The notes beneath the pieces were generated by a model. The model saw nothing but the letters and a program-made list of their open reading frames with translations, was not told the origin of the DNA and did no database searches. The translations under genes and the position numbers were made by a program. A stretch of DNA of 55,507 bases from Patescibacteria group bacterium (lineage in GTDB: Bacteria > Patescibacteriota > WWE3 > 0-14-0-20-40-13), in NCBI GenBank assembly GCA_018896215.1, contig JAHINB010000007.1, positions 1 through 55,507 on the forward strand, written 5' to 3'. Shown here in pieces: positions 1-55,507 of the stretch (the stretch's first letter is position 1; every line of letters starts with the position of its first letter).

Positions 1-249
1 GGTTACTGTATCCCCGTTAGTTACAGAGACTGCTTTTACAACCCCGGATACTTTTGTGGTTATATTGATATTATTACCCGAGGTTATTGATCCAGAACTG
101 GAAATAGAGGTGACTAATACACCATTTGTGGCAACTTGGGTTTGGTACTCGACAGTATTTTTGTTTGATTTAGAAACTCTATAAAAAATAAAGCCCACGA
201 TTCCAACAACAATTAAAAGCGCTATTACCTTTTTTATCATTTTATTCAT
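1..249 (-). CDS. Efflux RND/ABC periplasmic adaptor (HlyD/MacA-like), N-terminal part
   Basis: Partial: 83 codons are visible before the gene runs off the window's left edge. The product starts MNKMIKKVIALLIVVGIVGF, a single membrane anchor, followed by a segment (SSSGSITSGNNINITTKVSG) typical of the first beta-barrel/lipoyl strands of MacA-like adaptors. The adaptor at 24983-26038 has the same plan. It lies 43 nt downstream of the histidine kinase gene on the same strand, so regulator, kinase and adaptor probably form one operon, suggesting a signal-controlled exporter. The partner ABC genes would be outside the window. The family call rests on the N-terminus only. Confidence 0.7.
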   Translation of the reverse strand, partial: MNKMIKKVIALLIVVGIVGFIFYRVSKSNKNTVEYQTQVATNGVLVTSISSSGSITSGNNINITTKVSGVVKAVSVTNGDTVT

Positions 250-292
250 ATCTTTTTTGTATAGGCTTATTAACTTAATTTAATCTGAATAG

Positions 293-1291
293 TTATGTTG
301 GGAGATACACGCTAAATATTGAGCCTTTTCCGATTTCGCTCTCGGCAACAATTTTCCCGTGATGATTGTCTACAATCTGTTTTGCTATGGATAAACCAAG
401 ACCAAATCCATTGTGATTCTCTTGACTTCTGGCAGAATCCGCTCGATAAAATCGGTCAAAGATATGGGGGAGATCTTCTTTAGAGATACCAATTCCTGAA
501 TCGGAAATTTCTGCAACTGCCATGTTTGCGGTATTTTTGAAAGTGATATCCACATTACCGCCCTTACGGTTGTATTTAATGGCATTATCCAAAAGGACCA
601 CAAAAAGCTCCGCGAGACTGTTTTTATCGCCAAATATCTTTTGATCGGTCTTTTCTAATTTAACTTTTATTTTCTTAATCCTAGCTAGAGAACTTGTTTG
701 TTTTTTAGCAGTCTCAAGAATTTCATCTAAAGACAAATTCGTCAAATTGGACAAATTGGCGTTGCTTTGGAAATTGGAAATGGACAACAAACTTTCTGTA
801 AGTTTTTGCAACCTGTTTACATCGCTAAGGTTTTCTGCGACTAGTTCTTTAGCCTTGGCAAGAGTAAGATTCTTATCACGAAGACCCACCTCCAAAGATG
901 TTTTTAGCGCGGTTATCGGGGTTTTTAGCTCGTGCGAAGCATCGCTGATAAATCTATTTTGATCTTCCAACATTTTTTTGATTGGTCTTAGCGTTCTACC
1001 AGCTAAAAAATATCCCAAACCTGCTGAAACGATAAAAATTCCAGTATTGATTACAATCAAAGAAAAAATTAATCGCCGATTTAACCCTTCGACTAGATCT
1101 GCATCAATAGCTGGAGAGAAACCCAATGGGGAAGGGGAGTACCTTCTTTCGAAGCGACCTCTTTGCAAAATTGCAAAGCGATGAATTTCGGTTTGCAAAA
1201 TACCGTATAAAGCGAAACTAAAAGAAATACTAATGACCATAATGATCACCAAATACCAAGCGGTAAGTTTTAGTCGTGCTTTTTTAAACAT
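293..1291 (-). CDS. Two-component sensor histidine kinase
   Basis: A 332-aa membrane kinase. Two transmembrane segments (about residues 12-31 and 73-96) enclose a short external loop of about 40 residues. A HAMP-like linker leads to the H-box SHELKTPITALKTS with phospho-acceptor His120. The HATPase_c domain follows, with N-box DNAIKYN, G1 DSGIGISKEDLPHIFDRFYR and G2 GFGLGLSIAKQIV, so all catalytic boxes are present. It starts 2 nt after the stop of the response regulator, implying translational coupling. The short loop suggests sensing of membrane or envelope state rather than a large ligand; the signal is unknown. Confidence 0.93.
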   Translation of the reverse strand: MFKKARLKLTAWYLVIIMVISISFSFALYGILQTEIHRFAILQRGRFERRYSPSPLGFSPAIDADLVEGLNRRLIFSLIVINTGIFIVSAGLGYFLAGRTLRPIKKMLEDQNRFISDASHELKTPITALKTSLEVGLRDKNLTLAKAKELVAENLSDVNRLQKLTESLLSISNFQSNANLSNLTNLSLDEILETAKKQTSSLARIKKIKVKLEKTDQKIFGDKNSLAELFVVLLDNAIKYNRKGGNVDITFKNTANMAVAEISDSGIGISKEDLPHIFDRFYRADSARSQENHNGFGLGLSIAKQIVDNHHGKIVAESEIGKGSIFSVYLPT

Positions 1292-1293
1292 AC

Positions 1294-1971
1294 TTACTCT
1301 CCTACCTTATATCCAAACCCTTTAACCGTCTTTATAATTGGCAACTTTCCCTTAAAGGGAACCTCTATTTTATCTCGTAGTTTTTTAATGTAAACCTCCA
1401 CGGTATTGGGCAAAATATCGGAATCATAATTCCATACCCGATCAATAATCTGATCTTTGGTTAAAATTCTCTTTTGGTTTTTTAACAAATACTCCAACAG
1501 CATAAATTCGCGACTTGTAAGATCAATCTGCTTACCACTTCTCATAACTTTGTAGCTTTCTGAGTCTAAAGTTAAATCATTATGAGAGACAATTGTTGAT
1601 TTAATTTCATGACTAGACCTTCGTGATAATGCTTTTATGCGAGCTAATAACTCTTCAAAAGAAAACGGTTTGGTGAGATAATCATCCGCCCCGCAATTTA
1701 GACCAGCAACTTTATCTCTTATCTGACTTTTAGCTGTTAGGATAATAACCGGAGTATGGATTTTTTCTTCTCGAAGATTTTTACAAACGGTTAAGCCGTC
1801 CATTTTGGGCAACATTAAATCTAAAATAATTACATCGAAAGAACCGCTTGATGCCATATCCAAACCTTCTTCTCCATCATAAGCAACATCTACAAGATGC
1901 TTTTCTTGCTCCAATCCTTTTTTTATCGATCCGGCAATTCTATGTTCATCTTCCACAATAAGTATTTTCAT
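1294..1971 (-). CDS. OmpR/PhoB-family response regulator
   Basis: A 225-aa DNA-binding regulator partnered with the downstream kinase. The receiver domain (1-120) has the acidic pair in IVEDE, phospho-acceptor Asp51 in ILDLMLPKMDG and the conserved Lys in LTKPF. The C-terminal winged helix (about 130-225) contains LTSREFMLLEYLLKNQKR and ends ...IKTVKGFGYKVGE. The frame is open a further 37 codons upstream, but that stretch runs through a palindrome and encodes nothing receiver-like, so MKILIVEDE at 1971 is the start. Likely first gene of the operon with the kinase and the adaptor. Confidence 0.93.
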   Translation of the reverse strand: MKILIVEDEHRIAGSIKKGLEQEKHLVDVAYDGEEGLDMASSGSFDVIILDLMLPKMDGLTVCKNLREEKIHTPVIILTAKSQIRDKVAGLNCGADDYLTKPFSFEELLARIKALSRRSSHEIKSTIVSHNDLTLDSESYKVMRSGKQIDLTSREFMLLEYLLKNQKRILTKDQIIDRVWNYDSDILPNTVEVYIKKLRDKIEVPFKGKLPIIKTVKGFGYKVGE

Positions 1972-2019
1972 AAGGCTTATTGTACTCCACTTACTTAATT
2001 CTGGCTGAATGCAAGAGGT

Positions 2020-2055
2020 GTGAGACCCAATCCGCCGACTGGCAGAAGGTCTCAC
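2020..2055. repeat. Palindromic element upstream of the response regulator
   Basis: The 8-nt arms GTGAGACC and GGTCTCAC enclose a GCCGACTGGCAG-like centre resembling the GCCAGCTGGC hairpins that trail tRNAs at 11.6 and 24.1 kb. It lies in the leader of the two-component operon. A T-run follows it on the + strand. No other gene is seen in 1972-2278, which also holds the paired palindrome at 2127 and a small hairpin at 2189-2209. Confidence 0.6.
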
Positions 2056-2126
2056 CCCATTTTTTCTTTGTTGTAACAACATTTTAACCTGCGTTGAGAA
2101 TATCTTGATTTAACAACAAATTGTCG

Positions 2127-2151
2127 GGTACTACCCAAATCGGGTAGTACC
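2127..2151. repeat. Paired GGG-N5-CCC palindrome, left flank of MFS gene
   Basis: GGTACTACCC and GGGTAGTACC are perfect complements around a 5-nt loop. About 45 nt including the surroundings (ACAAATT before it, CTTATA.CTAA after it) recur at 3503-3551 on the other side of the MFS gene, in the same orientation. Confidence 0.75.
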
Positions 2152-2278
2152 TTATAACTAAGCCCAAAACTCGAACGCGTCTCAACAACTTCCACCACAG
2201 AAGTGGAAGAATGTTTTGACTATTTCCTTTTTCCAAGGGTCGAAGTATGCTTTAGGTATATAATTAACAGTAGAAAAA

Positions 2279-3406
2279 ATGACAGACCTAGCAAAAATAA
2301 AATTAGCCCGTATCTTAACAACAAGCTACTTTTTCTTACCAATAATTATTGTTTACCTTCAATCCAGAGGTTTTAACCTAAAGCAAGTATTTTTAATTTC
2401 TAGCATACATTCTCTGTGTGTAGTGCTTTTTGAATATCCTACTGGAGTTATTGCCGATTATTTTTCTCCCAGAACCTCCGTTTTTTTGGGATATTTATTA
2501 TCCGCTATTGTGGTTTTTTTGATGGGTTTTCCCTTAGGTTTTCTTTCTTATACCATACTTATGGTCTTGTATTCTGTGTCGGTCACTTTAATGTCAGGAA
2601 GTGATACAGTTTTAATCTCGTCAGTTTCAAAAAATTTTAGAGAAGATTTTTCTAACATAAATTACTCTTCACAAACTTGGTCAGTAATCACTATTATCTT
2701 GGGTTCATTGATTGCTAAATATAGCTTTTCATTAACTTTTTTCTTAAGTGCTCTTTTATATTTATTAGGTGCCATTTTGGTTTTTTTAATGAGTCGGAAT
2801 TTGCACCAAAGGGAAGAAGGCAATATTTTTAATAAAGCCAAGGAAGGTTTGTTTATTGTTGCAAGAGATAAGAACATTTTTTATCTCACAATTATCGGGC
2901 TTGTAACCGGCGGTTTTTTTGTTAGTTTTAAATGGCTTTACAATCCTTTATTTGAGGTATTAAGGATAGATCTTGCGTTTTGGGGTGTACTTATTGCACT
3001 CGCTTCTGTTTTTATTGCAATTGGCATGAAATTTTACCCTAAAATAGCAAAACTCGGTTTTATTGTACCTATATTAATTAGCTTAGGTGCGACTTTACTA
3101 ACTGGAATTACTTCTTTTTGGTTAATATCACTTTTAGGGCTTTTTGTTCTTCATTTTATTAGTGGTTACCTACAAACACACACAGATTTTCTAATTAATG
3201 AGTCCGCACCCAAGGGACACCAGGCTAGCGTTTTGTCGTTCAAGAATATGGTAATGAGACTCTTTTCTTCGTTCTATATTTTAGTAGCGGGATATATCAT
3301 AAGTGGATTGGGATTTTCAAAATTAATGGTGTTTACAGCAATTATTACTACTGGACTTCTAGCGATACTCGCTATCAAAAGAAAAAGTATTAAACTTATC
3401 TTGTAG
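2279..3406 (+). CDS. MFS transporter
   Basis: A 375-aa polytopic membrane protein with about 11-12 hydrophobic segments across its length. The N-terminal half carries the MFS loop 2-3 signature region (EYPTGVIADYFSPRTSVFLG, equivalent to G-x-x-x-D-R/P-x-G-R/K). Members transport drugs, sugars or other solutes by proton coupling; the substrate cannot be inferred. It is a single-gene unit: near-identical direct repeats lie on both sides (2111-2160 and 3503-3551) and a hairpin with a T-run follows the stop. It is very AT-rich. The ATG at 2279 opens directly at the first membrane helix. Confidence 0.85.
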   Translation: MTDLAKIKLARILTTSYFFLPIIIVYLQSRGFNLKQVFLISSIHSLCVVLFEYPTGVIADYFSPRTSVFLGYLLSAIVVFLMGFPLGFLSYTILMVLYSVSVTLMSGSDTVLISSVSKNFREDFSNINYSSQTWSVITIILGSLIAKYSFSLTFFLSALLYLLGAILVFLMSRNLHQREEGNIFNKAKEGLFIVARDKNIFYLTIIGLVTGGFFVSFKWLYNPLFEVLRIDLAFWGVLIALASVFIAIGMKFYPKIAKLGFIVPILISLGATLLTGITSFWLISLLGLFVLHFISGYLQTHTDFLINESAPKGHQASVLSFKNMVMRLFSSFYILVAGYIISGLGFSKLMVFTAIITTGLLAILAIKRKSIKLIL

Positions 3407-3408
3407 TG

Positions 3409-3438
3409 ACTTCCACTTCGAAGGTAGAAGATTTTTTT
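3409..3438 (+). terminator. Probable intrinsic terminator of the MFS gene
   Basis: An imperfect hairpin of CTTCCACTTC with GAAGGTAGAAG, 3 nt after the MFS stop, is followed by seven T. Related CTTCCAC/GTGGAAG hairpins occur at 2189-2209 and 4765-4785. Confidence 0.6.
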
Positions 3439-3516
3439 CTGTGTATAGCTTGCTATTTTTTGTCATAATAAATAAACCCCTTTTGAAGTAAATGCTCTAG
3501 GTACAACAAATTCTCG

Positions 3517-3542
3517 GGTACTACCCGATGTCGGGTAGTACC
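3517..3542. repeat. Paired GGG-N5-CCC palindrome, right flank of MFS gene
   Basis: GGTACTACCCGA pairs perfectly with TCGGGTAGTACC around a 2-nt loop. It is the second copy of the element at 2127-2151 and lies just beyond the 3' end of the gene on the opposite strand (3549). Confidence 0.75.
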
Positions 3543-3548
3543 TTATAG

Positions 3549-4145
3549 CTAATGGCTAAAAGACGATTTAAAAGTTTTATCATCTTGAATTTTTACCTCA
3601 ATTAAACCTCTAATTATTTTTGAACGACTTTGTCCATATTTGTTACATGCCCAATCAAGGTAATATTTTTGTTTTTTGGATAAAACAATATTGTATCGTC
3701 CATCATTATCTTCTATAGAAGAATACCCCAAAAACTCGTCAATTATTTCTTTGTAATTTGTTAGAGTATAAAACTTAATTGTTAGGTAAGGTGAGTTTAA
3801 TGCCTCTATGTAAGAATCGGGAAAAGAGTTTTCTCTTTTTAATCTTAAAACAAGCGTTGGTTTTTTAAGTTGCAAGGAATAAGTAATTTGGTGAGAGGTG
3901 CTAAAGTTTGGTACGGTAAATTCAATAATAGAAACATTGGCATCTCTTACAGCTTTAGTTACCGATTCGTATATTTCTTTTATATCCCTTTTAGTATTTG
4001 GGTGTTGTTCAATCCAATCTCCGCAAGTTCCAATCCAATCGTCGGTTAGTACATGTCCGAGACTAAGTAAATGTTCGCGAATTTTTAGATAGTATTCTTT
4101 ATAGTCAGAAAAATGTAATGTTGTAGTTCCAAACCAGATTTTCAT
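3549..4145 (-). CDS. Unrecognised protein, nucleoside deoxyribosyltransferase-like fold
   Basis: 198 aa. Residues 1-140 have alternating strand/helix character: MKIWFGTTTL at the start, an ANVSIIEFTVPNFSTSHQIT segment and a KKPTLVLRLKRE strand. This order (early nucleotide-site strand, then D/N-x-S-I-I-E followed by a helix and a K-K-P strand) resembles nucleoside 2-deoxyribosyltransferase/LOG-type Rossmann proteins. The C-terminal 45 residues (SKKQKYYLDWACNKYGQSRS and onward) look like a ribbon-helix-helix or small helical DNA-binding tail. Both assignments are by eye and uncertain. It is transcribed divergently from the NUDIX gene, 89 nt apart, so the two may share a promoter region. Confidence 0.6.
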   Translation of the reverse strand: MKIWFGTTTLHFSDYKEYYLKIREHLLSLGHVLTDDWIGTCGDWIEQHPNTKRDIKEIYESVTKAVRDANVSIIEFTVPNFSTSHQITYSLQLKKPTLVLRLKRENSFPDSYIEALNSPYLTIKFYTLTNYKEIIDEFLGYSSIEDNDGRYNIVLSKKQKYYLDWACNKYGQSRSKIIRGLIEVKIQDDKTFKSSFSH

Positions 4146-4234
4146 GGTGTGTATTATAGCACCATATTGTGTAATGACTACACACTAATTAAATGTTATT
4201 AAAATAGTATCTTATGAATACAGAAGGGGAGAAA

Positions 4235-4702
4235 ATGAAGAAAATCTACACGATCTGTTTATTGGTAAGACCGGGGGAAGTTCTTCTTGGTCTTAAAAAA
4301 CGGGGCTTTCTTGTAGGAAAGCTTAACGGCTCGGGAGGTAAGTTACAAGGTGACGAAACTCTTGAAGATTGTGGCAAGAGAGAAACATGGGAGGAATTCG
4401 GTGTTCAAATAAACACAATGAAGAAGTTTGGCGAAGTGTTTTTTTATGATCCCGACCTTACTCACGAATGTCATGTGTTTGTGGTAACGAGTTGGGAAGG
4501 AGAGCCATGTGAAACCGAGGAAATGAAACCATCGTGGTATCGTGTAGAGGATGTTCCGTACCAAATGATGGGGCAGGCTGACAAGTTCTGGTTGCCCTCG
4601 ATTCTTGAGGGGAAGAAAATCTGCGCCTCATTCTACTACGAGGACTCGGATGATTTGGAGAAGTTGACGAGAAAGGTTATGCGGTTTGTTGATAGCTTTT
4701 AG
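4235..4702 (+). CDS. NUDIX hydrolase, MTH1/8-oxo-dGTPase-like
   Basis: A 155-aa pyrophosphohydrolase. The Nudix box reads GGKLQGDETLEDCGKRETWE followed by EFGV, matching G-x5-E-x7-R-E-x-x-E-E-x-G. The preceding KRGFLVGKLNGSGGK resembles MTH1-type enzymes that sanitise oxidised dNTPs, and the later DKFWLPSILEGKK region also fits. The start was set at the second ATG because AGGGGAG lies a few bases upstream of it; an ATG at 4214 would add seven residues (MNTEGEK). Likely role is nucleotide-pool cleansing in the cytoplasm; the substrate is inferred from family resemblance. Confidence 0.85.
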   Translation: MKKIYTICLLVRPGEVLLGLKKRGFLVGKLNGSGGKLQGDETLEDCGKRETWEEFGVQINTMKKFGEVFFYDPDLTHECHVFVVTSWEGEPCETEEMKPSWYRVEDVPYQMMGQADKFWLPSILEGKKICASFYYEDSDDLEKLTRKVMRFVDSF

Positions 4703-4764
4703 ACGCTTTCAGTGCTGGTTGTAGGACTTATTTTTACAACCAACATCTTTTTCTCTAAAGTAAA

Positions 4765-4785
4765 CTTCCACTTCCGAAGTGGAAG
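4765..4785 (+). terminator. Perfect palindrome downstream of NUDIX gene
   Basis: CTTCCACTTC and GAAGTGGAAG are separated by one base and followed by AGTTTTGGG. It probably acts as a weak terminator or mRNA end; the same arms recur near 2189 and 3410. The rest of 4703-4924 shows no gene. Confidence 0.5.
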
Positions 4786-4924
4786 AGTTTTGGGTTGATA
4801 AATCAATATTCACCATCTTTTTCTTTGTCATTGTGGACAAACTAACAATATGCTATATTGCAATAAGTCTTCGGTAGATTAACCTCTTTACCTTTGTTTA
4901 ACCTTCCGCAGAAACTAAATCATA

Positions 4925-6112
4925 ATGCAATACAACCGTAGCCGTTATCGGCGTTTTAGCGCTAAAAATTATCGTGGCAGTGTTAATCGTGGAAAATTTT
5001 CCAAATACGATCTGCTTCGTCAAATAGAAATTTCCAATAGAACTATTTCTGCTGTTGCGCCTAAAATTTGTGAGATTAAGAACCCTTTTAACTTGTTAAA
5101 TCTAGACTCCATCCTAAAAATGAATGTTGTCAATAAAGGCTACCGTACACCAACAGAAATTCAAGACCAAGTGATTCCCGCGGTAATGCTAAATCGCGAT
5201 GTCATTGGAATCGCTAACACCGGAACTGGAAAAACCGCTGCGTTCCTTATCCCCTTGATTAACAAAGTTTATCGCGATAGAACCGAAAAGGTTTTAATTA
5301 TTACACCAACCAGAGAACTTGCTCAACAAATAAATGACGAATTTAGAGCACTATCCGCCGGAATGAGAGTATTTTCGGCTGTTTGTACTGGTGGTTCTAA
5401 CATCTATCCCCAAATTAAAATGATTCGGGCAAACTCCAATTTTGTCATTGGAACACCAGGAAGGTTAAAAGATTTAATCAGGCAAAAAGTTTTAAACCTT
5501 AGTAAGTTTAATAATGTGGTACTTGACGAAACAGATCGAATGGTAGATATAGGTTTTTTGGAGGAGATAAAATACTTTATTGGACTCTTGCCACAAGATC
5601 GCCAGTCTTTATTTTTTTCGGCAACGGTATCCACCAAGGTTAAAGAGATTTTAAACGCTTTTGTTCGAAACCCCATAACAATAAGCACCAAAGTTTCCGA
5701 CACCACCCAAAACATTAAACAAGAGGTTGTTCGTATTCCATCCAACAGCAACAGAATCGAGAAGCTTCATGATTTACTAATCCAAAAGGACTATTGTAAA
5801 GTTCTTGTTTTTGGGCGAACCAAGTGGGGCATAGAAAAATTGTCCAATGAACTGCTGGATCGCGGGTTTAAAGTGGGAGCAATTCATGGAGACAAAAGAC
5901 AAGGACAAAGACAGCGCGTTTTAGCTCAATTTAAAAATGACGAAATTAAGATACTTCTTGCTACCGATGTGGCATCACGAGGTCTTGATATTAAAAATGT
6001 TAGCCATGTAATTAATTTTGATTTGCCTCAAACCTACGAGGATTATGTTCACAGAATTGGAAGAACGGGAAGAATAGGAAAAGCTGGCGTTGCTGTAACC
6101 TTGATTGATTAA
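4925..6112 (+). CDS. DEAD-box ATP-dependent RNA helicase
   Basis: 395 aa. Q-motif region GYRTPTEIQDQVIP, Walker A ANTGTGKTAAFLIP, motif Ia PTRELAQQ, GG and TPGRLKD, motif II DETD in place of DEAD, SAT in FFSATV, motif IV LVFGRTK, motif V ATDVASRGLDI and motif VI HRIGRTGR are all present in order. The protein ends soon after motif VI, so it is a minimal helicase core with a basic N-terminal 50-residue extension (RSRYRRFSAKNYRGS) that could bind RNA. Likely role: RNA remodelling in ribosome assembly or mRNA decay. Its stop overlaps the stop of typA on the other strand. Confidence 0.93.
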   Translation: MQYNRSRYRRFSAKNYRGSVNRGKFSKYDLLRQIEISNRTISAVAPKICEIKNPFNLLNLDSILKMNVVNKGYRTPTEIQDQVIPAVMLNRDVIGIANTGTGKTAAFLIPLINKVYRDRTEKVLIITPTRELAQQINDEFRALSAGMRVFSAVCTGGSNIYPQIKMIRANSNFVIGTPGRLKDLIRQKVLNLSKFNNVVLDETDRMVDIGFLEEIKYFIGLLPQDRQSLFFSATVSTKVKEILNAFVRNPITISTKVSDTTQNIKQEVVRIPSNSNRIEKLHDLLIQKDYCKVLVFGRTKWGIEKLSNELLDRGFKVGAIHGDKRQGQRQRVLAQFKNDEIKILLATDVASRGLDIKNVSHVINFDLPQTYEDYVHRIGRTGRIGKAGVAVTLID

Positions 6113-7929
6113 CTCTTTCCTTTTCGAGCTTGTCGATGACGCAAAGAACTTTCTAAAATCTTTTTTCGTAACCTTAGGCTTTTTGGCGTAACTTCGAGCA
6201 ATTCATCATCTTCTAAAAATACCAAATACTGTTCTAGGCTAAACACCGTTGGAGGAACTAAAAATACTGTATCTTCTCCTACCGATCTGTTATTCGTGAG
6301 CTGTTTCTCTTTACAAACATTTATCTCCATGTCGGAATCCCTGCCGTTGATTCCAATAACTTGCCCCGCGTAAACTTTATCTGTGGGTACAACAAAGGTA
6401 GCTCCTTTTTCTTGGGCGGTAACAAGCCCATAGGCAACAACCTTTCCGGTGTTAGAGGCAATTAACACCCCGCTTCGCGATTTACTAATTTGACCGCTAA
6501 CCTTGTCGTAACGCAAAAACACAGAACTGGCAACCGCAGTCCCTCGGGAAATGGAGAGCAAAACTCCTCTAAGACCAATAATTCCGCGAGTAGTTATTTC
6601 AAAAACCATTCTTAGGGTATTTTCCGAGATTTGCGATTGTGACAATAAAACACCTCGCCGTTTGCCAATTTCCGCTTTTATAGCGCCCTCGTACGCACTC
6701 TCTACATCCACCGTAAGTTCTTCTACAGGTTCTGATAAAACACCTTCGATCTCTTTAAAAATCACCGTGGGCTTTCCAACCTCCACCTCATAACCTTCGC
6801 GACGGAGGGTTTCGATAAAAACCGAAAGATGCAATTCCCCGCGTCCATATAAAATATAACGACCCTCTGTGTCGATTTTAAACTTCATGGCAACATTTGT
6901 TTTGAGTTCTTTCTCTATTCTCTCGAGAATTTGCCTCGCGGTAATAAATTTCCCTTCGGTTCCCTTAAAGGGAGAGGTGTTTGCTCCAATTGACATACTA
7001 ATGGTGGGGTGCTCTACTTTTAATCTTGGAAGCTTCTCGGGAGATAGGGGATCGCACAAAGTATCTCCAATTTCCGCAAACTTAATTCCCGTAACGGCAA
7101 TTATATCCCCAGCAACTCCTTTTGGTGTTTCTACTCTTTTTAATCCTTGGTTTAGATAGACCTTATCTATTGTGGACAAGATTGTACTTCCACCTTCGGC
7201 GATATTTACTACCTTCATCCCAGGAATTGCAACGCCACGAGAAACCCTGCCAATACAGTAAGTTCCGCAAAAACTGCTCCAGTCCAAATTGGTAATTTGC
7301 ATCTGGAAAGGTTTTGCTGGATCGGCCAAGGGGGCGGGAATGTATTTTAAAATCGCTTCAAAAATAGGGGATAGATCTCCTAAATCATCAAAGTTTTCTG
7401 GTTCTTTTTCCCAAGCTTTTCCCTGTCTTCCCACCGCGTAAATTATTGGGAAATCCAAATGCTCATCGCAACTTGCTAAATCCAAAAATAAGTCGTAAAT
7501 ACTTTTTAAGGTTTCCTTAACTCTAGCGTTGTTCTTGTCTATTTTATTTACAATGACAATTATTTTAAGTCCTAACTCTAAAGCTTTTTTAAGAACGAAT
7601 CTAGTTTGTGGCATAGTGCCTTCTTGCGCGTCAACTAAAAGCAAGGCGCCATCCGCCATATTTAAAGTTCGTTCTACTTCACCACCAAAATCAGAATGTC
7701 CCGGAGTATCGATGATATTTATTTTAGTTCCTTTGTAAATAATTGCCGTATTTTTAGCTAAAATGGTAATGCCTCTCTCGCGTTCTTGATCGAAAGAGTC
7801 CATAATGAGATCTTGGGTCATTTGAGCTTCGTTATCTCTAAAAGTATGCGATTGCTTTAACAAGCCATCAACAAGTGTGGTCTTTCCGTGATCAACATGG
7901 GCAATAATAGCGACATTTCTAATATCCAT
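6109..7929 (-). CDS. typA: Translational GTPase TypA/BipA
   Basis: 606 aa, the usual TypA length. GTPase motifs: G1 AHVDHGKTTL, switch I RERGITI, G3 DTPGHSDFGGEVERTL, G4 NKIDK. EF-G-like domains follow, including GRGELHLSVFIETLRREGYE and the TypA-typical C-terminal domain. The factor is a ribosome-associated GTPase used in stress adaptation and 50S assembly. The gene is convergent with the DEAD-box gene; both stop codons lie in the same four bases TTAA (6109-6112). Confidence 0.96.
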   Translation of the reverse strand: MDIRNVAIIAHVDHGKTTLVDGLLKQSHTFRDNEAQMTQDLIMDSFDQERERGITILAKNTAIIYKGTKINIIDTPGHSDFGGEVERTLNMADGALLLVDAQEGTMPQTRFVLKKALELGLKIIVIVNKIDKNNARVKETLKSIYDLFLDLASCDEHLDFPIIYAVGRQGKAWEKEPENFDDLGDLSPIFEAILKYIPAPLADPAKPFQMQITNLDWSSFCGTYCIGRVSRGVAIPGMKVVNIAEGGSTILSTIDKVYLNQGLKRVETPKGVAGDIIAVTGIKFAEIGDTLCDPLSPEKLPRLKVEHPTISMSIGANTSPFKGTEGKFITARQILERIEKELKTNVAMKFKIDTEGRYILYGRGELHLSVFIETLRREGYEVEVGKPTVIFKEIEGVLSEPVEELTVDVESAYEGAIKAEIGKRRGVLLSQSQISENTLRMVFEITTRGIIGLRGVLLSISRGTAVASSVFLRYDKVSGQISKSRSGVLIASNTGKVVAYGLVTAQEKGATFVVPTDKVYAGQVIGINGRDSDMEINVCKEKQLTNNRSVGEDTVFLVPPTVFSLEQYLVFLEDDELLEVTPKSLRLRKKILESSLRHRQARKGKS

Positions 7930-7976
7930 GACCGATGGATTATACTCTTAAATTAATGCTTGTGGTAGCTGACCCT

Positions 7977-8004
7977 TTTGAGACGAGTAAAAATTTGGTA
8001 TGAT
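7977..8004 (+). promoter_or_regulatory. Possible promoter of the first tRNA cluster
   Basis: TTTGAG (7977-7982), a 16-nt spacer, then TATGAT (7999-8004). It lies just upstream of the tRNA-like remnant and tRNA-Thr and reads in their direction. Based on consensus resemblance only. Confidence 0.35.
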
Positions 8005-8027
8005 ACTAAAGCTTGGAGTCGAATTAC

Positions 8028-8180
8028 GCCGTCTTAGCTCCCGCCCGCATCGCCTAACGGCTCAGCTTTGGCGGGCAGGCAGTGGTAGAGTAGCATCTTT
8101 CGCCTACGGCGAAATGTTCGCACTCCGTGCGAACAATTTTGTGGTCCTCGCCAAAGGCGAGGACATAACTTGGAGCCACC
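8028..8180 (+). other. tRNA-like remnant broken by palindromic elements
   Basis: GCCGTCTTAGCTC (8028-8040) and AGTGGTAGAG (8081-8090) together would reproduce the acceptor/D-arm of the tRNA-Thr that follows (GCCACCTTAGCTCAGTGGTAGAG), but a 40-nt palindromic element separates them. Three more hairpins follow: TTCGCC/GGCGAA, GTTCGCAC/GTGCGAAC and GTCCTCGCC/GGCGAGGAC. The segment ends with an inverted copy of the tRNA-Thr 3' end. No intact tRNA can be folded from it. Most likely a decayed tRNA gene serving as a sink for small palindromes. Confidence 0.55.
8041..8080 (+). repeat. 40-nt palindromic element (CCGCCCGC...GGCGGGCAGGC)
   Basis: The ends CCGCCCGC and GGCGGGCAGGC are the same as those of the 39-nt element inside the trigger factor gene (28418-28456). 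The inner part resembles the other copy in inverted orientation. It sits exactly between GCTC and AGTGG of a tRNA-like D-arm, so its borders are well defined. Confidence 0.7.
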
Positions 8181-8268
8181 TTTTTAAGCCACCTTAGCTC
8201 AGTGGTAGAGCAATTGTTTTGTAAACAATAGGTCATTGGTTCGAATCCAATAGGTGGCTCCAAGTTAT
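8165..8268. repeat. 16-nt inverted repeat bracketing tRNA-Thr
   Basis: ATAACTTGGAGCCACC (8165-8180) is the exact reverse complement of GGTGGCTCCAAGTTAT (8253-8268), which is the 3' acceptor strand, CCA and trailer of tRNA-Thr(TGT). In a precursor transcript the upstream arm could pair with the tRNA's 3' end instead of the normal acceptor stem. Confidence 0.8.
8188..8262 (+). tRNA. tRNA-Thr (TGT)
   Basis: The acceptor GCCACCT pairs with AGGTGGC; D-arm TTAGCTCAGTGGTAGAGC; anticodon stem ATTGT/ACAAT with loop TTTGTAA, anticodon TGT; T-arm with GGTTCGAATCC. The discriminator at 8259 is followed by an encoded CCA (8260-8262). It reads ACA codons. Confidence 0.95.
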
Positions 8269-8327
8269 AAACAGCGTTAGATTACTTTGTTATTTTATTA
8301 TTAGTTTTAGTTTGAAAGTTTACCAAC

Positions 8328-8501
8328 ATGGCGAAAAAAACTAACCGAAAAATCTTCCATTTGATATGTATCAAATGCAAGAGGCAAAACTATATTACAA
8401 GTGCAAACAAGATCGAGCAAAAAGAAAAGCTTGAGCTTAACAAATATTGCAAGTGGTGTAAAAAAACAACAATGCATAAGGAAAGCGCAAAGTTGAAGTA
8501 G
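8328..8501 (+). CDS. rpmG: 50S ribosomal protein L33
   Basis: 57 aa, the expected size. It starts MAKKTNRKIFHLICIKCKRQ and has two CxxC pairs (Cys14/17 and Cys41/44) forming the zinc ribbon of the C+ form of L33, plus the typical NKIEQKEKLELNKYCKWC core. It lies between tRNA-Thr and tRNA-Trp, a placement like the rpmG-tRNA-Trp neighbourhood of many bacteria, where secE and nusG follow; neither is seen here. Confidence 0.95.
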   Translation: MAKKTNRKIFHLICIKCKRQNYITSANKIEQKEKLELNKYCKWCKKTTMHKESAKLK

Positions 8502-8512
8502 ATTTTTGACGG

Positions 8513-8586
8513 ACGGGCGTAGTTCAGCGGTAGAACGATGGTCTCCAAAACCATTAACGAGGGTTCAACTCCTTCCGCCCGTGCCA
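8513..8586 (+). tRNA. tRNA-Trp (CCA)
   Basis: The acceptor ACGGGCG pairs with CGCCCGT. D-arm GTTCAGCGGTAGAAC; anticodon arm ATGGT CTCCAAA ACCAT with anticodon CCA; T-loop GTTCAACTC. The discriminator G (8583) is followed by an encoded CCA. It reads UGG only, consistent with UGA being a stop in this genome. Confidence 0.94.
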
Positions 8587-8624
8587 CGTAATATCTTAGC
8601 GATCTGCCGACCTAAAGTCGGCAG
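8584..8624 (+). repeat. tRNA-tail repeat, copy A (after tRNA-Trp)
   Basis: The stretch beginning at the tRNA's CCA, CCACGTAATATCTTAGCGAT and one further C (8584-8604), is identical to the reverse complement of 11610-11630 behind tRNA-Val and similar to 24058 onward behind tRNA-Asp. It continues into the hairpin CTGCCGAC/GTCGGCAG. Confidence 0.8.
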
Positions 8625-8645
8625 GAGTTTAGTTTGTATTCTGAT

Positions 8646-8721
8646 GCCTTCTTAGCTCAGTTGGCAGAGCGCATCCATGGTAAGGATGAGGTCTCCAGTT
8701 CGATCCTGGAAGAAGGCTCCA
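8646..8721 (+). tRNA. tRNA-Thr (GGT)
   Basis: The acceptor GCCTTCT pairs with AGAAGGC. D-arm TTAGCTCAGTTGGCAGAGC; anticodon arm CATCC ATGGTAA GGATG with anticodon GGT; T-arm CCAGTTCGATCCTGG. Discriminator T (8718) and an encoded CCA. Together with tRNA-Thr(TGT) it covers most Thr codons. Confidence 0.95.
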
Positions 8722-8741
8722 ATGGTGAGTTTAATCGAACC

Positions 8742-9251
8742 ATGCCTAAAAAATACTTAAATATCCTAAAAACCCTTGTCGCGTCTTTATTGTTCCTGTA
8801 TTTCTATACAAACTCCGCAAAAAAACCAGTTCAAGCTCCAAGTCCCGTTGTTGAGTCCACTCAAAATTTACAAAAAGTGACAAGAGTGATTGATGGCGAC
8901 ACCATTGTCATGGAAAACGGTGACCATATTCGTCTTATTGGTATTGATGCCTCGGAAATTGAACCAGTTAAAAATCCAAAATGTTACGCCGAGGAGGCAA
9001 AACAATATTTGACAAACCTGCTAGAAAATCAAACGGTGTCGTTGGAACAAGATGTTTCGGATGAAGATAGATATAACAGAAAACTTCGTTATGTCTATAA
9101 AGATGCTCTATTTATCAATGGGGAATTGGTAAAATTAGGCTTTGCGAAACAAATTACTTATGAACCAGATGTAAAGTATGAGTCCTTACTCAAAGACCTC
9201 CAACAACAAGCTAAAAAGAACAATTTAGGTCTTTGGAAAGAATGCAAATAA
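8742..9251 (+). CDS. Thermonuclease-family (SNase-like) exported nuclease
   Basis: 169 aa. An N-terminal hydrophobic anchor (about 8-25: LKTLVASLLFLYFY) is followed by a linker and an SNase domain: VTRVIDGDTIVMENG, RLIGIDASEIE with the catalytic Arg/Glu, and DRYNRKLRYVY with the second catalytic Arg, ending NNLGLWKEC. The family cleaves DNA and RNA with Ca2+; anchored outside the cell it could help salvage nucleic acids, attractive for an organism with few biosynthetic genes (inference). The start is the ATG beyond tRNA-Thr; the open frame upstream runs through the tRNA. Confidence 0.9.
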   Translation: MPKKYLNILKTLVASLLFLYFYTNSAKKPVQAPSPVVESTQNLQKVTRVIDGDTIVMENGDHIRLIGIDASEIEPVKNPKCYAEEAKQYLTNLLENQTVSLEQDVSDEDRYNRKLRYVYKDALFINGELVKLGFAKQITYEPDVKYESLLKDLQQQAKKNNLGLWKECK

Positions 9252-9286
9252 CTTTTAATTAGAATTTTGTTATAGTTATTAAAACT

Positions 9287-10024
9287 ATGCATAAAGAACA
9301 ACAGCTTCTACCATTTATCTCTAACGCAAAATTATTTTTAGCTGTAGAAACAGTTCTTACTAGAATAAAAAATGCTACTAAAGACGACAGAGATTTTTAC
9401 AAAAACTCTGTGGATCCTTTTTCGGCAATTTTTGATGCTTCCAGTGCTGGAATTTCATTAAAAGATTGGATAGGACAAGAAAAGGCTAGGCAGCGACAAA
9501 AGACATTACAAAATGCTGTCGGAGAATTTCACAAAGTGATTATTGGTAGTGTTACTGGATGGGAAAATCTTCCTGTTGGAAAAATCATTGATGTAGAAAA
9601 TATCGAAAGAAAAATTATTGCCGAAATAAAAAATAAATATAACACCACAAAAGGTTCAGATAAAAAGGGGCTGTATGATAACTTAAAATTTGCATTAAAA
9701 GGCGAATATAAAGGGTATATAGCTTATTATGTGGAAATAATACCTAAGAGTGGTGCTATTTATAATAAAACCTTTAAACCATCGGATAATAAAACCAAGG
9801 TTAACAGAAAAAGTAACAAAAATATAAGAAGGATTGATGGGAGTAGTTTTTATGAAATTGTTACTGGTGATAAAAATGCCCTAGAAGAGCTTTACAATGT
9901 GTTACCTACTGCTATCTGTAAAATACAAAATGGCAATAAATCTCACGACTACAGCTTAGAGCCTTTGTTCCACAAACTTTACAACAAAGCATTCAAAAAC
10001 AATAAGTGGGTAACCCTTGCATAA
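9287..10024 (+). CDS. Type II restriction endonuclease, Eco47II/Sau96I-like
   Basis: 245 aa. The sequence matches what I know of the Eco47II-type family along its length: FYKNSVDPFSAIFDASSAGI, QNAVGEFHKVIIGSVTGWEN, then the PD-(D/E)xK-like ERKIIAEIKNKYNTTKGSDK core and KGYIAYYVEIIPKSGAIYNK. Members cut GGNCC; that specificity is a family inference. It is followed 27 nt later by the cognate-type methyltransferase gene on the same strand, the usual R-M pairing. Confidence 0.88.
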   Translation: MHKEQQLLPFISNAKLFLAVETVLTRIKNATKDDRDFYKNSVDPFSAIFDASSAGISLKDWIGQEKARQRQKTLQNAVGEFHKVIIGSVTGWENLPVGKIIDVENIERKIIAEIKNKYNTTKGSDKKGLYDNLKFALKGEYKGYIAYYVEIIPKSGAIYNKTFKPSDNKTKVNRKSNKNIRRIDGSSFYEIVTGDKNALEELYNVLPTAICKIQNGNKSHDYSLEPLFHKLYNKAFKNNKWVTLA

Positions 10025-10051
10025 TGCAATGGTTATTGGTAGCATTTTTAC

Positions 10052-11323
10052 ATGCAAGATAAAACCCTCACAGTTATAGAAACCGCTACTAAAATTGGTG
10101 TGTCTTCTGACACCGTTAGAAGATGGGAAAAGAAAGGTCTCATAAAATCTAGTAGATCCCAAAATAACTATCGTCTATTTAATTTAGATGAGGTGGAAAG
10201 AGTAAATAAAAAGCAGAACGGTCTTTATACACCTACAGAATTTAAAATTCTAAAATCAGCATACAAAACAAAATATACCACCATCGAATTATTTACAGGA
10301 GCTGGTGGGACTGCATTGGGTTTAGAAAATGCAGGATTTGTTAATACTTTAATGGTAGAGATTGATAAAAACGCCGTCTCTACATTAAAAAATAATCGAC
10401 CAGAATGGAATGTAGTTCAGGACGATATTAAAAATATTACATTTACAGGTAAAAATGTAGATGTTGTGGAAGGCGGTTTTCCTTGCCAAACATTTAGTTA
10501 TGCAGGAAAAAAACTGGGTCTAGAGGATAAAATAAGGGGAACATTGTTTTTTGAATTTGCAAGGTGTGTAAAAGAAACAATGCCCAAAATTGCCGTTGGA
10601 GAAAATGTTAAGGGATTATTGCGACACGACAATGGAAAGACATTAAAAACAATGGTAGAGACTCTTAAAGAAACTGGTTACAAAGTAGCCTATAAAGTTG
10701 TAAGGGCACAATATTTAGATGTGGCACAAAAAAGAGAACGGCTATTAATTATTGCTGTTAGAAATGATTTAGATTTGCCAATTTTATTTCCAAAAGAAAA
10801 AGATTACATAACAGTTTTGAGAGATGCGTTAAAAGATGTTCCAAAATCTGAAGGTCAAAAATACCCCGACAAAAAAAGGAAAATTTTGGAATTAGTTCCC
10901 CCCGGTGGTTATTGGCGAGATTTGCCTTTAGAATTACAAAAGGAATATATGGGAGCCAGTTTTTATATGGAAGGAGGAAAAACGGGAATGGCTAGAAGAT
11001 TATCGTGGGATGAACCAAGTCTTACTTTAACTTGTGCTCCTGCTCAAAAGCAGACAGAAAGATGTCACCCCGACGAAACTAGACCTTTAACCTATAAAGA
11101 ATATGCGAGAATTCAATCATTTCCCGACGAGTGGGAATTTGCTGGTTCATTATCTTCTAAGTATAAACAAATTGGCAATGCTGTACCCGTTAATCTTGGC
11201 TATCATTTGGGACGATGTTTGATAGCAATGCTAGAAAACAAACCAGATTTTGAGACAATGGTAGAGGTTAAACCAGTAGTTACAAAAGACAACCCGTTAC
11301 AGTTATTCGGAATTTCCGAATAA
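10052..11323 (+). CDS. DNA (cytosine-5) methyltransferase with N-terminal MerR-type HTH
   Basis: 423 aa. Residues 1-55 form a MerR-like helix-turn-helix (VIETATKIGVSSDTVRRWEK, then NYRLFNLDEVERV). The catalytic domain starts at about residue 77 (TTIELFTGAGGTALGLENAG) and has motif IV GGFPCQTFSYAG with the catalytic Cys, motif VI GENVKGLL, motif VIII AQKRERLLIIAVR and motifs IX/X (RIQSFPDEW, KQIGNAVPVNLG). Methylating the restriction site protects the host. The HTH fusion suggests it also controls transcription of the R-M operon, as known for other HTH-bearing C5 enzymes; that is inference here. Confidence 0.93.
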   Translation: MQDKTLTVIETATKIGVSSDTVRRWEKKGLIKSSRSQNNYRLFNLDEVERVNKKQNGLYTPTEFKILKSAYKTKYTTIELFTGAGGTALGLENAGFVNTLMVEIDKNAVSTLKNNRPEWNVVQDDIKNITFTGKNVDVVEGGFPCQTFSYAGKKLGLEDKIRGTLFFEFARCVKETMPKIAVGENVKGLLRHDNGKTLKTMVETLKETGYKVAYKVVRAQYLDVAQKRERLLIIAVRNDLDLPILFPKEKDYITVLRDALKDVPKSEGQKYPDKKRKILELVPPGGYWRDLPLELQKEYMGASFYMEGGKTGMARRLSWDEPSLTLTCAPAQKQTERCHPDETRPLTYKEYARIQSFPDEWEFAGSLSSKYKQIGNAVPVNLGYHLGRCLIAMLENKPDFETMVEVKPVVTKDNPLQLFGISE

Positions 11324-11368
11324 CTCTTTTACCGATTTGGAATGTGCGCGTTTTCTACACAATGTAAA

Positions 11369-11387
11369 CTGTTCCATTTTGGAACAG
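11369..11387 (-). terminator. Hairpin downstream of tRNA-Glu
   Basis: CTGTTCC/GGAACAG with a 5-nt loop, 6 nt beyond the CCA of tRNA-Glu on the minus strand and 45 nt after the methyltransferase stop on the plus strand. It could end either transcript. No long T-run. Confidence 0.45.
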
Positions 11388-11392
11388 GTTAG

Positions 11393-11469
11393 TGGTGACC
11401 CCGGCGGGGTTCGAACCCGCGATCTTCTGGATGAAAACCAGATATCCTAGACCACTAGACGACGGGGCC
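11393..11469 (-). tRNA. tRNA-Glu (TTC)
   Basis: Minus strand. The acceptor GGCCCCG pairs with CGGGGTC (one G-U); D-arm TCGTCTAGTGGTCTAGGA; anticodon arm TCTGG TTTTCAT CCAGA with anticodon TTC; T-arm CGGGTTCGAACCCG. Discriminator A then an encoded CCA (11393-11395). Confidence 0.95.
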
Positions 11470-11493
11470 ACGGTATTAAACAAAATGGCTGTG

Positions 11494-11560
11494 CCACGTT
11501 AAATCTTGGCATCCATACGGTAGCGTAAGAATCCTCGCAAAGCTCGGATTCAACGCCACA
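11494..11560 (+). repeat. Orphan tRNA-tail-like sequence with hairpin
   Basis: GTGCCACGTTAAATCTTGGC resembles the end of tRNA-Trp plus its tail (GTGCCACGTAATATCTTAGC at 8581-8600), but no tRNA body precedes it. The hairpin GAATCC/GGATTC follows. It lies between two minus-strand tRNAs and looks like a displaced copy of the tail repeat. Confidence 0.45.
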
Positions 11561-11580
11561 CTGTAAAACTCTATGCTCTC

Positions 11581-11630
11581 CCGACCTTCCGCCAGTTGGC
11601 GGAGTCGGGGATCGCTAAGATATTACGTGG
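11581..11630 (-). repeat. tRNA-tail repeat, copy B (after tRNA-Val)
   Basis: Read on the minus strand it begins at the CCA of tRNA-Val, continues with GTAATATCTTAGCGATCC and ends in the hairpin CTCCGCCA/CTGGCGGA. Aligned with 24058-24108 behind tRNA-Asp it differs by about five substitutions and one indel in 51 nt. Its first 21 nt are identical to copy A. Confidence 0.85.
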
Positions 11631-11704
11631 TGGGTGGTACAGGACTCGAACCTGTGACCTCTTCAATGTCACTGAAGCGCTCTAACCAACTGAGCTAACC
11701 GCCC
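11628..11704 (-). tRNA. tRNA-Val (GAC)
   Basis: Minus strand. The acceptor GGGCGGT faces ACCACCC and leaves a C-A mismatch at pair 4-69. D-arm TTAGCTCAGTTGGTTAGAGC; anticodon arm CTTCA GTGACAT TGAAG with anticodon GAC; T-arm ACAGGTTCGAGTCCTGT. Discriminator A at 11631, encoded CCA 11628-11630. The mismatch is unusual; otherwise the cloverleaf is complete. Confidence 0.9.
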
Positions 11705-11708
11705 GAAG

Positions 11709-11783
11709 TGGAGCGAGGAACGGGACTTGAACCCGCGACCTCTTCCTTGGCAAGGAAGCGTTCTACCACTGAACTACCCTCGC
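11709..11783 (-). tRNA. tRNA-Gly (GCC)
   Basis: Minus strand. The acceptor GCGAGGG pairs with TCCTCGC (one G-U); D-arm TAGTTCAGTGGTAGAAC; anticodon arm CTTCC TTGCCAA GGAAG with anticodon GCC; T-arm CGGGTTCAAGTCCCG. Encoded CCA 11709-11711. Its first 12 nt, with one flanking base, are repeated at 12137-12149 beyond the GIY-YIG gene. Confidence 0.95.
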
Positions 11784-11792
11784 AATTAAAAA

Positions 11793-12059
11793 CTATATTT
11801 GCACGAAATTTTCTAATCTCCTTTTTAAATACCCCCTACCAAATCCTGTCTTTAATTGATTTTCTCTATGCCTCGCGTCTGTTTTATTTTTACATGCTTC
11901 GTAATATACCAGCTCTACACTATCAAACCCCTTTGTCGATTTAACACATCTATTTTTATGTTGCTGTACTCTCTTTTTAAGATCGGATGTTATCCCAATG
12001 TAAAACTCTGATTTATCACTATCTTTTTTACATAACAAAACATAATTATAATAGAACAT
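11793..12059 (-). CDS. GIY-YIG nuclease family protein (UvrC N-domain/URI type)
   Basis: 88 aa, the whole length being one GIY-YIG domain: YVLLCKKDSDKSEFYIGITS (the GIY-YIG strands read YVL and FYIGIT), LKKRVQQHKN with the conserved Arg, and the metal-binding Glu in RHRENQLKTGFGR. Such small stand-alone proteins are common in uncultured bacteria; some relatives act in homing. The gene starts next to tRNA-Gly and is bracketed by 13-bp repeats of that tRNA's 5' end, which suggests a mobile origin. Confidence 0.88.
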   Translation of the reverse strand: MFYYNYVLLCKKDSDKSEFYIGITSDLKKRVQQHKNRCVKSTKGFDSVELVYYEACKNKTDARHRENQLKTGFGRGYLKRRLENFVQI

Positions 12060-12076
12060 TTTTATATATTACACTG

Positions 12077-12124
12077 TCTGCCTAAAGCGCAAAGCGCATT
12101 ATGGCAGATCCGCAAAAATGCGGA
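12077..12124. repeat. Nested palindromes between GIY-YIG gene and repeat end
   Basis: TCTGCC (12077) pairs with GGCAGA (12103) around an inner GCGC-AAA-GCGC hairpin, and TCCGCA/TGCGGA (12109-12124) follows directly. Similar small GC-rich hairpins cluster at 8.1, 14.4, 23.9 and 38.6 kb. Confidence 0.6.
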
Positions 12125-12149
12125 GCTTTTGGCGGAAACTACCCTCGCA

Positions 12150-12266
12150 TTACAAATTCTTTCCAACAATCCATCCTAACGAAATTAAACCCGCGAGATA
12201 AACCAACAATCCCGAGATTATAGTAAGAAACGCCACTATTATCAAATACTTAATAGTTTTGGGCAT
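12150..12266 (-). CDS. Putative 38-aa single-span membrane peptide
   Basis: Reads MPKTIKYLIIVAFLTIISGL, then LVYLAGLISLGWIVGKNL: a basic start, one hydrophobic span of about 20-25 residues and a basic end. There is no Shine-Dalgarno, but TATAAT lies 5 nt upstream of the ATG, so a leaderless transcript is possible. No family recognised. The stop lies next to the right-hand copy of the tRNA-Gly 13-mer. The membrane-protein composition supports reality; chance cannot be excluded. Confidence 0.4.
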   Translation of the reverse strand: MPKTIKYLIIVAFLTIISGLLVYLAGLISLGWIVGKNL

Positions 12267-12378
12267 ATAAGTATTATAACAAGATTTAGGACAAATATTA
12301 CAATAATCAATTAATCAATTATCTCCCCAAAGAAAATTTCAACTAGAACTTTATTTTAAAATTGTTTAAACTGTTAGT

Positions 12379-13614
12379 GTGGATACTGATAAAGAAACCC
12401 TTATTGTTTTTACCTACGCTCCAGCTGGTTTGGGGCATATTAGGGTAACAGACGCGCTGATAGAGGCTATTCCGCCACATTTAAAATACACCGTTTTTAC
12501 CGCCCAAGACTCAACAACCGAAACCATGCACCGCTTTTCTAGCATTAATACCTGGGCAAGAAAACTGATGGAGTTTACCCAAAAGGGAAAGGCGGGGTAT
12601 TGGTTTACAAAAATCTACACCAAATATCTAAAAACTCACACTGACGATCTGTTAAATCAATTTATTCATCTGGTACAAGACCGAAGCGTTAAACCCCAAA
12701 AAATTATCATCGTATCCACGCACTTTGGGCTGGCATACCAGCTCGGAGAGCTTAAAAACCAAATTTCAAAAATCCTTAACGCCGAAGTCTTTTTAGTCGT
12801 TCAAGTAACCGACGACTCGCCTCAAGACATCTGGTATGTAGATAGCGCCGACCTGATTTTTTGCCCCAGCTTAAAAACCAAAAATGCTTTAAAAGCATTT
12901 GCCAGAAAGGACGGGTTACCCGATGTCCCTGTGGAAGTTGTTCCTTACCCTGTATCTTTAGAGTTTTCCCAAAAACTTTCGGCTAGCAAAATTAACCAAC
13001 GGTTGCAACAGTATGACCCAACAGAAAACACCCCAATAAATATTATTATTCCAGTCTCTGGAGCCGCGGTGGGTATGGAATTTTTTGCTCACTTAATTCA
13101 TACTTTACACAAAATGTCCCCTCGTTTTGTTTTTCATATTGTTTGCCGACAGGCGCCATTTACTCTTATTTTTTTACACAAAATGTCTCATCGCAGTTAT
13201 GTTAGGTTATATGTTTCATCGGGATACAGAGAAACTGTCAATCTATACAAAACGGTTTACAAGAAAAATATTATCTCGGCAGAAATTACCAAACCCAGCG
13301 AACAGGCATTTAAAGCGCTTTTGGATGTTGATAGCGTGGGGGGAGCTTTTTTGCTTTTAGCCGAACCTGTGGGAAGGCAGGAACACGATAACCTAAACTT
13401 TTTAAAGAGAAATGGGTTGATAGAAACAGCATCAAAAAACACCCGCGGTTGGATTTTGCCCCAGGGTTCCAAGGCCTCCGCTGAACTAACCTGGAGTTTA
13501 TATCAAGGAACAATGTTAGAAACTTTTAAAAATTTTAAACAAAAAGATTCCAATCACGAAATTGGAAGCGACGGCGCAAAACAATTTTGGAAAGTTCTGC
13601 TTGAAAAAGCATAG
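12379..13614 (+). CDS. GT-B-like glycosyltransferase-related protein
   Basis: 411 aa with a GTG start. The N-terminus LIVFTYAPAGLGHIRVTDAL has the G-x-G-H loop that opens GT28/MGDG-synthase/MurG-like GT-B proteins, followed by helix VTDALIEAIPP. A second Rossmann half may begin near residue 215 (PINIIIPVSGAAVGMEFFAH), and the C-terminal third contains LLLAEPVGRQEHDNLNFLKR where a nucleotide-sugar site would be. The usual E-x7-E donor motif is not obvious, so donor and product are unknown. It stands alone between the tRNA cluster and a convergent lysozyme-like gene. Confidence 0.6.
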   Translation: MDTDKETLIVFTYAPAGLGHIRVTDALIEAIPPHLKYTVFTAQDSTTETMHRFSSINTWARKLMEFTQKGKAGYWFTKIYTKYLKTHTDDLLNQFIHLVQDRSVKPQKIIIVSTHFGLAYQLGELKNQISKILNAEVFLVVQVTDDSPQDIWYVDSADLIFCPSLKTKNALKAFARKDGLPDVPVEVVPYPVSLEFSQKLSASKINQRLQQYDPTENTPINIIIPVSGAAVGMEFFAHLIHTLHKMSPRFVFHIVCRQAPFTLIFLHKMSHRSYVRLYVSSGYRETVNLYKTVYKKNIISAEITKPSEQAFKALLDVDSVGGAFLLLAEPVGRQEHDNLNFLKRNGLIETASKNTRGWILPQGSKASAELTWSLYQGTMLETFKNFKQKDSNHEIGSDGAKQFWKVLLEKA

Positions 13615-13625
13615 ATGATGGGAAG

Positions 13626-14360
13626 CTACCTAGCGGGAGTCTGAAATTCGGTTAATTCGCTGTAATACTGCCAAACACATTTTGCCCAAGGGCCACCTTT
13701 AGCCTCTGATGGGGGAGTGTATTTTCGCATAATTGTCCAAATTTCATCAAAATCGATTCCATCAGATGCATTTATTAGATGATAGTAACTAGTGGCAAGA
13801 CCTTTAGTAACTCGCTCAATTCCTGCCTCCCAAGAATTATTGTTATAGTTACCAGTTTTTTCTGCCAAATCTCTTTCGCTTGCTGCCCACCCCCAAGCAT
13901 TGTAAGAATCTTCTGGAATACTTTTACCCCCATTAGATTCACACATTCCAATTGCTGGAATTAACCTCCAATCTATTTTCCACTTATCGGCACTTTCTAC
14001 AATAAAATCCCCATAATCTGCAAGCGGGGCATTGTTGCCATAGTACCCTTGATAAAATTGTTTGATGATATGTGGTCTTGGGTCTTCGCCTTCAAATCCT
14101 TGGGTTGTAGCACCAAGTACCTTGGGTTTTGCAGAAAATAAAGAATAGAATAGGGGACTAGGTTGTTTAGTTGTGCTAGATGCGTACGAGGTGTTGTTTG
14201 ATGCATAAACCAAGGCAATAAGGCTTAAAGAGATAATAGGGATAGAAATAACAGGAATAAGAAACATAAACGACTTAAACCTAAATATTCTTTTAGGTTT
14301 TATGGCAGAACTTGGTTGTTCCTCTAAGCTAATTGTAAAAAGTTCAGACTTTAAAACCAT
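13626..14360 (-). CDS. Exported lysozyme/transglycosylase-like protein
   Basis: 244 aa. A cytoplasmic tail is followed by one membrane span (about 32-52, MFLIPVISIPIISLSLIALV) and an external linker with KPKVLGAT, a motif frequent in exported Microgenomates-type proteins as I know them. The domain at 105-244 has KWKIDWRLIPAIGMCESNGG, with a Glu placed like the catalytic Glu of lysozyme-fold transglycosylases, and AWGWAASERD. Likely role: peptidoglycan remodelling at the cell surface. The catalytic assignment is by analogy. Confidence 0.6.
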   Translation of the reverse strand: MVLKSELFTISLEEQPSSAIKPKRIFRFKSFMFLIPVISIPIISLSLIALVYASNNTSYASSTTKQPSPLFYSLFSAKPKVLGATTQGFEGEDPRPHIIKQFYQGYYGNNAPLADYGDFIVESADKWKIDWRLIPAIGMCESNGGKSIPEDSYNAWGWAASERDLAEKTGNYNNNSWEAGIERVTKGLATSYYHLINASDGIDFDEIWTIMRKYTPPSEAKGGPWAKCVWQYYSELTEFQTPAR

Positions 14361-14407
14361 GTGTGTTTATTATATCACTTTTTGGAGAATGCAACCGAAA
14401 GATGGTG

Positions 14408-14446
14408 GTCGCGCTTAGCGCGACATTCACCACGCTTAGCGTGGTG
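14408..14446. repeat. Two GC-rich hairpins abutting tRNA-Lys
   Basis: GTCGCGC-TTA-GCGCGAC (14408-14424) and CACCACGC-TTA-GCGTGGTG (14428-14446). The second includes the encoded CCA, the discriminator and the last acceptor base of tRNA-Lys, so its stem competes with the 3' end of the tRNA in the precursor. Confidence 0.7.
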
Positions 14447-14515
14447 GGCCTTCAGGGAATCGAACCCTGGTCAACTGGTTAAAAGCCAGCTGCTCTACCC
14501 CTGAGCTAAAGGCCC
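14442..14515 (-). tRNA. tRNA-Lys (TTT)
   Basis: Minus strand. The acceptor GGGCCTT pairs with AAGGCCC; D-arm TAGCTCAGGGGTAGAGC; anticodon loop CTTTTAA with anticodon TTT; T-arm CCAGGGTTCGATTCCCTGA. Discriminator A 14445, encoded CCA 14442-14444. A perfect 8-bp hairpin overlaps the CCA. Confidence 0.95.
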
Positions 14516-14593
14516 ATGAATGCGAGGATTTTATACCCATCTTATGCTAATTTGCAACCCGCAAGGTTGCAAAAATAGCTTAGAGGGGTATAT

Positions 14594-14624
14594 ACCCGTA
14601 GCTCGCCGAGGGCGAGCGAAGGGT
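14594..14624. repeat. Palindrome with CCGTAGCTC/GAGCGAAGG arms
   Basis: ACCCGTAGCTCGCC pairs imperfectly with GGCGAGCGAAGGGT. It is the same type as 23817-23860 and similar in design to the TACGCT...AGCTTCGG element in thrS. It lies between tRNA-Lys and the yraN stop; 14516-14640 holds no gene. Confidence 0.6.
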
Positions 14625-14640
14625 GTACACGAAAAACTGC

Positions 14641-15066
14641 TCAATTCCAATATTTTCCGTTGATGTCTAGATTTTCGTAATGGCGAATTGTGGAGTTTTG
14701 GGGATTTGTAGAATCCAACAAAATTAAAATGGCATCTAGTCGGAGTGACTGGGGAAACTCGAGGTGAGCTTTGATAAAGATCTCACAAACCCGAGAAAGC
14801 GCCTTAAGTTTTCGCAGATTTATGGCTTCTTCTCCAGTTCCTTTCCAATTAGAGGAACGAGTTTTAACCTCAAAAAATACAGTTTTTCTGCCTTTAGTTG
14901 CAACAATATCAATCTCCCCAAAGTTTTTAGATCTAAAATTTGTGGCAACAACTTGATAACCTTTAGATTCAAGGTATTTACAAGCTAATTGTTCACCTAA
15001 TTTTCCAGTTTGAATATTGCTATCGGACAAAGCTGAAAAGTTAAACTTTAGAGGCACTCTTTCCAA
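14641..15066 (-). CDS. YraN/UPF0102 family endonuclease-like protein
   Basis: 141 aa. The UPF0102 pattern is clear: [20 protein letters not shown], then [22 protein letters not shown] and [13 protein letters not shown]. The GEIDIVA...EVKTR segment is the PD-(D/E)xK core, so a nuclease of the Holliday-junction-resolvase fold is expected; the cellular role is unknown. The first 26 nt overlap the 3' end of rplS, the classic rplS/rnhB-yraN neighbourhood. No later in-frame ATG would keep the start of the domain. Confidence 0.9.
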
Positions 15067-15373
15067 TTCGTTTTCGCATATAGGTTATCTTAGCGCGCCT
15101 AACCTTGGTTCTACTTTTAACTACAATTTTGGCAATTTTGGGAGAATTTTCCAAAAAAATTCTTTCTACCCCAATCGCGCCATCGGCAATTCTTCGCACC
15201 GTAAATGTTTTGCTTTCTCCCTTGCCTTTTTTGGAAATTACAATTCCCAAGTAGGGTTGGATTCTTGTTTTATCGCCTTCTAAAACGGTATAATGAACCA
15301 CCACCGTATCACCCACATTAAAGTTGGGTTTGGATTCGGGCTTAGATTTTGATTCTGTTTTTTCCTCTTGCAT
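15041..15373 (-). CDS. rplS: 50S ribosomal protein L19
   Basis: 110 aa, with a charged N-terminal extension ([14 protein letters not shown]) before the L19 core: [56 protein letters not shown] and the basic C-terminus [16 protein letters not shown]19 sits at the 30S/50S interface. The core is of normal length. It lies between the Clp ATPase gene (8 nt) and yraN (overlap); all three are read on the minus strand. Confidence 0.96.
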
Positions 15374-15381
15374 ATTGCCAT

Positions 15382-17460
15382 TTAAACTGTAACCTTCTCG
15401 CAGACTGCAATTTTAACTTGTTTTTCTAAAATATCAAGACTTATGCTATCCCCAGATTTAATCTGCCCTCCAATTATCATGTCCGAGACTAGATTTTCGA
15501 TATATTTTTGAATTGTCCTTTTTAACATTCTAGCCCCGTATTCCTCGCTAAAACCAATTTTTGCTAAATACAAAACAGCTTTTTTATCATAAGTTAAAGT
15601 GACTTGCTGTAAACCCAACATCGCATTTACCTTTTCTAATTCTTTTACCACAATCTCGTTAGTTTCTTTTTCTGATAATGGTTTAAAGATGATAATTTCA
15701 TCTAATCTATTTACGAATTCGGGCGCAAAATTATTTTTAACTTCCGCCATAATTTTGGACTCCATAAGCGCATAAGACGAAGACGCTTTACTACCGTCCG
15801 CAAAACCAATCGAGGGTATTTTAGCAACTTGAGACCCTAAATTGGATGTTAGAATAAGAATCGTATTTTTAAAATCTACCGCCCTCCCATGACTATCTGT
15901 AAGCCTGCCATCCTCCATGATCTGCAATAAGATATTAAAAACTTCGGGATGGGCTTTCTCTATCTCGTCAAAAAGAACCACCGAAAAGGGTTTTCTACGG
16001 ACAATTTCGGTTAATTGGCCGGCTTCATCGTACCCAACATATCCTGGAGGGGAACCTATCATTTTAGAAATAGCATGCTTTTCCATGTACTCACTCATAT
16101 CAATCCTAACCAACATTTCGTCACTACCATATAAAACCTGCGTTAAAGCTTTAGCTAATTCTGTTTTTCCCACGCCGGTTGGTCCCAAAAAGATAAACGA
16201 CCCAATTGGTCTGGCGGGATTTTTAACTCCAGCTCTTGCTCTTCTTACCGCTTCGGATACAGCCTTCACCGCCAAATCTTGACCTACAACTCTTTTATGA
16301 ATTAAAGATTCTAAATTTGCAAGTTTAAGGCGCTCCTCCTGGGACAAATCCTCTAAAGGAATGTTGGTTGCCTTAGAGATAATTTTTGCCACATCGTTTC
16401 TTGTTATTGGGGGAATGTCTTCCAGCTTTGTTTTGGTCCATATCTCCATAAGCTCTTTTTTAATTACAGATAGCTCCTCTAACCGTTTCTCGCAACGCAG
16501 TTTTTCTTCGCCACCAGCTAATTTTTCGGCTTCTTTTACAACTTGGATTTCTTTTTCGACCTCTTTTAAGTTTTCTGGCTCTTTAACCTCGGAAATTCTA
16601 ACCATAGCGCAAGCTTCGTCAATTAAATCAATGGCTTTATCGGGAAGAAACCTGTCAGAAATATAACGATCCGACATGGTAACAGCTGCCTCTATAGCCT
16701 CGGGGGTAATTTCTACCTGATGAAATTTCTCATATTTAATTTTTAGACCTTTGATAATTTCTCGGGTTTCATCAACAGTTGGTTCCGAAACATATATGGT
16801 CTGGAAACGCCTCTCCAAAGCCTTATCCCTTTCGATCCTTTTGCGATATTCATCTATTGTGGTTGCTCCAATAAGCTGCATTTCCCCACGAGAGAGCGCT
16901 GGTTTTAAAATATTAGCCGCATCAACCGAGCCTTCCGCCGCCCCCGCGCCAACTATAGTATGCATCTCATCAATAAATAAAATTACTTGACCTTGGGTAG
17001 AAATTACCTCCTCTAAAACCTTTTTAAGCCTTTCTTCGAATTGACCTCTGTGCGCGGTCCCCGCAACAAGAGATGCCATATCTATAGAAACAATCCTTTT
17101 TCCTTTTAGCTGTTCTGGGACACTTCCTTCTACAACCTTTTGCGCCAAACCTTCTACAATTGCTGTCTTTCCAACCCCGGGGTCTCCAATTAGAACTGGG
17201 TTATTTTTTGTACGACGAGAAAGAATGTGGACAATTCTTAAAATTTCGTTGGCTCTTCCAATAACTGGATCTAATTTTCCCACTCGCGCCATTTCGGTCA
17301 AATCTTTTCCGAACTTCTCCACAAACGAAACTGTTTGGGCGGTTTTCTGGATTTCCTCAAAACAGACGCGACACACTGGAGCATAGACAATTCTCCCACC
17401 AATATTTTGGCTTGTCTGCACTTCTGCGGGTCTTTTTTGACATCTTTGGCAAATTACCAT
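15382..17460 (-). CDS. ClpC/ClpB-type AAA+ ATPase with N-terminal zinc-ribbon
   Basis: 692 aa. The N-terminus [20 protein letters not shown] with a second Cys pair (CRVCFEE) forms a four-Cys zinc ribbon instead of the usual Clp N-domain repeats. AAA1 has [16 protein letters not shown] and Walker [14 protein letters not shown]; the middle region is short; AAA2 has [15 protein letters not shown] and [15 protein letters not shown], and the C-terminal D2-small domain follows. The short middle segment favours a protease-partner unfoldase over a ClpB disaggregase, and clpP is in the window at 28.9 kb. A four-Cys N-terminus is also seen in some ClpE proteins. Confidence 0.9.
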
Positions 17461-17502
17461 AGTTTAGATATTCTAGCACTCTAACACCCCAAGTGCAAAT
17501 CA

Positions 17503-19311
17503 TTAGTGTTCCCAAACATCGGAGACCTCGCCACCAACTTCTACTGGAACTGCTTTTAGGTAAGTTGCTCCAGCGCGAAGCATTTCCTCCTTCTGCATCC
17601 TTAAAGCATCTTGAGCCACCGATTCTTCTGCTTCAACAACAATTTCGTCATGCACGGTAGAGATAATTCGCGCGTCTATTTTTTCTTTCTTAAATCGCAT
17701 ATGAATAAAAACTAGAGCCAGTTTAACCATATCGGCACCACTTCCTTGGATTGGAGTATTTTTTCCTTTTCGTTCTATATCTCCAATAAGTTTTTGGTAG
17801 TTGGGATCGCCTTGATCGGGCAATGTAAAATAGCGTTTTCTGCCCCCAAGGGTTGTGGAGTACTTTCGGGTAACAGCGTTTTTTCCCGCTTTGTCTAACC
17901 ATAGCTTAACCTTAGAAAACTTTTTAAAGTACAGCGCGAGTAGTTTTTTAGCCTCCTCTTGCGACAGTCCAATCTGTCCCGCCAAAGAATTCGCGCCCCT
18001 GCCATACATTAGACCAAAATTGATAGACTTAGCAGCGTATCTTTCGACATCTTTTTTAACTTTCTCTTCGGGTATCCCATACATCATAGATGCCGTAACT
18101 GTGTGAAGATCTTTTCCTTCTTTATAGGTATTAATTAAAATGGGATCGCCAGAATATTCTGCAAGAATTCTTAACTCCTGTTGCGAATAATCAACGGTTA
18201 CAAGCTTTTTTCCTTTTGGAGCTATAAAACAACTTCTAAATTGCGAGCCTCGGGGAATTTGCTGTAAATTGGGACTGGTACAAGAAAATCTTCCTGTATC
18301 GGCGCCTATTTGCCTAAAATCAGGATGAAGCCTGCCCGTAACCGTATTTATCTTAGCCAACAAGTTTTCTCCAAAGGCCGAGATAAGTTTTTCGGACGCC
18401 CGATACTCTAAAATTAATTTAGCTACAGGGTGATTATTTTGCTGTAAAACTCTAACACCGGTAGAAGGCAAACTTAAGCCCAATCTATCGTTAAACAACT
18501 CCAGCAACTGCTGTTGAGAGTTGATATTTATTACATCGGATAAATTACCAAACAAGTCTAACTGCGAGGAGTTGTATAAAGGTCTAATTTCGGATTGAAT
18601 TTTTGTTGCGGTATCCTGCCTCTTTTCTTTAAGCTCTGCAATAACCTGCCTCCATTTGTCAACATCAATATATGATCCCGAAAGTTCCATTTGAGCAACA
18701 ACTGGTAAAACAGAAAACTCCAATTTGGCGATTTTCACTAAATTCTCTTTTTGTAATATGGCTAATTGTTTTTTAAAAATCGGAAAAAGGGTTAAAACAT
18801 CTAAAGCGGCGTAATTTAGGTGCCGTTTTTGAAAATTACCACTTAGCCCAACCTTATCCCATTGATAAGACTGGTAATTTTTATCCAGCTCAATTTCCAA
18901 ATATTTTTTTGCCATGGCGCCAAGAGATGCCGATTTCTTGTAACCGTTTATAACAATCTGTTCCGCCAACATGGTATCGTAAATGTTTACAATATCCATA
19001 TTTAAGGCAACTTTTATAATACCGTAATCAAACTTGCCGTTTTGAAGAATTTTAAGAATTTTGGGATTCTCTATGACTTCTTTTAAGGGAGTGAAATCCT
19101 TAATCTTCTGGGTATCAAAAATGTAAGCGATAGTTGGGGTTCCAATTTGCAATAAAAGGAGCTTATTGTAGTAATAATCCAAAGAGGTTCCCTCGGTATC
19201 CACCGAAACCATTTTCTCTTCTTTTAGTATCTCGGATACTTCTTTTAAACGGACATTGGTGGTTACATATTCGTATTGTGGGTTGTCAAAGTCAAATTCG
19301 AGTTTATCCAT
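17503..19311 (-). CDS. polA: DNA polymerase I (3'-5' exonuclease and polymerase domains only)
   Basis: 602 aa against about 900 for full-length Pol I: the 5'-3' exonuclease domain is absent. The 3'-5' exonuclease comes first (SVDTEGTSLDYYYNKLLLLQ, later NYAALDVLTLFPIF). Polymerase motif A is VTVDYSQQELRILAEYSGDP, motif B KSINFGLMYGRG and motif C STVHDEIVVEAEE, all intact. It should do gap filling and repair; primer removal must come from another enzyme. The ATG lies inside the last codons of gatB (8-nt overlap), so it is the last gene of the polX-gatCAB-polA string. Confidence 0.94.
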   Translation of the reverse strand: MDKLEFDFDNPQYEYVTTNVRLKEVSEILKEEKMVSVDTEGTSLDYYYNKLLLLQIGTPTIAYIFDTQKIKDFTPLKEVIENPKILKILQNGKFDYGIIKVALNMDIVNIYDTMLAEQIVINGYKKSASLGAMAKKYLEIELDKNYQSYQWDKVGLSGNFQKRHLNYAALDVLTLFPIFKKQLAILQKENLVKIAKLEFSVLPVVAQMELSGSYIDVDKWRQVIAELKEKRQDTATKIQSEIRPLYNSSQLDLFGNLSDVININSQQQLLELFNDRLGLSLPSTGVRVLQQNNHPVAKLILEYRASEKLISAFGENLLAKINTVTGRLHPDFRQIGADTGRFSCTSPNLQQIPRGSQFRSCFIAPKGKKLVTVDYSQQELRILAEYSGDPILINTYKEGKDLHTVTASMMYGIPEEKVKKDVERYAAKSINFGLMYGRGANSLAGQIGLSQEEAKKLLALYFKKFSKVKLWLDKAGKNAVTRKYSTTLGGRKRYFTLPDQGDPNYQKLIGDIERKGKNTPIQGSGADMVKLALVFIHMRFKKEKIDARIISTVHDEIVVEAEESVAQDALRMQKEEMLRAGATYLKAVPVEVGGEVSDVWEH

Positions 19312-20200
19312 GGCGCAACTTATTTCGCAAGAAACAAACTTGTTTATTAAGATATTCCTTACTAAACTCCATAAGAGGAATGTCCGGCTCGGGAAAATAT
19401 CTGTAATCTTTTTCTACCTCTTTTTGGCGCATGCTAAATGTTTCTCTGGTTTTTTCGTTATACCCACGAGTTTCATTGCTAATAGTACCTCCGGCATCTA
19501 AAATTTCTGTTTGACGGGCAATTTCGTAGGAAACCGCATTCTTGGCAAATTTGAACGAGTTAATGTTTTTTATCTCTACTCGATAATCGGGTAGGGGATC
19601 GGATTCGTTTTTCTTAAGCGAGATACTTGCCTCTAATCTCATTTGCCCTTTTTCCATGTCACAATCGCTAATATTAAATTTTCGGGCTAGGTCACGAACC
19701 AATTTTCCAAAGTCAGAGACTTCTTCGGGTGACTTAATGTTGGGTTCGGTTACAATCTCTATTAACGGCATTCCAGATTTATTAAAATTTAATAGTGTTT
19801 CATTATTTTGATGAAAAGATTTTCCTGTGTCTTCTTCCATATGAACCCGCCTAACTTTGACTTTTGTACCAGTTGAGAGCGCTAAATACCCATTCGAGCA
19901 AAGGGGTTCATCGTATTGGGTAATCTGATACCCTTTAGGCAAGTCGGGATAAAAATAATGCTTGCGATCGAATTTAGAAGAACTAGCAATTGTGCAATTT
20001 AACACTAACCCCATAAGTTGGCATTGTTTAATCGCTTCTTCGTTAGGTACCGGTAGTGCTCCGGGAAGACCCAAACACACGGGACAAACAATGCTATTTG
20101 GCTCGGCTTTCCAAATGTTTGCTGAACACCCACAGAACATCTTTGATGCCGTCTTAGGCTGGATGTGAATTTCTAGACCAATGACCGGTATATAACTCAT
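19304..20200 (-). CDS. gatB: Asp/Glu-tRNA amidotransferase subunit B, C-terminally truncated
   Basis: 298 aa against about 475 in typical GatB. The kinase-like catalytic cradle is complete: YIPVIGLEIHIQPKTASKMF, zinc-binding CGCS and CPVCLGLPGALP, then RRVHMEEDTGKSFH and KDYRYFPEPDIPL. The protein then ends within 21 residues, losing the helical and YqeY-like tail domains that hold tRNA. The last codons lie in a 28-nt repeat also found at 21928 and 29495, and polA starts inside the end. It overlaps gatA by ATGA. Activity on tRNA is uncertain. Confidence 0.9.
   Translation of the reverse strand: MSYIPVIGLEIHIQPKTASKMFCGCSANIWKAEPNSIVCPVCLGLPGALPVPNEEAIKQCQLMGLVLNCTIASSSKFDRKHYFYPDLPKGYQITQYDEPLCSNGYLALSTGTKVKVRRVHMEEDTGKSFHQNNETLLNFNKSGMPLIEIVTEPNIKSPEEVSDFGKLVRDLARKFNISDCDMEKGQMRLEASISLKKNESDPLPDYRVEIKNINSFKFAKNAVSYEIARQTEILDAGGTISNETRGYNEKTRETFSMRQKEVEKDYRYFPEPDIPLMEFSKEYLNKQVCFLRNKLRHG
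19320..19347. repeat. 28-nt AAACAA/TTGTTT element, copy in the end of gatB
   Basis: TTATTTCG, two variable bases, AGAAACAAACTTGTTTAT. The centre AAACAA-AC-TTGTTT is palindromic. The other copies are at 21928-21955 (reverse) and 29495-29522. Here it supplies most of the aberrant C-terminal residues of GatB. Confidence 0.75.
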
Positions 20201-21609
20201 AGGTTTGGTTTAAATCTGCTAAAATCGACTTCTTTTTCATAAAGATTTGCCACTTCCAAAATTAATTTTTCGCTGAATTTTGGACCCACAAGTTGCATCC
20301 CAACAGGCAATCCATTTACAAAACCCGCGGGAACAGAAATCCCGGGGAGTCCCACAAGGGAACTTGACTCAACTAAGGCATCAGCAATTTCTCCAAACAT
20401 AGATTGATCAACGGTAGACCCGATTTTTAGCGGAAGTGTTGGAGAAACAGGCGACACAACTAAATCCACACTCTTAAAAACTCGATCAAAATCTCTGCAA
20501 ATTAGCGTCCTTACTTTTTGAGCTTTTTGATAATACTTATCATAATAACCAGCGGATAAAACATAAGTGCCCAACAAGATTCTTCTTTGGGCTTCGTGTC
20601 CAAAACTAGAGCGGGGATTACCGTATCTTATACCATCGAAGCGAGATAGGTTGGATGAAACTTCGGCTCTTTGAATAATTGTATAAACCGCAATGGCATA
20701 TTTTGGATCCATTAAGTTAACCTCAATAATTTTCGCACCCAATTTAGCAAGAGCGTTAATTGAATCCGTCACCTTTTCTTTAATCCCTTCTTCCATAGGA
20801 TAACTAAAGTAGTTTTTAGGAATCCCAATTTTTATATTGTTAAGATTAGAAAAAGAAAAATTGGAATAGTCGTTTCTAATTTCGTTACTCGATGTACCGT
20901 CGTGGTAATCTTTTCCCGCTATGATTTTTAATATTGTGGCACAATCCTTAACCGTTTTTCCCAGAGGACCTGGGCTATCTGTAGACGAACACATTGCTAT
21001 AACACCATGGCGACTCACTCTACCGTATGTCGGTTTAAGACCAACAACCGAACACCAAGAAGCTGGTTGTCTGATGGAACCTGCTGTTTCTGTTCCAATC
21101 GCAAAAATGGTCTCATCCGCTGTAACGGCTGCCGCAGAACCACCCGAGGATCCTCCAGGAAGCCTCGTAAGATCCCAGGGGTTTTTTGTAACAAAAAAAT
21201 CGGAGTTTTCGGTGCTAGAACCATGAGCAAAAGCATCGGAATTAGTTTTTCCAATTAAAATCGCTCCTTCATTTTTTAACTTCGCGGTGACGGTGGATTC
21301 GTAAAGCGCAATGTAATTTTCTAAAACTTTTGAGGAGGCTGTAGTCAAATACCCTTTAGTATTAAAAAGATCTTTGGCAGAGTAGGGAATACCCAAAAGC
21401 TTTTTCTTACTTCCTTTTTTTCGCTCTGCATCTGCCTGTTTTGCCAGCAACAAAGCGTCTTCTTTAAAAATTGAAATGTAGGCCTTTACCTTATCTTCTA
21501 CTTTTTCTATTCTTTCCAAAACGCTTTTGACAAGCTCAACAGAAGAAAAATCCCCCGCATTAAGTCCTCGCAACGATTCTTCTATTGTTAGATTATAAAG
21601 ATTTTTCAT
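20197..21609 (-). CDS. gatA: Asp/Glu-tRNA amidotransferase subunit A
   Basis: 470 aa, normal length. Amidase signature with the Ser-cisSer-Lys triad: Lys in GIPYSAKDLF, the GGSSGGSAAAV loop and TETAGSIRQPASWCSVVGLK. The subunit releases ammonia from glutamine for the transamidation of Glu-tRNA(Gln) or Asp-tRNA(Asn). It ends in an ATGA overlap with gatB. A perfect 30-nt palindrome separates it from gatC upstream. Confidence 0.96.
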   Translation of the reverse strand: MKNLYNLTIEESLRGLNAGDFSSVELVKSVLERIEKVEDKVKAYISIFKEDALLLAKQADAERKKGSKKKLLGIPYSAKDLFNTKGYLTTASSKVLENYIALYESTVTAKLKNEGAILIGKTNSDAFAHGSSTENSDFFVTKNPWDLTRLPGGSSGGSAAAVTADETIFAIGTETAGSIRQPASWCSVVGLKPTYGRVSRHGVIAMCSSTDSPGPLGKTVKDCATILKIIAGKDYHDGTSSNEIRNDYSNFSFSNLNNIKIGIPKNYFSYPMEEGIKEKVTDSINALAKLGAKIIEVNLMDPKYAIAVYTIIQRAEVSSNLSRFDGIRYGNPRSSFGHEAQRRILLGTYVLSAGYYDKYYQKAQKVRTLICRDFDRVFKSVDLVVSPVSPTLPLKIGSTVDQSMFGEIADALVESSSLVGLPGISVPAGFVNGLPVGMQLVGPKFSEKLILEVANLYEKEVDFSRFKPNL

Positions 21610-21626
21610 AGCTAGATTAGTAGATT

Positions 21627-21656
21627 AGGGATTATCCCAAATTTGGGATAATCCCT
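21627..21656. repeat. Perfect 30-nt palindrome between gatC and gatA
   Basis: AGGGATTATCCCAAA is followed directly by its exact reverse complement. Each half contains GGGATTATCCC, itself nearly palindromic, which places it in the GGG-N5-CCC family (2127, 3517, 26728, 27975, 28881, 38585, 48349). Confidence 0.85.
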
Positions 21657-21665
21657 ATTTATTCT

Positions 21666-21929
21666 TTACTTAACAACGGTGATGCTAGTCTTAAAATATG
21701 TTCCAGACAAATTTAATTCGTTTTCTTTTGTAGGTAGATCTTTTCTAAAAACATTAGTCAGTCCCGTAACTTGAGTTGTTGGTCTAACATTGGCTGTATC
21801 AAGTTCGTCTAAAACTGTAATATAATCTAGAGTTTCGGACAACCATTTTTTAACTTCCTCTCTAAGTTCTGGTTTGAGAGTTAATTTTGAAAGCAAATAT
21901 AAATTATCTATTTCTTGATCTGTAATCAT
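21666..21929 (-). CDS. gatC: Asp/Glu-tRNA amidotransferase subunit C
   Basis: 87 aa, typical size. ITDQEIDNLYLLSKLTLKPE, then LSETLDYITVLDELDTANVR and PTTQVTGLTNVFRKDLPTKE give the GatC helical N-terminus and the extended strap that links GatA to GatB. The ATG at 21929 is taken as start; a TTG two codons earlier lies inside the 28-nt repeat. First gene of gatCAB, 26 nt downstream of polX. Confidence 0.92.
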   Translation of the reverse strand: MITDQEIDNLYLLSKLTLKPELREEVKKWLSETLDYITVLDELDTANVRPTTQVTGLTNVFRKDLPTKENELNLSGTYFKTSITVVK

Positions 21930-21955
21930 AAACAAGTTTGTTTCTAACGAAATAA
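21928..21955. repeat. 28-nt AAACAA/TTGTTT element, copy between polX and gatC
   Basis: Reverse orientation of the copies at 19320 and 29495. It fills the whole gap between the polX stop and the gatC start, so the gatC start codon abuts the palindrome. No clear Shine-Dalgarno is seen for gatC. Confidence 0.75.
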
Positions 21956-23704
21956 TTAATCTTGATTTCTAATCTTAAGAATTTTTACTAAACCTTTTAA
22001 TGACAAGGTATTTAATATTTCTTCTTTAGTACACCAGCCGCGTCTTGCCACATAAACTCCATACTTCATGTAGTCCAAATGAACAGTTGAATGGGCATCG
22101 GTATTAATGACAAACTTTACCCCCATATCCTTGGCAATTTTAACTAAATCGTCAGGTAAATCAAGACGAGAAGGAAAGGCATTAATCTCCAGGGGTTTGT
22201 TATATTGGATACAATAATTAAAAATCTTTCTCCAGTCAACATCATAAGGATCTCTTTCCAGTAAAACTCTACCTGTGGGATGGGCAATAAAATTTATGGA
22301 GGGGTTGATAATTGCATTAATCAGTCTTTGAGTAATTTGTTCTTTGCTTTGATCGAAACCAGTATGGATAGAGGCGATAGCGTAATCGTACTCTTGCAAG
22401 ATTTCGTCGCTTAGTGACAACTCTCCGTTGGATAATATATTGCATTCTGTACCCAATAACACTTTAAAATCGTCCTTAGAGTACTTAAGTTGTGCTATTT
22501 CGTGCTTTTGAGCTTTAATAATGCTAAGTATTTCTTGTTTAGTTTTGGTATTAAGACTTAAGGAGTGGTCTGTAATTCCAAGATACTCATATTCTAATTT
22601 AAAGCCTTTTTGCGCCATTTCGGCAATGGTATTTGCCCCATCAGAATAAGTTGAATGCATTTGCAAATCACCTCTCATATCTGGTTGATCTATAAGTTTT
22701 GGAAGGGGTTTTGCTTTAGCGTAATCAATTTCACCCCTGTCCTCTCTTAATTCGGGCGGAATAAAGTCTAATCCTAAGTATTTGTAGAACAACTCCTCAC
22801 TAGGAAAAGTCTTTAAAACATCAGTTTGATCTTTTATTCCATACTCCGAAATGGATAAACCTTTGGTTTGAGCGTAAGTCCTTAATGCAATATTATGCAA
22901 CTTGGATCCAGTTAAGTGAGCCAGCAATGCTCCGTAGCTTGCGGGGTCTCCTGTCATTAAATCTACTCTTTGACCAGTTTTTAAAATTACGCTAGCCTTT
23001 TTGTCTCCTTTATCCTCTACCTGTTCTACCTGTGGGTACAAAACAAATTTATTGATCACAGCAACAGGGTTTGTTGTTGCAACAGAAAAGTCTATGTCTC
23101 CAACGGTAGATGCCTTGCGTCGCAGGGATCCCAAAAAATCGCAGGAGACCGTATTAGGATCCTCCAAGATGAATTTTTGATAAGAAAGAGCAATATCCTC
23201 TGCTACATTTAAAAGAGTTCTATCTTTTTTAACTCGCGGGGTTTGAGCTGATTTTAAGATGTCGCTTTGAGATTTTTCCCCAAAACCAGTGAGATTTGCA
23301 ACAGCCTCCTGTTTACATGCTTTAATTAGATCTTCTCTGCTAGTTATTCCCAATTCCTTTGACAAACGATAGGCGGTTTTTGGTCCAATACCTGGGATAT
23401 CCAGCAAAACAAACATCCCTGGGGGCATCTGGCTTTTAACTGTATCAAAATGGACTATGTGACCTGTTCTAAAATACTCATCTAAATAACTTTTAGTGGT
23501 ATCTCCAAGACCTTGAATAGAATCTAAACCACTTTCTTCCCACAAACTTTTGACATCGGAAGATAAAGAACCAATAATAGAAGATGCGTTTTGATAAGCG
23601 CGGGTTCTAAAAAAGCTTTTACCTAGTATCTGATAAGCAGAGGCAATTTCTTTAAACATTTGCGAAATGTGGGCGTTAGAGAATTTTTTTGTTAAATCCT
23701 GCAT
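21956..23704 (-). CDS. polX: DNA polymerase X family with C-terminal PHP domain
   Basis: 582 aa, the bacterial PolX plan. An N-terminal 8-kDa-like HhH region (LDSIQGLGDTTKSYLDEYFR; LLDIPGIGPKTAYRLSKELG) is followed by the nucleotidyltransferase GSLRRKASTVGDIDFSVAT with the metal Asp pair, then the PHP phosphoesterase from about residue 340 (RGDLQMHSTYSDG, GITDHS, HTGFDQ, FVINTDAHS) with its His/Asp metal ligands. PHP gives 3'-5' exonuclease and AP-site activity in known members. Likely a base-excision gap-filling enzyme. First gene of the operon-like string with gatCAB and polA. Confidence 0.94.
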   Translation of the reverse strand: MQDLTKKFSNAHISQMFKEIASAYQILGKSFFRTRAYQNASSIIGSLSSDVKSLWEESGLDSIQGLGDTTKSYLDEYFRTGHIVHFDTVKSQMPPGMFVLLDIPGIGPKTAYRLSKELGITSREDLIKACKQEAVANLTGFGEKSQSDILKSAQTPRVKKDRTLLNVAEDIALSYQKFILEDPNTVSCDFLGSLRRKASTVGDIDFSVATTNPVAVINKFVLYPQVEQVEDKGDKKASVILKTGQRVDLMTGDPASYGALLAHLTGSKLHNIALRTYAQTKGLSISEYGIKDQTDVLKTFPSEELFYKYLGLDFIPPELREDRGEIDYAKAKPLPKLIDQPDMRGDLQMHSTYSDGANTIAEMAQKGFKLEYEYLGITDHSLSLNTKTKQEILSIIKAQKHEIAQLKYSKDDFKVLLGTECNILSNGELSLSDEILQEYDYAIASIHTGFDQSKEQITQRLINAIINPSINFIAHPTGRVLLERDPYDVDWRKIFNYCIQYNKPLEINAFPSRLDLPDDLVKIAKDMGVKFVINTDAHSTVHLDYMKYGVYVARRGWCTKEEILNTLSLKGLVKILKIRNQD

Positions 23705-23816
23705 AGTTATATGGTACTATCGGTTACGCCATTGCTCAATAGGGGAAAATGAATTATTATACTCAATAAGAACTTGACGAGAACGAACAAAGTGAGGTTC
23801 GAGTCTAGGTCGAATT

Positions 23817-23860
23817 AGTCCTCCGTAGCTCCGAGCTTACCGAGGAGCGAAGGATGGACT
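23817..23860. repeat. 44-nt imperfect palindrome
   Basis: AGTCCTCCGTAGCTCCGAGC pairs imperfectly with GAGGAGCGAAGGATGGACT and is followed by GGTTTTTTTA. Same CCGTAGCTC/GAGCGAAGG type as 14594-14624. It lies in the gene-free 23705-23983 stretch upstream of polX and tRNA-Asp, which otherwise holds only the two elements below. Confidence 0.6.
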
Positions 23861-23892
23861 GGTTTTTTTAACAGTGACATTTGTAATTGTAA

Positions 23893-23941
23893 CCTGCCCG
23901 TCCTACGCTCTCGTGCCTTTGGCACGGAGCTTCGGAGGGCA
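23893..23941. repeat. TCCTACGCT...AGCTTCGGAGG palindromic element (non-coding copy)
   Basis: It shares TCCTACGCT and AGCTTCGGAGG with the in-frame element of thrS (30710-30739). Here the halves are separated by an extra CGTGCC-TTT-GGCACG hairpin. It is flanked by CCTGCCCG on the left and GGGCA on the right. Confidence 0.7.
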
Positions 23942-23943
23942 TA

Positions 23944-23980
23944 AGAATCTCTTGACTCGCTTCGCGAGTTTAGAGATTCT
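23944..23980. repeat. Two-level hairpin just upstream of tRNA-Asp
   Basis: Outer arms AGAATCTCT/AGAGATTCT and inner ACTCGC/GCGAGT with a tight TTC loop. It ends 3 nt before the first base of tRNA-Asp, so it may act as a 5' processing feature or simply be an inserted palindrome. Confidence 0.65.
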
Positions 23981-23983
23981 AAT

Positions 23984-24060
23984 GGGGGTGTAGCTCAATT
24001 GGTTAGAGCGCTTCCCTGTCACGGAAGAGGTTGCGGGTTCAAGTCCCGTCGCTCCCGCCA
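23984..24060 (+). tRNA. tRNA-Asp (GTC)
   Basis: The acceptor GGGGGTG pairs with CGCTCCC (two G-U pairs). D-arm TAGCTCAATTGGTTAGAGC; anticodon arm CTTCC CTGTCAC GGAAG with anticodon GTC; T-arm GCGGGTTCAAGTCCCGT. Discriminator G 24057 and an encoded CCA. Confidence 0.95.
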
Positions 24061-24108
24061 CGTAAAAATCTTGTCGATCCCCAACTCCGCCAGCTGGCGG
24101 AAGGTCGG
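24058..24108 (+). repeat. tRNA-tail repeat, copy C (after tRNA-Asp)
   Basis: It begins at the CCA with CGTAAAAATCTTGTCGATCC and ends in CTCCGCCA/CTGGCGGA. About 88% identical to the reverse complement of 11581-11630 by eye. It may serve as a terminator-like trailer. Confidence 0.85.
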
Positions 24109-24203
24109 GGGAGACTAGAGTTTTAGAGTGCCCCGTTGAATTTGAGCAAACTGAAATTACTAGCTAAAACAACCTCTGCCCCAAACCTAGGAGGTGATTT
24201 AAT

Positions 24204-24662
24204 TTGAGCTCTCAAGAATCAACAACTAACAAAGTTGTAAACCCGATGCCTGCTATTTTTGCTGGAATTATTGTTGTCCTTGCGGGGTTTGCCGTATACA
24301 ACTATTTTAATAGTTCTAAAAACCAAGATAATTCCAAAGGAGAAATCACCCAGGAAGCTTTATCACAAGCTGGAAGAACAGAAGAAAAAAATAGCAAATT
24401 GCCCGAGGTACTAGGTGTTGGTGGAGCAGAAACACCTGAACGACCAATAGTCTGGTATGCCAACGATTACAAAAGCGGAGATATAACGAGCGGCGAATAT
24501 ACCGTTAAAGAAGGGGACACTCTCTGGGAAATCGCCGAAGCTAAATACGGCAGTGGTTTTGAATGGAACAAGATTCTAACTGCAAATAGCAAATCGATAG
24601 GCTGGCTTGCCAACGGCAACCCACTGATTGAGCCTGGGCAGGTGCTAGTTTTACCAAATTAA
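24204..24662 (+). CDS. Membrane-anchored LysM-domain protein
   Basis: 152 aa with a TTG start, fixed by a consensus AGGAGGTGA 6-7 nt upstream. One membrane span (about 14-33, PAIFAGIIVVLAGFAVYNYF), a charged linker with LPEVLGVGG, then a C-terminal LysM domain (about 98-151): YTVKEGDTLWEIAEAKYGSG through NPLIEPGQVLVLPN. LysM binds GlcNAc-type glycans, so it probably holds the protein to peptidoglycan. No catalytic domain; a wall-anchoring or scaffold role is inferred. 24663-24786 holds only small hairpins. Confidence 0.88.
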   Translation: MSSQESTTNKVVNPMPAIFAGIIVVLAGFAVYNYFNSSKNQDNSKGEITQEALSQAGRTEEKNSKLPEVLGVGGAETPERPIVWYANDYKSGDITSGEYTVKEGDTLWEIAEAKYGSGFEWNKILTANSKSIGWLANGNPLIEPGQVLVLPN

Positions 24663-24786
24663 AGCGAGGGGGTAATCTCGACTATAGCTAATAAGCAAGC
24701 TTGTAACGCCTTTGGGTATTTTCTTTTATCTTGTTATAACCCTTTATGGGTTAGTGTAGATGTTGTAGAGTATTTAGTGATTAATT

Positions 24787-24860
24787 GCGGGATTAGTACA
24801 CTGGTAGTATGCTACCTTCCCAAGGTAGAGAAGGGAGTTCGATTCTCCTATCCCGCTCCA
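24787..24860 (+). tRNA. tRNA-Gly (CCC)
   Basis: The acceptor GCGGGAT pairs with ATCCCGC; D-arm TAGTACACTGGTAGTA; anticodon arm CTACC TTCCCAA GGTAG with anticodon CCC; T-arm GGGAGTTCGATTCTCC. Discriminator T and an encoded CCA. With tRNA-Gly(GCC) it leaves GGA to another gene outside the window. Confidence 0.94.
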
Positions 24861-24868
24861 TCTCTAGT

Positions 24869-24955
24869 GCCGCGGTGGCGAAATTGGCAGACGCGCAGGG
24901 TTTAGAACCCTGTGGAGTAAAATCCTTGGGAGTTCGATTCTCCCTCGCGGCACCA
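24869..24955 (+). tRNA. tRNA-Leu (TAG)
   Basis: A class II tRNA with a long variable arm (TGGAGTAAAATCCTT). The acceptor GCCGCGG pairs with TCGCGGC (one G-U); D-arm TGGCGAAATTGGCAGACGC; anticodon arm CAGGG TTTAGAA CCCTG with anticodon TAG; T-arm GGGAGTTCGATTCTCCC. Discriminator A and an encoded CCA. Confidence 0.95.
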
Positions 24956-24982
24956 CTAGAAAAAATGATAGAATCCAAGCCT

Positions 24983-26038
24983 ATGAGACTAAACAAAAAA
25001 TTCTTCTTACTTTTAATTCCAATTTTAATTATTGGTTTTATAGTATACAAATCAAAAACCGCGGGAATTCCGGTTACTGTAACCACTGTTAAAAGAGGCG
25101 AGGTAAAACAGACTGTATCGGCATCGGGCGATATCACCTCCAACCAAACCGCTTCCTTAAGCTTTCCGACAAGCACTCAAATTACAGAAGTATTAGTAAA
25201 TGAAGGCGACACCACTACAAAAGGGCAGATTCTCGTTAAGGGAAACTCTTCATCCGAATACAACTCGTATACCCAAAGTTTAAATGCGTTAGAACAGGCC
25301 AAATCAAATCTCAATTCGTTTAAGGAGCAGTATAAAAGCGACCCCGATACTATCGGGGTCTACAACGAAAAAATCTACTGGGACAAATACAATTACTATC
25401 AAGAGGCTATAAGTTCTGCCCAGGCCCAAGTAAACCAATCAGCTAAATCTCTTGGGGATAAAACAATTCGCGCCCCGTTTAACGGAATAATCACAAAAAT
25501 CTACTACAAGGCGCAAGAGATCGCTTCAGCAACCAGTCCTGTTATTGTAATTGCCAATCCTCATGAATTATATTTTTCTGCCGAAATTGACGAGGGGGAT
25601 TATGGAAAAATCGCTCATGGTCAAACAGTTACAATTGACCTGGACAGCTACCCAGAAAATAAATTTACAGGTTCGGTTATGGAACTTACTAACTTTGCCC
25701 AAAAGAACGCTTCGGGCAACACCGTTTTTAAAATTAAAATTAAACTACCAGAGGAATTACTAGCTAAAGCCTCCGTTGGCATGCACGGAGACATCGAAAT
25801 TGCCACTAGCATCAAAACTGATGTTTTGTATTTAGACTCGACGAGTATTCTCACAGAGAATGATAAAAAATTTGTTTTTAAATTAGAGGGTGGTAAAGCA
25901 ATAAAAAGAGAGATTACTGTGGGACTAGAGACCGATCTTGATACCGAGGTATTAGCCGAAGTTGCCGAAAACGACACGATTATTTATCCCAAAAACGGAA
26001 CTGTTAAAGATGGTATTCGTGTAATCGTAATCCGATGA
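24983..26038 (+). CDS. MacA-like periplasmic/extracytoplasmic adaptor (HlyD family)
   Basis: 351 aa. One N-terminal membrane anchor (KKFFLLLIPILIIGFIVYKS), then a biotinyl-lipoyl-like half (VSASGDITSNQTASLSFPTS), a coiled-coil hairpin (about 85-150: LEQAKSNLNSFKEQY, SAQAQVNQSAKSLGDKTIRA), the second lipoyl half APFNGIITKIYYKAQEI and beta-barrel/proximal domains. An ATG six codons upstream (24965) is an alternative start. ATGA overlap with the ABC ATPase. With the next two genes it forms a MacAB-type exporter; in a cell probably without an outer membrane it may export peptides or lipids (inference). Confidence 0.9.
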   Translation: MRLNKKFFLLLIPILIIGFIVYKSKTAGIPVTVTTVKRGEVKQTVSASGDITSNQTASLSFPTSTQITEVLVNEGDTTTKGQILVKGNSSSEYNSYTQSLNALEQAKSNLNSFKEQYKSDPDTIGVYNEKIYWDKYNYYQEAISSAQAQVNQSAKSLGDKTIRAPFNGIITKIYYKAQEIASATSPVIVIANPHELYFSAEIDEGDYGKIAHGQTVTIDLDSYPENKFTGSVMELTNFAQKNASGNTVFKIKIKLPEELLAKASVGMHGDIEIATSIKTDVLYLDSTSILTENDKKFVFKLEGGKAIKREITVGLETDLDTEVLAEVAENDTIIYPKNGTVKDGIRVIVIR

Positions 26039-26715
26039 CCTCCGTAAAACCTGTTGTAGAAGTAATCAATGTTTCTAAAGTTTATACCATGGAAGGTATC
26101 GAGGTACCTGCCCTTTTAAATGTTTCCTTGACAATTAAGACAGGCGAATTTGTTTCTATTGTAGGTAAATCGGGATCGGGAAAATCCACATTGATGCATA
26201 TTATCGGAGCTTTAGATAAACCAACAAGTGGTGAAGTTCTCATAAACGGCACTAAAATTTCTAAAATGAACGAGTCCCAGCTTGCTACACTTCGCAACAA
26301 AGAGATTGGATTCGTTTTTCAGGCTTTTAATTTGCTTAAACGCACTACTGCGATTGACAATGTTCAGCTCCCACTCATCTACGCCAACATTCACGAGAAA
26401 GAGCGGATTAAAAAATCCATTGAGATGCTGAACAAAGTGGGTTTGCAAGACAGGTTGCATCATTTTCCCAATCAACTTTCAGGCGGTCAACAACAAAGGG
26501 TCGCGATTGCCAGGGCTCTAATTAATAACCCAGCAATTATTTTAGCTGACGAGCCAACTGGAAATTTAGACAGCAAATCTGGCGGGGCAATTCTTGAAAT
26601 TTTGGAGAATCTACATCACGAGGGAAAAACAGTCATTATCGTCACTCACGACATGGAGATAGCTAAAAAAGCTAAAAGAATAATCAAATTACAAGATGGA
26701 GAGGTAGTCAACTAG
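26035..26715 (+). CDS. ABC transporter ATP-binding protein, MacB/LolD type
   Basis: 226 aa. Walker A GKSGSGKSTLMHIIGALDKP, Q-loop GFVFQAFNLL, signature LSGGQQQRVAIARAL, Walker B AIILADEPTGNLDS, H-loop VIIVTHDME. The start MEGIEVPALLNVSLTIKTGE after strand 1 is typical of the MacB/FtsE subfamily. It powers the mechanotransmission-type exporter formed with the FtsX-like permease. It overlaps the adaptor gene by four bases; a 28-nt palindrome separates it from the permease gene. Confidence 0.95.
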   Translation: MTSVKPVVEVINVSKVYTMEGIEVPALLNVSLTIKTGEFVSIVGKSGSGKSTLMHIIGALDKPTSGEVLINGTKISKMNESQLATLRNKEIGFVFQAFNLLKRTTAIDNVQLPLIYANIHEKERIKKSIEMLNKVGLQDRLHHFPNQLSGGQQQRVAIARALINNPAIILADEPTGNLDSKSGGAILEILENLHHEGKTVIIVTHDMEIAKKAKRIIKLQDGEVVN

Positions 26716-26727
26716 CTTTGACTTAAA

Positions 26728-26755
26728 CGGGTCCGTCCCAAATGGGACGGACCCG
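26728..26755. repeat. Perfect palindrome between ABC ATPase and permease genes
   Basis: CGGGTCCGTCCCA/TGGGACGGACCCG with a 2-nt loop; a 13-bp stem, GC-rich in an AT-rich context. It sits within an operon, so it may set relative expression. Confidence 0.8.
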
Positions 26756-26770
26756 AATGAGAAATAAAAT

Positions 26771-27967
26771 ATGATCCTCTTTAAATTCGAAACGCATAAA
26801 ATCGCCATTAAGGCAATCTTTGCCAACAAAGTTAGGTCCGTCTTAACCATGCTCGGCGTTATTATTGGTGTCTCGTCTGTAATACTTCTGGTTGCCATTG
26901 GTTCGGGATTGCAAGAATACATTACCGGTCAATTTAAAGATTTAGGAGCAAACACTCTTTTTGTTGTTCCCGGAAGTCAAGGGTTTAGGGGAGATCCCAG
27001 TTCTGCTTATGCCAATAATAAACTCTCGGACACTGAATATAAAAACCTAAAGGGCTTCTTAAGCAATGAAATAGAAACCACTGTTGTTGTTCAAACTAAC
27101 AAAAAAGTTAAATATGGAAATAATACGGCGCTCGTAGAAATTGATGGGGTAGACACCAATTGGTTCTCCATTGCTAACTATTCGTTATCAAGTGGCGAAA
27201 AATTTAGTCAAAGCGATGTTTATTCCAACTCTAAACGGGGAGTTATTGGTCCTTCTGTAGTAGAAGAATTATTTCCTAATACAGACCCTCTAGGTAAGTT
27301 GATTACTGTAGGATCAGAAAAAATCCAAGTCGTTGGGATCTATAACTCTAAAGGTGGTTTTGGAGGGGTTGATCGCGACAACCAAATTTTTATTCCTTAC
27401 ACAACCGCCAAAAAGTTTTTTGGGCTGGATAAACCTAGCACTTTTTACATGTCCATTCCCGATAGCATGGACAAAGATTTAGCGCAAAGGGAAATAAAAT
27501 CGGTACTTTTAAAAACTTTAAAGGTGGATGATTTTAGTATCGTCTCGCAGAAAGAACTTTTAAATTCCATAACTGGCATCTTAAACGCTTTGACATTAGG
27601 ACTTGCTGGAATTGCCGCTATTTCGCTTTTGGTTGGAGGAATTGGGATTATGAATATCATGCTTGTCTCTGTTACTGAACGCACCCGTGAAATAGGGTTG
27701 AGGAAGGCGGTTGGAGCAAAACCTGTAGATATACTTCTACAATTCCTCATTGAAGCGGTTGCATTGAGTAGTCTTGGAGGAATAGTCGGCATTTTAATTG
27801 GAGGATTGGGGTCTTTAGCTTTAAAAAAATTAATTAATACCGCAATTACTCCCTGGTCTGTTATAATAGCCTTTGGGTTTTCGGCTTTGGTGGGAATTGC
27901 CTTTGGTACCTGGCCAGCCTACAAAGCCGCCAAGAAAGATCCTATTGAGGCATTAAGATACGAGTAA
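26771..27967 (+). CDS. MacB/FtsX-family ABC permease
   Basis: 398 aa. The N-terminal helix RSVLTMLGVIIGVSSVILLV is followed by an external domain (about 55-260) of MacB_PCD type, then three C-terminal helices with the conserved GGIGIMNIMLVSVTERTREI, GLRKAVGAKP and the PxxxA-like end WPAYKAAKKDPIEALRYE. The four-helix layout defines MacB/LolC-type exporters. Third gene of the adaptor-ATPase-permease operon. Confidence 0.94.
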   Translation: MILFKFETHKIAIKAIFANKVRSVLTMLGVIIGVSSVILLVAIGSGLQEYITGQFKDLGANTLFVVPGSQGFRGDPSSAYANNKLSDTEYKNLKGFLSNEIETTVVVQTNKKVKYGNNTALVEIDGVDTNWFSIANYSLSSGEKFSQSDVYSNSKRGVIGPSVVEELFPNTDPLGKLITVGSEKIQVVGIYNSKGGFGGVDRDNQIFIPYTTAKKFFGLDKPSTFYMSIPDSMDKDLAQREIKSVLLKTLKVDDFSIVSQKELLNSITGILNALTLGLAGIAAISLLVGGIGIMNIMLVSVTERTREIGLRKAVGAKPVDILLQFLIEAVALSSLGGIVGILIGGLGSLALKKLINTAITPWSVIIAFGFSALVGIAFGTWPAYKAAKKDPIEALRYE

Positions 27968-27974
27968 TTAATTA

Positions 27975-28003
27975 AGGGTGACACCCTAATAGGGTGTCAC
28001 CCT
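27975..28003. repeat. Paired GGGTGACACCC palindrome between permease and tig
   Basis: AGGGTGACACCCT, three bases, then AGGGTGTCACCCT: a perfect 13-bp stem. The same 11-mer recurs at 38586, 38743 (reverse) and 48350. Confidence 0.85.
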
Positions 28004-28016
28004 AAAAGAAACTGCT

Positions 28017-28874
28017 ATGACAACAACAATAGAAAAACTGCCAGCAAAAACTTATAAACTAACAATTACCATTCCCAAGGATGTGGTATCGCAAGCTTTC
28101 CAAAAAGCTCTAACCACCCTGACTTCTCAAGTAAAAATAGATGGTTTTCGCCCAGGAACCGCGCCAGCAGATTTAGTAAAAGACAAGATAGACCCCAGCA
28201 AGTTGCGAGGAGAGGTGGTAAATACTCTGTTACCTCAAGCGGTAAGTAGCGCTATTAAAGAACACCACATGGCTCCAATAATTAACCCTAGAATTAATTT
28301 AAAGCAGTTAGAGGATGGCAAAGAGGCCACTTTTGAGGCAACAATTGTTGAGCTCCCAGAGATAGTCCTTGGTGATTACAAAAAAGCTGTTTCTGATATT
28401 CAATCTTTCAATGCCCCCCGCCCGCTAACGCCTGAGCGTAGCGATGGCGGGCAGGCTAAGACCCCAACAAAAACCGCCGATATTACCAATGCGTTACTTG
28501 CAACAAGCAAGGTAGATATTTCTCCAACCCTAATTGAGGAAGAAACCACCCGCATGTTTTCCCAGCTAATTGACCAAACTGCAAAACTGGGAATGACTGT
28601 GGAAGATTATTTGCGTTCCATTAAAAAGAATTTAGAAGAATTAAAAGCGGAATACAAAAAACAAGCCGAAGAGAATTTAAAGCTGGAGTTTATTTTAACC
28701 GAAATAGCAAAAGTTGAGAAAATAGCAGTGAGCGATGAAGAAATTCAAAGCGCCATCAATGCCAACCCCGACTCCAAAGCCCGCGAGGAACTGGCAAAAG
28801 AGGAAAACAAATGGTACATTCGAGCGATTTTACTCAAGAACAAAGTCTTGATAGAATTATCCAAAGGTATTTAA
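28017..28874 (+). CDS. tig: Trigger factor-like chaperone lacking the PPIase domain
   Basis: 285 aa against about 430. The N-terminal ribosome-binding domain (1-125) has the signature IDGFRPGTAP at 41-50. Residues 155-285 resemble the TF C-terminal arms (VDISPTLIEEETTRMFSQLI, then MTVEDYLRSIKKNLEELKAE). The FKBP-type PPIase domain between them is missing and replaced by a 30-residue linker carrying a 13-residue insert (135-147, RPLTPERSDGGQA) encoded by a palindromic element. It is likely still a ribosome-bound holdase. It sits just upstream of clpP, the usual tig-clpP neighbourhood. Confidence 0.88.
   Translation: MTTTIEKLPAKTYKLTITIPKDVVSQAFQKALTTLTSQVKIDGFRPGTAPADLVKDKIDPSKLRGEVVNTLLPQAVSSAIKEHHMAPIINPRINLKQLEDGKEATFEATIVELPEIVLGDYKKAVSDIQSFNAPRPLTPERSDGGQAKTPTKTADITNALLATSKVDISPTLIEEETTRMFSQLIDQTAKLGMTVEDYLRSIKKNLEELKAEYKKQAEENLKLEFILTEIAKVEKIAVSDEEIQSAINANPDSKAREELAKEENKWYIRAILLKNKVLIELSKGI
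28418..28456 (+). repeat. 39-nt protein-coding palindromic element in tig
   Basis: CCGCCCGC...GGCGGGCAGGC, the same ends as 8041-8080. Its length of 39 nt (13 codons) keeps the frame and it encodes residues 135-147 of the trigger factor. It is much more GC-rich than the gene around it. Confidence 0.8.
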
Positions 28875-28880
28875 TGCGTT

Positions 28881-28909
28881 GGGGTAGTACCCCTACGGGG
28901 TACTACCCC
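28881..28909. repeat. Paired GGGTAGTACCC palindrome between tig and clpP
   Basis: GGGGTAGTACCCC, three bases, then GGGGTACTACCCC: a perfect 13-bp stem ending 11 nt before the clpP start, which would hide its translation initiation region if folded. Related in sequence to 2127 and 3517. Confidence 0.85.
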
Positions 28910-28920
28910 CTTGAATTTAT

Positions 28921-29505
28921 ATGCAAAATCAATTAATTCCAATCGTTGTGGAAAAAGATCCTAAAGGTTACGAACGCAGTTATGATATTTATTCCAGACT
29001 TCTCAAAGACCGAATTGTCTTCATTTCAGGACCAATAGACGATCGTTTGGCAAATACCGTGATTGCCCAGCTTTTGTTTTTGCAAGCCGAGGACGAAACT
29101 AAGGATATTAAAATTTACATCAACAGTCCCGGAGGTCAAATTTACGCCGGTCTTGCCGTTTACGACACGATTAAACATTTAAAATGCCCCGTATCCACTA
29201 TTGCAGTTGGGATGGCGGCCAGCATGGGATCAATTCTTTTGGCAAGCGGAGCAAAAGGCAAAAGGTACTCGCTTCCAAATTCGGTAATTCATATTCACCA
29301 ACCGTTGGGTCAAGCCGGGGGACAAGCGAGTGACATCGAAATTGACGCTAAAGAAATTTTGCGCCTCAAAGAATTGCTGGTTGGATTATTATCTAAAGAC
29401 ACTGGAAAACCCAAAGAGCAATTATTAAAAGACATGGATCGCGATTACTATATGACTAGCCAAAAAGCCCAGGACTATGGTATAGTTGATCATATTATTT
29501 CGTAA
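28921..29505 (+). CDS. clpP: ATP-dependent Clp protease proteolytic subunit
   Basis: 194 aa, normal length. [20 protein letters not shown] and [18 protein letters not shown] lead to the catalytic Ser101 in [15 protein letters not shown] and His126 in [10 protein letters not shown]; the third residue, Asp, lies in the region before [16 protein letters not shown]. It forms the self-compartmentalised serine protease used by the Clp ATPase at 15.4 kb. The start follows directly on a palindrome; the last codons and the stop lie in a 28-nt dispersed repeat. Confidence 0.97.
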
Positions 29506-29522
29506 GAAACAAACTTGTTTAT
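29495..29522. repeat. 28-nt AAACAA/TTGTTT element, copy at the end of clpP
   Basis: Two differences or fewer from the copies at 19320-19347 and 21928-21955. It overlaps the last codons of clpP (I-I-S-stop), so it may form part of the 3' end of the message. Confidence 0.75.
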
Positions 29523-29562
29523 AAGTTAGTTATTAGCTAATTTTAAGGAGGTGTTAGTAAAT

Positions 29563-29670
29563 ATGGATAACGGAGTAATTGGCGGTGGAAAATTAGATGG
29601 GGCAATAGGGGGTTGTGGAAACGATGGGGCAATAGGGGGTGGTAGAAACGATGGGGCAATTGCGGGCTAA
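29563..29670 (+). CDS. Putative 35-aa glycine-rich repeat peptide
   Basis: Starts MDNGVIGGGKLDGAI and continues with two more 9-residue units, GGCGNDGAI and GGGRNDGAI, ending AG. The DNA is a 27-nt tandem repeat. A consensus AAGGAGGTG lies 11 nt upstream of the ATG, the best ribosome site in this area, and the frame is intact across the repeats. One Cys at position 18. No known family; it could be a secreted or modified peptide, a structural peptide, or a repeat expansion behind an accidental SD. Confidence 0.5.
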   Translation: MDNGVIGGGKLDGAIGGCGNDGAIGGGRNDGAIAG

Positions 29671-29698
29671 CAAATCTACAACATAATTTATTTAAGAT

Positions 29699-30469
29699 AT
29701 GAAAAACATTGACCCAAACAATGTGGTTGTTGCGTTAATGACAGGAGGTGAAAGCTCTCGATTTAAAGAGGTCGAAGGATCGGGCAACACTCACAAAAAT
29801 TCCTTTTTTTTACCTAACGGCGACACCATGATCGAAATGACCGTTAGAATGTATCGAGACGCGGGATTTAAAAACTTTGTCGCGCTAGTCTATCACAAAG
29901 CCCAAACCATCGTTGACATTTTGGGAAATGGGAGCAAATACGGTGTCTCGATTAATTACTGTCACGACCCCGACCACCCTGTAGGCAAGGGGGGAGCGGT
30001 AAGAAACGCTCTAGATAAAGGTTTTATTCCCCAAGATAAGTATTTAATTGTACACAATCCCGATGATCTAATTTTAGAATTCCCAGAAATTTTCCCCAGA
30101 TACATTCTAGAAAAACACCAAGAGGGGGAGAAAAGAGGTTGTATTGCCACGGTTGCTATCGTTAAAGAAACACCTTACGCTTACACAGGAATGAAAATAG
30201 AAGACGGGATCGTCAAAGAGATAGAAATGTATCCCATGGTAAAAATTCCTGCTCATGTTGGAGTAACAGTGTTTTCTCCCCAAACCTACCAACTTTTTAG
30301 AGATACATTCGACCTTTCCAAAAAAACTGATTTCGAAAAAGTCTTGTTTCCAATTCTAGCTCGTGACAAAAAACTCTATTCTGCCTCTATTCCCACAAAA
30401 TCCTGGCTTGCGGTAAACAGCTTAAAAGGCTACAATGAGCTCATTGCGTATTTAAACACTAAAAATTAA
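29699..30469 (+). CDS. NDP-sugar/nucleotidyltransferase (NTP_transferase family)
   Basis: 256 aa. The N-terminal nucleotide loop is divergent (VVALMTGGESSRFKEVEGSG in place of AGGxGTRL), then HKNSFFLPNGDTMIEMTVRM with the Lys/Pro of the family, HPVGKGGAVRNAL and the metal-site-like Asp in IVHNPDDLILE. It resembles RmlA/GalU/MPG nucleotidyltransferases of the minimal, catalytic-domain-only kind; sugar and nucleotide are not predictable. Its stop overlaps the thrS start (TAATG), so it may be translated with the thrS operon. Confidence 0.82.
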   Translation: MKNIDPNNVVVALMTGGESSRFKEVEGSGNTHKNSFFLPNGDTMIEMTVRMYRDAGFKNFVALVYHKAQTIVDILGNGSKYGVSINYCHDPDHPVGKGGAVRNALDKGFIPQDKYLIVHNPDDLILEFPEIFPRYILEKHQEGEKRGCIATVAIVKETPYAYTGMKIEDGIVKEIEMYPMVKIPAHVGVTVFSPQTYQLFRDTFDLSKKTDFEKVLFPILARDKKLYSASIPTKSWLAVNSLKGYNELIAYLNTKN

Positions 30470-32274
30470 TGTCAAAATACCCGCTTTCTACAATTCGCCA
30501 TTCTACAGAGCATGTTTTAATGCACGCCATGCAAAATTTGGGGTATAAAATCCTTCCCGCCATGGGTCCCGCAACCGACGATGGCTTTTACTTTGACTTC
30601 GAACTCCTAGAAACCAAACTAATAGAAGAAGATTTTATTAAAATAGAAAGAGAGATGGAGAAAATTAAAAAGCAATCTCTCTCAATCTCTCCTATCTCCC
30701 TTATCCCCTCCTCCTACGCTAAAGCTTCGGAGGACAGGCCTATTAACCTCTTTAAAGCTAACCCCTATAAACAAGAGTGGATTAAAGAAGCCACAACCCG
30801 TGGCGAGATCCCAACCGTTTATTGGACTGGAGAACCAAAAAAAGAAGGCTCTTTTGTGGACCTATGTTCTGGACCCCATGTTGACAACACTTCCGAAATT
30901 GGTTTTTTTAAACTGCTTTCTATTGCTGGAGCCTATTGGCGAGGATCCGAAAAAAATAAGATGTTGACCCGTATTTATGGCACCAGCTTTGCCACACAAA
31001 AAGAATTGGATAAATTTCTCTGGCAACAAGAGGAGACCAAAAAACGTGACCATAGAAAAATTGGCAAAATACAAGAACTATTCACCTTTTCTGAAGATAT
31101 AGGTTCTGGTCTTCCTTTGTGGCTTCCCAATGGAACAATCATAAAAGAGGAATTGGAAAAGTGGGGCAAAGAAACCGAAGATAAATGGGGATACCTGCGA
31201 GTATCAACACCTTTTATTACCAAAAGAAAACTCTTTGAAACATCGGGTCATGTTCCTTATTTTGAAGACGAAATGTACAAAGTCCATGTTCCAGGCGACG
31301 AAAAAGACGAATATTTTATCAGACCAATGAATTGCCCTTTTCACCACGAGATTTACAAATCAAAGTTAAGAAGTTATAAAGATCTACCAATAAAACTTGC
31401 CGAATATGGAACGGTTGCCCGCTATGAAGATTCTGGGGCGTTAAATGGCATATTGAGACCAAGAGTCTTTTGTCAAAACGATGCCCATATTTATTCTACC
31501 GAAGAACAAGCGGTTGAGGAATTTGTTAAGATAGTTGATCTTCACCGCTACTACTACGATACCCTGGGATTAAAGGATTATCATATAGTACTTTGCCTTA
31601 GAGACCCAAAGAAAAAAGGTAAATATCATGGGGATAAGGAAATGTGGCAAAAAGCTGAGAAAATGTCTCGTGAGGCGCTAGAAAAGTCGGGGATAAAATA
31701 CACCGTAGAAAACGAAGGTGCTGCTCATTATGGTCCTAAAATGGACTTTAAAATTAAATCCGCAATAGGTACAGAATACGGAATTTCAACAAACCAAATT
31801 GACCTTTACATGCCACAAAGATTTAACTTAACTTATATCAACTCTACTGGAAAAGAGGAGCTGGTAGTTGTCCAACACAGAGCACCGCTTGGATCGAGTG
31901 AAAGGTTCGTTGGATTCTTAATTGAGCATTTTGCAGGCGCTTTTCCTGTTTGGCTTTCTCCCGTTCAGATACAAATTATACCAATTACCAGCCAATTAGA
32001 CGAATACTCTATTAAAGTTAAAAAAACTCTTACGGATGCCAACATTAGGGTACAAGTAAACCTAGACAACGACACCATGCAAAACAAAATTCGCAAAGCC
32101 CAAGAGCAGAAAATTCCTTACATGGTAATTTTGGGAAATAAAGAAAAAGAGCAGAATAAAATTTCTATCAGAACGCGGGATAACAAGCAAGATAATTTAA
32201 TTGATCTTGGGGTGTTTACAAAAGATATAATGAATCGTATAATCGCAAAGTCATTGGAGTTGGATTTAAATTGA
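30469..32274 (+). CDS. thrS: Threonyl-tRNA synthetase
   Basis: 601 aa. The N-terminal TGS domain is absent; the protein starts at the editing domain (STIRHSTEHVLMHAMQNLG). Catalytic core: motif 2 region RPMNCPFHHEIYKSKLRSYK with a zinc Cys, ARYEDSGALNGILRPRVFCQ, then motif 3 and the C-terminal anticodon domain. Residues 81-91 (SSYAKASEDRP) are an insert encoded by a palindromic element. First of the conserved thrS-infC-rpmI-rplT-pheS-pheT run; its TGA overlaps the infC start. Confidence 0.96.
   Translation: MSKYPLSTIRHSTEHVLMHAMQNLGYKILPAMGPATDDGFYFDFELLETKLIEEDFIKIEREMEKIKKQSLSISPISLIPSSYAKASEDRPINLFKANPYKQEWIKEATTRGEIPTVYWTGEPKKEGSFVDLCSGPHVDNTSEIGFFKLLSIAGAYWRGSEKNKMLTRIYGTSFATQKELDKFLWQQEETKKRDHRKIGKIQELFTFSEDIGSGLPLWLPNGTIIKEELEKWGKETEDKWGYLRVSTPFITKRKLFETSGHVPYFEDEMYKVHVPGDEKDEYFIRPMNCPFHHEIYKSKLRSYKDLPIKLAEYGTVARYEDSGALNGILRPRVFCQNDAHIYSTEEQAVEEFVKIVDLHRYYYDTLGLKDYHIVLCLRDPKKKGKYHGDKEMWQKAEKMSREALEKSGIKYTVENEGAAHYGPKMDFKIKSAIGTEYGISTNQIDLYMPQRFNLTYINSTGKEELVVVQHRAPLGSSERFVGFLIEHFAGAFPVWLSPVQIQIIPITSQLDEYSIKVKKTLTDANIRVQVNLDNDTMQNKIRKAQEQKIPYMVILGNKEKEQNKISIRTRDNKQDNLIDLGVFTKDIMNRIIAKSLELDLN
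30710..30739 (+). repeat. Protein-coding palindromic element in thrS
   Basis: TCCTACGCT-AA-AGCTTCGGAGG, with CCTCC/GGAGG outer arms and followed by ACAGGCC. It is read as S-Y-A-K-A-S-E-D-R in frame. The same half-sites occur non-coding at 23893-23941. It interrupts the linker near residue 85, probably a surface loop. Confidence 0.75.
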
Positions 32275-32777
32275 AAAGATACACTATAAACAATTTTATC
32301 AGAGTACCGCAGGTTCAAGTTATTGGTAACAAAGGAGAAAATTTAGGCGTTCTAGAGACACCCGTCGCCTTGTCCAAAGCTAAAGAAGAGGGGTTGGATC
32401 TAATTTTGGTTGCCGAAAAGGCAACTCCTCCCGTTGCCAAAATTATTGACTTTAAAAAGTTTTTATACGACGAAAAGCATAAAGAGTCTAAAGGAAAAAG
32501 CAAAGGAGGAGGAGAGCTAAAAGAATTTAAGCTTAGCCCCAGAATTGGAGAAGGTGATATAGCATTTAGAATTAAAAGAGCGCGGGAATTTGTTCTAGAA
32601 GATAAAAACAAAGTTAAATTTACTGTACAATTTAAGGGACGAGAAGTTACCTACCCCGACTTCGGTAAACAAAAGCTGGAAAGGGTTATAGCGGAACTTA
32701 TAGACATTACAGATATCGATGAGGAATTAAAATTAAAGGGCAACCAAATGACCTTAACTTTGCGTCCCAAGAAATGA
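32271..32777 (+). CDS. infC: Translation initiation factor IF-3
   Basis: 168 aa with both domains: RVPQVQVIGNKGENLGVLET, AKEEGLDLILVAEKATPPVA and KIIDFKKFLYDEKHKE (N-domain and linker), then KEFKLSPRIGEGDIAFRIKR, VQFKGREV and KGNQMTLTLRPKK. It starts with TTG sharing bases with the thrS TGA; infC genes commonly use rare start codons, through which IF-3 limits its own synthesis. Immediately upstream of the L35 gene. Confidence 0.95.
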   Translation: MKRYTINNFIRVPQVQVIGNKGENLGVLETPVALSKAKEEGLDLILVAEKATPPVAKIIDFKKFLYDEKHKESKGKSKGGGELKEFKLSPRIGEGDIAFRIKRAREFVLEDKNKVKFTVQFKGREVTYPDFGKQKLERVIAELIDITDIDEELKLKGNQMTLTLRPKK

Positions 32778-32784
32778 TCTTCCT

Positions 32785-32988
32785 ATGAAAAAGAGTAAAA
32801 TGAAAACAAATAAAACAGCCTTAAAGAGATTTAAAATAAGTAGTAAAGGAAAACTACAACGCAGGGTACAGGGTGTTTCACATTTAAGACGAAAAGAAAC
32901 ATCTGGCAATTCCAACCGTAAGAGAAGACTAACAACGGTATCCAAGGGTTTCGCTAAAAAAATTATCAAAGTTCTAGGAAAGCATTAA
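32785..32988 (+). CDS. rpmI: 50S ribosomal protein L35
   Basis: 67 aa, highly basic. KMKTNKTALKRFKISSKGKL, then RRVQGVSHLRRKETSGNSNR and KRRLTTVSKGFAKKIIKVLG are typical of L35. The ATG follows the IF-3 stop by 7 nt; a second ATG five codons in would also make a normal L35. Part of the infC-rpmI-rplT block. Confidence 0.95.
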   Translation: MKKSKMKTNKTALKRFKISSKGKLQRRVQGVSHLRRKETSGNSNRKRRLTTVSKGFAKKIIKVLGKH

Positions 32989-32991
32989 CTT

Positions 32992-33345
32992 ATGCCCAGA
33001 GTAAAAACAGGTACAAAAAGAGTCAGGAGACACAAAAAGGTACTTTCCGCAACCAAGGGTTATAAAGGAACCCGATCTAAGTTATTTAAAAGAGCCAACG
33101 AAGCGTATGTTAGAGCCGGAGAACATGCTTTTGCAGGAAGAAGAATAAAAAGACGCGATTTGCGATCCTTGTGGATTCTAAGAATTGGCGCGGCGCTGAA
33201 ACCATTCGACCTTAAATACAGCGCATTTATCGCTTTGCTTTCTAAAGAAAAGGTTCTCTTAAACAGAAAGGTTTTGTCCGAGATGGCAACAAATTACCCT
33301 CAAGTCTTTGAGCAAGTAGTAAAAAAAGTTAATCTTACGAAATAA
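32992..33345 (+). CDS. rplT: 50S ribosomal protein L20
   Basis: 117 aa, normal length. RVKTGTKRVRRHKKVLSATK and GYKGTRSKLFKRANEAYVRA form the long basic N-terminal extension that threads the 23S rRNA; FAGRRIKRRDLRSLWILRIG and the globular end follow. L20 is an early assembly protein and often represses its own operon; no L20 binding mimic was identified. 3 nt after rpmI. Confidence 0.97.
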   Translation: MPRVKTGTKRVRRHKKVLSATKGYKGTRSKLFKRANEAYVRAGEHAFAGRRIKRRDLRSLWILRIGAALKPFDLKYSAFIALLSKEKVLLNRKVLSEMATNYPQVFEQVVKKVNLTK

Positions 33346-33347
33346 AG

Positions 33348-34346
33348 ATGCTCCCAAAACTTCTAAAGATTAAAGAAGATTTTGATAAAGATAGCAAAAA
33401 TTGCCTCGTTGTGGCGGATATTGAGGTGCTGGATAACAAATATCTAGGAAGATCCGGAGTTTTAAAAAAAGTTACTTCCTCTTTGTTAAACCTAACTCCA
33501 AAAGAAAAAAAATCTTTCGGTATCCAATTTAACGAGCTAAAAGGCTATCTTGAAGATAAAGTCAAAGAAAAGAAAAAAACCTTTTTACAATCTTCCTCGA
33601 GTTCGTTTGATTACACAATTCCATCTATAAAGCTCCAGTTAGGGAGCACTAATATTCTAACTCAAACAATTGAGGAGATAACAAGTATTTTTAAATTTTT
33701 GGGTTACACGCGCAAAAGATATCCTGAAGTGGATACCGAGTATCACGCTTTTGAATCATTAAATATGCCAAAACAACACCCAGCGCGAGATGAGTGGGAA
33801 ACATTTTTTGTGGAGGGGGAAGGTAATCTTGTATTAACACCACATACTAGTAATGCTCAAGTTAGAGAAATGGAATCGCAAGAACCGCCAATAAGACTTT
33901 TAAATATTGCCAAGTGCTATCGAAGACAAGAGGATGTCTCTCACACTCAAATGTTTCATCAGTTTGAGGGGGTACTCGTGGACGAGAACATTTCAATCAA
34001 CAATCTAATCGGAACTCTAGATTTTTTTGTTAAAAATTATTTTGGAGAAAAAAGAAAAACAAGATTGAGGCCCTATCATTTCCAGTTTACCGAGCCTTCT
34101 TTTGAAGTAGATATTAATTGTAGCGTCTGCCTGGGAAAGGGTTGTGGTGTTTGCAAAGAAGGTTGGTTAGAGCTTGGCGGGGCGGGGATGATCCATCCTA
34201 GCGTTTTAAAATATGGAAAAGTGGATCCAAAATACAACGGTTTTGCTTTTGGCTGGGGTGTTGAAAGAGTTGCTATGATGAAGCATAACATCCCCGACTG
34301 CCGTATGTTTTACAAAAACGATTTGAGGTTTTTAAATCAATTTTAA
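33348..34346 (+). CDS. pheS: Phenylalanyl-tRNA synthetase alpha subunit
   Basis: 332 aa, normal. An N-terminal coiled region, then motif 1 IEEITSIFKFLGYTRKRYPE, the class II core NMPKQHPARDEWETFFVEGE, LLNIAKCYRRQEDVSHTQMF (motif 2), EVDINCSVCLGKGCGVCKEG and motif 3 FAFGWGVERVAMMKHNIPD. The four-Cys insert CSVCLGKGCGVC before motif 3 is notable and may bind zinc. It activates phenylalanine with PheT; gap to rplT is 2 nt. Confidence 0.96.
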   Translation: MLPKLLKIKEDFDKDSKNCLVVADIEVLDNKYLGRSGVLKKVTSSLLNLTPKEKKSFGIQFNELKGYLEDKVKEKKKTFLQSSSSSFDYTIPSIKLQLGSTNILTQTIEEITSIFKFLGYTRKRYPEVDTEYHAFESLNMPKQHPARDEWETFFVEGEGNLVLTPHTSNAQVREMESQEPPIRLLNIAKCYRRQEDVSHTQMFHQFEGVLVDENISINNLIGTLDFFVKNYFGEKRKTRLRPYHFQFTEPSFEVDINCSVCLGKGCGVCKEGWLELGGAGMIHPSVLKYGKVDPKYNGFAFGWGVERVAMMKHNIPDCRMFYKNDLRFLNQF

Positions 34347-34350
34347 AGGC

Positions 34351-36279
34351 ATGAATATTTTATACCCTTATTCTTGGATAAAAGAATTTTTAAAAATAGA
34401 CCTTGACGAGAAAGAATTTGCCCAAGAAATGTCTCTTTGCTCATCTAGCGTAGAAAAGATTATTCAAGCAACAGACAAAGATAAAATATTTGATGTTGAG
34501 ATAACCTCCAACAGACCAGATCTAATAGGAATAAGGGGGTTTGCCCGCGAGGCATTCGTTGTGACCAAAAAATTTGGACATAACCCTACACTAAAAATTA
34601 CAAACGGTGAGGAGATTAAACTAAATTCGAACGAAAAAGTTGCTTTAGAGATAAATTTAGACAAGAACCTTTGCGCCAAGTTCTGTGCCATTGTTTTGGA
34701 TAATATAAAAATTTCCAATTCCCCCGAATTAATAAAAAACAGGCTGGAAAAATGCGGGGTTAGATCCCTAAACAACATTGTCGATATCACAAATTATATT
34801 ATGCTGGAATTTGGACAACCAATGCATGCTTTTGATTTTGACAAAATTGGCAAAAACAACAACGGGGAAGCGATAATGAATCTTAGGGCATCTCGCGATA
34901 AAGAAACAATAACAACGCTAGATGGGCAAAAAAGGATACTACCCGCTGGAGCTATCGTCATCGAGGATAATAAAAGTATTTATGATCTAGCCGGAATTAT
35001 GGGTGGAAAATCCAGCGAAATTGATAACAACACCAAAAGAATAATTCTTTTTTCTCAAATTTACGACAAGACAGCAATCCGAAAAGCTAATATGCAATTA
35101 AACCATAGAACTATGGCAGCCCAAATTTTTGAGAGAGGAGTAGATTACAAAGGGGCGCTACCGGCATTATTTAAGGCGATGGACCTTTGTCAAAAATATG
35201 CCAACGCATCTGTGATTTCCAAAATTTATGATATTGACAATGTTTCCCAACCAATAAAAACGATCACAACAAAATTAGAAAAGCTTAGTATCTATCTTGG
35301 AGAAAAAATAGATCCCGAAAATATTCTTAAAGTCCTAAATGATCTCCAAATTAAAAGTACTCTAAAAGACAACCAAACGATTGTTTCCACAATTCCATCT
35401 TTTAGATATGAAGATCTAAACTGCGAAGAAGATATTATAGAAGAGTACGCCAGAATAAAAGGCTATTTTAGTCTTTTTCCTAAACTTCCAAAATCCAATC
35501 TAAAAATATCCTATCTAGATAAAAAATTTGAAATTGAGCAGAACTTAAGAAATATTTTAGTATCTTGTGGATATACCGAAGTTTACACCTATTCTCTCGT
35601 ACCAACTATTCAAAATGACAACCAACCATATTTAAAAATTAAGAACCCGCTAACAGAGGATAAAAGATATTTAAGGAATGAAAGTCTTTTACCCTCATTG
35701 CAAGAAGTAATTAATTCTAATAAAGGCAGATTTGATGAGATTAAAATCTTTGAAATTGCAAATATTTATAATCCCCAAGAAGAAATGCACCTGGCTATAT
35801 CAAGCTATAACTCAAAAGCGGATCAAAAAGATACCTTCCGTAAAGTAAAAGGCGTTGCTGAAGAGATCTTAAAATCATTAAGTAACCCAAATAAAGCAGA
35901 AATATCGAACCTCCAAGAAACATTCTCTTTTGAGATATCTCTCAAAGAGATTAAGTTAGAACCAACTAAATATAGATCGTTTGACGATACAATTCCCATA
36001 AAGGAAATGGTTTCTTTTATCGACTCTCGCGGTCTTTCGTATGAGAATATCGAAGAATTTTTTAAGGGAATTAAATTACCCCACAACATTAAATTCGCTT
36101 TTGAACTTAGTGATACATTTCAGGATGATAAACTAAAACAGGAGAACAAAACCTCTTGTACCTTTAGTATTTTTTATACCAAGGATAATTGCCAATTAAG
36201 TAACGAAGATATAAAAGAATCAAGAGGGTTAATAATAAGTAAGCTAGAAAAAGATTTAGAGGTGGTAGTAAGGAGGTAG
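34351..36279 (+). CDS. pheT: Phenylalanyl-tRNA synthetase beta subunit, short form
   Basis: 642 aa against about 790-800. It starts NILYPYSWIKEFLKIDLDEK and goes straight to DVEITSNRPDLIGIRGFARE, so the N-terminal EMAP/OB tRNA-binding insert is missing. B3/B4 editing (NIVDITNYIMLEFGQPMHAF), B5 and the catalytic-like fold (NPLTEDKRYLRNESLLPSLQ) are present, and the end has an FDX-ACB-like domain (YRSFDDTIPIKEMVSFIDSR). Such trimmed PheT proteins are known in reduced genomes. Last gene of the block, 4 nt after pheS. Confidence 0.95.
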   Translation: MNILYPYSWIKEFLKIDLDEKEFAQEMSLCSSSVEKIIQATDKDKIFDVEITSNRPDLIGIRGFAREAFVVTKKFGHNPTLKITNGEEIKLNSNEKVALEINLDKNLCAKFCAIVLDNIKISNSPELIKNRLEKCGVRSLNNIVDITNYIMLEFGQPMHAFDFDKIGKNNNGEAIMNLRASRDKETITTLDGQKRILPAGAIVIEDNKSIYDLAGIMGGKSSEIDNNTKRIILFSQIYDKTAIRKANMQLNHRTMAAQIFERGVDYKGALPALFKAMDLCQKYANASVISKIYDIDNVSQPIKTITTKLEKLSIYLGEKIDPENILKVLNDLQIKSTLKDNQTIVSTIPSFRYEDLNCEEDIIEEYARIKGYFSLFPKLPKSNLKISYLDKKFEIEQNLRNILVSCGYTEVYTYSLVPTIQNDNQPYLKIKNPLTEDKRYLRNESLLPSLQEVINSNKGRFDEIKIFEIANIYNPQEEMHLAISSYNSKADQKDTFRKVKGVAEEILKSLSNPNKAEISNLQETFSFEISLKEIKLEPTKYRSFDDTIPIKEMVSFIDSRGLSYENIEEFFKGIKLPHNIKFAFELSDTFQDDKLKQENKTSCTFSIFYTKDNCQLSNEDIKESRGLIISKLEKDLEVVVRR

Positions 36280-36298
36280 TTCTTCTGGTTACTAACCC

Positions 36299-38545
36299 CT
36301 AATCTCCATAATCCGATTCTTTTGTGGGAATATCATACAGAGAATATTTGTCAGAATCCTTGTCGACGACATCCTCAACCCAATGATCCACGGCATCTTG
36401 CCATTGCGGAAATTCCGCTTTAAGTTTTAAAAAAGCCCGCATTTCGGACTTGTCATCCTTTTTACAGGCATCGTTGGCAAGCTTATCATCTTTTCTGCAG
36501 ATCTCCAAAACTGTAACCCAAGGACTATATCCCTGCGGTTCCGTACCCTTAATAAAATACTCCATTCGTGGCTTTTCTAATTCCAAATAGGGCTTAAAAC
36601 CGGTGATACTTCCTACTTCCGCTCTTACAACAGTCTCGGGCTGAAAAAATTTTTCGTCCGGCAGATCTTTTAGATAATCCGATATAACTCTATTCCACAC
36701 GGGAGCCGCTCCGGTAACACCGGACGCGATCTCGTTCATTGACGACCCATCGTTATTTCCCGCCCACACTCCAACTGTAATCGAAGGTGTAAAGCCGATT
36801 GTCCAGTTATCCTTCTTGTCATTTGTGGTTCCAGTTTTTACCGCAACGGTATGTTTGGCAATATTAAGGTACGATCCATAACCAAAAACTGGAGCCCGCG
36901 CATCGTTATCCGAAAGAATATTAGAAATAATAAAAGCCACTTCTGGATCTAATACTTTTTCTGGTTCCGCGCGATGCGAAAACAAAACATTCCCTTTGTT
37001 GTCCTCAACTTTTTCTATTCCGTAGGGAAAATTATAAGTGCCACTATTGGCAAAGACCGTATAAGAGGCGGTAAGCTCGATAAGCTTAATTTCCCCACCA
37101 CCTAAAGTTAAAGCTAATCCGTAATATTTAGGATCGTAAGTTAAGGTCGATATTCCCATAGCGTTGGCAGTTTTTACCATGTTGTTAATACCCACAAGTT
37201 TTAAAACTTTTACCGCGGGAACATTTACCGACTGCGCCAAAGCGTATCTAAGCTGAATCGTACCGCGAAACACACCGTCGTAATTGCTAGGGATATACTC
37301 TTTTGCCTCCGGGTCTTCGTTAAAGTCGGTTTGAGCGTCAATTATAGGAAATGACGCTGTATACCCCATTTTTAGGGCGGTGGCGTATGTTATAGGCTTT
37401 ATGGCGGAACCAGGCTGGCGCAAAGACAAGGACACATTAACCTGACCGTCTTCTTTGGAATTAAAAAAATCCTTGGAGCCAACCATACCGATTATTTCCC
37501 CTGTTTTAGAATTTAAAGCGATGAGAGAAGCATTCCCAACTTTAAGATACGCCTCTTTGGCAACCTCATCGGTTAGAATTTCTTGAGCCTTTTCCTGAAA
37601 TTTGTAATCTAGGGTTGTAGTAACTTTTAAACCCCCCGTCTCCACCAAATCGGCGCCAAACGAATCAATTAGCTTGCTTCTCACATACATAACAAAATGG
37701 GGAGCTTTAAGCACCGCCTGACCAGAGGCAAAAACTAATTCCTTTTTTAAAGCCCCATCATAATCTTCGGAAGAAATGTATTCCCTTTCGCTCTTTGAAT
37801 TAATCCAACCCTTTTCCTTCATCAGTTTTAGCACATACTGTTGCCTTTTTATGGCAACGACGGGATTATTTATTGGGGAGTAAGTTGTTGGGCTTTGAGG
37901 AAGACCCGCAATTAGGGCAGATTCCGCTAAATCCAACTGTGACGCCGGTTTTCCAAAAAATAATTCGCTGGCAGATTCTACTCCCCAAGCAGTACTGCCA
38001 TAGGGAGCTTCGTTAAGATACATTTGCAAAATTTGATCTTTGGAGTACTTTTTTTCTATTTGCAGTGTTAGGACCAACTCTTTTACTTTGCGAACCACAG
38101 TTCTTTCGTTGGTCAAAAGAGCATTCTTAACCAGCTGTTGCGTAAGGGTAGAACCACCCTGTAACCCCCGTCTTAAAAGAATGTTTCTTGCAGCGCGAAC
38201 ATAAGCCAAAATATCAAAACCGTGATGTCTATAAAATTCAGCGTCTTCCGTAGCAAGCGTTGCCTGCACAACGTAGGAAGACACTTTGTCCAACGATACT
38301 ATAGTTCTGTTTTTTAAATTATAGACATCGTATAAAAGCACACCATTGCGATCGTATATTTTGGTGGATAATTCAATCGGTCGTTCAGTAAGCTCGTTAG
38401 GAGAGGGCAGATCTTTGCTTAAATAAGTAAAGACCACAATACCAAAAATGGATCCAACTAAAAGAAAGGTTACGAGAGAAGTAGCTATGGCAACCAGTCG
38501 GGTAGATTCCAACTTTTTAATGGGCCTTTTTATTACCTTTTTCAT
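36299..38545 (-). CDS. Penicillin-binding protein 1A (transglycosylase/transpeptidase)
   Basis: 748 aa class A PBP. One N-terminal membrane anchor (about 15-40). GT51 transglycosylase: ATEDAEFYRHHGFD with the catalytic Glu, RGLQGGSTLTQQLVKNALL and KKYSKDQILQMYLNE. Transpeptidase: SLRQPGSAIKPITYATAL with the active Ser in SAIK, SVN in YALAQSVNVPA, and KTGTTNDKKDNW. The enzyme polymerises and cross-links peptidoglycan at the outer face of the membrane. The C-terminal 100 residues are a charged tail. Monocistronic, convergent with pheT. Confidence 0.96.
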   Translation of the reverse strand: MKKVIKRPIKKLESTRLVAIATSLVTFLLVGSIFGIVVFTYLSKDLPSPNELTERPIELSTKIYDRNGVLLYDVYNLKNRTIVSLDKVSSYVVQATLATEDAEFYRHHGFDILAYVRAARNILLRRGLQGGSTLTQQLVKNALLTNERTVVRKVKELVLTLQIEKKYSKDQILQMYLNEAPYGSTAWGVESASELFFGKPASQLDLAESALIAGLPQSPTTYSPINNPVVAIKRQQYVLKLMKEKGWINSKSEREYISSEDYDGALKKELVFASGQAVLKAPHFVMYVRSKLIDSFGADLVETGGLKVTTTLDYKFQEKAQEILTDEVAKEAYLKVGNASLIALNSKTGEIIGMVGSKDFFNSKEDGQVNVSLSLRQPGSAIKPITYATALKMGYTASFPIIDAQTDFNEDPEAKEYIPSNYDGVFRGTIQLRYALAQSVNVPAVKVLKLVGINNMVKTANAMGISTLTYDPKYYGLALTLGGGEIKLIELTASYTVFANSGTYNFPYGIEKVEDNKGNVLFSHRAEPEKVLDPEVAFIISNILSDNDARAPVFGYGSYLNIAKHTVAVKTGTTNDKKDNWTIGFTPSITVGVWAGNNDGSSMNEIASGVTGAAPVWNRVISDYLKDLPDEKFFQPETVVRAEVGSITGFKPYLELEKPRMEYFIKGTEPQGYSPWVTVLEICRKDDKLANDACKKDDKSEMRAFLKLKAEFPQWQDAVDHWVEDVVDKDSDKYSLYDIPTKESDYGD

Positions 38546-38584
38546 TATCTAAATGATAACACATTTGCCCGAATCAGGGTTTGA

Positions 38585-38754
38585 CGGGTGACACCCCATA
38601 AAGCATTTATAACAAGATTTAGAGAAGATCACGGGCTTGCCCGTGGATGAATCTTCCGATAAATTCCTTTTGCCGAAGGCAAAAGGCGTTATATAGTACC
38701 ACGCGCTTGCGCCTTGCGCGTGGGAATCTATATTCTGTATCGGGGTGTCACCCG
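38585..38754. repeat. Compound palindrome island
   Basis: The outer arms CGGGTGACACCCC (38585-38597) and GGGGTGTCACCCG (38742-38754) are exact complements 144 nt apart. They enclose CACGGGC-TT-GCCCGTG (38630-38645), CCTTTTGCC-GAA-GGCAAAAGG (38666-38686) and CCACGCGC/GCGCGTGG (38699-38723). The segment has no coding potential. It occupies the upstream region of the PBP gene and of brnT and could fold as a multi-branched RNA or be a stack of inserted elements. Confidence 0.75.
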
Positions 38755-38873
38755 ATAATATTTATCTCTAGATATTAACCACAAATTGGCATTTAGTATT
38801 TTCAAAACCATAACAGTCGGTATATATCAATAGTCATTGACTTGTAAAATACTGTATTGTATAGTAATGCACA

Positions 38874-39197
38874 ATGAGCATTAGGTTTTTGGATAAAATC
38901 GCTTATGAATTTGATTGGGATGAAGGTAATTCCGATAAGAATTTTCTAAAGCGCGGAATTTCTTGCAGTGAGTGTGAAGAGGTGTTTTTTAATGTCCCAG
39001 TTTTGTTTTTTTACGATAAAACACACTCACAAACGGAAGATAGATTTATTGCTTTAGGAACGACTGGAACAACATTAAATTTATTTATATCTTTTACAAT
39101 AAGAAAAGAAAAGTTAAGAGTTATCTCTGCAAGAATTCAAAGCAAAAAAGAAAGGAGGATATTTTATGAAGAAACAAAACAAGATTCCAAAATTTAA
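38874..39197 (+). CDS. brnT: BrnT-family toxin (type II toxin-antitoxin)
   Basis: 107 aa. BrnT landmarks in order: YEFDWDEGNSDKNFLKRGIS, CSECEEVFFNVPVLFFYDKT, EDRFIALGTTGTTLNLFISF and IRVISAR-like LRVISARIQSKKERRIFYEE. BrnT is an RNase-fold ribonuclease toxin bound by BrnA. The gene comes before the antitoxin gene and overlaps it by 32 nt, the normal BrnT/BrnA arrangement. Confidence 0.9.
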   Translation: MSIRFLDKIAYEFDWDEGNSDKNFLKRGISCSECEEVFFNVPVLFFYDKTHSQTEDRFIALGTTGTTLNLFISFTIRKEKLRVISARIQSKKERRIFYEETKQDSKI

Positions 39198-39453
39198 ATC
39201 CGAAGAAAACGAAAGAAACTTTTGGGACAAAAACGACTTTGCCAATTTTAAGGAAAGTTTTGAAAGAGTTAGCCTAGATTTATCAAATCTTAAACCATCA
39301 ACTAAACCGGTAACTGTTAGACTTTCTAAACCGCTACTTTATAATCTTAAAGTGATGGCAAACAAAAGGGATGTTCCTTATCAATCGCTAATGAAGGTTT
39401 TTTTGGAAGAAAAGGTGCACGAGGAACTTAATACAAAAGTACGAGGAGCATAA
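39166..39453 (+). CDS. brnA: BrnA/CopG-family antitoxin
   Basis: 95 aa. N-terminal toxin-neutralising segment (PKFKSEENERNFWDKNDFAN) and a C-terminal ribbon-helix-helix: KPVTVRLSKPLLYNLKVMAN, then DVPYQSLMKVFLEEKVHEEL. AAAGGAGGAT just before the ATG is a strong ribosome site, giving the antitoxin its own efficient start inside the toxin gene. RHH antitoxins of this kind repress their own promoter; 38755-38873 would hold the operator. Confidence 0.88.
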   Translation: MKKQNKIPKFKSEENERNFWDKNDFANFKESFERVSLDLSNLKPSTKPVTVRLSKPLLYNLKVMANKRDVPYQSLMKVFLEEKVHEELNTKVRGA

Positions 39454-39473
39454 CTGTTTAAAAAATCTCGGTG

Positions 39474-39502
39474 TTGACGACTGCCTTATAGTGGGGTAAA
39501 GT
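39474..39502 (+). promoter_or_regulatory. Probable sigma70-type promoter upstream of a leader ORF
   Basis: TTGACG (39474-39479), a 17-nt spacer, then TAAAGT (39497-39502). Transcription would start near 39508-39510, directly at the ATG of the leader ORF. It lies just downstream of brnA. Confidence 0.55.
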
Positions 39503-39510
39503 ACTAGAGT

Positions 39511-39597
39511 ATGGAAAACACAAACATTAACAAAACTTATTGGTTTACCCATTATACACCAGCTAACCGCGGGTTTGTTTTTGCGTTGCTTTCATAA
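39511..39597 (+). CDS. Putative 28-aa leader peptide
   Basis: MENTNINKTYWFTHYTPANR followed by GFVFALLS. The first half is rich in aromatic and Thr codons (Y-W-F-T-H-Y-T). The ORF runs exactly through segment A of the alternative RNA hairpins below and stops before segment B, as leader ORFs of attenuators do. There is no Shine-Dalgarno; the promoter position would make it leaderless. Chance is possible, but the combination of promoter, ORF and mutually exclusive hairpins is suggestive. Confidence 0.45.
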   Translation: MENTNINKTYWFTHYTPANRGFVFALLS

Positions 39598-39634
39598 ATA
39601 TTAAGAAACGATAAGTAAAAACACAAAACCCGCG
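39568..39634 (+). promoter_or_regulatory. Candidate antiterminator hairpin (segments A and B)
   Basis: A (39568-39582) CGCGGGTTTGTTTTT pairs with B (39617-39634) AAAAACACAAAACCCGCG: nine contiguous pairs (CGCGGGTTT with AAACCCGCG), then a bulge and more A-T pairs. B is also the left arm of the terminator that follows, so the two structures exclude one another. A lies inside the leader ORF. Confidence 0.5.
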
Positions 39635-39648
39635 AAAGCGGGTTTTTT
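39625..39648 (+). terminator. Intrinsic terminator
   Basis: AAAACCCGC-GAAA-GCGGGTTTT, a 9-bp stem with a GAAA tetraloop, ending in a run of six T. It is the clearest rho-independent terminator in the window. It ends 33 nt before the downstream metallopeptidase-like gene, so it can attenuate that gene or simply end the brnTA/leader transcript. Confidence 0.85.
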
Positions 39649-39681
39649 CTTTTTGGGTCAATATTATTAAGCTCTAGTTTA

Positions 39682-40629
39682 ATGTACAAAAAATATATGA
39701 AAAACGAAAAACCAAAAGTTAGGGTAGCAAAAATAAATCTTGGAACAATAGAATTAAATGTTCCAATTATAGAAATAGGAAGCGGGTCAAAAACCGTTGG
39801 CGTTGTTATTGGTATACACGGGGTAGAAACTGGGGGGCTACTTGTCCTCAAGAGAATTTTAGAATCGCAAAACGCACTTAAAAACAAGCTAAAGATTGTG
39901 GCTTTGGCAAATCCATCTGGAAGCCTTCTTGGCAGTCGTTTTAATAGTCTTGATTTGCCGGTTGATATTAAAGACCCCAACAGGAGTTTTCCAGGAAACG
40001 CTAATGGTACGATTCAGGAGAGATTGAACAATCTATTATTAGAGGAGCTTAAAACCTGCAGTCTTGTTTTAGATATACACAATTTCTCAAATACTGGAAA
40101 ACCGTACCCACTACTTATCGAACGAGAGATAAAAAGCGAAGTGGACAGGGTGTCAGAAAAATTTGTGGTCAACATGGGATTTACAACTACATATATCGTT
40201 GACTCAAAAGAATCGATTAAAAGAGGTTTTCTGGGAACCATAGGGCAGGTTCTTCTTGGAAAAAACATCGCCTATGCGTGTATCGAAATGCCTTTTCCCG
40301 ACATAATAAAGGAATCGGACATAGATTCTCTTTCGAAGGGGGTTATAAATGCAACAAATTATTTAGACCTAAGTAAAGATCGGAGGAAAGTGGGACTCAA
40401 AAAGATAAAGACTAATCTTGTTCGAAGCGATATCTGCGGAATTTTTACACCTACCAAAACTCCGCAAGAAAAAATCGCAAAAGGAGAAAAGGTTGGAGAG
40501 ATTTTTGACCCCTACACACTTAAAACAATAGATGTAAAAAGTGAATTTAAAGGAAAACTTTGGGTTGTAAAGCGACAGGGTTTTGTAAGGGTTGGAGAGT
40601 TCCTGTACGAAGTGGCGTACAAAATTTAG
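39682..40629 (+). CDS. Succinylglutamate desuccinylase/aspartoacylase-like protein (M14 fold)
   Basis: 315 aa. GIHGVETGGLLVLKRIL has the zinc-binding H-x-x-E, SLDLPVDIKDPNRSFPGNAN the substrate-binding D-x-N-R, and LVLDIHNFSNTG the third zinc His. These match the AstE/AspA branch of the carboxypeptidase A fold. The C-terminal 90 residues (GIFTPTKTPQEKIAKGEKVG, then LYEVAYKI) form a lipoyl-like beta barrel often present in the group. The acyl amino acid or peptide substrate is unknown. Start at 39682; an ATG five codons later is possible. A candidate attenuator precedes it. Confidence 0.85.
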   Translation: MYKKYMKNEKPKVRVAKINLGTIELNVPIIEIGSGSKTVGVVIGIHGVETGGLLVLKRILESQNALKNKLKIVALANPSGSLLGSRFNSLDLPVDIKDPNRSFPGNANGTIQERLNNLLLEELKTCSLVLDIHNFSNTGKPYPLLIEREIKSEVDRVSEKFVVNMGFTTTYIVDSKESIKRGFLGTIGQVLLGKNIAYACIEMPFPDIIKESDIDSLSKGVINATNYLDLSKDRRKVGLKKIKTNLVRSDICGIFTPTKTPQEKIAKGEKVGEIFDPYTLKTIDVKSEFKGKLWVVKRQGFVRVGEFLYEVAYKI

Positions 40630-40646
40630 CTTGCAACACCGATTTC

Positions 40647-40677
40647 AAGAGTCGAGTCCAAATCTATATCGACTCTT
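40647..40677. repeat. Hairpin upstream of the glycosyltransferase island
   Basis: AAGAGTCGA/TCGACTCTT, a 9-bp stem with a 13-nt loop, between the AstE-like gene and the GC-rich island. It may end the AstE-like transcript or belong to the leader of the next gene. Confidence 0.5.
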
Positions 40678-40722
40678 AATATGGGTCTTGCTAAGACTCA
40701 AATCTAGCCAAGGAGAGATACC

Positions 40723-41892
40723 ATGAGAACCTTAAAAATTGTTGTTGTTTCGAAGTGCCTACCGTATCTTGCAGGACCCGCTGTTTTTGCCTTCGAAGAA
40801 GCAAAAGCTTTGGCTCAAATGGGACACGATGTACATTTCGTCACCTATAAGAGCTACCCACATGGAACCACGATCCCAGACCTCGATCCAGCTGTTTTGA
40901 GGAATTCCGGAATCATGTTCCATTTGGTACAAGAACCGATATCGAACAAGGTGATTGGCTCGCAAATCGCAATCGCCATGCTCTCCGAAGTTCTGAACAT
41001 TGCATGGTCCTCATCTCAAAAACCCGATTTTCTGCGGGCGCACTATGCCATGCCACACGGCTTGATCGCGGTAACAGCAGGAAAACTCCTAGGGATTCCC
41101 TCTGTTGTATCGCTTCAAGGAAGCGATGTTGCAACTCTGGCCAAGATGGATGGGTTCCGAGAAGCAAGTATCGCGGTTTTCCAGCACGCCGATCTTCTTA
41201 CCCCTGTTGCGCAAGTTCTATACGAGCAAGTTGACGAACTTACGCAAGGAAGACACTCCAACATGTTGGTGATGCCCTCTCCGGTTGACACGGAAAGATT
41301 TCACCCAGAAGCGAGTCTATCAATCCCCAATGGCGTGAGAATCATCTATACTGGTCGTTTGCATGACATTAAGGCTATAGATGTGCTGATCTGTGGATTC
41401 GGAATTGCTCAAAGGCGGGTGAATAATCTTCCAATGAGTCTGACAGTCGCTGGTGTTGGTCCGGAACTCCCAAACCTAAAGCAACTTGCTAAAAAGCTTG
41501 GGTTGGAGGGAAGTATCATGTTTGTCGAAGGAATTTACGCAGGTTTGCCAGAACTATACAGAAATCACAATGTCTTTGCCACAGCATCCCAATCAACAGA
41601 AGAAGGAATGCCCTTCTCGGTTGTTGAAGCTCTGGCTTCGGGACTTGCGGTTGTTGCAACACCGGTCGGGGATATCCCCAAACACCTCAAACAGTGGGAG
41701 AATTGTCTCTATGCAAAGCTCAAGGACCCAGACTCGTTGGCAAAAGCCTTCGTAACTCTTGCCGAAAAGCCTGATCTGATGGCTAAAATAGGGACGAGAA
41801 ACCGGACGCTTGCGGAACAAAAGTTCTCCATGAAAGAACATTGCGAAAGACTCATCCGTTTGATCATCGCACCATATGTATCTTCATACTAG
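40723..41892 (+). CDS. Glycosyltransferase family 4 (GT-B)
   Basis: 389 aa. N-half: IVVVSKCLPYLAGPAVFAFE, LRAHYAMPHGLIAVTAGKLL, VVSLQGSDVATLA. C-half: IIYTGRLHDIKAIDVLICGF, VAGVGPELPNLKQL and the donor-site E-x7-E in STEEGMPFSVVEALASGLAV. A retaining transferase acting on the cytoplasmic face of the membrane in glycan or glycolipid assembly. A good ribosome site (AAGGAGAG) precedes the ATG. The DNA is GC-richer than the surroundings (55% in 41041-41100 against 38% in 43441-43500) and codon choice differs, indicating recent acquisition. Confidence 0.92.
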   Translation: MRTLKIVVVSKCLPYLAGPAVFAFEEAKALAQMGHDVHFVTYKSYPHGTTIPDLDPAVLRNSGIMFHLVQEPISNKVIGSQIAIAMLSEVLNIAWSSSQKPDFLRAHYAMPHGLIAVTAGKLLGIPSVVSLQGSDVATLAKMDGFREASIAVFQHADLLTPVAQVLYEQVDELTQGRHSNMLVMPSPVDTERFHPEASLSIPNGVRIIYTGRLHDIKAIDVLICGFGIAQRRVNNLPMSLTVAGVGPELPNLKQLAKKLGLEGSIMFVEGIYAGLPELYRNHNVFATASQSTEEGMPFSVVEALASGLAVVATPVGDIPKHLKQWENCLYAKLKDPDSLAKAFVTLAEKPDLMAKIGTRNRTLAEQKFSMKEHCERLIRLIIAPYVSSY

Positions 41893-41911
41893 ATAACAAA
41901 GGAGGATCGCT

Positions 41912-43285
41912 ATGAAAGCACAAAGACGGCAACTTCTGGAATCCGTGACCATAGGGGATGCTGAATACCCTCTCAACTACGGATCAAACGCTGAGGATAA
42001 GCAGGTGATGCCTTGCCTTACCCTCCAGGAGGAAGTGTACAGGAGGCTTTGCGGGGAACTGGAACCTGGGTTTCTTGTAAGCCCACGAGTTCCGTTCCTT
42101 CCTCACACAGGATTTTCTAGCCTTGCGAATCGTGCCGTGGCACTATCGCAAATCTATCAGATCCTCTTCCAAGACCAAGAGTTGCGACACAGGGCACTCC
42201 CCCCATGGCTTCACAAAGTGCCATCCGCTAATGAATTCGCGCTCGCGGGTCTAGCGTTTGACTTCTTCGTCGGTCGCAATTTGGAGAGCCCCAAGCTCTT
42301 GGAATGTGCAGCTTACGGTCCCGATATGGTTATGTCCGCAGTAATGCTGGACACAATCCTCGGCACCAGATCATACACGACAACCCTCATGGCTTGGTGG
42401 AAACATCTTGTGGAGGGCAGGCTTGCGAGCAAAATTGTTTTCCCTCCAGCGATGCTGTTCGAAGGAACCAATATACTCGCGTGGTGGCAGTCGCTAGTAA
42501 AACCCTTGATGGTTGGGAAGCGGTTGCACTTTGTTACCTCGATTGGTGAACTAAACCACACTCGAGACGGGGAGCATCTGTTCCAGATGAATTTCCTTCG
42601 GGAAGTTGGGGTAGAAGCAACATCTGGTTCTGCTGAGGAAGTCCCCAACTCGGCAGAAACTGTGTATCTTCGGTTTTCCTTGATGTACCCACAAGGCTGG
42701 AACACAATCAAGGGAACGCACCTTTGGAAGAGAGTTCTTGCTGGGGATGTAAGACTAATCCCACCAATAGGAAACTCCTTCGTAAGCTCGAAGGTAGTTC
42801 TCCCAGTTTTGGCGGATGCCAGCGAACTTCGTCAACGCGGTGTTCCAGAGAATCTCATCAAGGTGGCAGGGGAGGTGATGCCAGCGACATTCCTGTATCA
42901 ACGAGGGATGTATGGCTGGATAGCTCGTTCTGTAGCTCCAACAAGACCGCTCTGGCTAAAATCCGCTTGGAACTATGGCGGATTTGGAACGCGTCGTGTC
43001 TCATCGGCAGATGGACTAGCCAAAGCGCTCTATGAGATCGAAACTTACGGAGAAGGTCCGATAATCGCCCAAGAAGAAATCCCGCCTAGCTACTTGCCAG
43101 CAGATTCCGAAAGGGAAATTCCAGAGCAACGGGTGGAGGTGCGGGTGCGGGTCTTCGATCACGGAAGCGCGATAAAGGCGGTGCCACCAATACCATCAGT
43201 ACGGCTGTACGGTCCAGACGGTGGCAGGCCGCAAGTGTCAATCCTTTTGAGCAGAGATGTTCTGCCTCAACAGGAAAAGGAGTAG
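41912..43285 (+). CDS. Unrecognised protein, possible ATP-grasp-like C-terminus
   Basis: 457 aa, no family recognised for the first 330 residues (helix-rich, several Trp: MAWWKHLVEGRLASKIVFPP, ILAWWQSLVKP). Residues 340-440 carry RPLWLKSAWNYGGFGTRRVS, GPIIAQEEIPPSY and QRVEVRVRVFDHGSA, an order (Lys strand, Gly-rich loop, Q-E-x-I-P, R-V-x-V) reminiscent of ATP-grasp ligases; this is weak by-eye similarity. An AAAGGAGGAT ribosome site precedes the ATG. It follows the GT4 gene by 19 nt, shares its GC-rich composition, and ends before a strong hairpin, so the pair is one unit. Confidence 0.75.
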   Translation: MKAQRRQLLESVTIGDAEYPLNYGSNAEDKQVMPCLTLQEEVYRRLCGELEPGFLVSPRVPFLPHTGFSSLANRAVALSQIYQILFQDQELRHRALPPWLHKVPSANEFALAGLAFDFFVGRNLESPKLLECAAYGPDMVMSAVMLDTILGTRSYTTTLMAWWKHLVEGRLASKIVFPPAMLFEGTNILAWWQSLVKPLMVGKRLHFVTSIGELNHTRDGEHLFQMNFLREVGVEATSGSAEEVPNSAETVYLRFSLMYPQGWNTIKGTHLWKRVLAGDVRLIPPIGNSFVSSKVVLPVLADASELRQRGVPENLIKVAGEVMPATFLYQRGMYGWIARSVAPTRPLWLKSAWNYGGFGTRRVSSADGLAKALYEIETYGEGPIIAQEEIPPSYLPADSEREIPEQRVEVRVRVFDHGSAIKAVPPIPSVRLYGPDGGRPQVSILLSRDVLPQQEKE

Positions 43286-43294
43286 GAAGTGACA

Positions 43295-43344
43295 TTGGGG
43301 AACGAGAGAAGGTCGTGACAGACTTGCAACCTCTCGTTCCCCAA
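43295..43344 (+). terminator. Strong hairpin ending the two-gene island
   Basis: TTGGGGAACGAGAG and CTCTCGTTCCCCAA form a perfect 14-bp stem around a 22-nt loop, 9 nt after the stop codon, followed by an AT-rich stretch (GCATTTTAAC). It marks the right border of the GC-rich segment. Confidence 0.7.
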
Positions 43345-43382
43345 GCATTTTAACATTTTCTTTAAGGTGATATTATTATTTT

Positions 43383-43877
43383 GTGAGAAACAAAAATATC
43401 GTAAATTATGCCTTTATAGATAGTCAAAATTTAAATCTTGGAATAAGAAGTCAAGGCTGGAAATTGGATTTCGCAAAGTTTCGCGTTCTTTTAGAGGAAA
43501 AGTATAGTGTTAAAAAAGCGTTCTTGTTTATTGGGTTTATAAAAGAAAACCAAGACCTTTATAATCTATTAACCAAATCAGGTTATAAATTAATATTTAA
43601 ACCTACTGTAGAATATAAAGAAAGTGGCTATAAGCAAACTAAAGGAAATGTAGACACAGAATTAGTCTTACAAACAATGATAGAGCTCTCGAGTTTTAAC
43701 AAGGCTATTATAGTATCTGGAGATGGGGATTTCTATTGCCTTATTAAATATCTTCTTAAGAAGCGTAAACTCAGGGTAGTTTTAGTCCCTAATAAAAAAT
43801 ATTCCTCACTTTTGCGAGAATTTGGTAGTTTTATAGTTAATATCGGATTATTTAAGAATAAATTAAAAAGAAGATGA
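43383..43877 (+). CDS. NYN domain protein (LabA/DUF88-like, PIN-fold nuclease)
   Basis: 164 aa with a GTG start. The four acidic positions of NYN/PIN nucleases are visible: FIDSQNLNLGIR, KGNVDTELVLQTMI and IIVSGDGDFYCLIKYL, with KRKLRVVLVPNKKYSSLLRE after. Related proteins cleave or process RNA; the target is unknown. Codon use is AT-rich again, unlike the island just upstream. An imperfect stem (ATGAGAGG/CCTCTCAT) encloses the end of the gene. Confidence 0.88.
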   Translation: MRNKNIVNYAFIDSQNLNLGIRSQGWKLDFAKFRVLLEEKYSVKKAFLFIGFIKENQDLYNLLTKSGYKLIFKPTVEYKESGYKQTKGNVDTELVLQTMIELSSFNKAIIVSGDGDFYCLIKYLLKKRKLRVVLVPNKKYSSLLREFGSFIVNIGLFKNKLKRR

Positions 43878-43954
43878 GAGGCATTTACGCGGGACAAAAC
43901 CCTTTGCTAGTCCTCTCATGGTGATTGAGCGTAGTTTAGTTTATCTATGATAAA

Positions 43955-45037
43955 ATGTCAAGCATGACTCCACAAGAAAAAGTAGAGATTATCAAAAGCT
44001 TTGCGCAAGAGATTGTTTCGGAGGATGAATTGCTCAAGCTATTTGAGGAAAAAGAACATCCCGTAGCTTACGATGGCTTTGAACCCTCGGGCATTGCCCC
44101 AATTCACTTCGGCCTATTGCGAGCCATTAATGTTAAAAGACTCCTATCCTGCGACATCCACTTAAAGTTATATCTTGCCGATTACTTTGCTTACATCAAT
44201 AACAAAATTGGCGGGGATCTAGAAAAGATCAAAAGAGTGGGGGAGTACTTTGTAGAAATTTGGAAAGCGTCTGGTGTAGACACCACTAAAATTGAGATTG
44301 TCTGGGCAAGCGAGCTTATGGACTCAATTGACTACTGGGACAGGGTACTAACCGTTGCCAAATCATTAACTTTACAGCGAACCCTAAAGTCACTAACGAT
44401 TGCAGGCAGAAGTGAAAAGGACACACTTTCTACTGCCCAGCTTTTTTACCCCTCCATGCAAGTTGCTGATATTTTTGAGATGGAAATAGACATTTGCCAG
44501 CTTGGTATGGATCAACGCCGCGCTAACATGATTGCTCGAGAAGTTGCCGAAAAGCAAAATTGGAAAAAACCCATTGCCGTTCATCACCCCATGTTATTGG
44601 GACTAAAAGGGGTAAAAGAATTAGACAACCCAGAAGCAACAATGATTGCCAGCAAAATGTCTAAAAGTGATCCCACAAGTGCAATTTATATGCACGATGC
44701 AAAAGAGAAAATAGAAGCCAAAATCAGAACCGCTTTTTGTCCACCCAATCAAACTCTAGGAAATCCAATCTTTGAATACGCCAAATTGATAGTAATTCCC
44801 GTCATGGGAAATTTAAAAGTTTATCGAGAACCCAAACACGGAGGATATGTTGAGTATTTCTCGTCGCGGGAATTACAAATTGATTACGAGAATGGCAACC
44901 TGCATCCTAATGATCTAAAGTCTGCAGTCGCCTCATCGTTGGATTTTCTTATTAAACCCGTAAGAAGTCATTTTGAAAAGGATAGAAAAGCAAAAAAGCT
45001 GTATAATGAGGTAAGATCTTATCAAATTACAAGATAA
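43955..45037 (+). CDS. tyrS: Tyrosyl-tRNA synthetase, archaeal/eukaryotic-like
   Basis: 360 aa, class I core. AYDGFEPSGIAPIHFGLLRA gives the Y-x-G-F-x-P-S-G entry and the HIGH-equivalent; YPSMQVADIFEMEIDICQLG and MDQRRANMIAREVAEK are the tyrosine site of the archaeal/eukaryotic group; KMSKS is in MIASKMSKSDPTSAIYMHDA. The bacterial C-terminal S4 domain is absent. Archaeal-like TyrRS is known in scattered bacterial lineages including some CPR. A TATGAT-like box lies just upstream. Confidence 0.93.
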   Translation: MSSMTPQEKVEIIKSFAQEIVSEDELLKLFEEKEHPVAYDGFEPSGIAPIHFGLLRAINVKRLLSCDIHLKLYLADYFAYINNKIGGDLEKIKRVGEYFVEIWKASGVDTTKIEIVWASELMDSIDYWDRVLTVAKSLTLQRTLKSLTIAGRSEKDTLSTAQLFYPSMQVADIFEMEIDICQLGMDQRRANMIAREVAEKQNWKKPIAVHHPMLLGLKGVKELDNPEATMIASKMSKSDPTSAIYMHDAKEKIEAKIRTAFCPPNQTLGNPIFEYAKLIVIPVMGNLKVYREPKHGGYVEYFSSRELQIDYENGNLHPNDLKSAVASSLDFLIKPVRSHFEKDRKAKKLYNEVRSYQITR

Positions 45038-45040
45038 ATT

Positions 45041-45139
45041 ATGAAATTTTTTAGAAAACACAAAAAAGTTTGGGAGGTAATAACAGTACTTGCAACACTG
45101 GCAATTATTGGGGCTTCCATTCTCCCATACATTTTCTAA
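45041..45139 (+). CDS. Small single-span membrane protein (32 aa)
   Basis: MKFFRKHKKVWEVITVLATL then AIIGASILPYIF: a basic start and one hydrophobic span with the inside-positive layout. It fits tightly between tyrS (3 nt) and recG (2 nt) in the same direction, leaving little room for it to be accidental. Function unknown. Confidence 0.6.
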   Translation: MKFFRKHKKVWEVITVLATLAIIGASILPYIF

Positions 45140-45141
45140 TA

Positions 45142-47184
45142 ATGGATTTTTTTTCCTCTATAACCACGCTCCCTCTTGTTGGCCCACATTACAAAAATCT
45201 CTTAGAACTACTAGAGATTTATGCAATCCGTGACCTCTTATACCATTTTCCAAGTCGCTACGAGGATTATTCAACTATCAAAACCATCTCCAATCTAATT
45301 GTAAACGATAAAGTAACCGTAAAAGGGGAAGTAGCAGAGATAAAAAACATTTACACTGGAGGATATTCCAAACTTACAACATTAAAACTAATTGATTCAA
45401 CTGGCAGTGTTGCTTGTATTTTTTTTAACCAACAATTCTTAACTCGTACCATAAAAAAAGGAATGACTATCCAGATCGCAGGGGATGTAACAGCCTATAA
45501 AGGTAAACCTTCTTTTGTAAGTCCTGACTACGAGATGATAGAAAGTGAAAGTTATATTCCAATTCACACGGGACGACTGGTTCCCATATATCCCGAAACT
45601 GCCAGAGTAAGCTCTAAATGGTTGCGTAAAAAAATTAGCTTAGTACTAAACACCCAACAGTTTAACGACCTCGATCTTCTCCCTCTTAACCTAAGCGACT
45701 TAAAAGACTTAAATGACCTAAGCCACGCTCTGCGACAAATACACTTCCCAAAGGATCTCCACGAGGTCGCTTTGGCAACCAACCGTTTTGCCTTTGAAGA
45801 ACTTTTTACTACCCAACTTCTAGGATTAGTCAAGAAACAACAATGGCAGAGTAGGGGACTAGCCAAAAAAATGAGGGTTGCAGGAAATGATCTTTTAAAT
45901 TTTATAACATCTCTTCCTTTTGAACTTACAAAAGCCCAATTAAGGGTATGTGGTGAAGTCCTAGAGGACTTAACAAAAGACTTACCTGCCAATAGACTTA
46001 TTCAAGGAGATGTTGGTAGTGGCAAAACTGTAGTTGCCACCCTTGCCATGTACATTGCCTATAAATCCGGTGTTGGAAGCGTATTTATGGCACCAACTGA
46101 AATTCTAGCCCAACAACACTACAACACAATTAAGGTTATTTTCGAAAAATTGTTCTCTATCGCCCCCATCTCTCTTATTACCCATCACTTTAAAAGCAAA
46201 AACACACCCAATACCCCAAGCATCTTAATAGGAACCCACGCCCTATTATATAACCCAAGCCTTTACAAAAACATCGGCTTAGTGGTAATTGACGAACAGC
46301 ATAAATTTGGAGTAACACAAAGAAACAAAATTTTGTCATTTGTTACAGCTAAACACACCCCGCACATTCTGACCATGACGGCTACACCAATACCAAGAAG
46401 TTTGTGCTTAACGCTATTTGGCGATTTAGAAATTTCCACGATTGATGAAATGCCCAAAGGTCGCCTACCTGTAAAAACCTTCGTCGTCCCCGAAAGTAAG
46501 CGGGGTAGGGGATACCAATGGATAAAAGAGAAAATTGTAAAAGAAAACGAACAAGTGTATGTGGTTTGTCCCTTTGTTGAGGAATCGCAGGTAGAAACAT
46601 TAAAAAGTGTCAGATCAGCAACTGCTCATTTTGAAGAATTAAAATCTCAATGGTTTAACAACATACCAATGGGATTAATTCATGGAAGATTAAAATCTAA
46701 AGAAAAGGAAGAAATTATTACCGAATTTAGAGATGGGACAATAAAAATCTTAGTGGCAACAAGTGTCGTAGAAGTTGGAATGGACATTCCAAACGCCAAC
46801 ATTATGGTTATCGAAGGAGCCGAACGCTTTGGTCTTGCAAGCTTGCACCAGTTAAGGGGTCGGGTTGGGAGAAGCTCCCGCCAAGCCTATTGCTTTTTGT
46901 TTACTACAGAAGGAAAAAGTAAAAACTCGCGCCTTTCGATTATGGAAAAATCGCAAAGCGGTCTTGTTTTGGCGCAAAAAGACATGGAAACCCGAGGTCC
47001 CGGAGAGCTTTATGGAATAAAGCAAAGCGGGAAGAGCAAATTTAGATTCGCAAACTTTTCTGACGAAAAATTGTTAGAGCAAACTTACAAGACTGCGGTA
47101 TTTGTTTCACAAAATCTAGACAAGTACCCGCAAACCGTGACATTGCTTAAAAAACTTTCATCAGATACAATCGGGGTAAATTAA
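45142..47184 (+). CDS. recG: ATP-dependent DNA helicase RecG
   Basis: 680 aa. An N-terminal wedge/OB domain (LPLVGPHYKNLLELLEIYAI, DKVTVKGEVAEIKNIYTGGY), then helicase motifs: Walker A RLIQGDVGSGKTVVATLAMY, Walker B VVIDEQHKFG, motif III LTMTATPIPRSL, VATSVVEVGMDIPNANIMVI, the LHQLRGRVGRSS motif VI and the TRG region DMETRGPGELYGIKQSG. It reverses stalled forks and processes junctions. The ATG at 45142 is chosen; the frame is open further upstream but overlaps the small membrane protein ORF. Confidence 0.96.
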   Translation: MDFFSSITTLPLVGPHYKNLLELLEIYAIRDLLYHFPSRYEDYSTIKTISNLIVNDKVTVKGEVAEIKNIYTGGYSKLTTLKLIDSTGSVACIFFNQQFLTRTIKKGMTIQIAGDVTAYKGKPSFVSPDYEMIESESYIPIHTGRLVPIYPETARVSSKWLRKKISLVLNTQQFNDLDLLPLNLSDLKDLNDLSHALRQIHFPKDLHEVALATNRFAFEELFTTQLLGLVKKQQWQSRGLAKKMRVAGNDLLNFITSLPFELTKAQLRVCGEVLEDLTKDLPANRLIQGDVGSGKTVVATLAMYIAYKSGVGSVFMAPTEILAQQHYNTIKVIFEKLFSIAPISLITHHFKSKNTPNTPSILIGTHALLYNPSLYKNIGLVVIDEQHKFGVTQRNKILSFVTAKHTPHILTMTATPIPRSLCLTLFGDLEISTIDEMPKGRLPVKTFVVPESKRGRGYQWIKEKIVKENEQVYVVCPFVEESQVETLKSVRSATAHFEELKSQWFNNIPMGLIHGRLKSKEKEEIITEFRDGTIKILVATSVVEVGMDIPNANIMVIEGAERFGLASLHQLRGRVGRSSRQAYCFLFTTEGKSKNSRLSIMEKSQSGLVLAQKDMETRGPGELYGIKQSGKSKFRFANFSDEKLLEQTYKTAVFVSQNLDKYPQTVTLLKKLSSDTIGVN

Positions 47185-47188
47185 CTTT

Positions 47189-47722
47189 ATGCACATCACA
47201 TCGGGTATCGCAAAAAATCGACTAATATCAGTCCCCGAGTCTGCAAAACCAATAAAAGGTATTGTCCTAAACTCTATCTTCTCAACAATTGGGGACGAGA
47301 TAAAAAACAAAAGGTGCCTTGATTTATTTGCTGGAAGCGGAGCCTTGGGTCTTGAAGCGCTAAGTCGCGGTGCAAAGTTCTGCAAATTTTCCGACTCCGA
47401 TTATAATGCTATTTCTTGCATAAAAACCAATGTGGCAAACGCTAATTTCTCTAATTTAGCCAATGTGGAAAAAATAGATGCCGTAAAATACATTGGAAAT
47501 ACCACTGACAAATTTGACATTATCTTTTTAGATCCTCCTTACAATTCCCCAATTACCCATATCCTTAAAAACATCTTCGGCGTTGCCAGTGGGAATTGTG
47601 TTCTCGTTTATCTTTGTGACAGTAAAACTAAAAACGAACAAACAGAAGCTGTTAATTTTAACCTAACAAAATTGCGAAAATTCGGCAAGACAACAATCCA
47701 ATATTTTGTGCTTGACAAGTAG
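47189..47722 (+). CDS. rsmD: 16S rRNA (guanine966-N2)-methyltransferase
   Basis: 177 aa. HITSGIAKNRLISVPESAKP with the substrate-loop start, CLDLFAGSGALGLEALSRGA (SAM motif I), the acidic motif SDSDYNAI and the catalytic FLDPPYNSP. It methylates G966 in helix 31 of 16S rRNA. Four bases after recG, the common recG-rsmD order. Normal length. Confidence 0.93.
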   Translation: MHITSGIAKNRLISVPESAKPIKGIVLNSIFSTIGDEIKNKRCLDLFAGSGALGLEALSRGAKFCKFSDSDYNAISCIKTNVANANFSNLANVEKIDAVKYIGNTTDKFDIIFLDPPYNSPITHILKNIFGVASGNCVLVYLCDSKTKNEQTEAVNFNLTKLRKFGKTTIQYFVLDK

Positions 47723-47747
47723 CTCCAATTAACGCTAACTTACTCCC

Positions 47748-47903
47748 ATGGCAGCAACACCAAAACGCAGAATTTCCAATACAAGACGCAAGCACAGAAG
47801 AGTAAATTTAAAAATTTCGAAAGTGCAGACCGTTCCTTGCGCAAAATGCAAAAAAGAGACTCGCTCTCACAGGCTCTGCGCAAACTGTGGGACCTACAAT
47901 TAG
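47748..47903 (+). CDS. rpmF: 50S ribosomal protein L32
   Basis: 51 aa. MAATPKRRISNTRRKHRRVN is the basic L32 start; CAKCKKETRSHRLCANCGTY carries the zinc ribbon with Cys31/34 and Cys44/47. Between rsmD and nusB, as part of a small translation/transcription cluster that continues to trmD. Confidence 0.95.
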   Translation: MAATPKRRISNTRRKHRRVNLKISKVQTVPCAKCKKETRSHRLCANCGTYN

Positions 47904-47909
47904 AGCAGA

Positions 47910-48344
47910 ATGTCAAAAAAGTCATCGTTAAAAGAAGATCCTAGACACAATGCTAGAAGAATAGCTTTGGCAACTCTTTTTTCTTGGAGCTTTTTGTCGC
48001 AGGATATGGATAAAGAAGAGCTGTTTGCCAATGAAATTTTGGAACACCCCAATTGCGACACGGAACTTGAAAAACTTATTATTTCTGGAGTATCAAAAAA
48101 TATCGACTCGCTGGATGGATATATTAATCTAGTCGCCCAAAAATGGCCTGTGGAACAAATCTCTAAAATAGATCTTTTGGTATTAAGAATTTCTCTTTTT
48201 GAGATTATAATTGCCAAAACCGCCCCTCTAAAGGTGGCAATTAACGAGGCGGTAGAACTGGCAAAAGAATTTGGGGGAGACGCCTCCGGTAAATTTGTCA
48301 ACGGTGTTTTGGGTACTATTGCCGAGGTGTTAAAACTGGAATAG
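47910..48344 (+). CDS. nusB: Transcription antitermination factor NusB
   Basis: 144 aa, all-helical. [60 protein letters not shown] and [16 protein letters not shown] match NusB including the R-x-x-A-x-x-x-L-F start. It binds boxA RNA with S10 for rRNA antitermination. 6 nt after rpmF. Confidence 0.94.
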
Positions 48345-48348
48345 CTTC

Positions 48349-48361
48349 CGGGTGACACCCG
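48349..48361. repeat. Single GGGTGACACCC palindrome between nusB and acpP
   Basis: CGGGTGACACCCG, one self-palindromic arm of the paired element seen at 27975 and 38585/38742, here without its partner. It lies 13 nt upstream of the acyl carrier protein start. Confidence 0.7.
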
Positions 48362-48374
48362 AAAAATACAAAAT

Positions 48375-48617
48375 ATGGACAAAGTAATCTTAGATAAATT
48401 ATACCAAATCATTTCCCAACACACTGGTGTTGACCCAAACGATATTAGTCCCGAACAGGACTTTGTGGACGATTTAAATATCTCCGAGCTTGAGCTTGCA
48501 GAAATAATCTCTACAATAGAAGACGAATTGGAAATAGAAATTGATCCCGAAGACGCAAAAGCAATTAGAACCGTTGCCGATTTAGCAATTATTATTGAAG
48601 AAGCGGGGTATTTGTGA
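48375..48617 (+). CDS. acpP: Acyl carrier protein-like protein
   Basis: 80 aa, acidic, four-helix ACP pattern: LDKLYQIISQHTGVDPNDIS, then DFVDDLNISELELAEIISTI, EDELEIEIDPEDAKAIRTVA and DLAIIIEEAGYL. The phosphopantetheine attachment site is altered: usual D-S-L reads I-S-E, though the Ser is kept. It may carry an acyl group for a reduced lipid pathway, or act without one. The rnc start overlaps its stop, the widely conserved acpP-rnc pair. Confidence 0.85.
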   Translation: MDKVILDKLYQIISQHTGVDPNDISPEQDFVDDLNISELELAEIISTIEDELEIEIDPEDAKAIRTVADLAIIIEEAGYL

Positions 48618-49327
48618 TGATTATTGATTTTTTAGATCTTGAGAAGACACTAAATTTACAATTTACCAACAAAAACCTTCTTAAAACCGCCTTTACTCAC
48701 AGGTCTTATCTTAATGAGTGTCGTGACCAAAATATAGAATCTAATGAGAGATTGGAGTTTTTGGGCGATTCAGTACTGCAATTTTTAACTTCCAAACTTT
48801 TATACGCTAAATACCAAAACCAGCCAGAGGGCATTCTTACAAGCTATAGAGCTGCTATTGTTAACACCACCTCACTAGCTCAAGAAGCTCTAAGATTAAA
48901 TCTTGGAAAATACCTTCTTATGTCCAAAGGCGAAGAGGCAACGGGGGGAAGGACACGACCCTACATTATGGCAAACACTTTTGAGGCGCTTTTAGGGACA
49001 ATGTTTTTAGAATTTAATTCTTTAACTAGCGGGTTAGATATTTGCGAAAAATTTCTTTACAAAGAATTATTTTATAAGATAGAATCAATTGTTAAAGATA
49101 AAAAGTACCGCGACCCAAAGTCATATCTTCAAGAAATTACCCAAGAGAAATTCTCTGTTACTCCGCTGTACAAAGTACTCAACGAGGAGGGTCCCGATCA
49201 TAACAAAGTATTTACCGTAGGTGTTTTTCTGAATACAAAGCAACTTTCTCAAGGGCAAGGTTCCAGCAAACAAAAAGCCGAGGAGCGGGCAGCTCAAAAG
49301 GCTGTTGTAGAGTTAACCAGCAAATGA
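48617..49327 (+). CDS. rnc: Ribonuclease III
   Basis: 236 aa. Catalytic domain with signature NERLEFLGDSVLQFLTSKLL, FTHRSYLNE and the second acidic site NTFEALLGTMFLEF; C-terminal dsRNA-binding domain DPKSYLQEITQEKFSVTPLY to SSKQKAEERAAQKAVVELTS. It cleaves double-stranded RNA, including rRNA precursors; the many palindromic elements in this genome would be possible substrates. ATG at 48617 (TGATG overlap with acpP); a GTG one codon earlier is possible. Confidence 0.96.
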   Translation: MIIDFLDLEKTLNLQFTNKNLLKTAFTHRSYLNECRDQNIESNERLEFLGDSVLQFLTSKLLYAKYQNQPEGILTSYRAAIVNTTSLAQEALRLNLGKYLLMSKGEEATGGRTRPYIMANTFEALLGTMFLEFNSLTSGLDICEKFLYKELFYKIESIVKDKKYRDPKSYLQEITQEKFSVTPLYKVLNEEGPDHNKVFTVGVFLNTKQLSQGQGSSKQKAEERAAQKAVVELTSK

Positions 49328-49340
49328 TACAATTTGCTCC

Positions 49341-49667
49341 ATGCTAAAAATAAAACTAACCCGCCGTGGAAAACGCAATGCGCCAACATATAGGATCGCC
49401 GTTCAAGAAGCAAGAACCAAGGTCTCGGGAAGAGCTGTTGCCGAGATTGGTTACTTAATACCTCGGGTAGATGGAAACCACGAATTTAAAGTAGATAAAA
49501 AAGCTTACGAGGGTTGGGTTGCCAAGGGAGCGGTACCGACAGAATCTGTGATTAAACTGATTAACAAAAAATATACCTATACCAAATACGAGCCAAAGAA
49601 GGCAAAAGCTGAACAACCGGAAGCTGGAAGCTTGAAGGTAGGAAATGATAAAAATAGCAATGAATAA
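49341..49667 (+). CDS. rpsP: 30S ribosomal protein S16
   Basis: 108 aa. LKIKLTRRGKRNAPTYRIAV, then GRAVAEIGYLIPRVDGNHEF and WVAKGAVPTESVIKLINKKY are typical of S16; a Lys/Ala/Glu-rich tail of about 25 residues is extra. Start of the rpsP-KH-trmD order found in many bacteria. Its 3' end overlaps the next gene. Confidence 0.96.
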   Translation: MLKIKLTRRGKRNAPTYRIAVQEARTKVSGRAVAEIGYLIPRVDGNHEFKVDKKAYEGWVAKGAVPTESVIKLINKKYTYTKYEPKKAKAEQPEAGSLKVGNDKNSNE

Positions 49668-49917
49668 GCTACTAGATCTCGCAAAATTTCTCATCTCCAA
49701 CATCGTCACCAACAAAGACGGGCTTGAGATAACAATCGCTACCCCTCAAGAAAATGTAGCCATTGTAAATGTAAAAGCCGATTCCGCCGATATTCCAATT
49801 ATTATTGGCAAGAAGGGGATTGTTATCAGAGCCTTAAGATCAATTCTGCGCATTAGAGCGCCTTTGGATAATAAGTTTATTGATATCTCGATTGACGATG
49901 GTCTACAGCATAATTAG
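49660..49917 (+). CDS. khpA: KH-domain RNA-binding protein (KhpA-like)
   Basis: 85 aa from this ATG; an ATG at 49645 with a GGTAGG ribosome site just before it would add five residues. Single KH domain: IPIIIGKKGIVIRALRSILR with the GxxG loop (GKKG) and the beta strand FIDISIDDG. KhpA binds RNA with KhpB in Gram-positive bacteria. The position between rpsP and trmD is the conserved one. Overlaps rpsP by 8 nt and trmD by 20 nt. Confidence 0.88.
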   Translation: MNKLLDLAKFLISNIVTNKDGLEITIATPQENVAIVNVKADSADIPIIIGKKGIVIRALRSILRIRAPLDNKFIDISIDDGLQHN

Positions 49918-50533
49918 CACCTTCCCCGAAATTTTTGATTCTTTCTTAAAGTCTTCTCTAATAAAAAAAGCGTTAGATAAAAAGGTTATTACTGTAAATT
50001 TGTATAATCTGCGAGACTACGCAACAGATAAAAGACACACGGTTGACGCCAAACCCTACGGCGGAGGCGCGGGGATGCTGTATATGGTAGAACCGATGTT
50101 TAAAGCAGTATCCTCAATTAAGGCTAAAGATCCCCAAGCCCAAACTGTTATTTTTTCTCCCAAAGGACAAATTTTGACACAATCTAGGGTTTCTTCCCTG
50201 TCATCTTTATCCCATCTAGTCCTTCTCTGCCCCCGCTACGAGGGTTTTGACCAAAGAATTGTAGAGCTGACCAACGCAAGAGAGCTATCCATTGGAAACT
50301 ACATTACCATGGGAGGAGAGACCCCAGCTATGGTACTTATAGAAGCTAGCGCAAGACTAATTCCTGGCGTAGTGGCAAAAGAAGAGTCCGTTTTACAAGA
50401 AAGCTTTTCTCCAGAATTTTCTCTGGAACATCCCCAATACACCAGACCCCAAAAGTTTTTGGGTCTTTCTGTTCCTGATACTTTAATTTCGGGAAACCAT
50501 CAAAAAATAAAAGATTGGAAAAAATCAAATTAA
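49898..50533 (+). CDS. trmD: tRNA (guanine37-N1)-methyltransferase
   Basis: 211 aa. VYSIISTFPEIFDSFLKSSL, NLYNLRDYATDKRHTVDAKP, YGGGAGMLYMVEPMFKAV, then the trefoil-knot SAM site LVLLCPRYEGFDQRIVE and SIGNYITMGGETPAMVLIEA. It methylates G37 to stop frameshifts. The start MVYSII is preferred over an ATG six codons upstream because it matches the family start. The stop overlaps pilO's by four bases, convergent. Confidence 0.95.
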   Translation: MVYSIISTFPEIFDSFLKSSLIKKALDKKVITVNLYNLRDYATDKRHTVDAKPYGGGAGMLYMVEPMFKAVSSIKAKDPQAQTVIFSPKGQILTQSRVSSLSSLSHLVLLCPRYEGFDQRIVELTNARELSIGNYITMGGETPAMVLIEASARLIPGVVAKEESVLQESFSPEFSLEHPQYTRPQKFLGLSVPDTLISGNHQKIKDWKKSN

Positions 50534-51246
50534 GGGGGTGTCTCAAAGGTGGTTGTAGTATCTTGTAGCGGAATCATTTCCGAATTGGGGAGTCTTTGAA
50601 TTTGGTATTCTCTTAAATTGGAAATCTGATCGATTAATTGAGCGTTCTCCTTTGTTCTAAAATCGACTCCCGAGGACCCCTGATTTAGCTTTGTATTTTC
50701 CAGCAGGTAAAATCCATCAAGGGCGACATTTAGGCTATAAACTCCTACCGACTCTTTATCAACAACAGCAGAGACTTTTATGTCGTGACTGTAAGTAATT
50801 CTCCGCGCCCCTTCAACCGTTTTAAAGAATTTGAGTACACTGTCGTAATTACCAGTAAATGATCCCGAGAGAGAAACAAAAGGTACCGCTACCACCTTTT
50901 CGGAGGCGCTTGTATCTGTTCTTACAAAAGTAAGCCTGTCTACCTTAAGACCAGCGTCTGTTGCCACGGTTTCTATTTGCGTCATAAAGCCGGGTATATC
51001 TACTTGCGGGGTTATTACTGTATCCACTATCCTTAAATTAGCGTCTATTTTAGGCGCTAAAGCCGAGAGCGACTTTAAAGAGTTCTCTTTTAGGGATAGC
51101 TGGTTTATCTCTTCCAGAATGAGGTTGCTGGAATCTTTGTTCTTGATCCAATAGGTAAAAAAACGCAAACCAAAAAAAGACAAAGCGATAAACCCAACCA
51201 ACATAACGCCCAAAAGAATTATTTTGTGTTTTTCGAGAATTTCCAT
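50530..51246 (-). CDS. pilO: Type IV pilus assembly protein PilO-like
   Basis: 238 aa. A short cytoplasmic start, one membrane span (about 8-32, IILLGVMLVGFIALSFFGLR), a coiled region with KNKDSSNLILEEINQLSLKE and a ferredoxin-like domain typical of PilO (VDIPGFMTQIETVATDAGLK, VPFVSLSGSFTGNYDSVLKF). The identification leans on its place after PilM and PilN. It links the inner-membrane pilus platform. The Gln/Thr-rich C-terminal tail is extra. Confidence 0.8.
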   Translation of the reverse strand: MEILEKHKIILLGVMLVGFIALSFFGLRFFTYWIKNKDSSNLILEEINQLSLKENSLKSLSALAPKIDANLRIVDTVITPQVDIPGFMTQIETVATDAGLKVDRLTFVRTDTSASEKVVAVPFVSLSGSFTGNYDSVLKFFKTVEGARRITYSHDIKVSAVVDKESVGVYSLNVALDGFYLLENTKLNQGSSGVDFRTKENAQLIDQISNLREYQIQRLPNSEMIPLQDTTTTFETPP

Positions 51247-51825
51247 CTAAATTTTGGTTTTAGCCTTTAACGCGTTGTCTTTTAATTTAATCATTGAGCT
51301 AAAACTTATCTGCCTAGTTTCTTTTTTTAGAGTCACTTCGGAAAGAGAAATTTCTTTATAAATCGAATTGGGGTCTTCGGATGCGCTAGACACATTCTCT
51401 ATAAAATCGGCAAGCGACCCATAAGAAAGAGCTGTCCCGCTGACTGTCACAGAAGCATTATCTGTAAAATTTATATCGTCAATTACAACCGCAGGCGGTA
51501 AGACCTTTTTTACTTCTTCCAAAAAACCCGAGTAATATTCCTGATCGGCAATAATTTTATTTAAAATTTCAAGCTTAAAGGACAATTCGTTGTTTTGCTG
51601 TTCAATTTTTTCCAACGATTTTACCGATTCCTTTTTTTGATCCAAATCCAAGTTTAATTTAGCAAGGGAGCTATTGAGCTTAAAATACAAATAAAACGAC
51701 GCTAAAGCAAACAACAATGCCACCGCGACTAAAACACCAAGAACTTTGCTAGAAAGAGCCAGAATAGCCGACTTTTCTTTTCTTTTGACTAGATTTTCGG
51801 GCACTAAATTAATTTCTCTTTGCAT
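51247..51825 (-). CDS. pilN: Type IV pilus assembly protein PilN-like
   Basis: 192 aa. The N-terminal INLVPENLVKRKEK resembles the conserved PilN INLLP motif that docks in PilM. One membrane span (about 22-46), a coiled coil (DLDQKKESVKSLEKIEQQNN), then a periplasmic-type domain with VVIDDINFTDNASVTVSGTA. Abuts pilO (0 nt gap); 9 nt after pilM. Confidence 0.88.
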   Translation of the reverse strand: MQREINLVPENLVKRKEKSAILALSSKVLGVLVAVALLFALASFYLYFKLNSSLAKLNLDLDQKKESVKSLEKIEQQNNELSFKLEILNKIIADQEYYSGFLEEVKKVLPPAVVIDDINFTDNASVTVSGTALSYGSLADFIENVSSASEDPNSIYKEISLSEVTLKKETRQISFSSMIKLKDNALKAKTKI

Positions 51826-51834
51826 AAGTTAAAG

Positions 51835-52872
51835 CTAAAGACCCTTTAATGCTAAACCAACAGCGGTTGTAAAGAAAGGTCCAAAAATATTTAAGTCGGA
51901 TTCCGAAAATTTTTGGCTGTCTATCGCCAGATGCTTCCAAGGATCCGCCATCTCCACTTCTATCCCAACGGCAGAAACAATGTACTGCAAAATTCCTGGC
52001 ATTGTAGCTCCGCCACCGCAAAGAACAATTCGCTCAACCTTTCTCCCTTGCTTTCTGCTTTCAAAATAGACCACTGACCTTTTAACTTCAGTAACTACCA
52101 TATCCACAACGGGGCGGATTATCTTGGCAATCTTGCCTTCTAGTTTGCCTTCGTCCAAGCCGTAGCTGGTCAAATAACTTTCTGCTTGCCTTAGATCTAT
52201 TCCAATTTCTTGCGATATGGCTCTTGTGAACGCTTCCATTCCAGAGGAAACGCTTCGGGTAAAACGGATGATACCGCTCTCCGAAATAATTAAATCGGAG
52301 GTGTCTGCTCCAATATTTAAGGCTAAAGAAACCGGCGTATTGGGAGCATTTTGAATAGCTCTAGCAATAGCCATAGATTCCGGCTCAATTCCTTGGACTT
52401 CGCATCCCGCTTTTTCAAAAATCCCCACATATTTTTCGATTAACGCTTTGTTTACAGCAACAAGCAAAACCTCGGTCTTGTTTTTTTCTCCCTCGGGAGA
52501 TTGGCTAGAACGAGGCAGTTGCTGATATTGCAAACTTAAATTTTCTATGGAGTCGGGAAAATACTGTTGCGCTTCCCATTTGATAGATTCGGCAAGCTCT
52601 TTTTCGGACAAATTGGGCACTTCGATAATTTTAGTAAATACTTTGGACTCCGGCAACCCAACTACAATATTGTTGGTTGAGAATTTACTGCTAAAAATAT
52701 ACTCTTTAATAAAATCAATAAACTCGCTCCTGTCAGCTTTGGAGTCGGAGTAGAGCGAAATTGCAGGTAGATTGGAAATATCGTAAGAGACAAGTTTTGG
52801 TGGGGAAACACTTGCTGTAATCTCAACACATTTTATTTTGCTGGATCCAATATCAAGACCTAATTTATTCAT
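51835..52872 (-). CDS. pilM: Type IV pilus assembly ATPase PilM
   Basis: 345 aa actin-like fold. GLDIGSSKIKCVEI (phosphate 1), VVGLPESKVFTKIIEVPNLS, SLALNIGADTSDLIISESG (phosphate 2), ERIVLCGGGATMPGILQYIV (adenosine). It sits in the cytoplasm and holds the PilN tail. First of the pilMNO run; the pilus is likely used for adhesion to a host or DNA uptake in CPR bacteria (inference). Confidence 0.95.
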   Translation of the reverse strand: MNKLGLDIGSSKIKCVEITASVSPPKLVSYDISNLPAISLYSDSKADRSEFIDFIKEYIFSSKFSTNNIVVGLPESKVFTKIIEVPNLSEKELAESIKWEAQQYFPDSIENLSLQYQQLPRSSQSPEGEKNKTEVLLVAVNKALIEKYVGIFEKAGCEVQGIEPESMAIARAIQNAPNTPVSLALNIGADTSDLIISESGIIRFTRSVSSGMEAFTRAISQEIGIDLRQAESYLTSYGLDEGKLEGKIAKIIRPVVDMVVTEVKRSVVYFESRKQGRKVERIVLCGGGATMPGILQYIVSAVGIEVEMADPWKHLAIDSQKFSESDLNIFGPFFTTAVGLALKGL

Positions 52873-52919
52873 AGGGGCAGTTTGATAACTGGTGTAAGAT
52901 TACAATAGAATTCAATCTA

Positions 52920-54788
52920 TTACAACTCCTTATACACCACTTTCCTTACCCCTAGTATCTCGCTTAGATATAACAAATGGTTAGGATTCCAAACAATATC
53001 TTCCGCTGGATCGGTTGCCTGTTTTGAGGATATTTGACGAGACAAATTAACTGCTTTACCAACTAGACCTCCATTAATTAAAATGCTATCGCTTTTTGAA
53101 TTCCCATTGTAAGTCGTATCAATACTTCCATCCGCCACAATAAAAACATCCAGTTTAGTCACGGTTCGCGCAATATCCACATCGCCAGCAACAATAAAAA
53201 CTATTGCTCCGCTTGACGCTAAATCAATGTCATAACCTACGGTTAGATCCCCCTTGACAAAAACCACAACTTTAGCGGAGCCGTTTTTGACCTCGGAAGG
53301 TACGGTATTGCTACCTATTGTTAAATCGTTGTTGATTAAATAAGCTCCGGAGGAGCGCGGAAAAGAGGAGACCGTTAGCACATTTTTAGTTTTAGAAAGC
53401 ATTTCCACAAAACTCAACGGGGCGGTCTTATGCTTATAATACTCCAAAATTATACCCAAACCAGAGGAAACATTAGAAACCGTTGTCCTGGAAATTATGA
53501 GACCAGACGCGGTATCGTCAGCCCCGCCACCACCTTGAGAGATGGCGCCATTAGCATAAATACTGGCATTCTCCGTTCTAAACCACGGGCCGTTAATACA
53601 AATATCTTTTAGCGAGTCTCTTCCGGCTACATCGCGAACAAAAAATCGTACCGATTTACAAGTCTTCCAAGCCGAGTTGCAGTAGTTTACAACGGGGGTT
53701 TCTAAGGTTGCCTCATTTGCGCCATCATAAGAAATATTATCTAAGGCAACCCAACCATTGTTAACAAAATTACCGGAGCATTTATCCAAATTACTGTAAT
53801 ACCCCCAAGTAACGCCGCCATCCACAGAGTATTGAAACTTTTCGTAGCCTTTTTTTAGCCCCGAATCGGCATCAGCTATTTTTATGAATACCGCAAATGA
53901 GTGGTCATTGCCTTTTTCGTCGCCAATTTTAAAATCGCTCCAGGGGGAGGGGGCCTTGGTGTCAATTTTAACTGTGGCGGTTTTCGTGTCCTCTAAATTT
54001 AGGGCGTTATCTTGAGCATAAAAACTTAAAGTATTCAAACCACTGCTAGAAATATTTACCGTGTTGGATATCTCTTCCGCAACAGTTGCCGAATAAACCG
54101 AATCAAAATTAACCTTTCCCGATCCCCAGAGACACAAAGATAAATACACACCGTCTAAATCATCTGTTCCCAAAACCACCGATTTAGACAGAATTTGCCA
54201 ATTTGCGGTTCCTGTAACTTTGGTACTTTCGCCAATTAAAGTTTTTATCTCGCCAAATTTTGTGTAGATTTTAAAGTAAGCTCCAGTCCCCATAACATTA
54301 TCCGTCTTGAGATAAAGGGAGCTGTTTATGGTATCCCAAGGGTCAGCTGGAATATAACGAAGAGCATTTTCCCAACAAGTTTCGGACAAAATATTAGTCG
54401 CTACAATGTTAACAGATCTTTCGCCGTCAAAATAAATTTCCCTATCCACAAATCCCGGGTCATCGCCAACAAGTTGCCACGACTGACTAAGATCATCCTC
54501 AAAAGAAGGGTTTATCACTGTATTTAACGACCCGCTAAAGGTTTTATATTCCCAAGGAGATTGGTTTAACTTGTGGTAAATTTTTAGGACGCCCGACTCT
54601 AAATCGGACGAGATGATTTTAGCTAGAACGGTTTGCAAATACCAATCTTCCAACCCATCGGGGGATGAGGGATCCAAAGTTAGAGACGAAACTGGGGCAA
54701 CGGTATCACTTGCCAAAACCAAACGGGGATGGCACAAAAACAACACCGCGATTAACAGCAAAACTAGGGGGATTTTTATTGCAGACAT
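52920..54788 (-). CDS. Large exported protein of the pilus cluster
   Basis: 622 aa. Signal peptide at the start (LVLLLIAVLFLCHPRLVLAS). Then Ig/fibronectin-like repeats: TVAPVSSLTLDPSSPDGLED and DTKAPSPWSDFKIGDEKG begin two units; INPSFEDDLSQSWQLVGDDP looks like a carbohydrate-binding jelly-roll start. The C-terminal 200 residues have parallel-beta-like repeats (TIGSNTVPSE, DLTVGYDIDLASSGAIVFIV). Eight or more Cys suggest disulfides. Probably a surface adhesin or pilus-associated subunit; no catalytic motif seen. Upstream of pilM by 47 nt. Confidence 0.65.
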   Translation of the reverse strand: MSAIKIPLVLLLIAVLFLCHPRLVLASDTVAPVSSLTLDPSSPDGLEDWYLQTVLAKIISSDLESGVLKIYHKLNQSPWEYKTFSGSLNTVINPSFEDDLSQSWQLVGDDPGFVDREIYFDGERSVNIVATNILSETCWENALRYIPADPWDTINSSLYLKTDNVMGTGAYFKIYTKFGEIKTLIGESTKVTGTANWQILSKSVVLGTDDLDGVYLSLCLWGSGKVNFDSVYSATVAEEISNTVNISSSGLNTLSFYAQDNALNLEDTKTATVKIDTKAPSPWSDFKIGDEKGNDHSFAVFIKIADADSGLKKGYEKFQYSVDGGVTWGYYSNLDKCSGNFVNNGWVALDNISYDGANEATLETPVVNYCNSAWKTCKSVRFFVRDVAGRDSLKDICINGPWFRTENASIYANGAISQGGGGADDTASGLIISRTTVSNVSSGLGIILEYYKHKTAPLSFVEMLSKTKNVLTVSSFPRSSGAYLINNDLTIGSNTVPSEVKNGSAKVVVFVKGDLTVGYDIDLASSGAIVFIVAGDVDIARTVTKLDVFIVADGSIDTTYNGNSKSDSILINGGLVGKAVNLSRQISSKQATDPAEDIVWNPNHLLYLSEILGVRKVVYKEL

Positions 54789-54796
54789 ACGCGCTA

Positions 54797-55261
54797 TTAT
54801 TCAACCATAACCTCTCCTTTTAACCCCTCGTTCAGTTTATCGTAGTAAGGGTATGTTCCCGGAACATCAAATTCTTGGCTGAAAGTCTCGGCTCCTTCTA
54901 GTTGTCTGCCAAACCACAATCCGCCCTCGCCATATACTTGGTGAGGAGATGTATCTTCGTTGCTAAACGAAACAATATCGCCTTGCTTTACGGTAATTTT
55001 ACTCGGGCTAAATCCTGTGGCAGTTATTTTAACCGCGGTTACGCCAACTGTGGCATTTTCGTCCCGAAGATTTTCAGGAACTACATTGACCCGAGGATTT
55101 CCCGCCTCGTAGTCGGGAAGCTCCTCAAAAGAGTTGTAATTTTTGGGCGCTTCGGTTTTGTTTGCAACTGGACTGTTATTATATTTAAGGTAGGCATAAT
55201 AACCACCAAGACCCACTACTGCTAAAATGAGCAACCCAAAAAATATTTTAGAAACTGGCAT
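54797..55261 (-). CDS. Anchored cupredoxin-like protein lacking most copper ligands
   Basis: 154 aa. One N-terminal membrane anchor (FFGLLILAVVGLGGYYAYLK), a linker, then a cupredoxin fold (about 78-154): FSPSKITVKQGDIVSFSNED, TSPHQVY, AETFSQEFDVPGTYPYYDKL, then NEGLKGEVMVE. The first His is kept, but the usual Y-Y-C-x-x-H-x-x-M reads Y-Y-D-K-L-N-E-G-L, so Cys, second His and Met are lost. Likely a structural extracytoplasmic domain rather than an electron carrier. A GGAGGTG ribosome site precedes the ATG. Confidence 0.85.
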   Translation of the reverse strand: MPVSKIFFGLLILAVVGLGGYYAYLKYNNSPVANKTEAPKNYNSFEELPDYEAGNPRVNVVPENLRDENATVGVTAVKITATGFSPSKITVKQGDIVSFSNEDTSPHQVYGEGGLWFGRQLEGAETFSQEFDVPGTYPYYDKLNEGLKGEVMVE

Positions 55262-55295
55262 AAAAAATCACCTCCTACTTATAACAAGATTCAAT

Positions 55296-55507
55296 TTACT
55301 TCGAAATGTCTCCACCAGAAAAAATTGCGTAATCAAAAATTGCGCTCATTTGCGGGCGGGATACCTTAACCTGAAGTTTCCTGACCGCGTCCACCGCCAT
55401 TCCCGTGGATTCTATTTTGTATCCCTGTTCGGGAATTCCCGAACAACTTCCCGAAACAAATCCTACCTTTATCTTCGTATCAGCAAACAGTGGTCGTATT
55501 CTTGCAA
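55296..55507 (-). CDS. C-terminal part of an exported or pilus-related protein
   Basis: Partial: 69 codons before the stop, running off the right edge. The visible end contains GFVSGSCSGIPEQGYKIES, MAVDAVRKLQVKVSRPQMSA and IFDYAIFSGGDISK. No family recognised. It lies 34 nt upstream of the cupredoxin-like gene on the same strand, so it probably belongs to the pilus/surface operon. Confidence 0.5.
   Translation of the reverse strand, partial: ARIRPLFADTKIKVGFVSGSCSGIPEQGYKIESTGMAVDAVRKLQVKVSRPQMSAIFDYAIFSGGDISK

Follow-up and report, generated by a model that had tools for sequence, protein, structure and literature searches.

Leader-peptide attenuators are known for Trp, Phe, Leu, Ile and others, and those of the trp/phe type in which the ribosome mediates the outcome, such as trpL, pheL and pheST, come from proteobacteria and Actinobacteria (PMC1262725). 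For tyrosine, a study of Actinobacteria reported no RNA element in that group and assigned the RNA regulation of tyrosine genes elsewhere to T-boxes (PMC1262725). The C. glutamicum AroR leader, which has Phe-Tyr-Phe before the biosynthetic gene aroF, is reported to respond to Phe but not Tyr (Neshat et al. 2014; PMC11802643). In mycobacteria, leaderless short poly-Cys ORFs act as attenuators in which elongation speed reports the amino acid, and it is translation of the downstream genes that they are described as regulating (Canestrari et al. 2020; PMC9031893). The L10_leader family acts by attenuation in B. subtilis, the signal being ribosomal protein L10(L12)4 (PMC4538822).

What of the candidate phyla with reduced genomes? 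Literature searching on T-boxes in Patescibacteria or riboswitches in Katanobacteria yielded nothing relevant. The locus considered here is in a Patescibacteria group bacterium of the WWE3 lineage (assembly GCA_018896215.1), whose 772-kb genome (772,008 bases with all contigs joined; G000 below) carries it on contig C7 (JAHINB010000007.1), of which positions 1 to 55,507, the whole stretch of DNA analysed, are termed the window. Positions 39474-39655 are, in our judgement, probably a ribosome-mediated transcription attenuator before an aspA-like gene with Tyr as the most likely signal, though there is appreciable room for other readings.

With the trp/phe type this WWE3 leader shares a leader ORF with control codons, an antiterminator that overlaps the ORF, a terminator that shares an arm with it, a T tract and a downstream gene related to amino acids. 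It differs in having no 1:2 hairpin, in having read-through as the default when no ribosome is present, in having a mixed Tyr/Trp/Phe run rather than a pure repeat, and in its host, a member of candidate phylum WWE3. Like AroR, it has aromatic codons including Tyr that are proposed to control downstream transcription; the effector and the biosynthetic target of AroR set the two apart. Like the mycobacterial poly-Cys ORFs, it would be a leaderless regulatory short ORF whose speed of elongation reports an amino acid, but it has an intrinsic terminator. The Tyr T-boxes (RF00230) that precede aspA-type genes in G026, G032 and G044 and tyrS in G014 share with the leader the type of target gene and the sensing of Tyr-tRNA charging proposed for it; however, they bind tRNA directly, while the leader is proposed to be translated and there is no T-box sequence in the window. 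The rplJL (L10) leader RF00557 of the same genome likewise sets an antiterminator against a terminator, with a protein as its signal in place of the proposed speed of translation.

The locus and its leader ORF

The plus strand order is brnT, brnA, leader region, aspA-like gene, GT4 glycosyltransferase, a 457-aa protein, NYN-domain protein and tyrS. brnT (38874-39197; PF04365) and the brnA/CopG antitoxin gene (39166-39453; PF12441) form an independent unit 5′ of the leader and reading into it. Between a penicillin-binding protein gene and brnT, at 38570-38770, there are a number of short inverted repeats of high GC content (TATCGGGGTGTCACCCGATA at 38738-38757 is one of them), and the 457-aa protein, encoded at 41912-43285 between the GT4 and NYN-domain genes, has no Pfam match. 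The gene for tyrosyl-tRNA synthetase, tyrS (43955-45037, plus strand; NF006330, E 5e-107), is downstream of aspA, which does not imply its co-transcription with the leader.

The aspA/astE-like gene (39682-40629, plus strand), which is the regulated gene in the proposal, encodes a zinc amidohydrolase of Pfam PF24827 AstE_AspA_cat (E 1.7e-11; 44.5 bits, cut-off 25). In the AspA alignment HG-x-E, DxNRxFPG, DxH and a late E are kept, with H46, E49, N100-R101, H133 and E202 invariant; no NCBIfam equivalog cut-off is reached. The enzyme may serve to free amino acids from acylated derivatives. Before its ATG there is no evident Shine-Dalgarno sequence, and a TATTAT, one mismatch from the consensus, is 14 nt 5′ of it.

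The first-pass annotation had reported TTGACG-17-TAAAGT and a 28-codon ORF with the run Y-W-F-T-H-Y-T, and both are there. In this promoter-like site TTGACG is at 39474-39479 and, after a 17-nt spacer, TAAAGT at 39497-39502 (plus strand). The latter is weak, with two mismatches to TATAAT, and such sites are at chance level: eight matches of this kind, at nine of 12 positions, were found in 3.5 kb against 7.8 expected. The leader ORF, MENTNINKTYWFTHYTPANRGFVFALLS, runs from the ATG at 39511 to the TAA at 39597 (plus strand; 28 aa), with control codons Y10 W11 F12 T13 H14 Y15 T16 at 39538-39558 and Thr codons at 4, 9, 13 and 16. Of 28-aa stretches taken from long ORFs 1.0%, and of small ORFs 1.5%, contain an eight-residue segment with at least two Tyr, at least one Trp and at least four aromatics.

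Could an ORF beginning only 8 nt after a −10 element be translated? Among 315 first-in-unit genes of G000 the distance from a TATAAT-like hexamer to the ATG has a sharp maximum at 6-9 nt (37, 15, 16 and 15 genes, compared with about three at most other spacings), and none with that spacing also has a Shine-Dalgarno motif, from which leaderless mRNAs appear to be widespread in this WWE3-type genome. The leader itself is absent from the tally on account of the two mismatches in its −10, but its spacing of 8 nt falls inside the peak and is also that of brnT, where TATAGT precedes the ATG by 8 nt. The leader peptide is probably translated leaderless.

Two mutually exclusive hairpins

Segment A, CGCGGGTTT (39568-39576, plus strand), and B (39626-39634) are complementary along 9 nt. 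Of the nine, the best fold takes eight (39568-39575 with 39627-39634) and extends into an antiterminator hairpin of 28 pairs, at 39568-39634 with arms 39568-39597 and 39601-39634 (plus strand), whose free energy of -25.1 kcal/mol (z -5.58) was equalled by none of 200 shuffles. Its 5′ arm overlaps the leader ORF and its apex is the leader stop codon. The intrinsic terminator B:C occupies 39625-39655 (plus strand): a 9-bp hairpin at 39625-39646, with arms 39625-39633 and 39638-39646 and a GAAA loop, is followed by a T-rich tract, at -14.1 kcal/mol (z -4.65). Since 39627-39633 is common to both, the two hairpins exclude each other. Thus the A-B complementarity over nine bases, the strength of the terminator and its incompatibility with A:B, as claimed from the sequence earlier, are all borne out.

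When the full-length RNA is folded without a ribosome A:B is preferred, and so the default is read-through, quite a contrast to trp. Nor did folding of the leader give a stable 1:2 protector or pause hairpin upstream that would sequester A, and the leader is therefore not a classical three-hairpin trp attenuator; that hairpin is not essential to the attenuation mechanism.

How unusual is such a terminator with its competitor? On both strands of the whole genome 41 strong terminators were listed (about 40 of them distinct, as one entry is the same hairpin read from the opposite strand), and each was ranked by how well an upstream complement competes with it. First of the 41 comes the leader terminator, with eight contiguous pairs of which five are G-C (dinucleotide-shuffle p about 0.01), and within the same set it also has the strongest antiterminator-type fold engaging a terminator arm. 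The only other terminator with a shuffle p of about 0.01 stands before rplJ and is part of an Rfam L10_leader (RF00557; 48.5 bits against a cut-off of 44; L182:4693-4834, minus strand), so that the ranking recovers a known attenuator and has its positive control. G000 thereby carries at least one established attenuator type. A terminator on C8 (plus strand) with an upstream competitor proved to be two adjoining similar terminator-like repeats and not an attenuator.

Ribosome position and the proposed switch

How would the leader operate? Transcription from TTGACG-17-TAAAGT would begin on the leader ATG or only a few bases away from it, and translation would be leaderless. With Tyr-tRNA charged (possibly also that for Trp or Phe) the ribosome would pass codon 15 and cover or melt A, B would then pair with C, and RNA polymerase would stop at 39647-39655. 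With Tyr-tRNA scarce it would stall on the Tyr/Trp/Phe codons 10-12, and probably at 15, leaving A free, and the long A:B hairpin would capture B and allow aspA to be transcribed.

The dependence on codon position was calculated by blocking a ribosome footprint of four alternative sizes in the partition function and moving the A-site along the leader codons. A:B dominates with the A-site at codons 8-12 for all four sizes, and at codon 13 for three of them; codons 14-16 give a mixture of A:B and B:C; and B:C dominates with the ribosome at codons 17-26. Stalls at Tyr10, Trp11 or Phe12 are thus robustly predicted to give antitermination, while the modelled outcome at Tyr15 is marginal and dependent on the footprint assumed. 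With the ribosome at the stop codon, the equilibrium favours A:B (0.59-0.87), and hence termination would have to be settled kinetically or while the ribosome stands at roughly codons 16-27, a genuine weak point of the attenuator reading.

Relatives at the locus

Among 45 genomes of the class only G010, which belongs to another family of it, has leader DNA beyond chance-length matches; a match in L016 was inspected and is unrelated. In G010 the −35 is kept as TTGACA and is followed by the leader start MGNISINKTYWF, 5′ of tyrS. Over these 36 nt 32 are identical (89%), whereas tyrS is 73.5% and the aspA remnant about 73% identical, and three of the four differences are non-synonymous. A deletion at the common TATTGGT joins the leader start to what is left of the same aspA gene; then comes a second truncation, and tyrS is the next gene. 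As the hairpins of A, B and C and the terminator are lost, G010 is silent on hairpin conservation. Also, as the junction is TATTGGT, the last leader bases in common may derive from the aspA side of the deletion, and the conservation of Tyr-Trp is not independent evidence. In G010 the place of BrnT/BrnA is taken by a HepT/MNT-like toxin-antitoxin pair (L011:1571-2406, minus strand), so that different toxin-antitoxin modules are beside the same leader.

The leader is absent from a genome of the same family (G001) and from one of the G010 genus (G004). The element would thus appear to be older than the split of the families of G000 and G010, or shared between them, and often lost. Only one intact copy of leader, hairpins and aspA exists in the 45 genomes. 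Scans of genome and viral contigs gave no close relative of AspA, the best full-length match being about 29% identical, and consequently there is no covariation set for A, B and C; in a phylum sample of 380 genomes six matches reach E <= 1e-25.

AspA homologues behind tyrosine T-boxes

In three genomes of family f10 (G026, G032 and G044) AspA-type homologues, only 27-29% identical to that of G000 but with catalytic motifs kept, stand 3′ of T-boxes (RF00230; 98.8-112.4 bits against the Rfam cut-off of 93). In all three the specifier columns are UAC (Tyr). The same columns are UAC before a tyrS (L139), CGC before argS (L024) and ACC before thrS (L032); with the register fixed in this way, the T-boxes before the f10 aspA genes read as Tyr-specific. 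In G014 it is tyrS that a Tyr T-box precedes. Further T-boxes with a UAC specifier are in L026 (1501-1780), L028 (1501-1765) and L030 (1501-1769), the proteins behind the first two having no Pfam match.

In L002, L003 and L005 a YbdK/GCS2-type carboxylate-amine ligase gene is next after the aspA-like gene and an EamA transporter gene is 5′ of the T-box. Together, UAC T-box, aspA-like gene, YbdK/GCS2-type ligase and EamA transporter make up a putative WWE3 cluster for tyrosine-linked salvage or conjugates.

No T-box was found at AspA homologues outside f10 (L055, L056, L058, L101, L115, L130), nor, by motif only, at L199-L201, nor, at the sensitivity of that search, in G000, G001, G004 and G010. 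The likeness of ACCGCGGG to the T-box core had suggested one in the window, but neither a match to the RF00230 covariance model nor an antiterminator bulge of the GGTGG type turned up at 38500-41000. Because two independent devices, leader and T-box, would tie the aspA family to Tyr-tRNA, Tyr is favoured as the signal although Thr codons are more numerous. The logic of a trp/thr-type attenuator, proposed in the first-pass annotation, gains in this way from the geometry, from the ribosome masking and from the Tyr T-boxes before homologues, while its Thr component gives way to Tyr as the likelier effector.

Alternative readings

The main rival is a plain one: the hairpin may merely terminate brnTA and stray transcripts, with aspA read from its own downstream promoter and the ORF and segment A accidental. 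brnA ends at 39453 on the same strand, 172 nt before the terminator, and the score of the promoter-like site does not rise above chance. The TATTAT 14 nt before the aspA ATG would supply the downstream promoter, but it lacks a recognisable −35 and its spacing falls outside the leaderless peak. Moreover, a hairpin of 28 pairs that captures the terminator arm does not readily arise by chance (z -5.6, rank 1 of 41). G010, too, keeps the leader start and −35 yet has no brnTA there, and what it kept (the promoter region and ORF start) and what it lost (the terminator and aspA) are the opposite of what a mere brnTA terminator predicts. This explanation is unlikely, though it deserves to be taken seriously.

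If the leader is a translated attenuator, is Tyr necessarily its signal? Thr, Trp or Phe could take its place, or a general stalling of ribosomes by antibiotics of the sort reported for bmrCD of B. subtilis (PMC4191407). There are the four Thr codons, Trp11 and Phe12 adjoin Tyr10, and masking gives antitermination for a stall anywhere in codons 8-13. The homologous genes under UAC T-boxes and the tyrS downstream of leader and aspA nevertheless argue for Tyr, and aspA is not a known resistance gene, so that a different signal is rather improbable, more so than a simple terminator. Least probable by a good distance is that A:B is an RNA switch bound by a protein or ligand, with translation of the ORF irrelevant. 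The L10 leader of the same genome does employ competing hairpins and, with A:B as default fold, a protein or ligand would have to disrupt it; however, every Rfam match within the leader stays below the cut-off of its family, and the ORF, its aromatic run and their placement relative to A suit translation. The weak best Rfam matches there, Trp_leader (24.7 bits, cut-off 41) and Phe_leader (24.8 bits, cut-off 55), are families of leader-peptide attenuators and, being far below cut-off, do not amount to membership. Ribosome-mediated attenuation with Tyr as signal remains the preferred reading.

Significance

The general type of attenuator is already known; what is new is the lineage, the probable response to Tyr and the exchange of sensors before homologous genes. 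If the reading is true, ribosome-mediated transcription attenuation reaches a candidate-phyla lineage of reduced genomes, for which a limited literature search found no instance, and the leader, as a candidate Tyr-responsive leader peptide, is a rarity. It would also exemplify the exchange of RNA sensors ahead of a single target gene. Tentatively, and with rather less assurance than for the attenuator itself, we suggest that in a single class of very small bacteria the same Tyr-linked amidohydrolase is under two unrelated sensors of tRNA charging, a T-box in one family and a Tyr-responsive leaderless attenuator in another, which would mark AspA as a tyrosine-salvage enzyme. Its regulation would then be a clue to the function of the AspA-like hydrolase, which in the T-box genomes has the YbdK-type ligase and EamA transporter beside it: Tyr T-boxes and leader would together point to a role for it in obtaining tyrosine.
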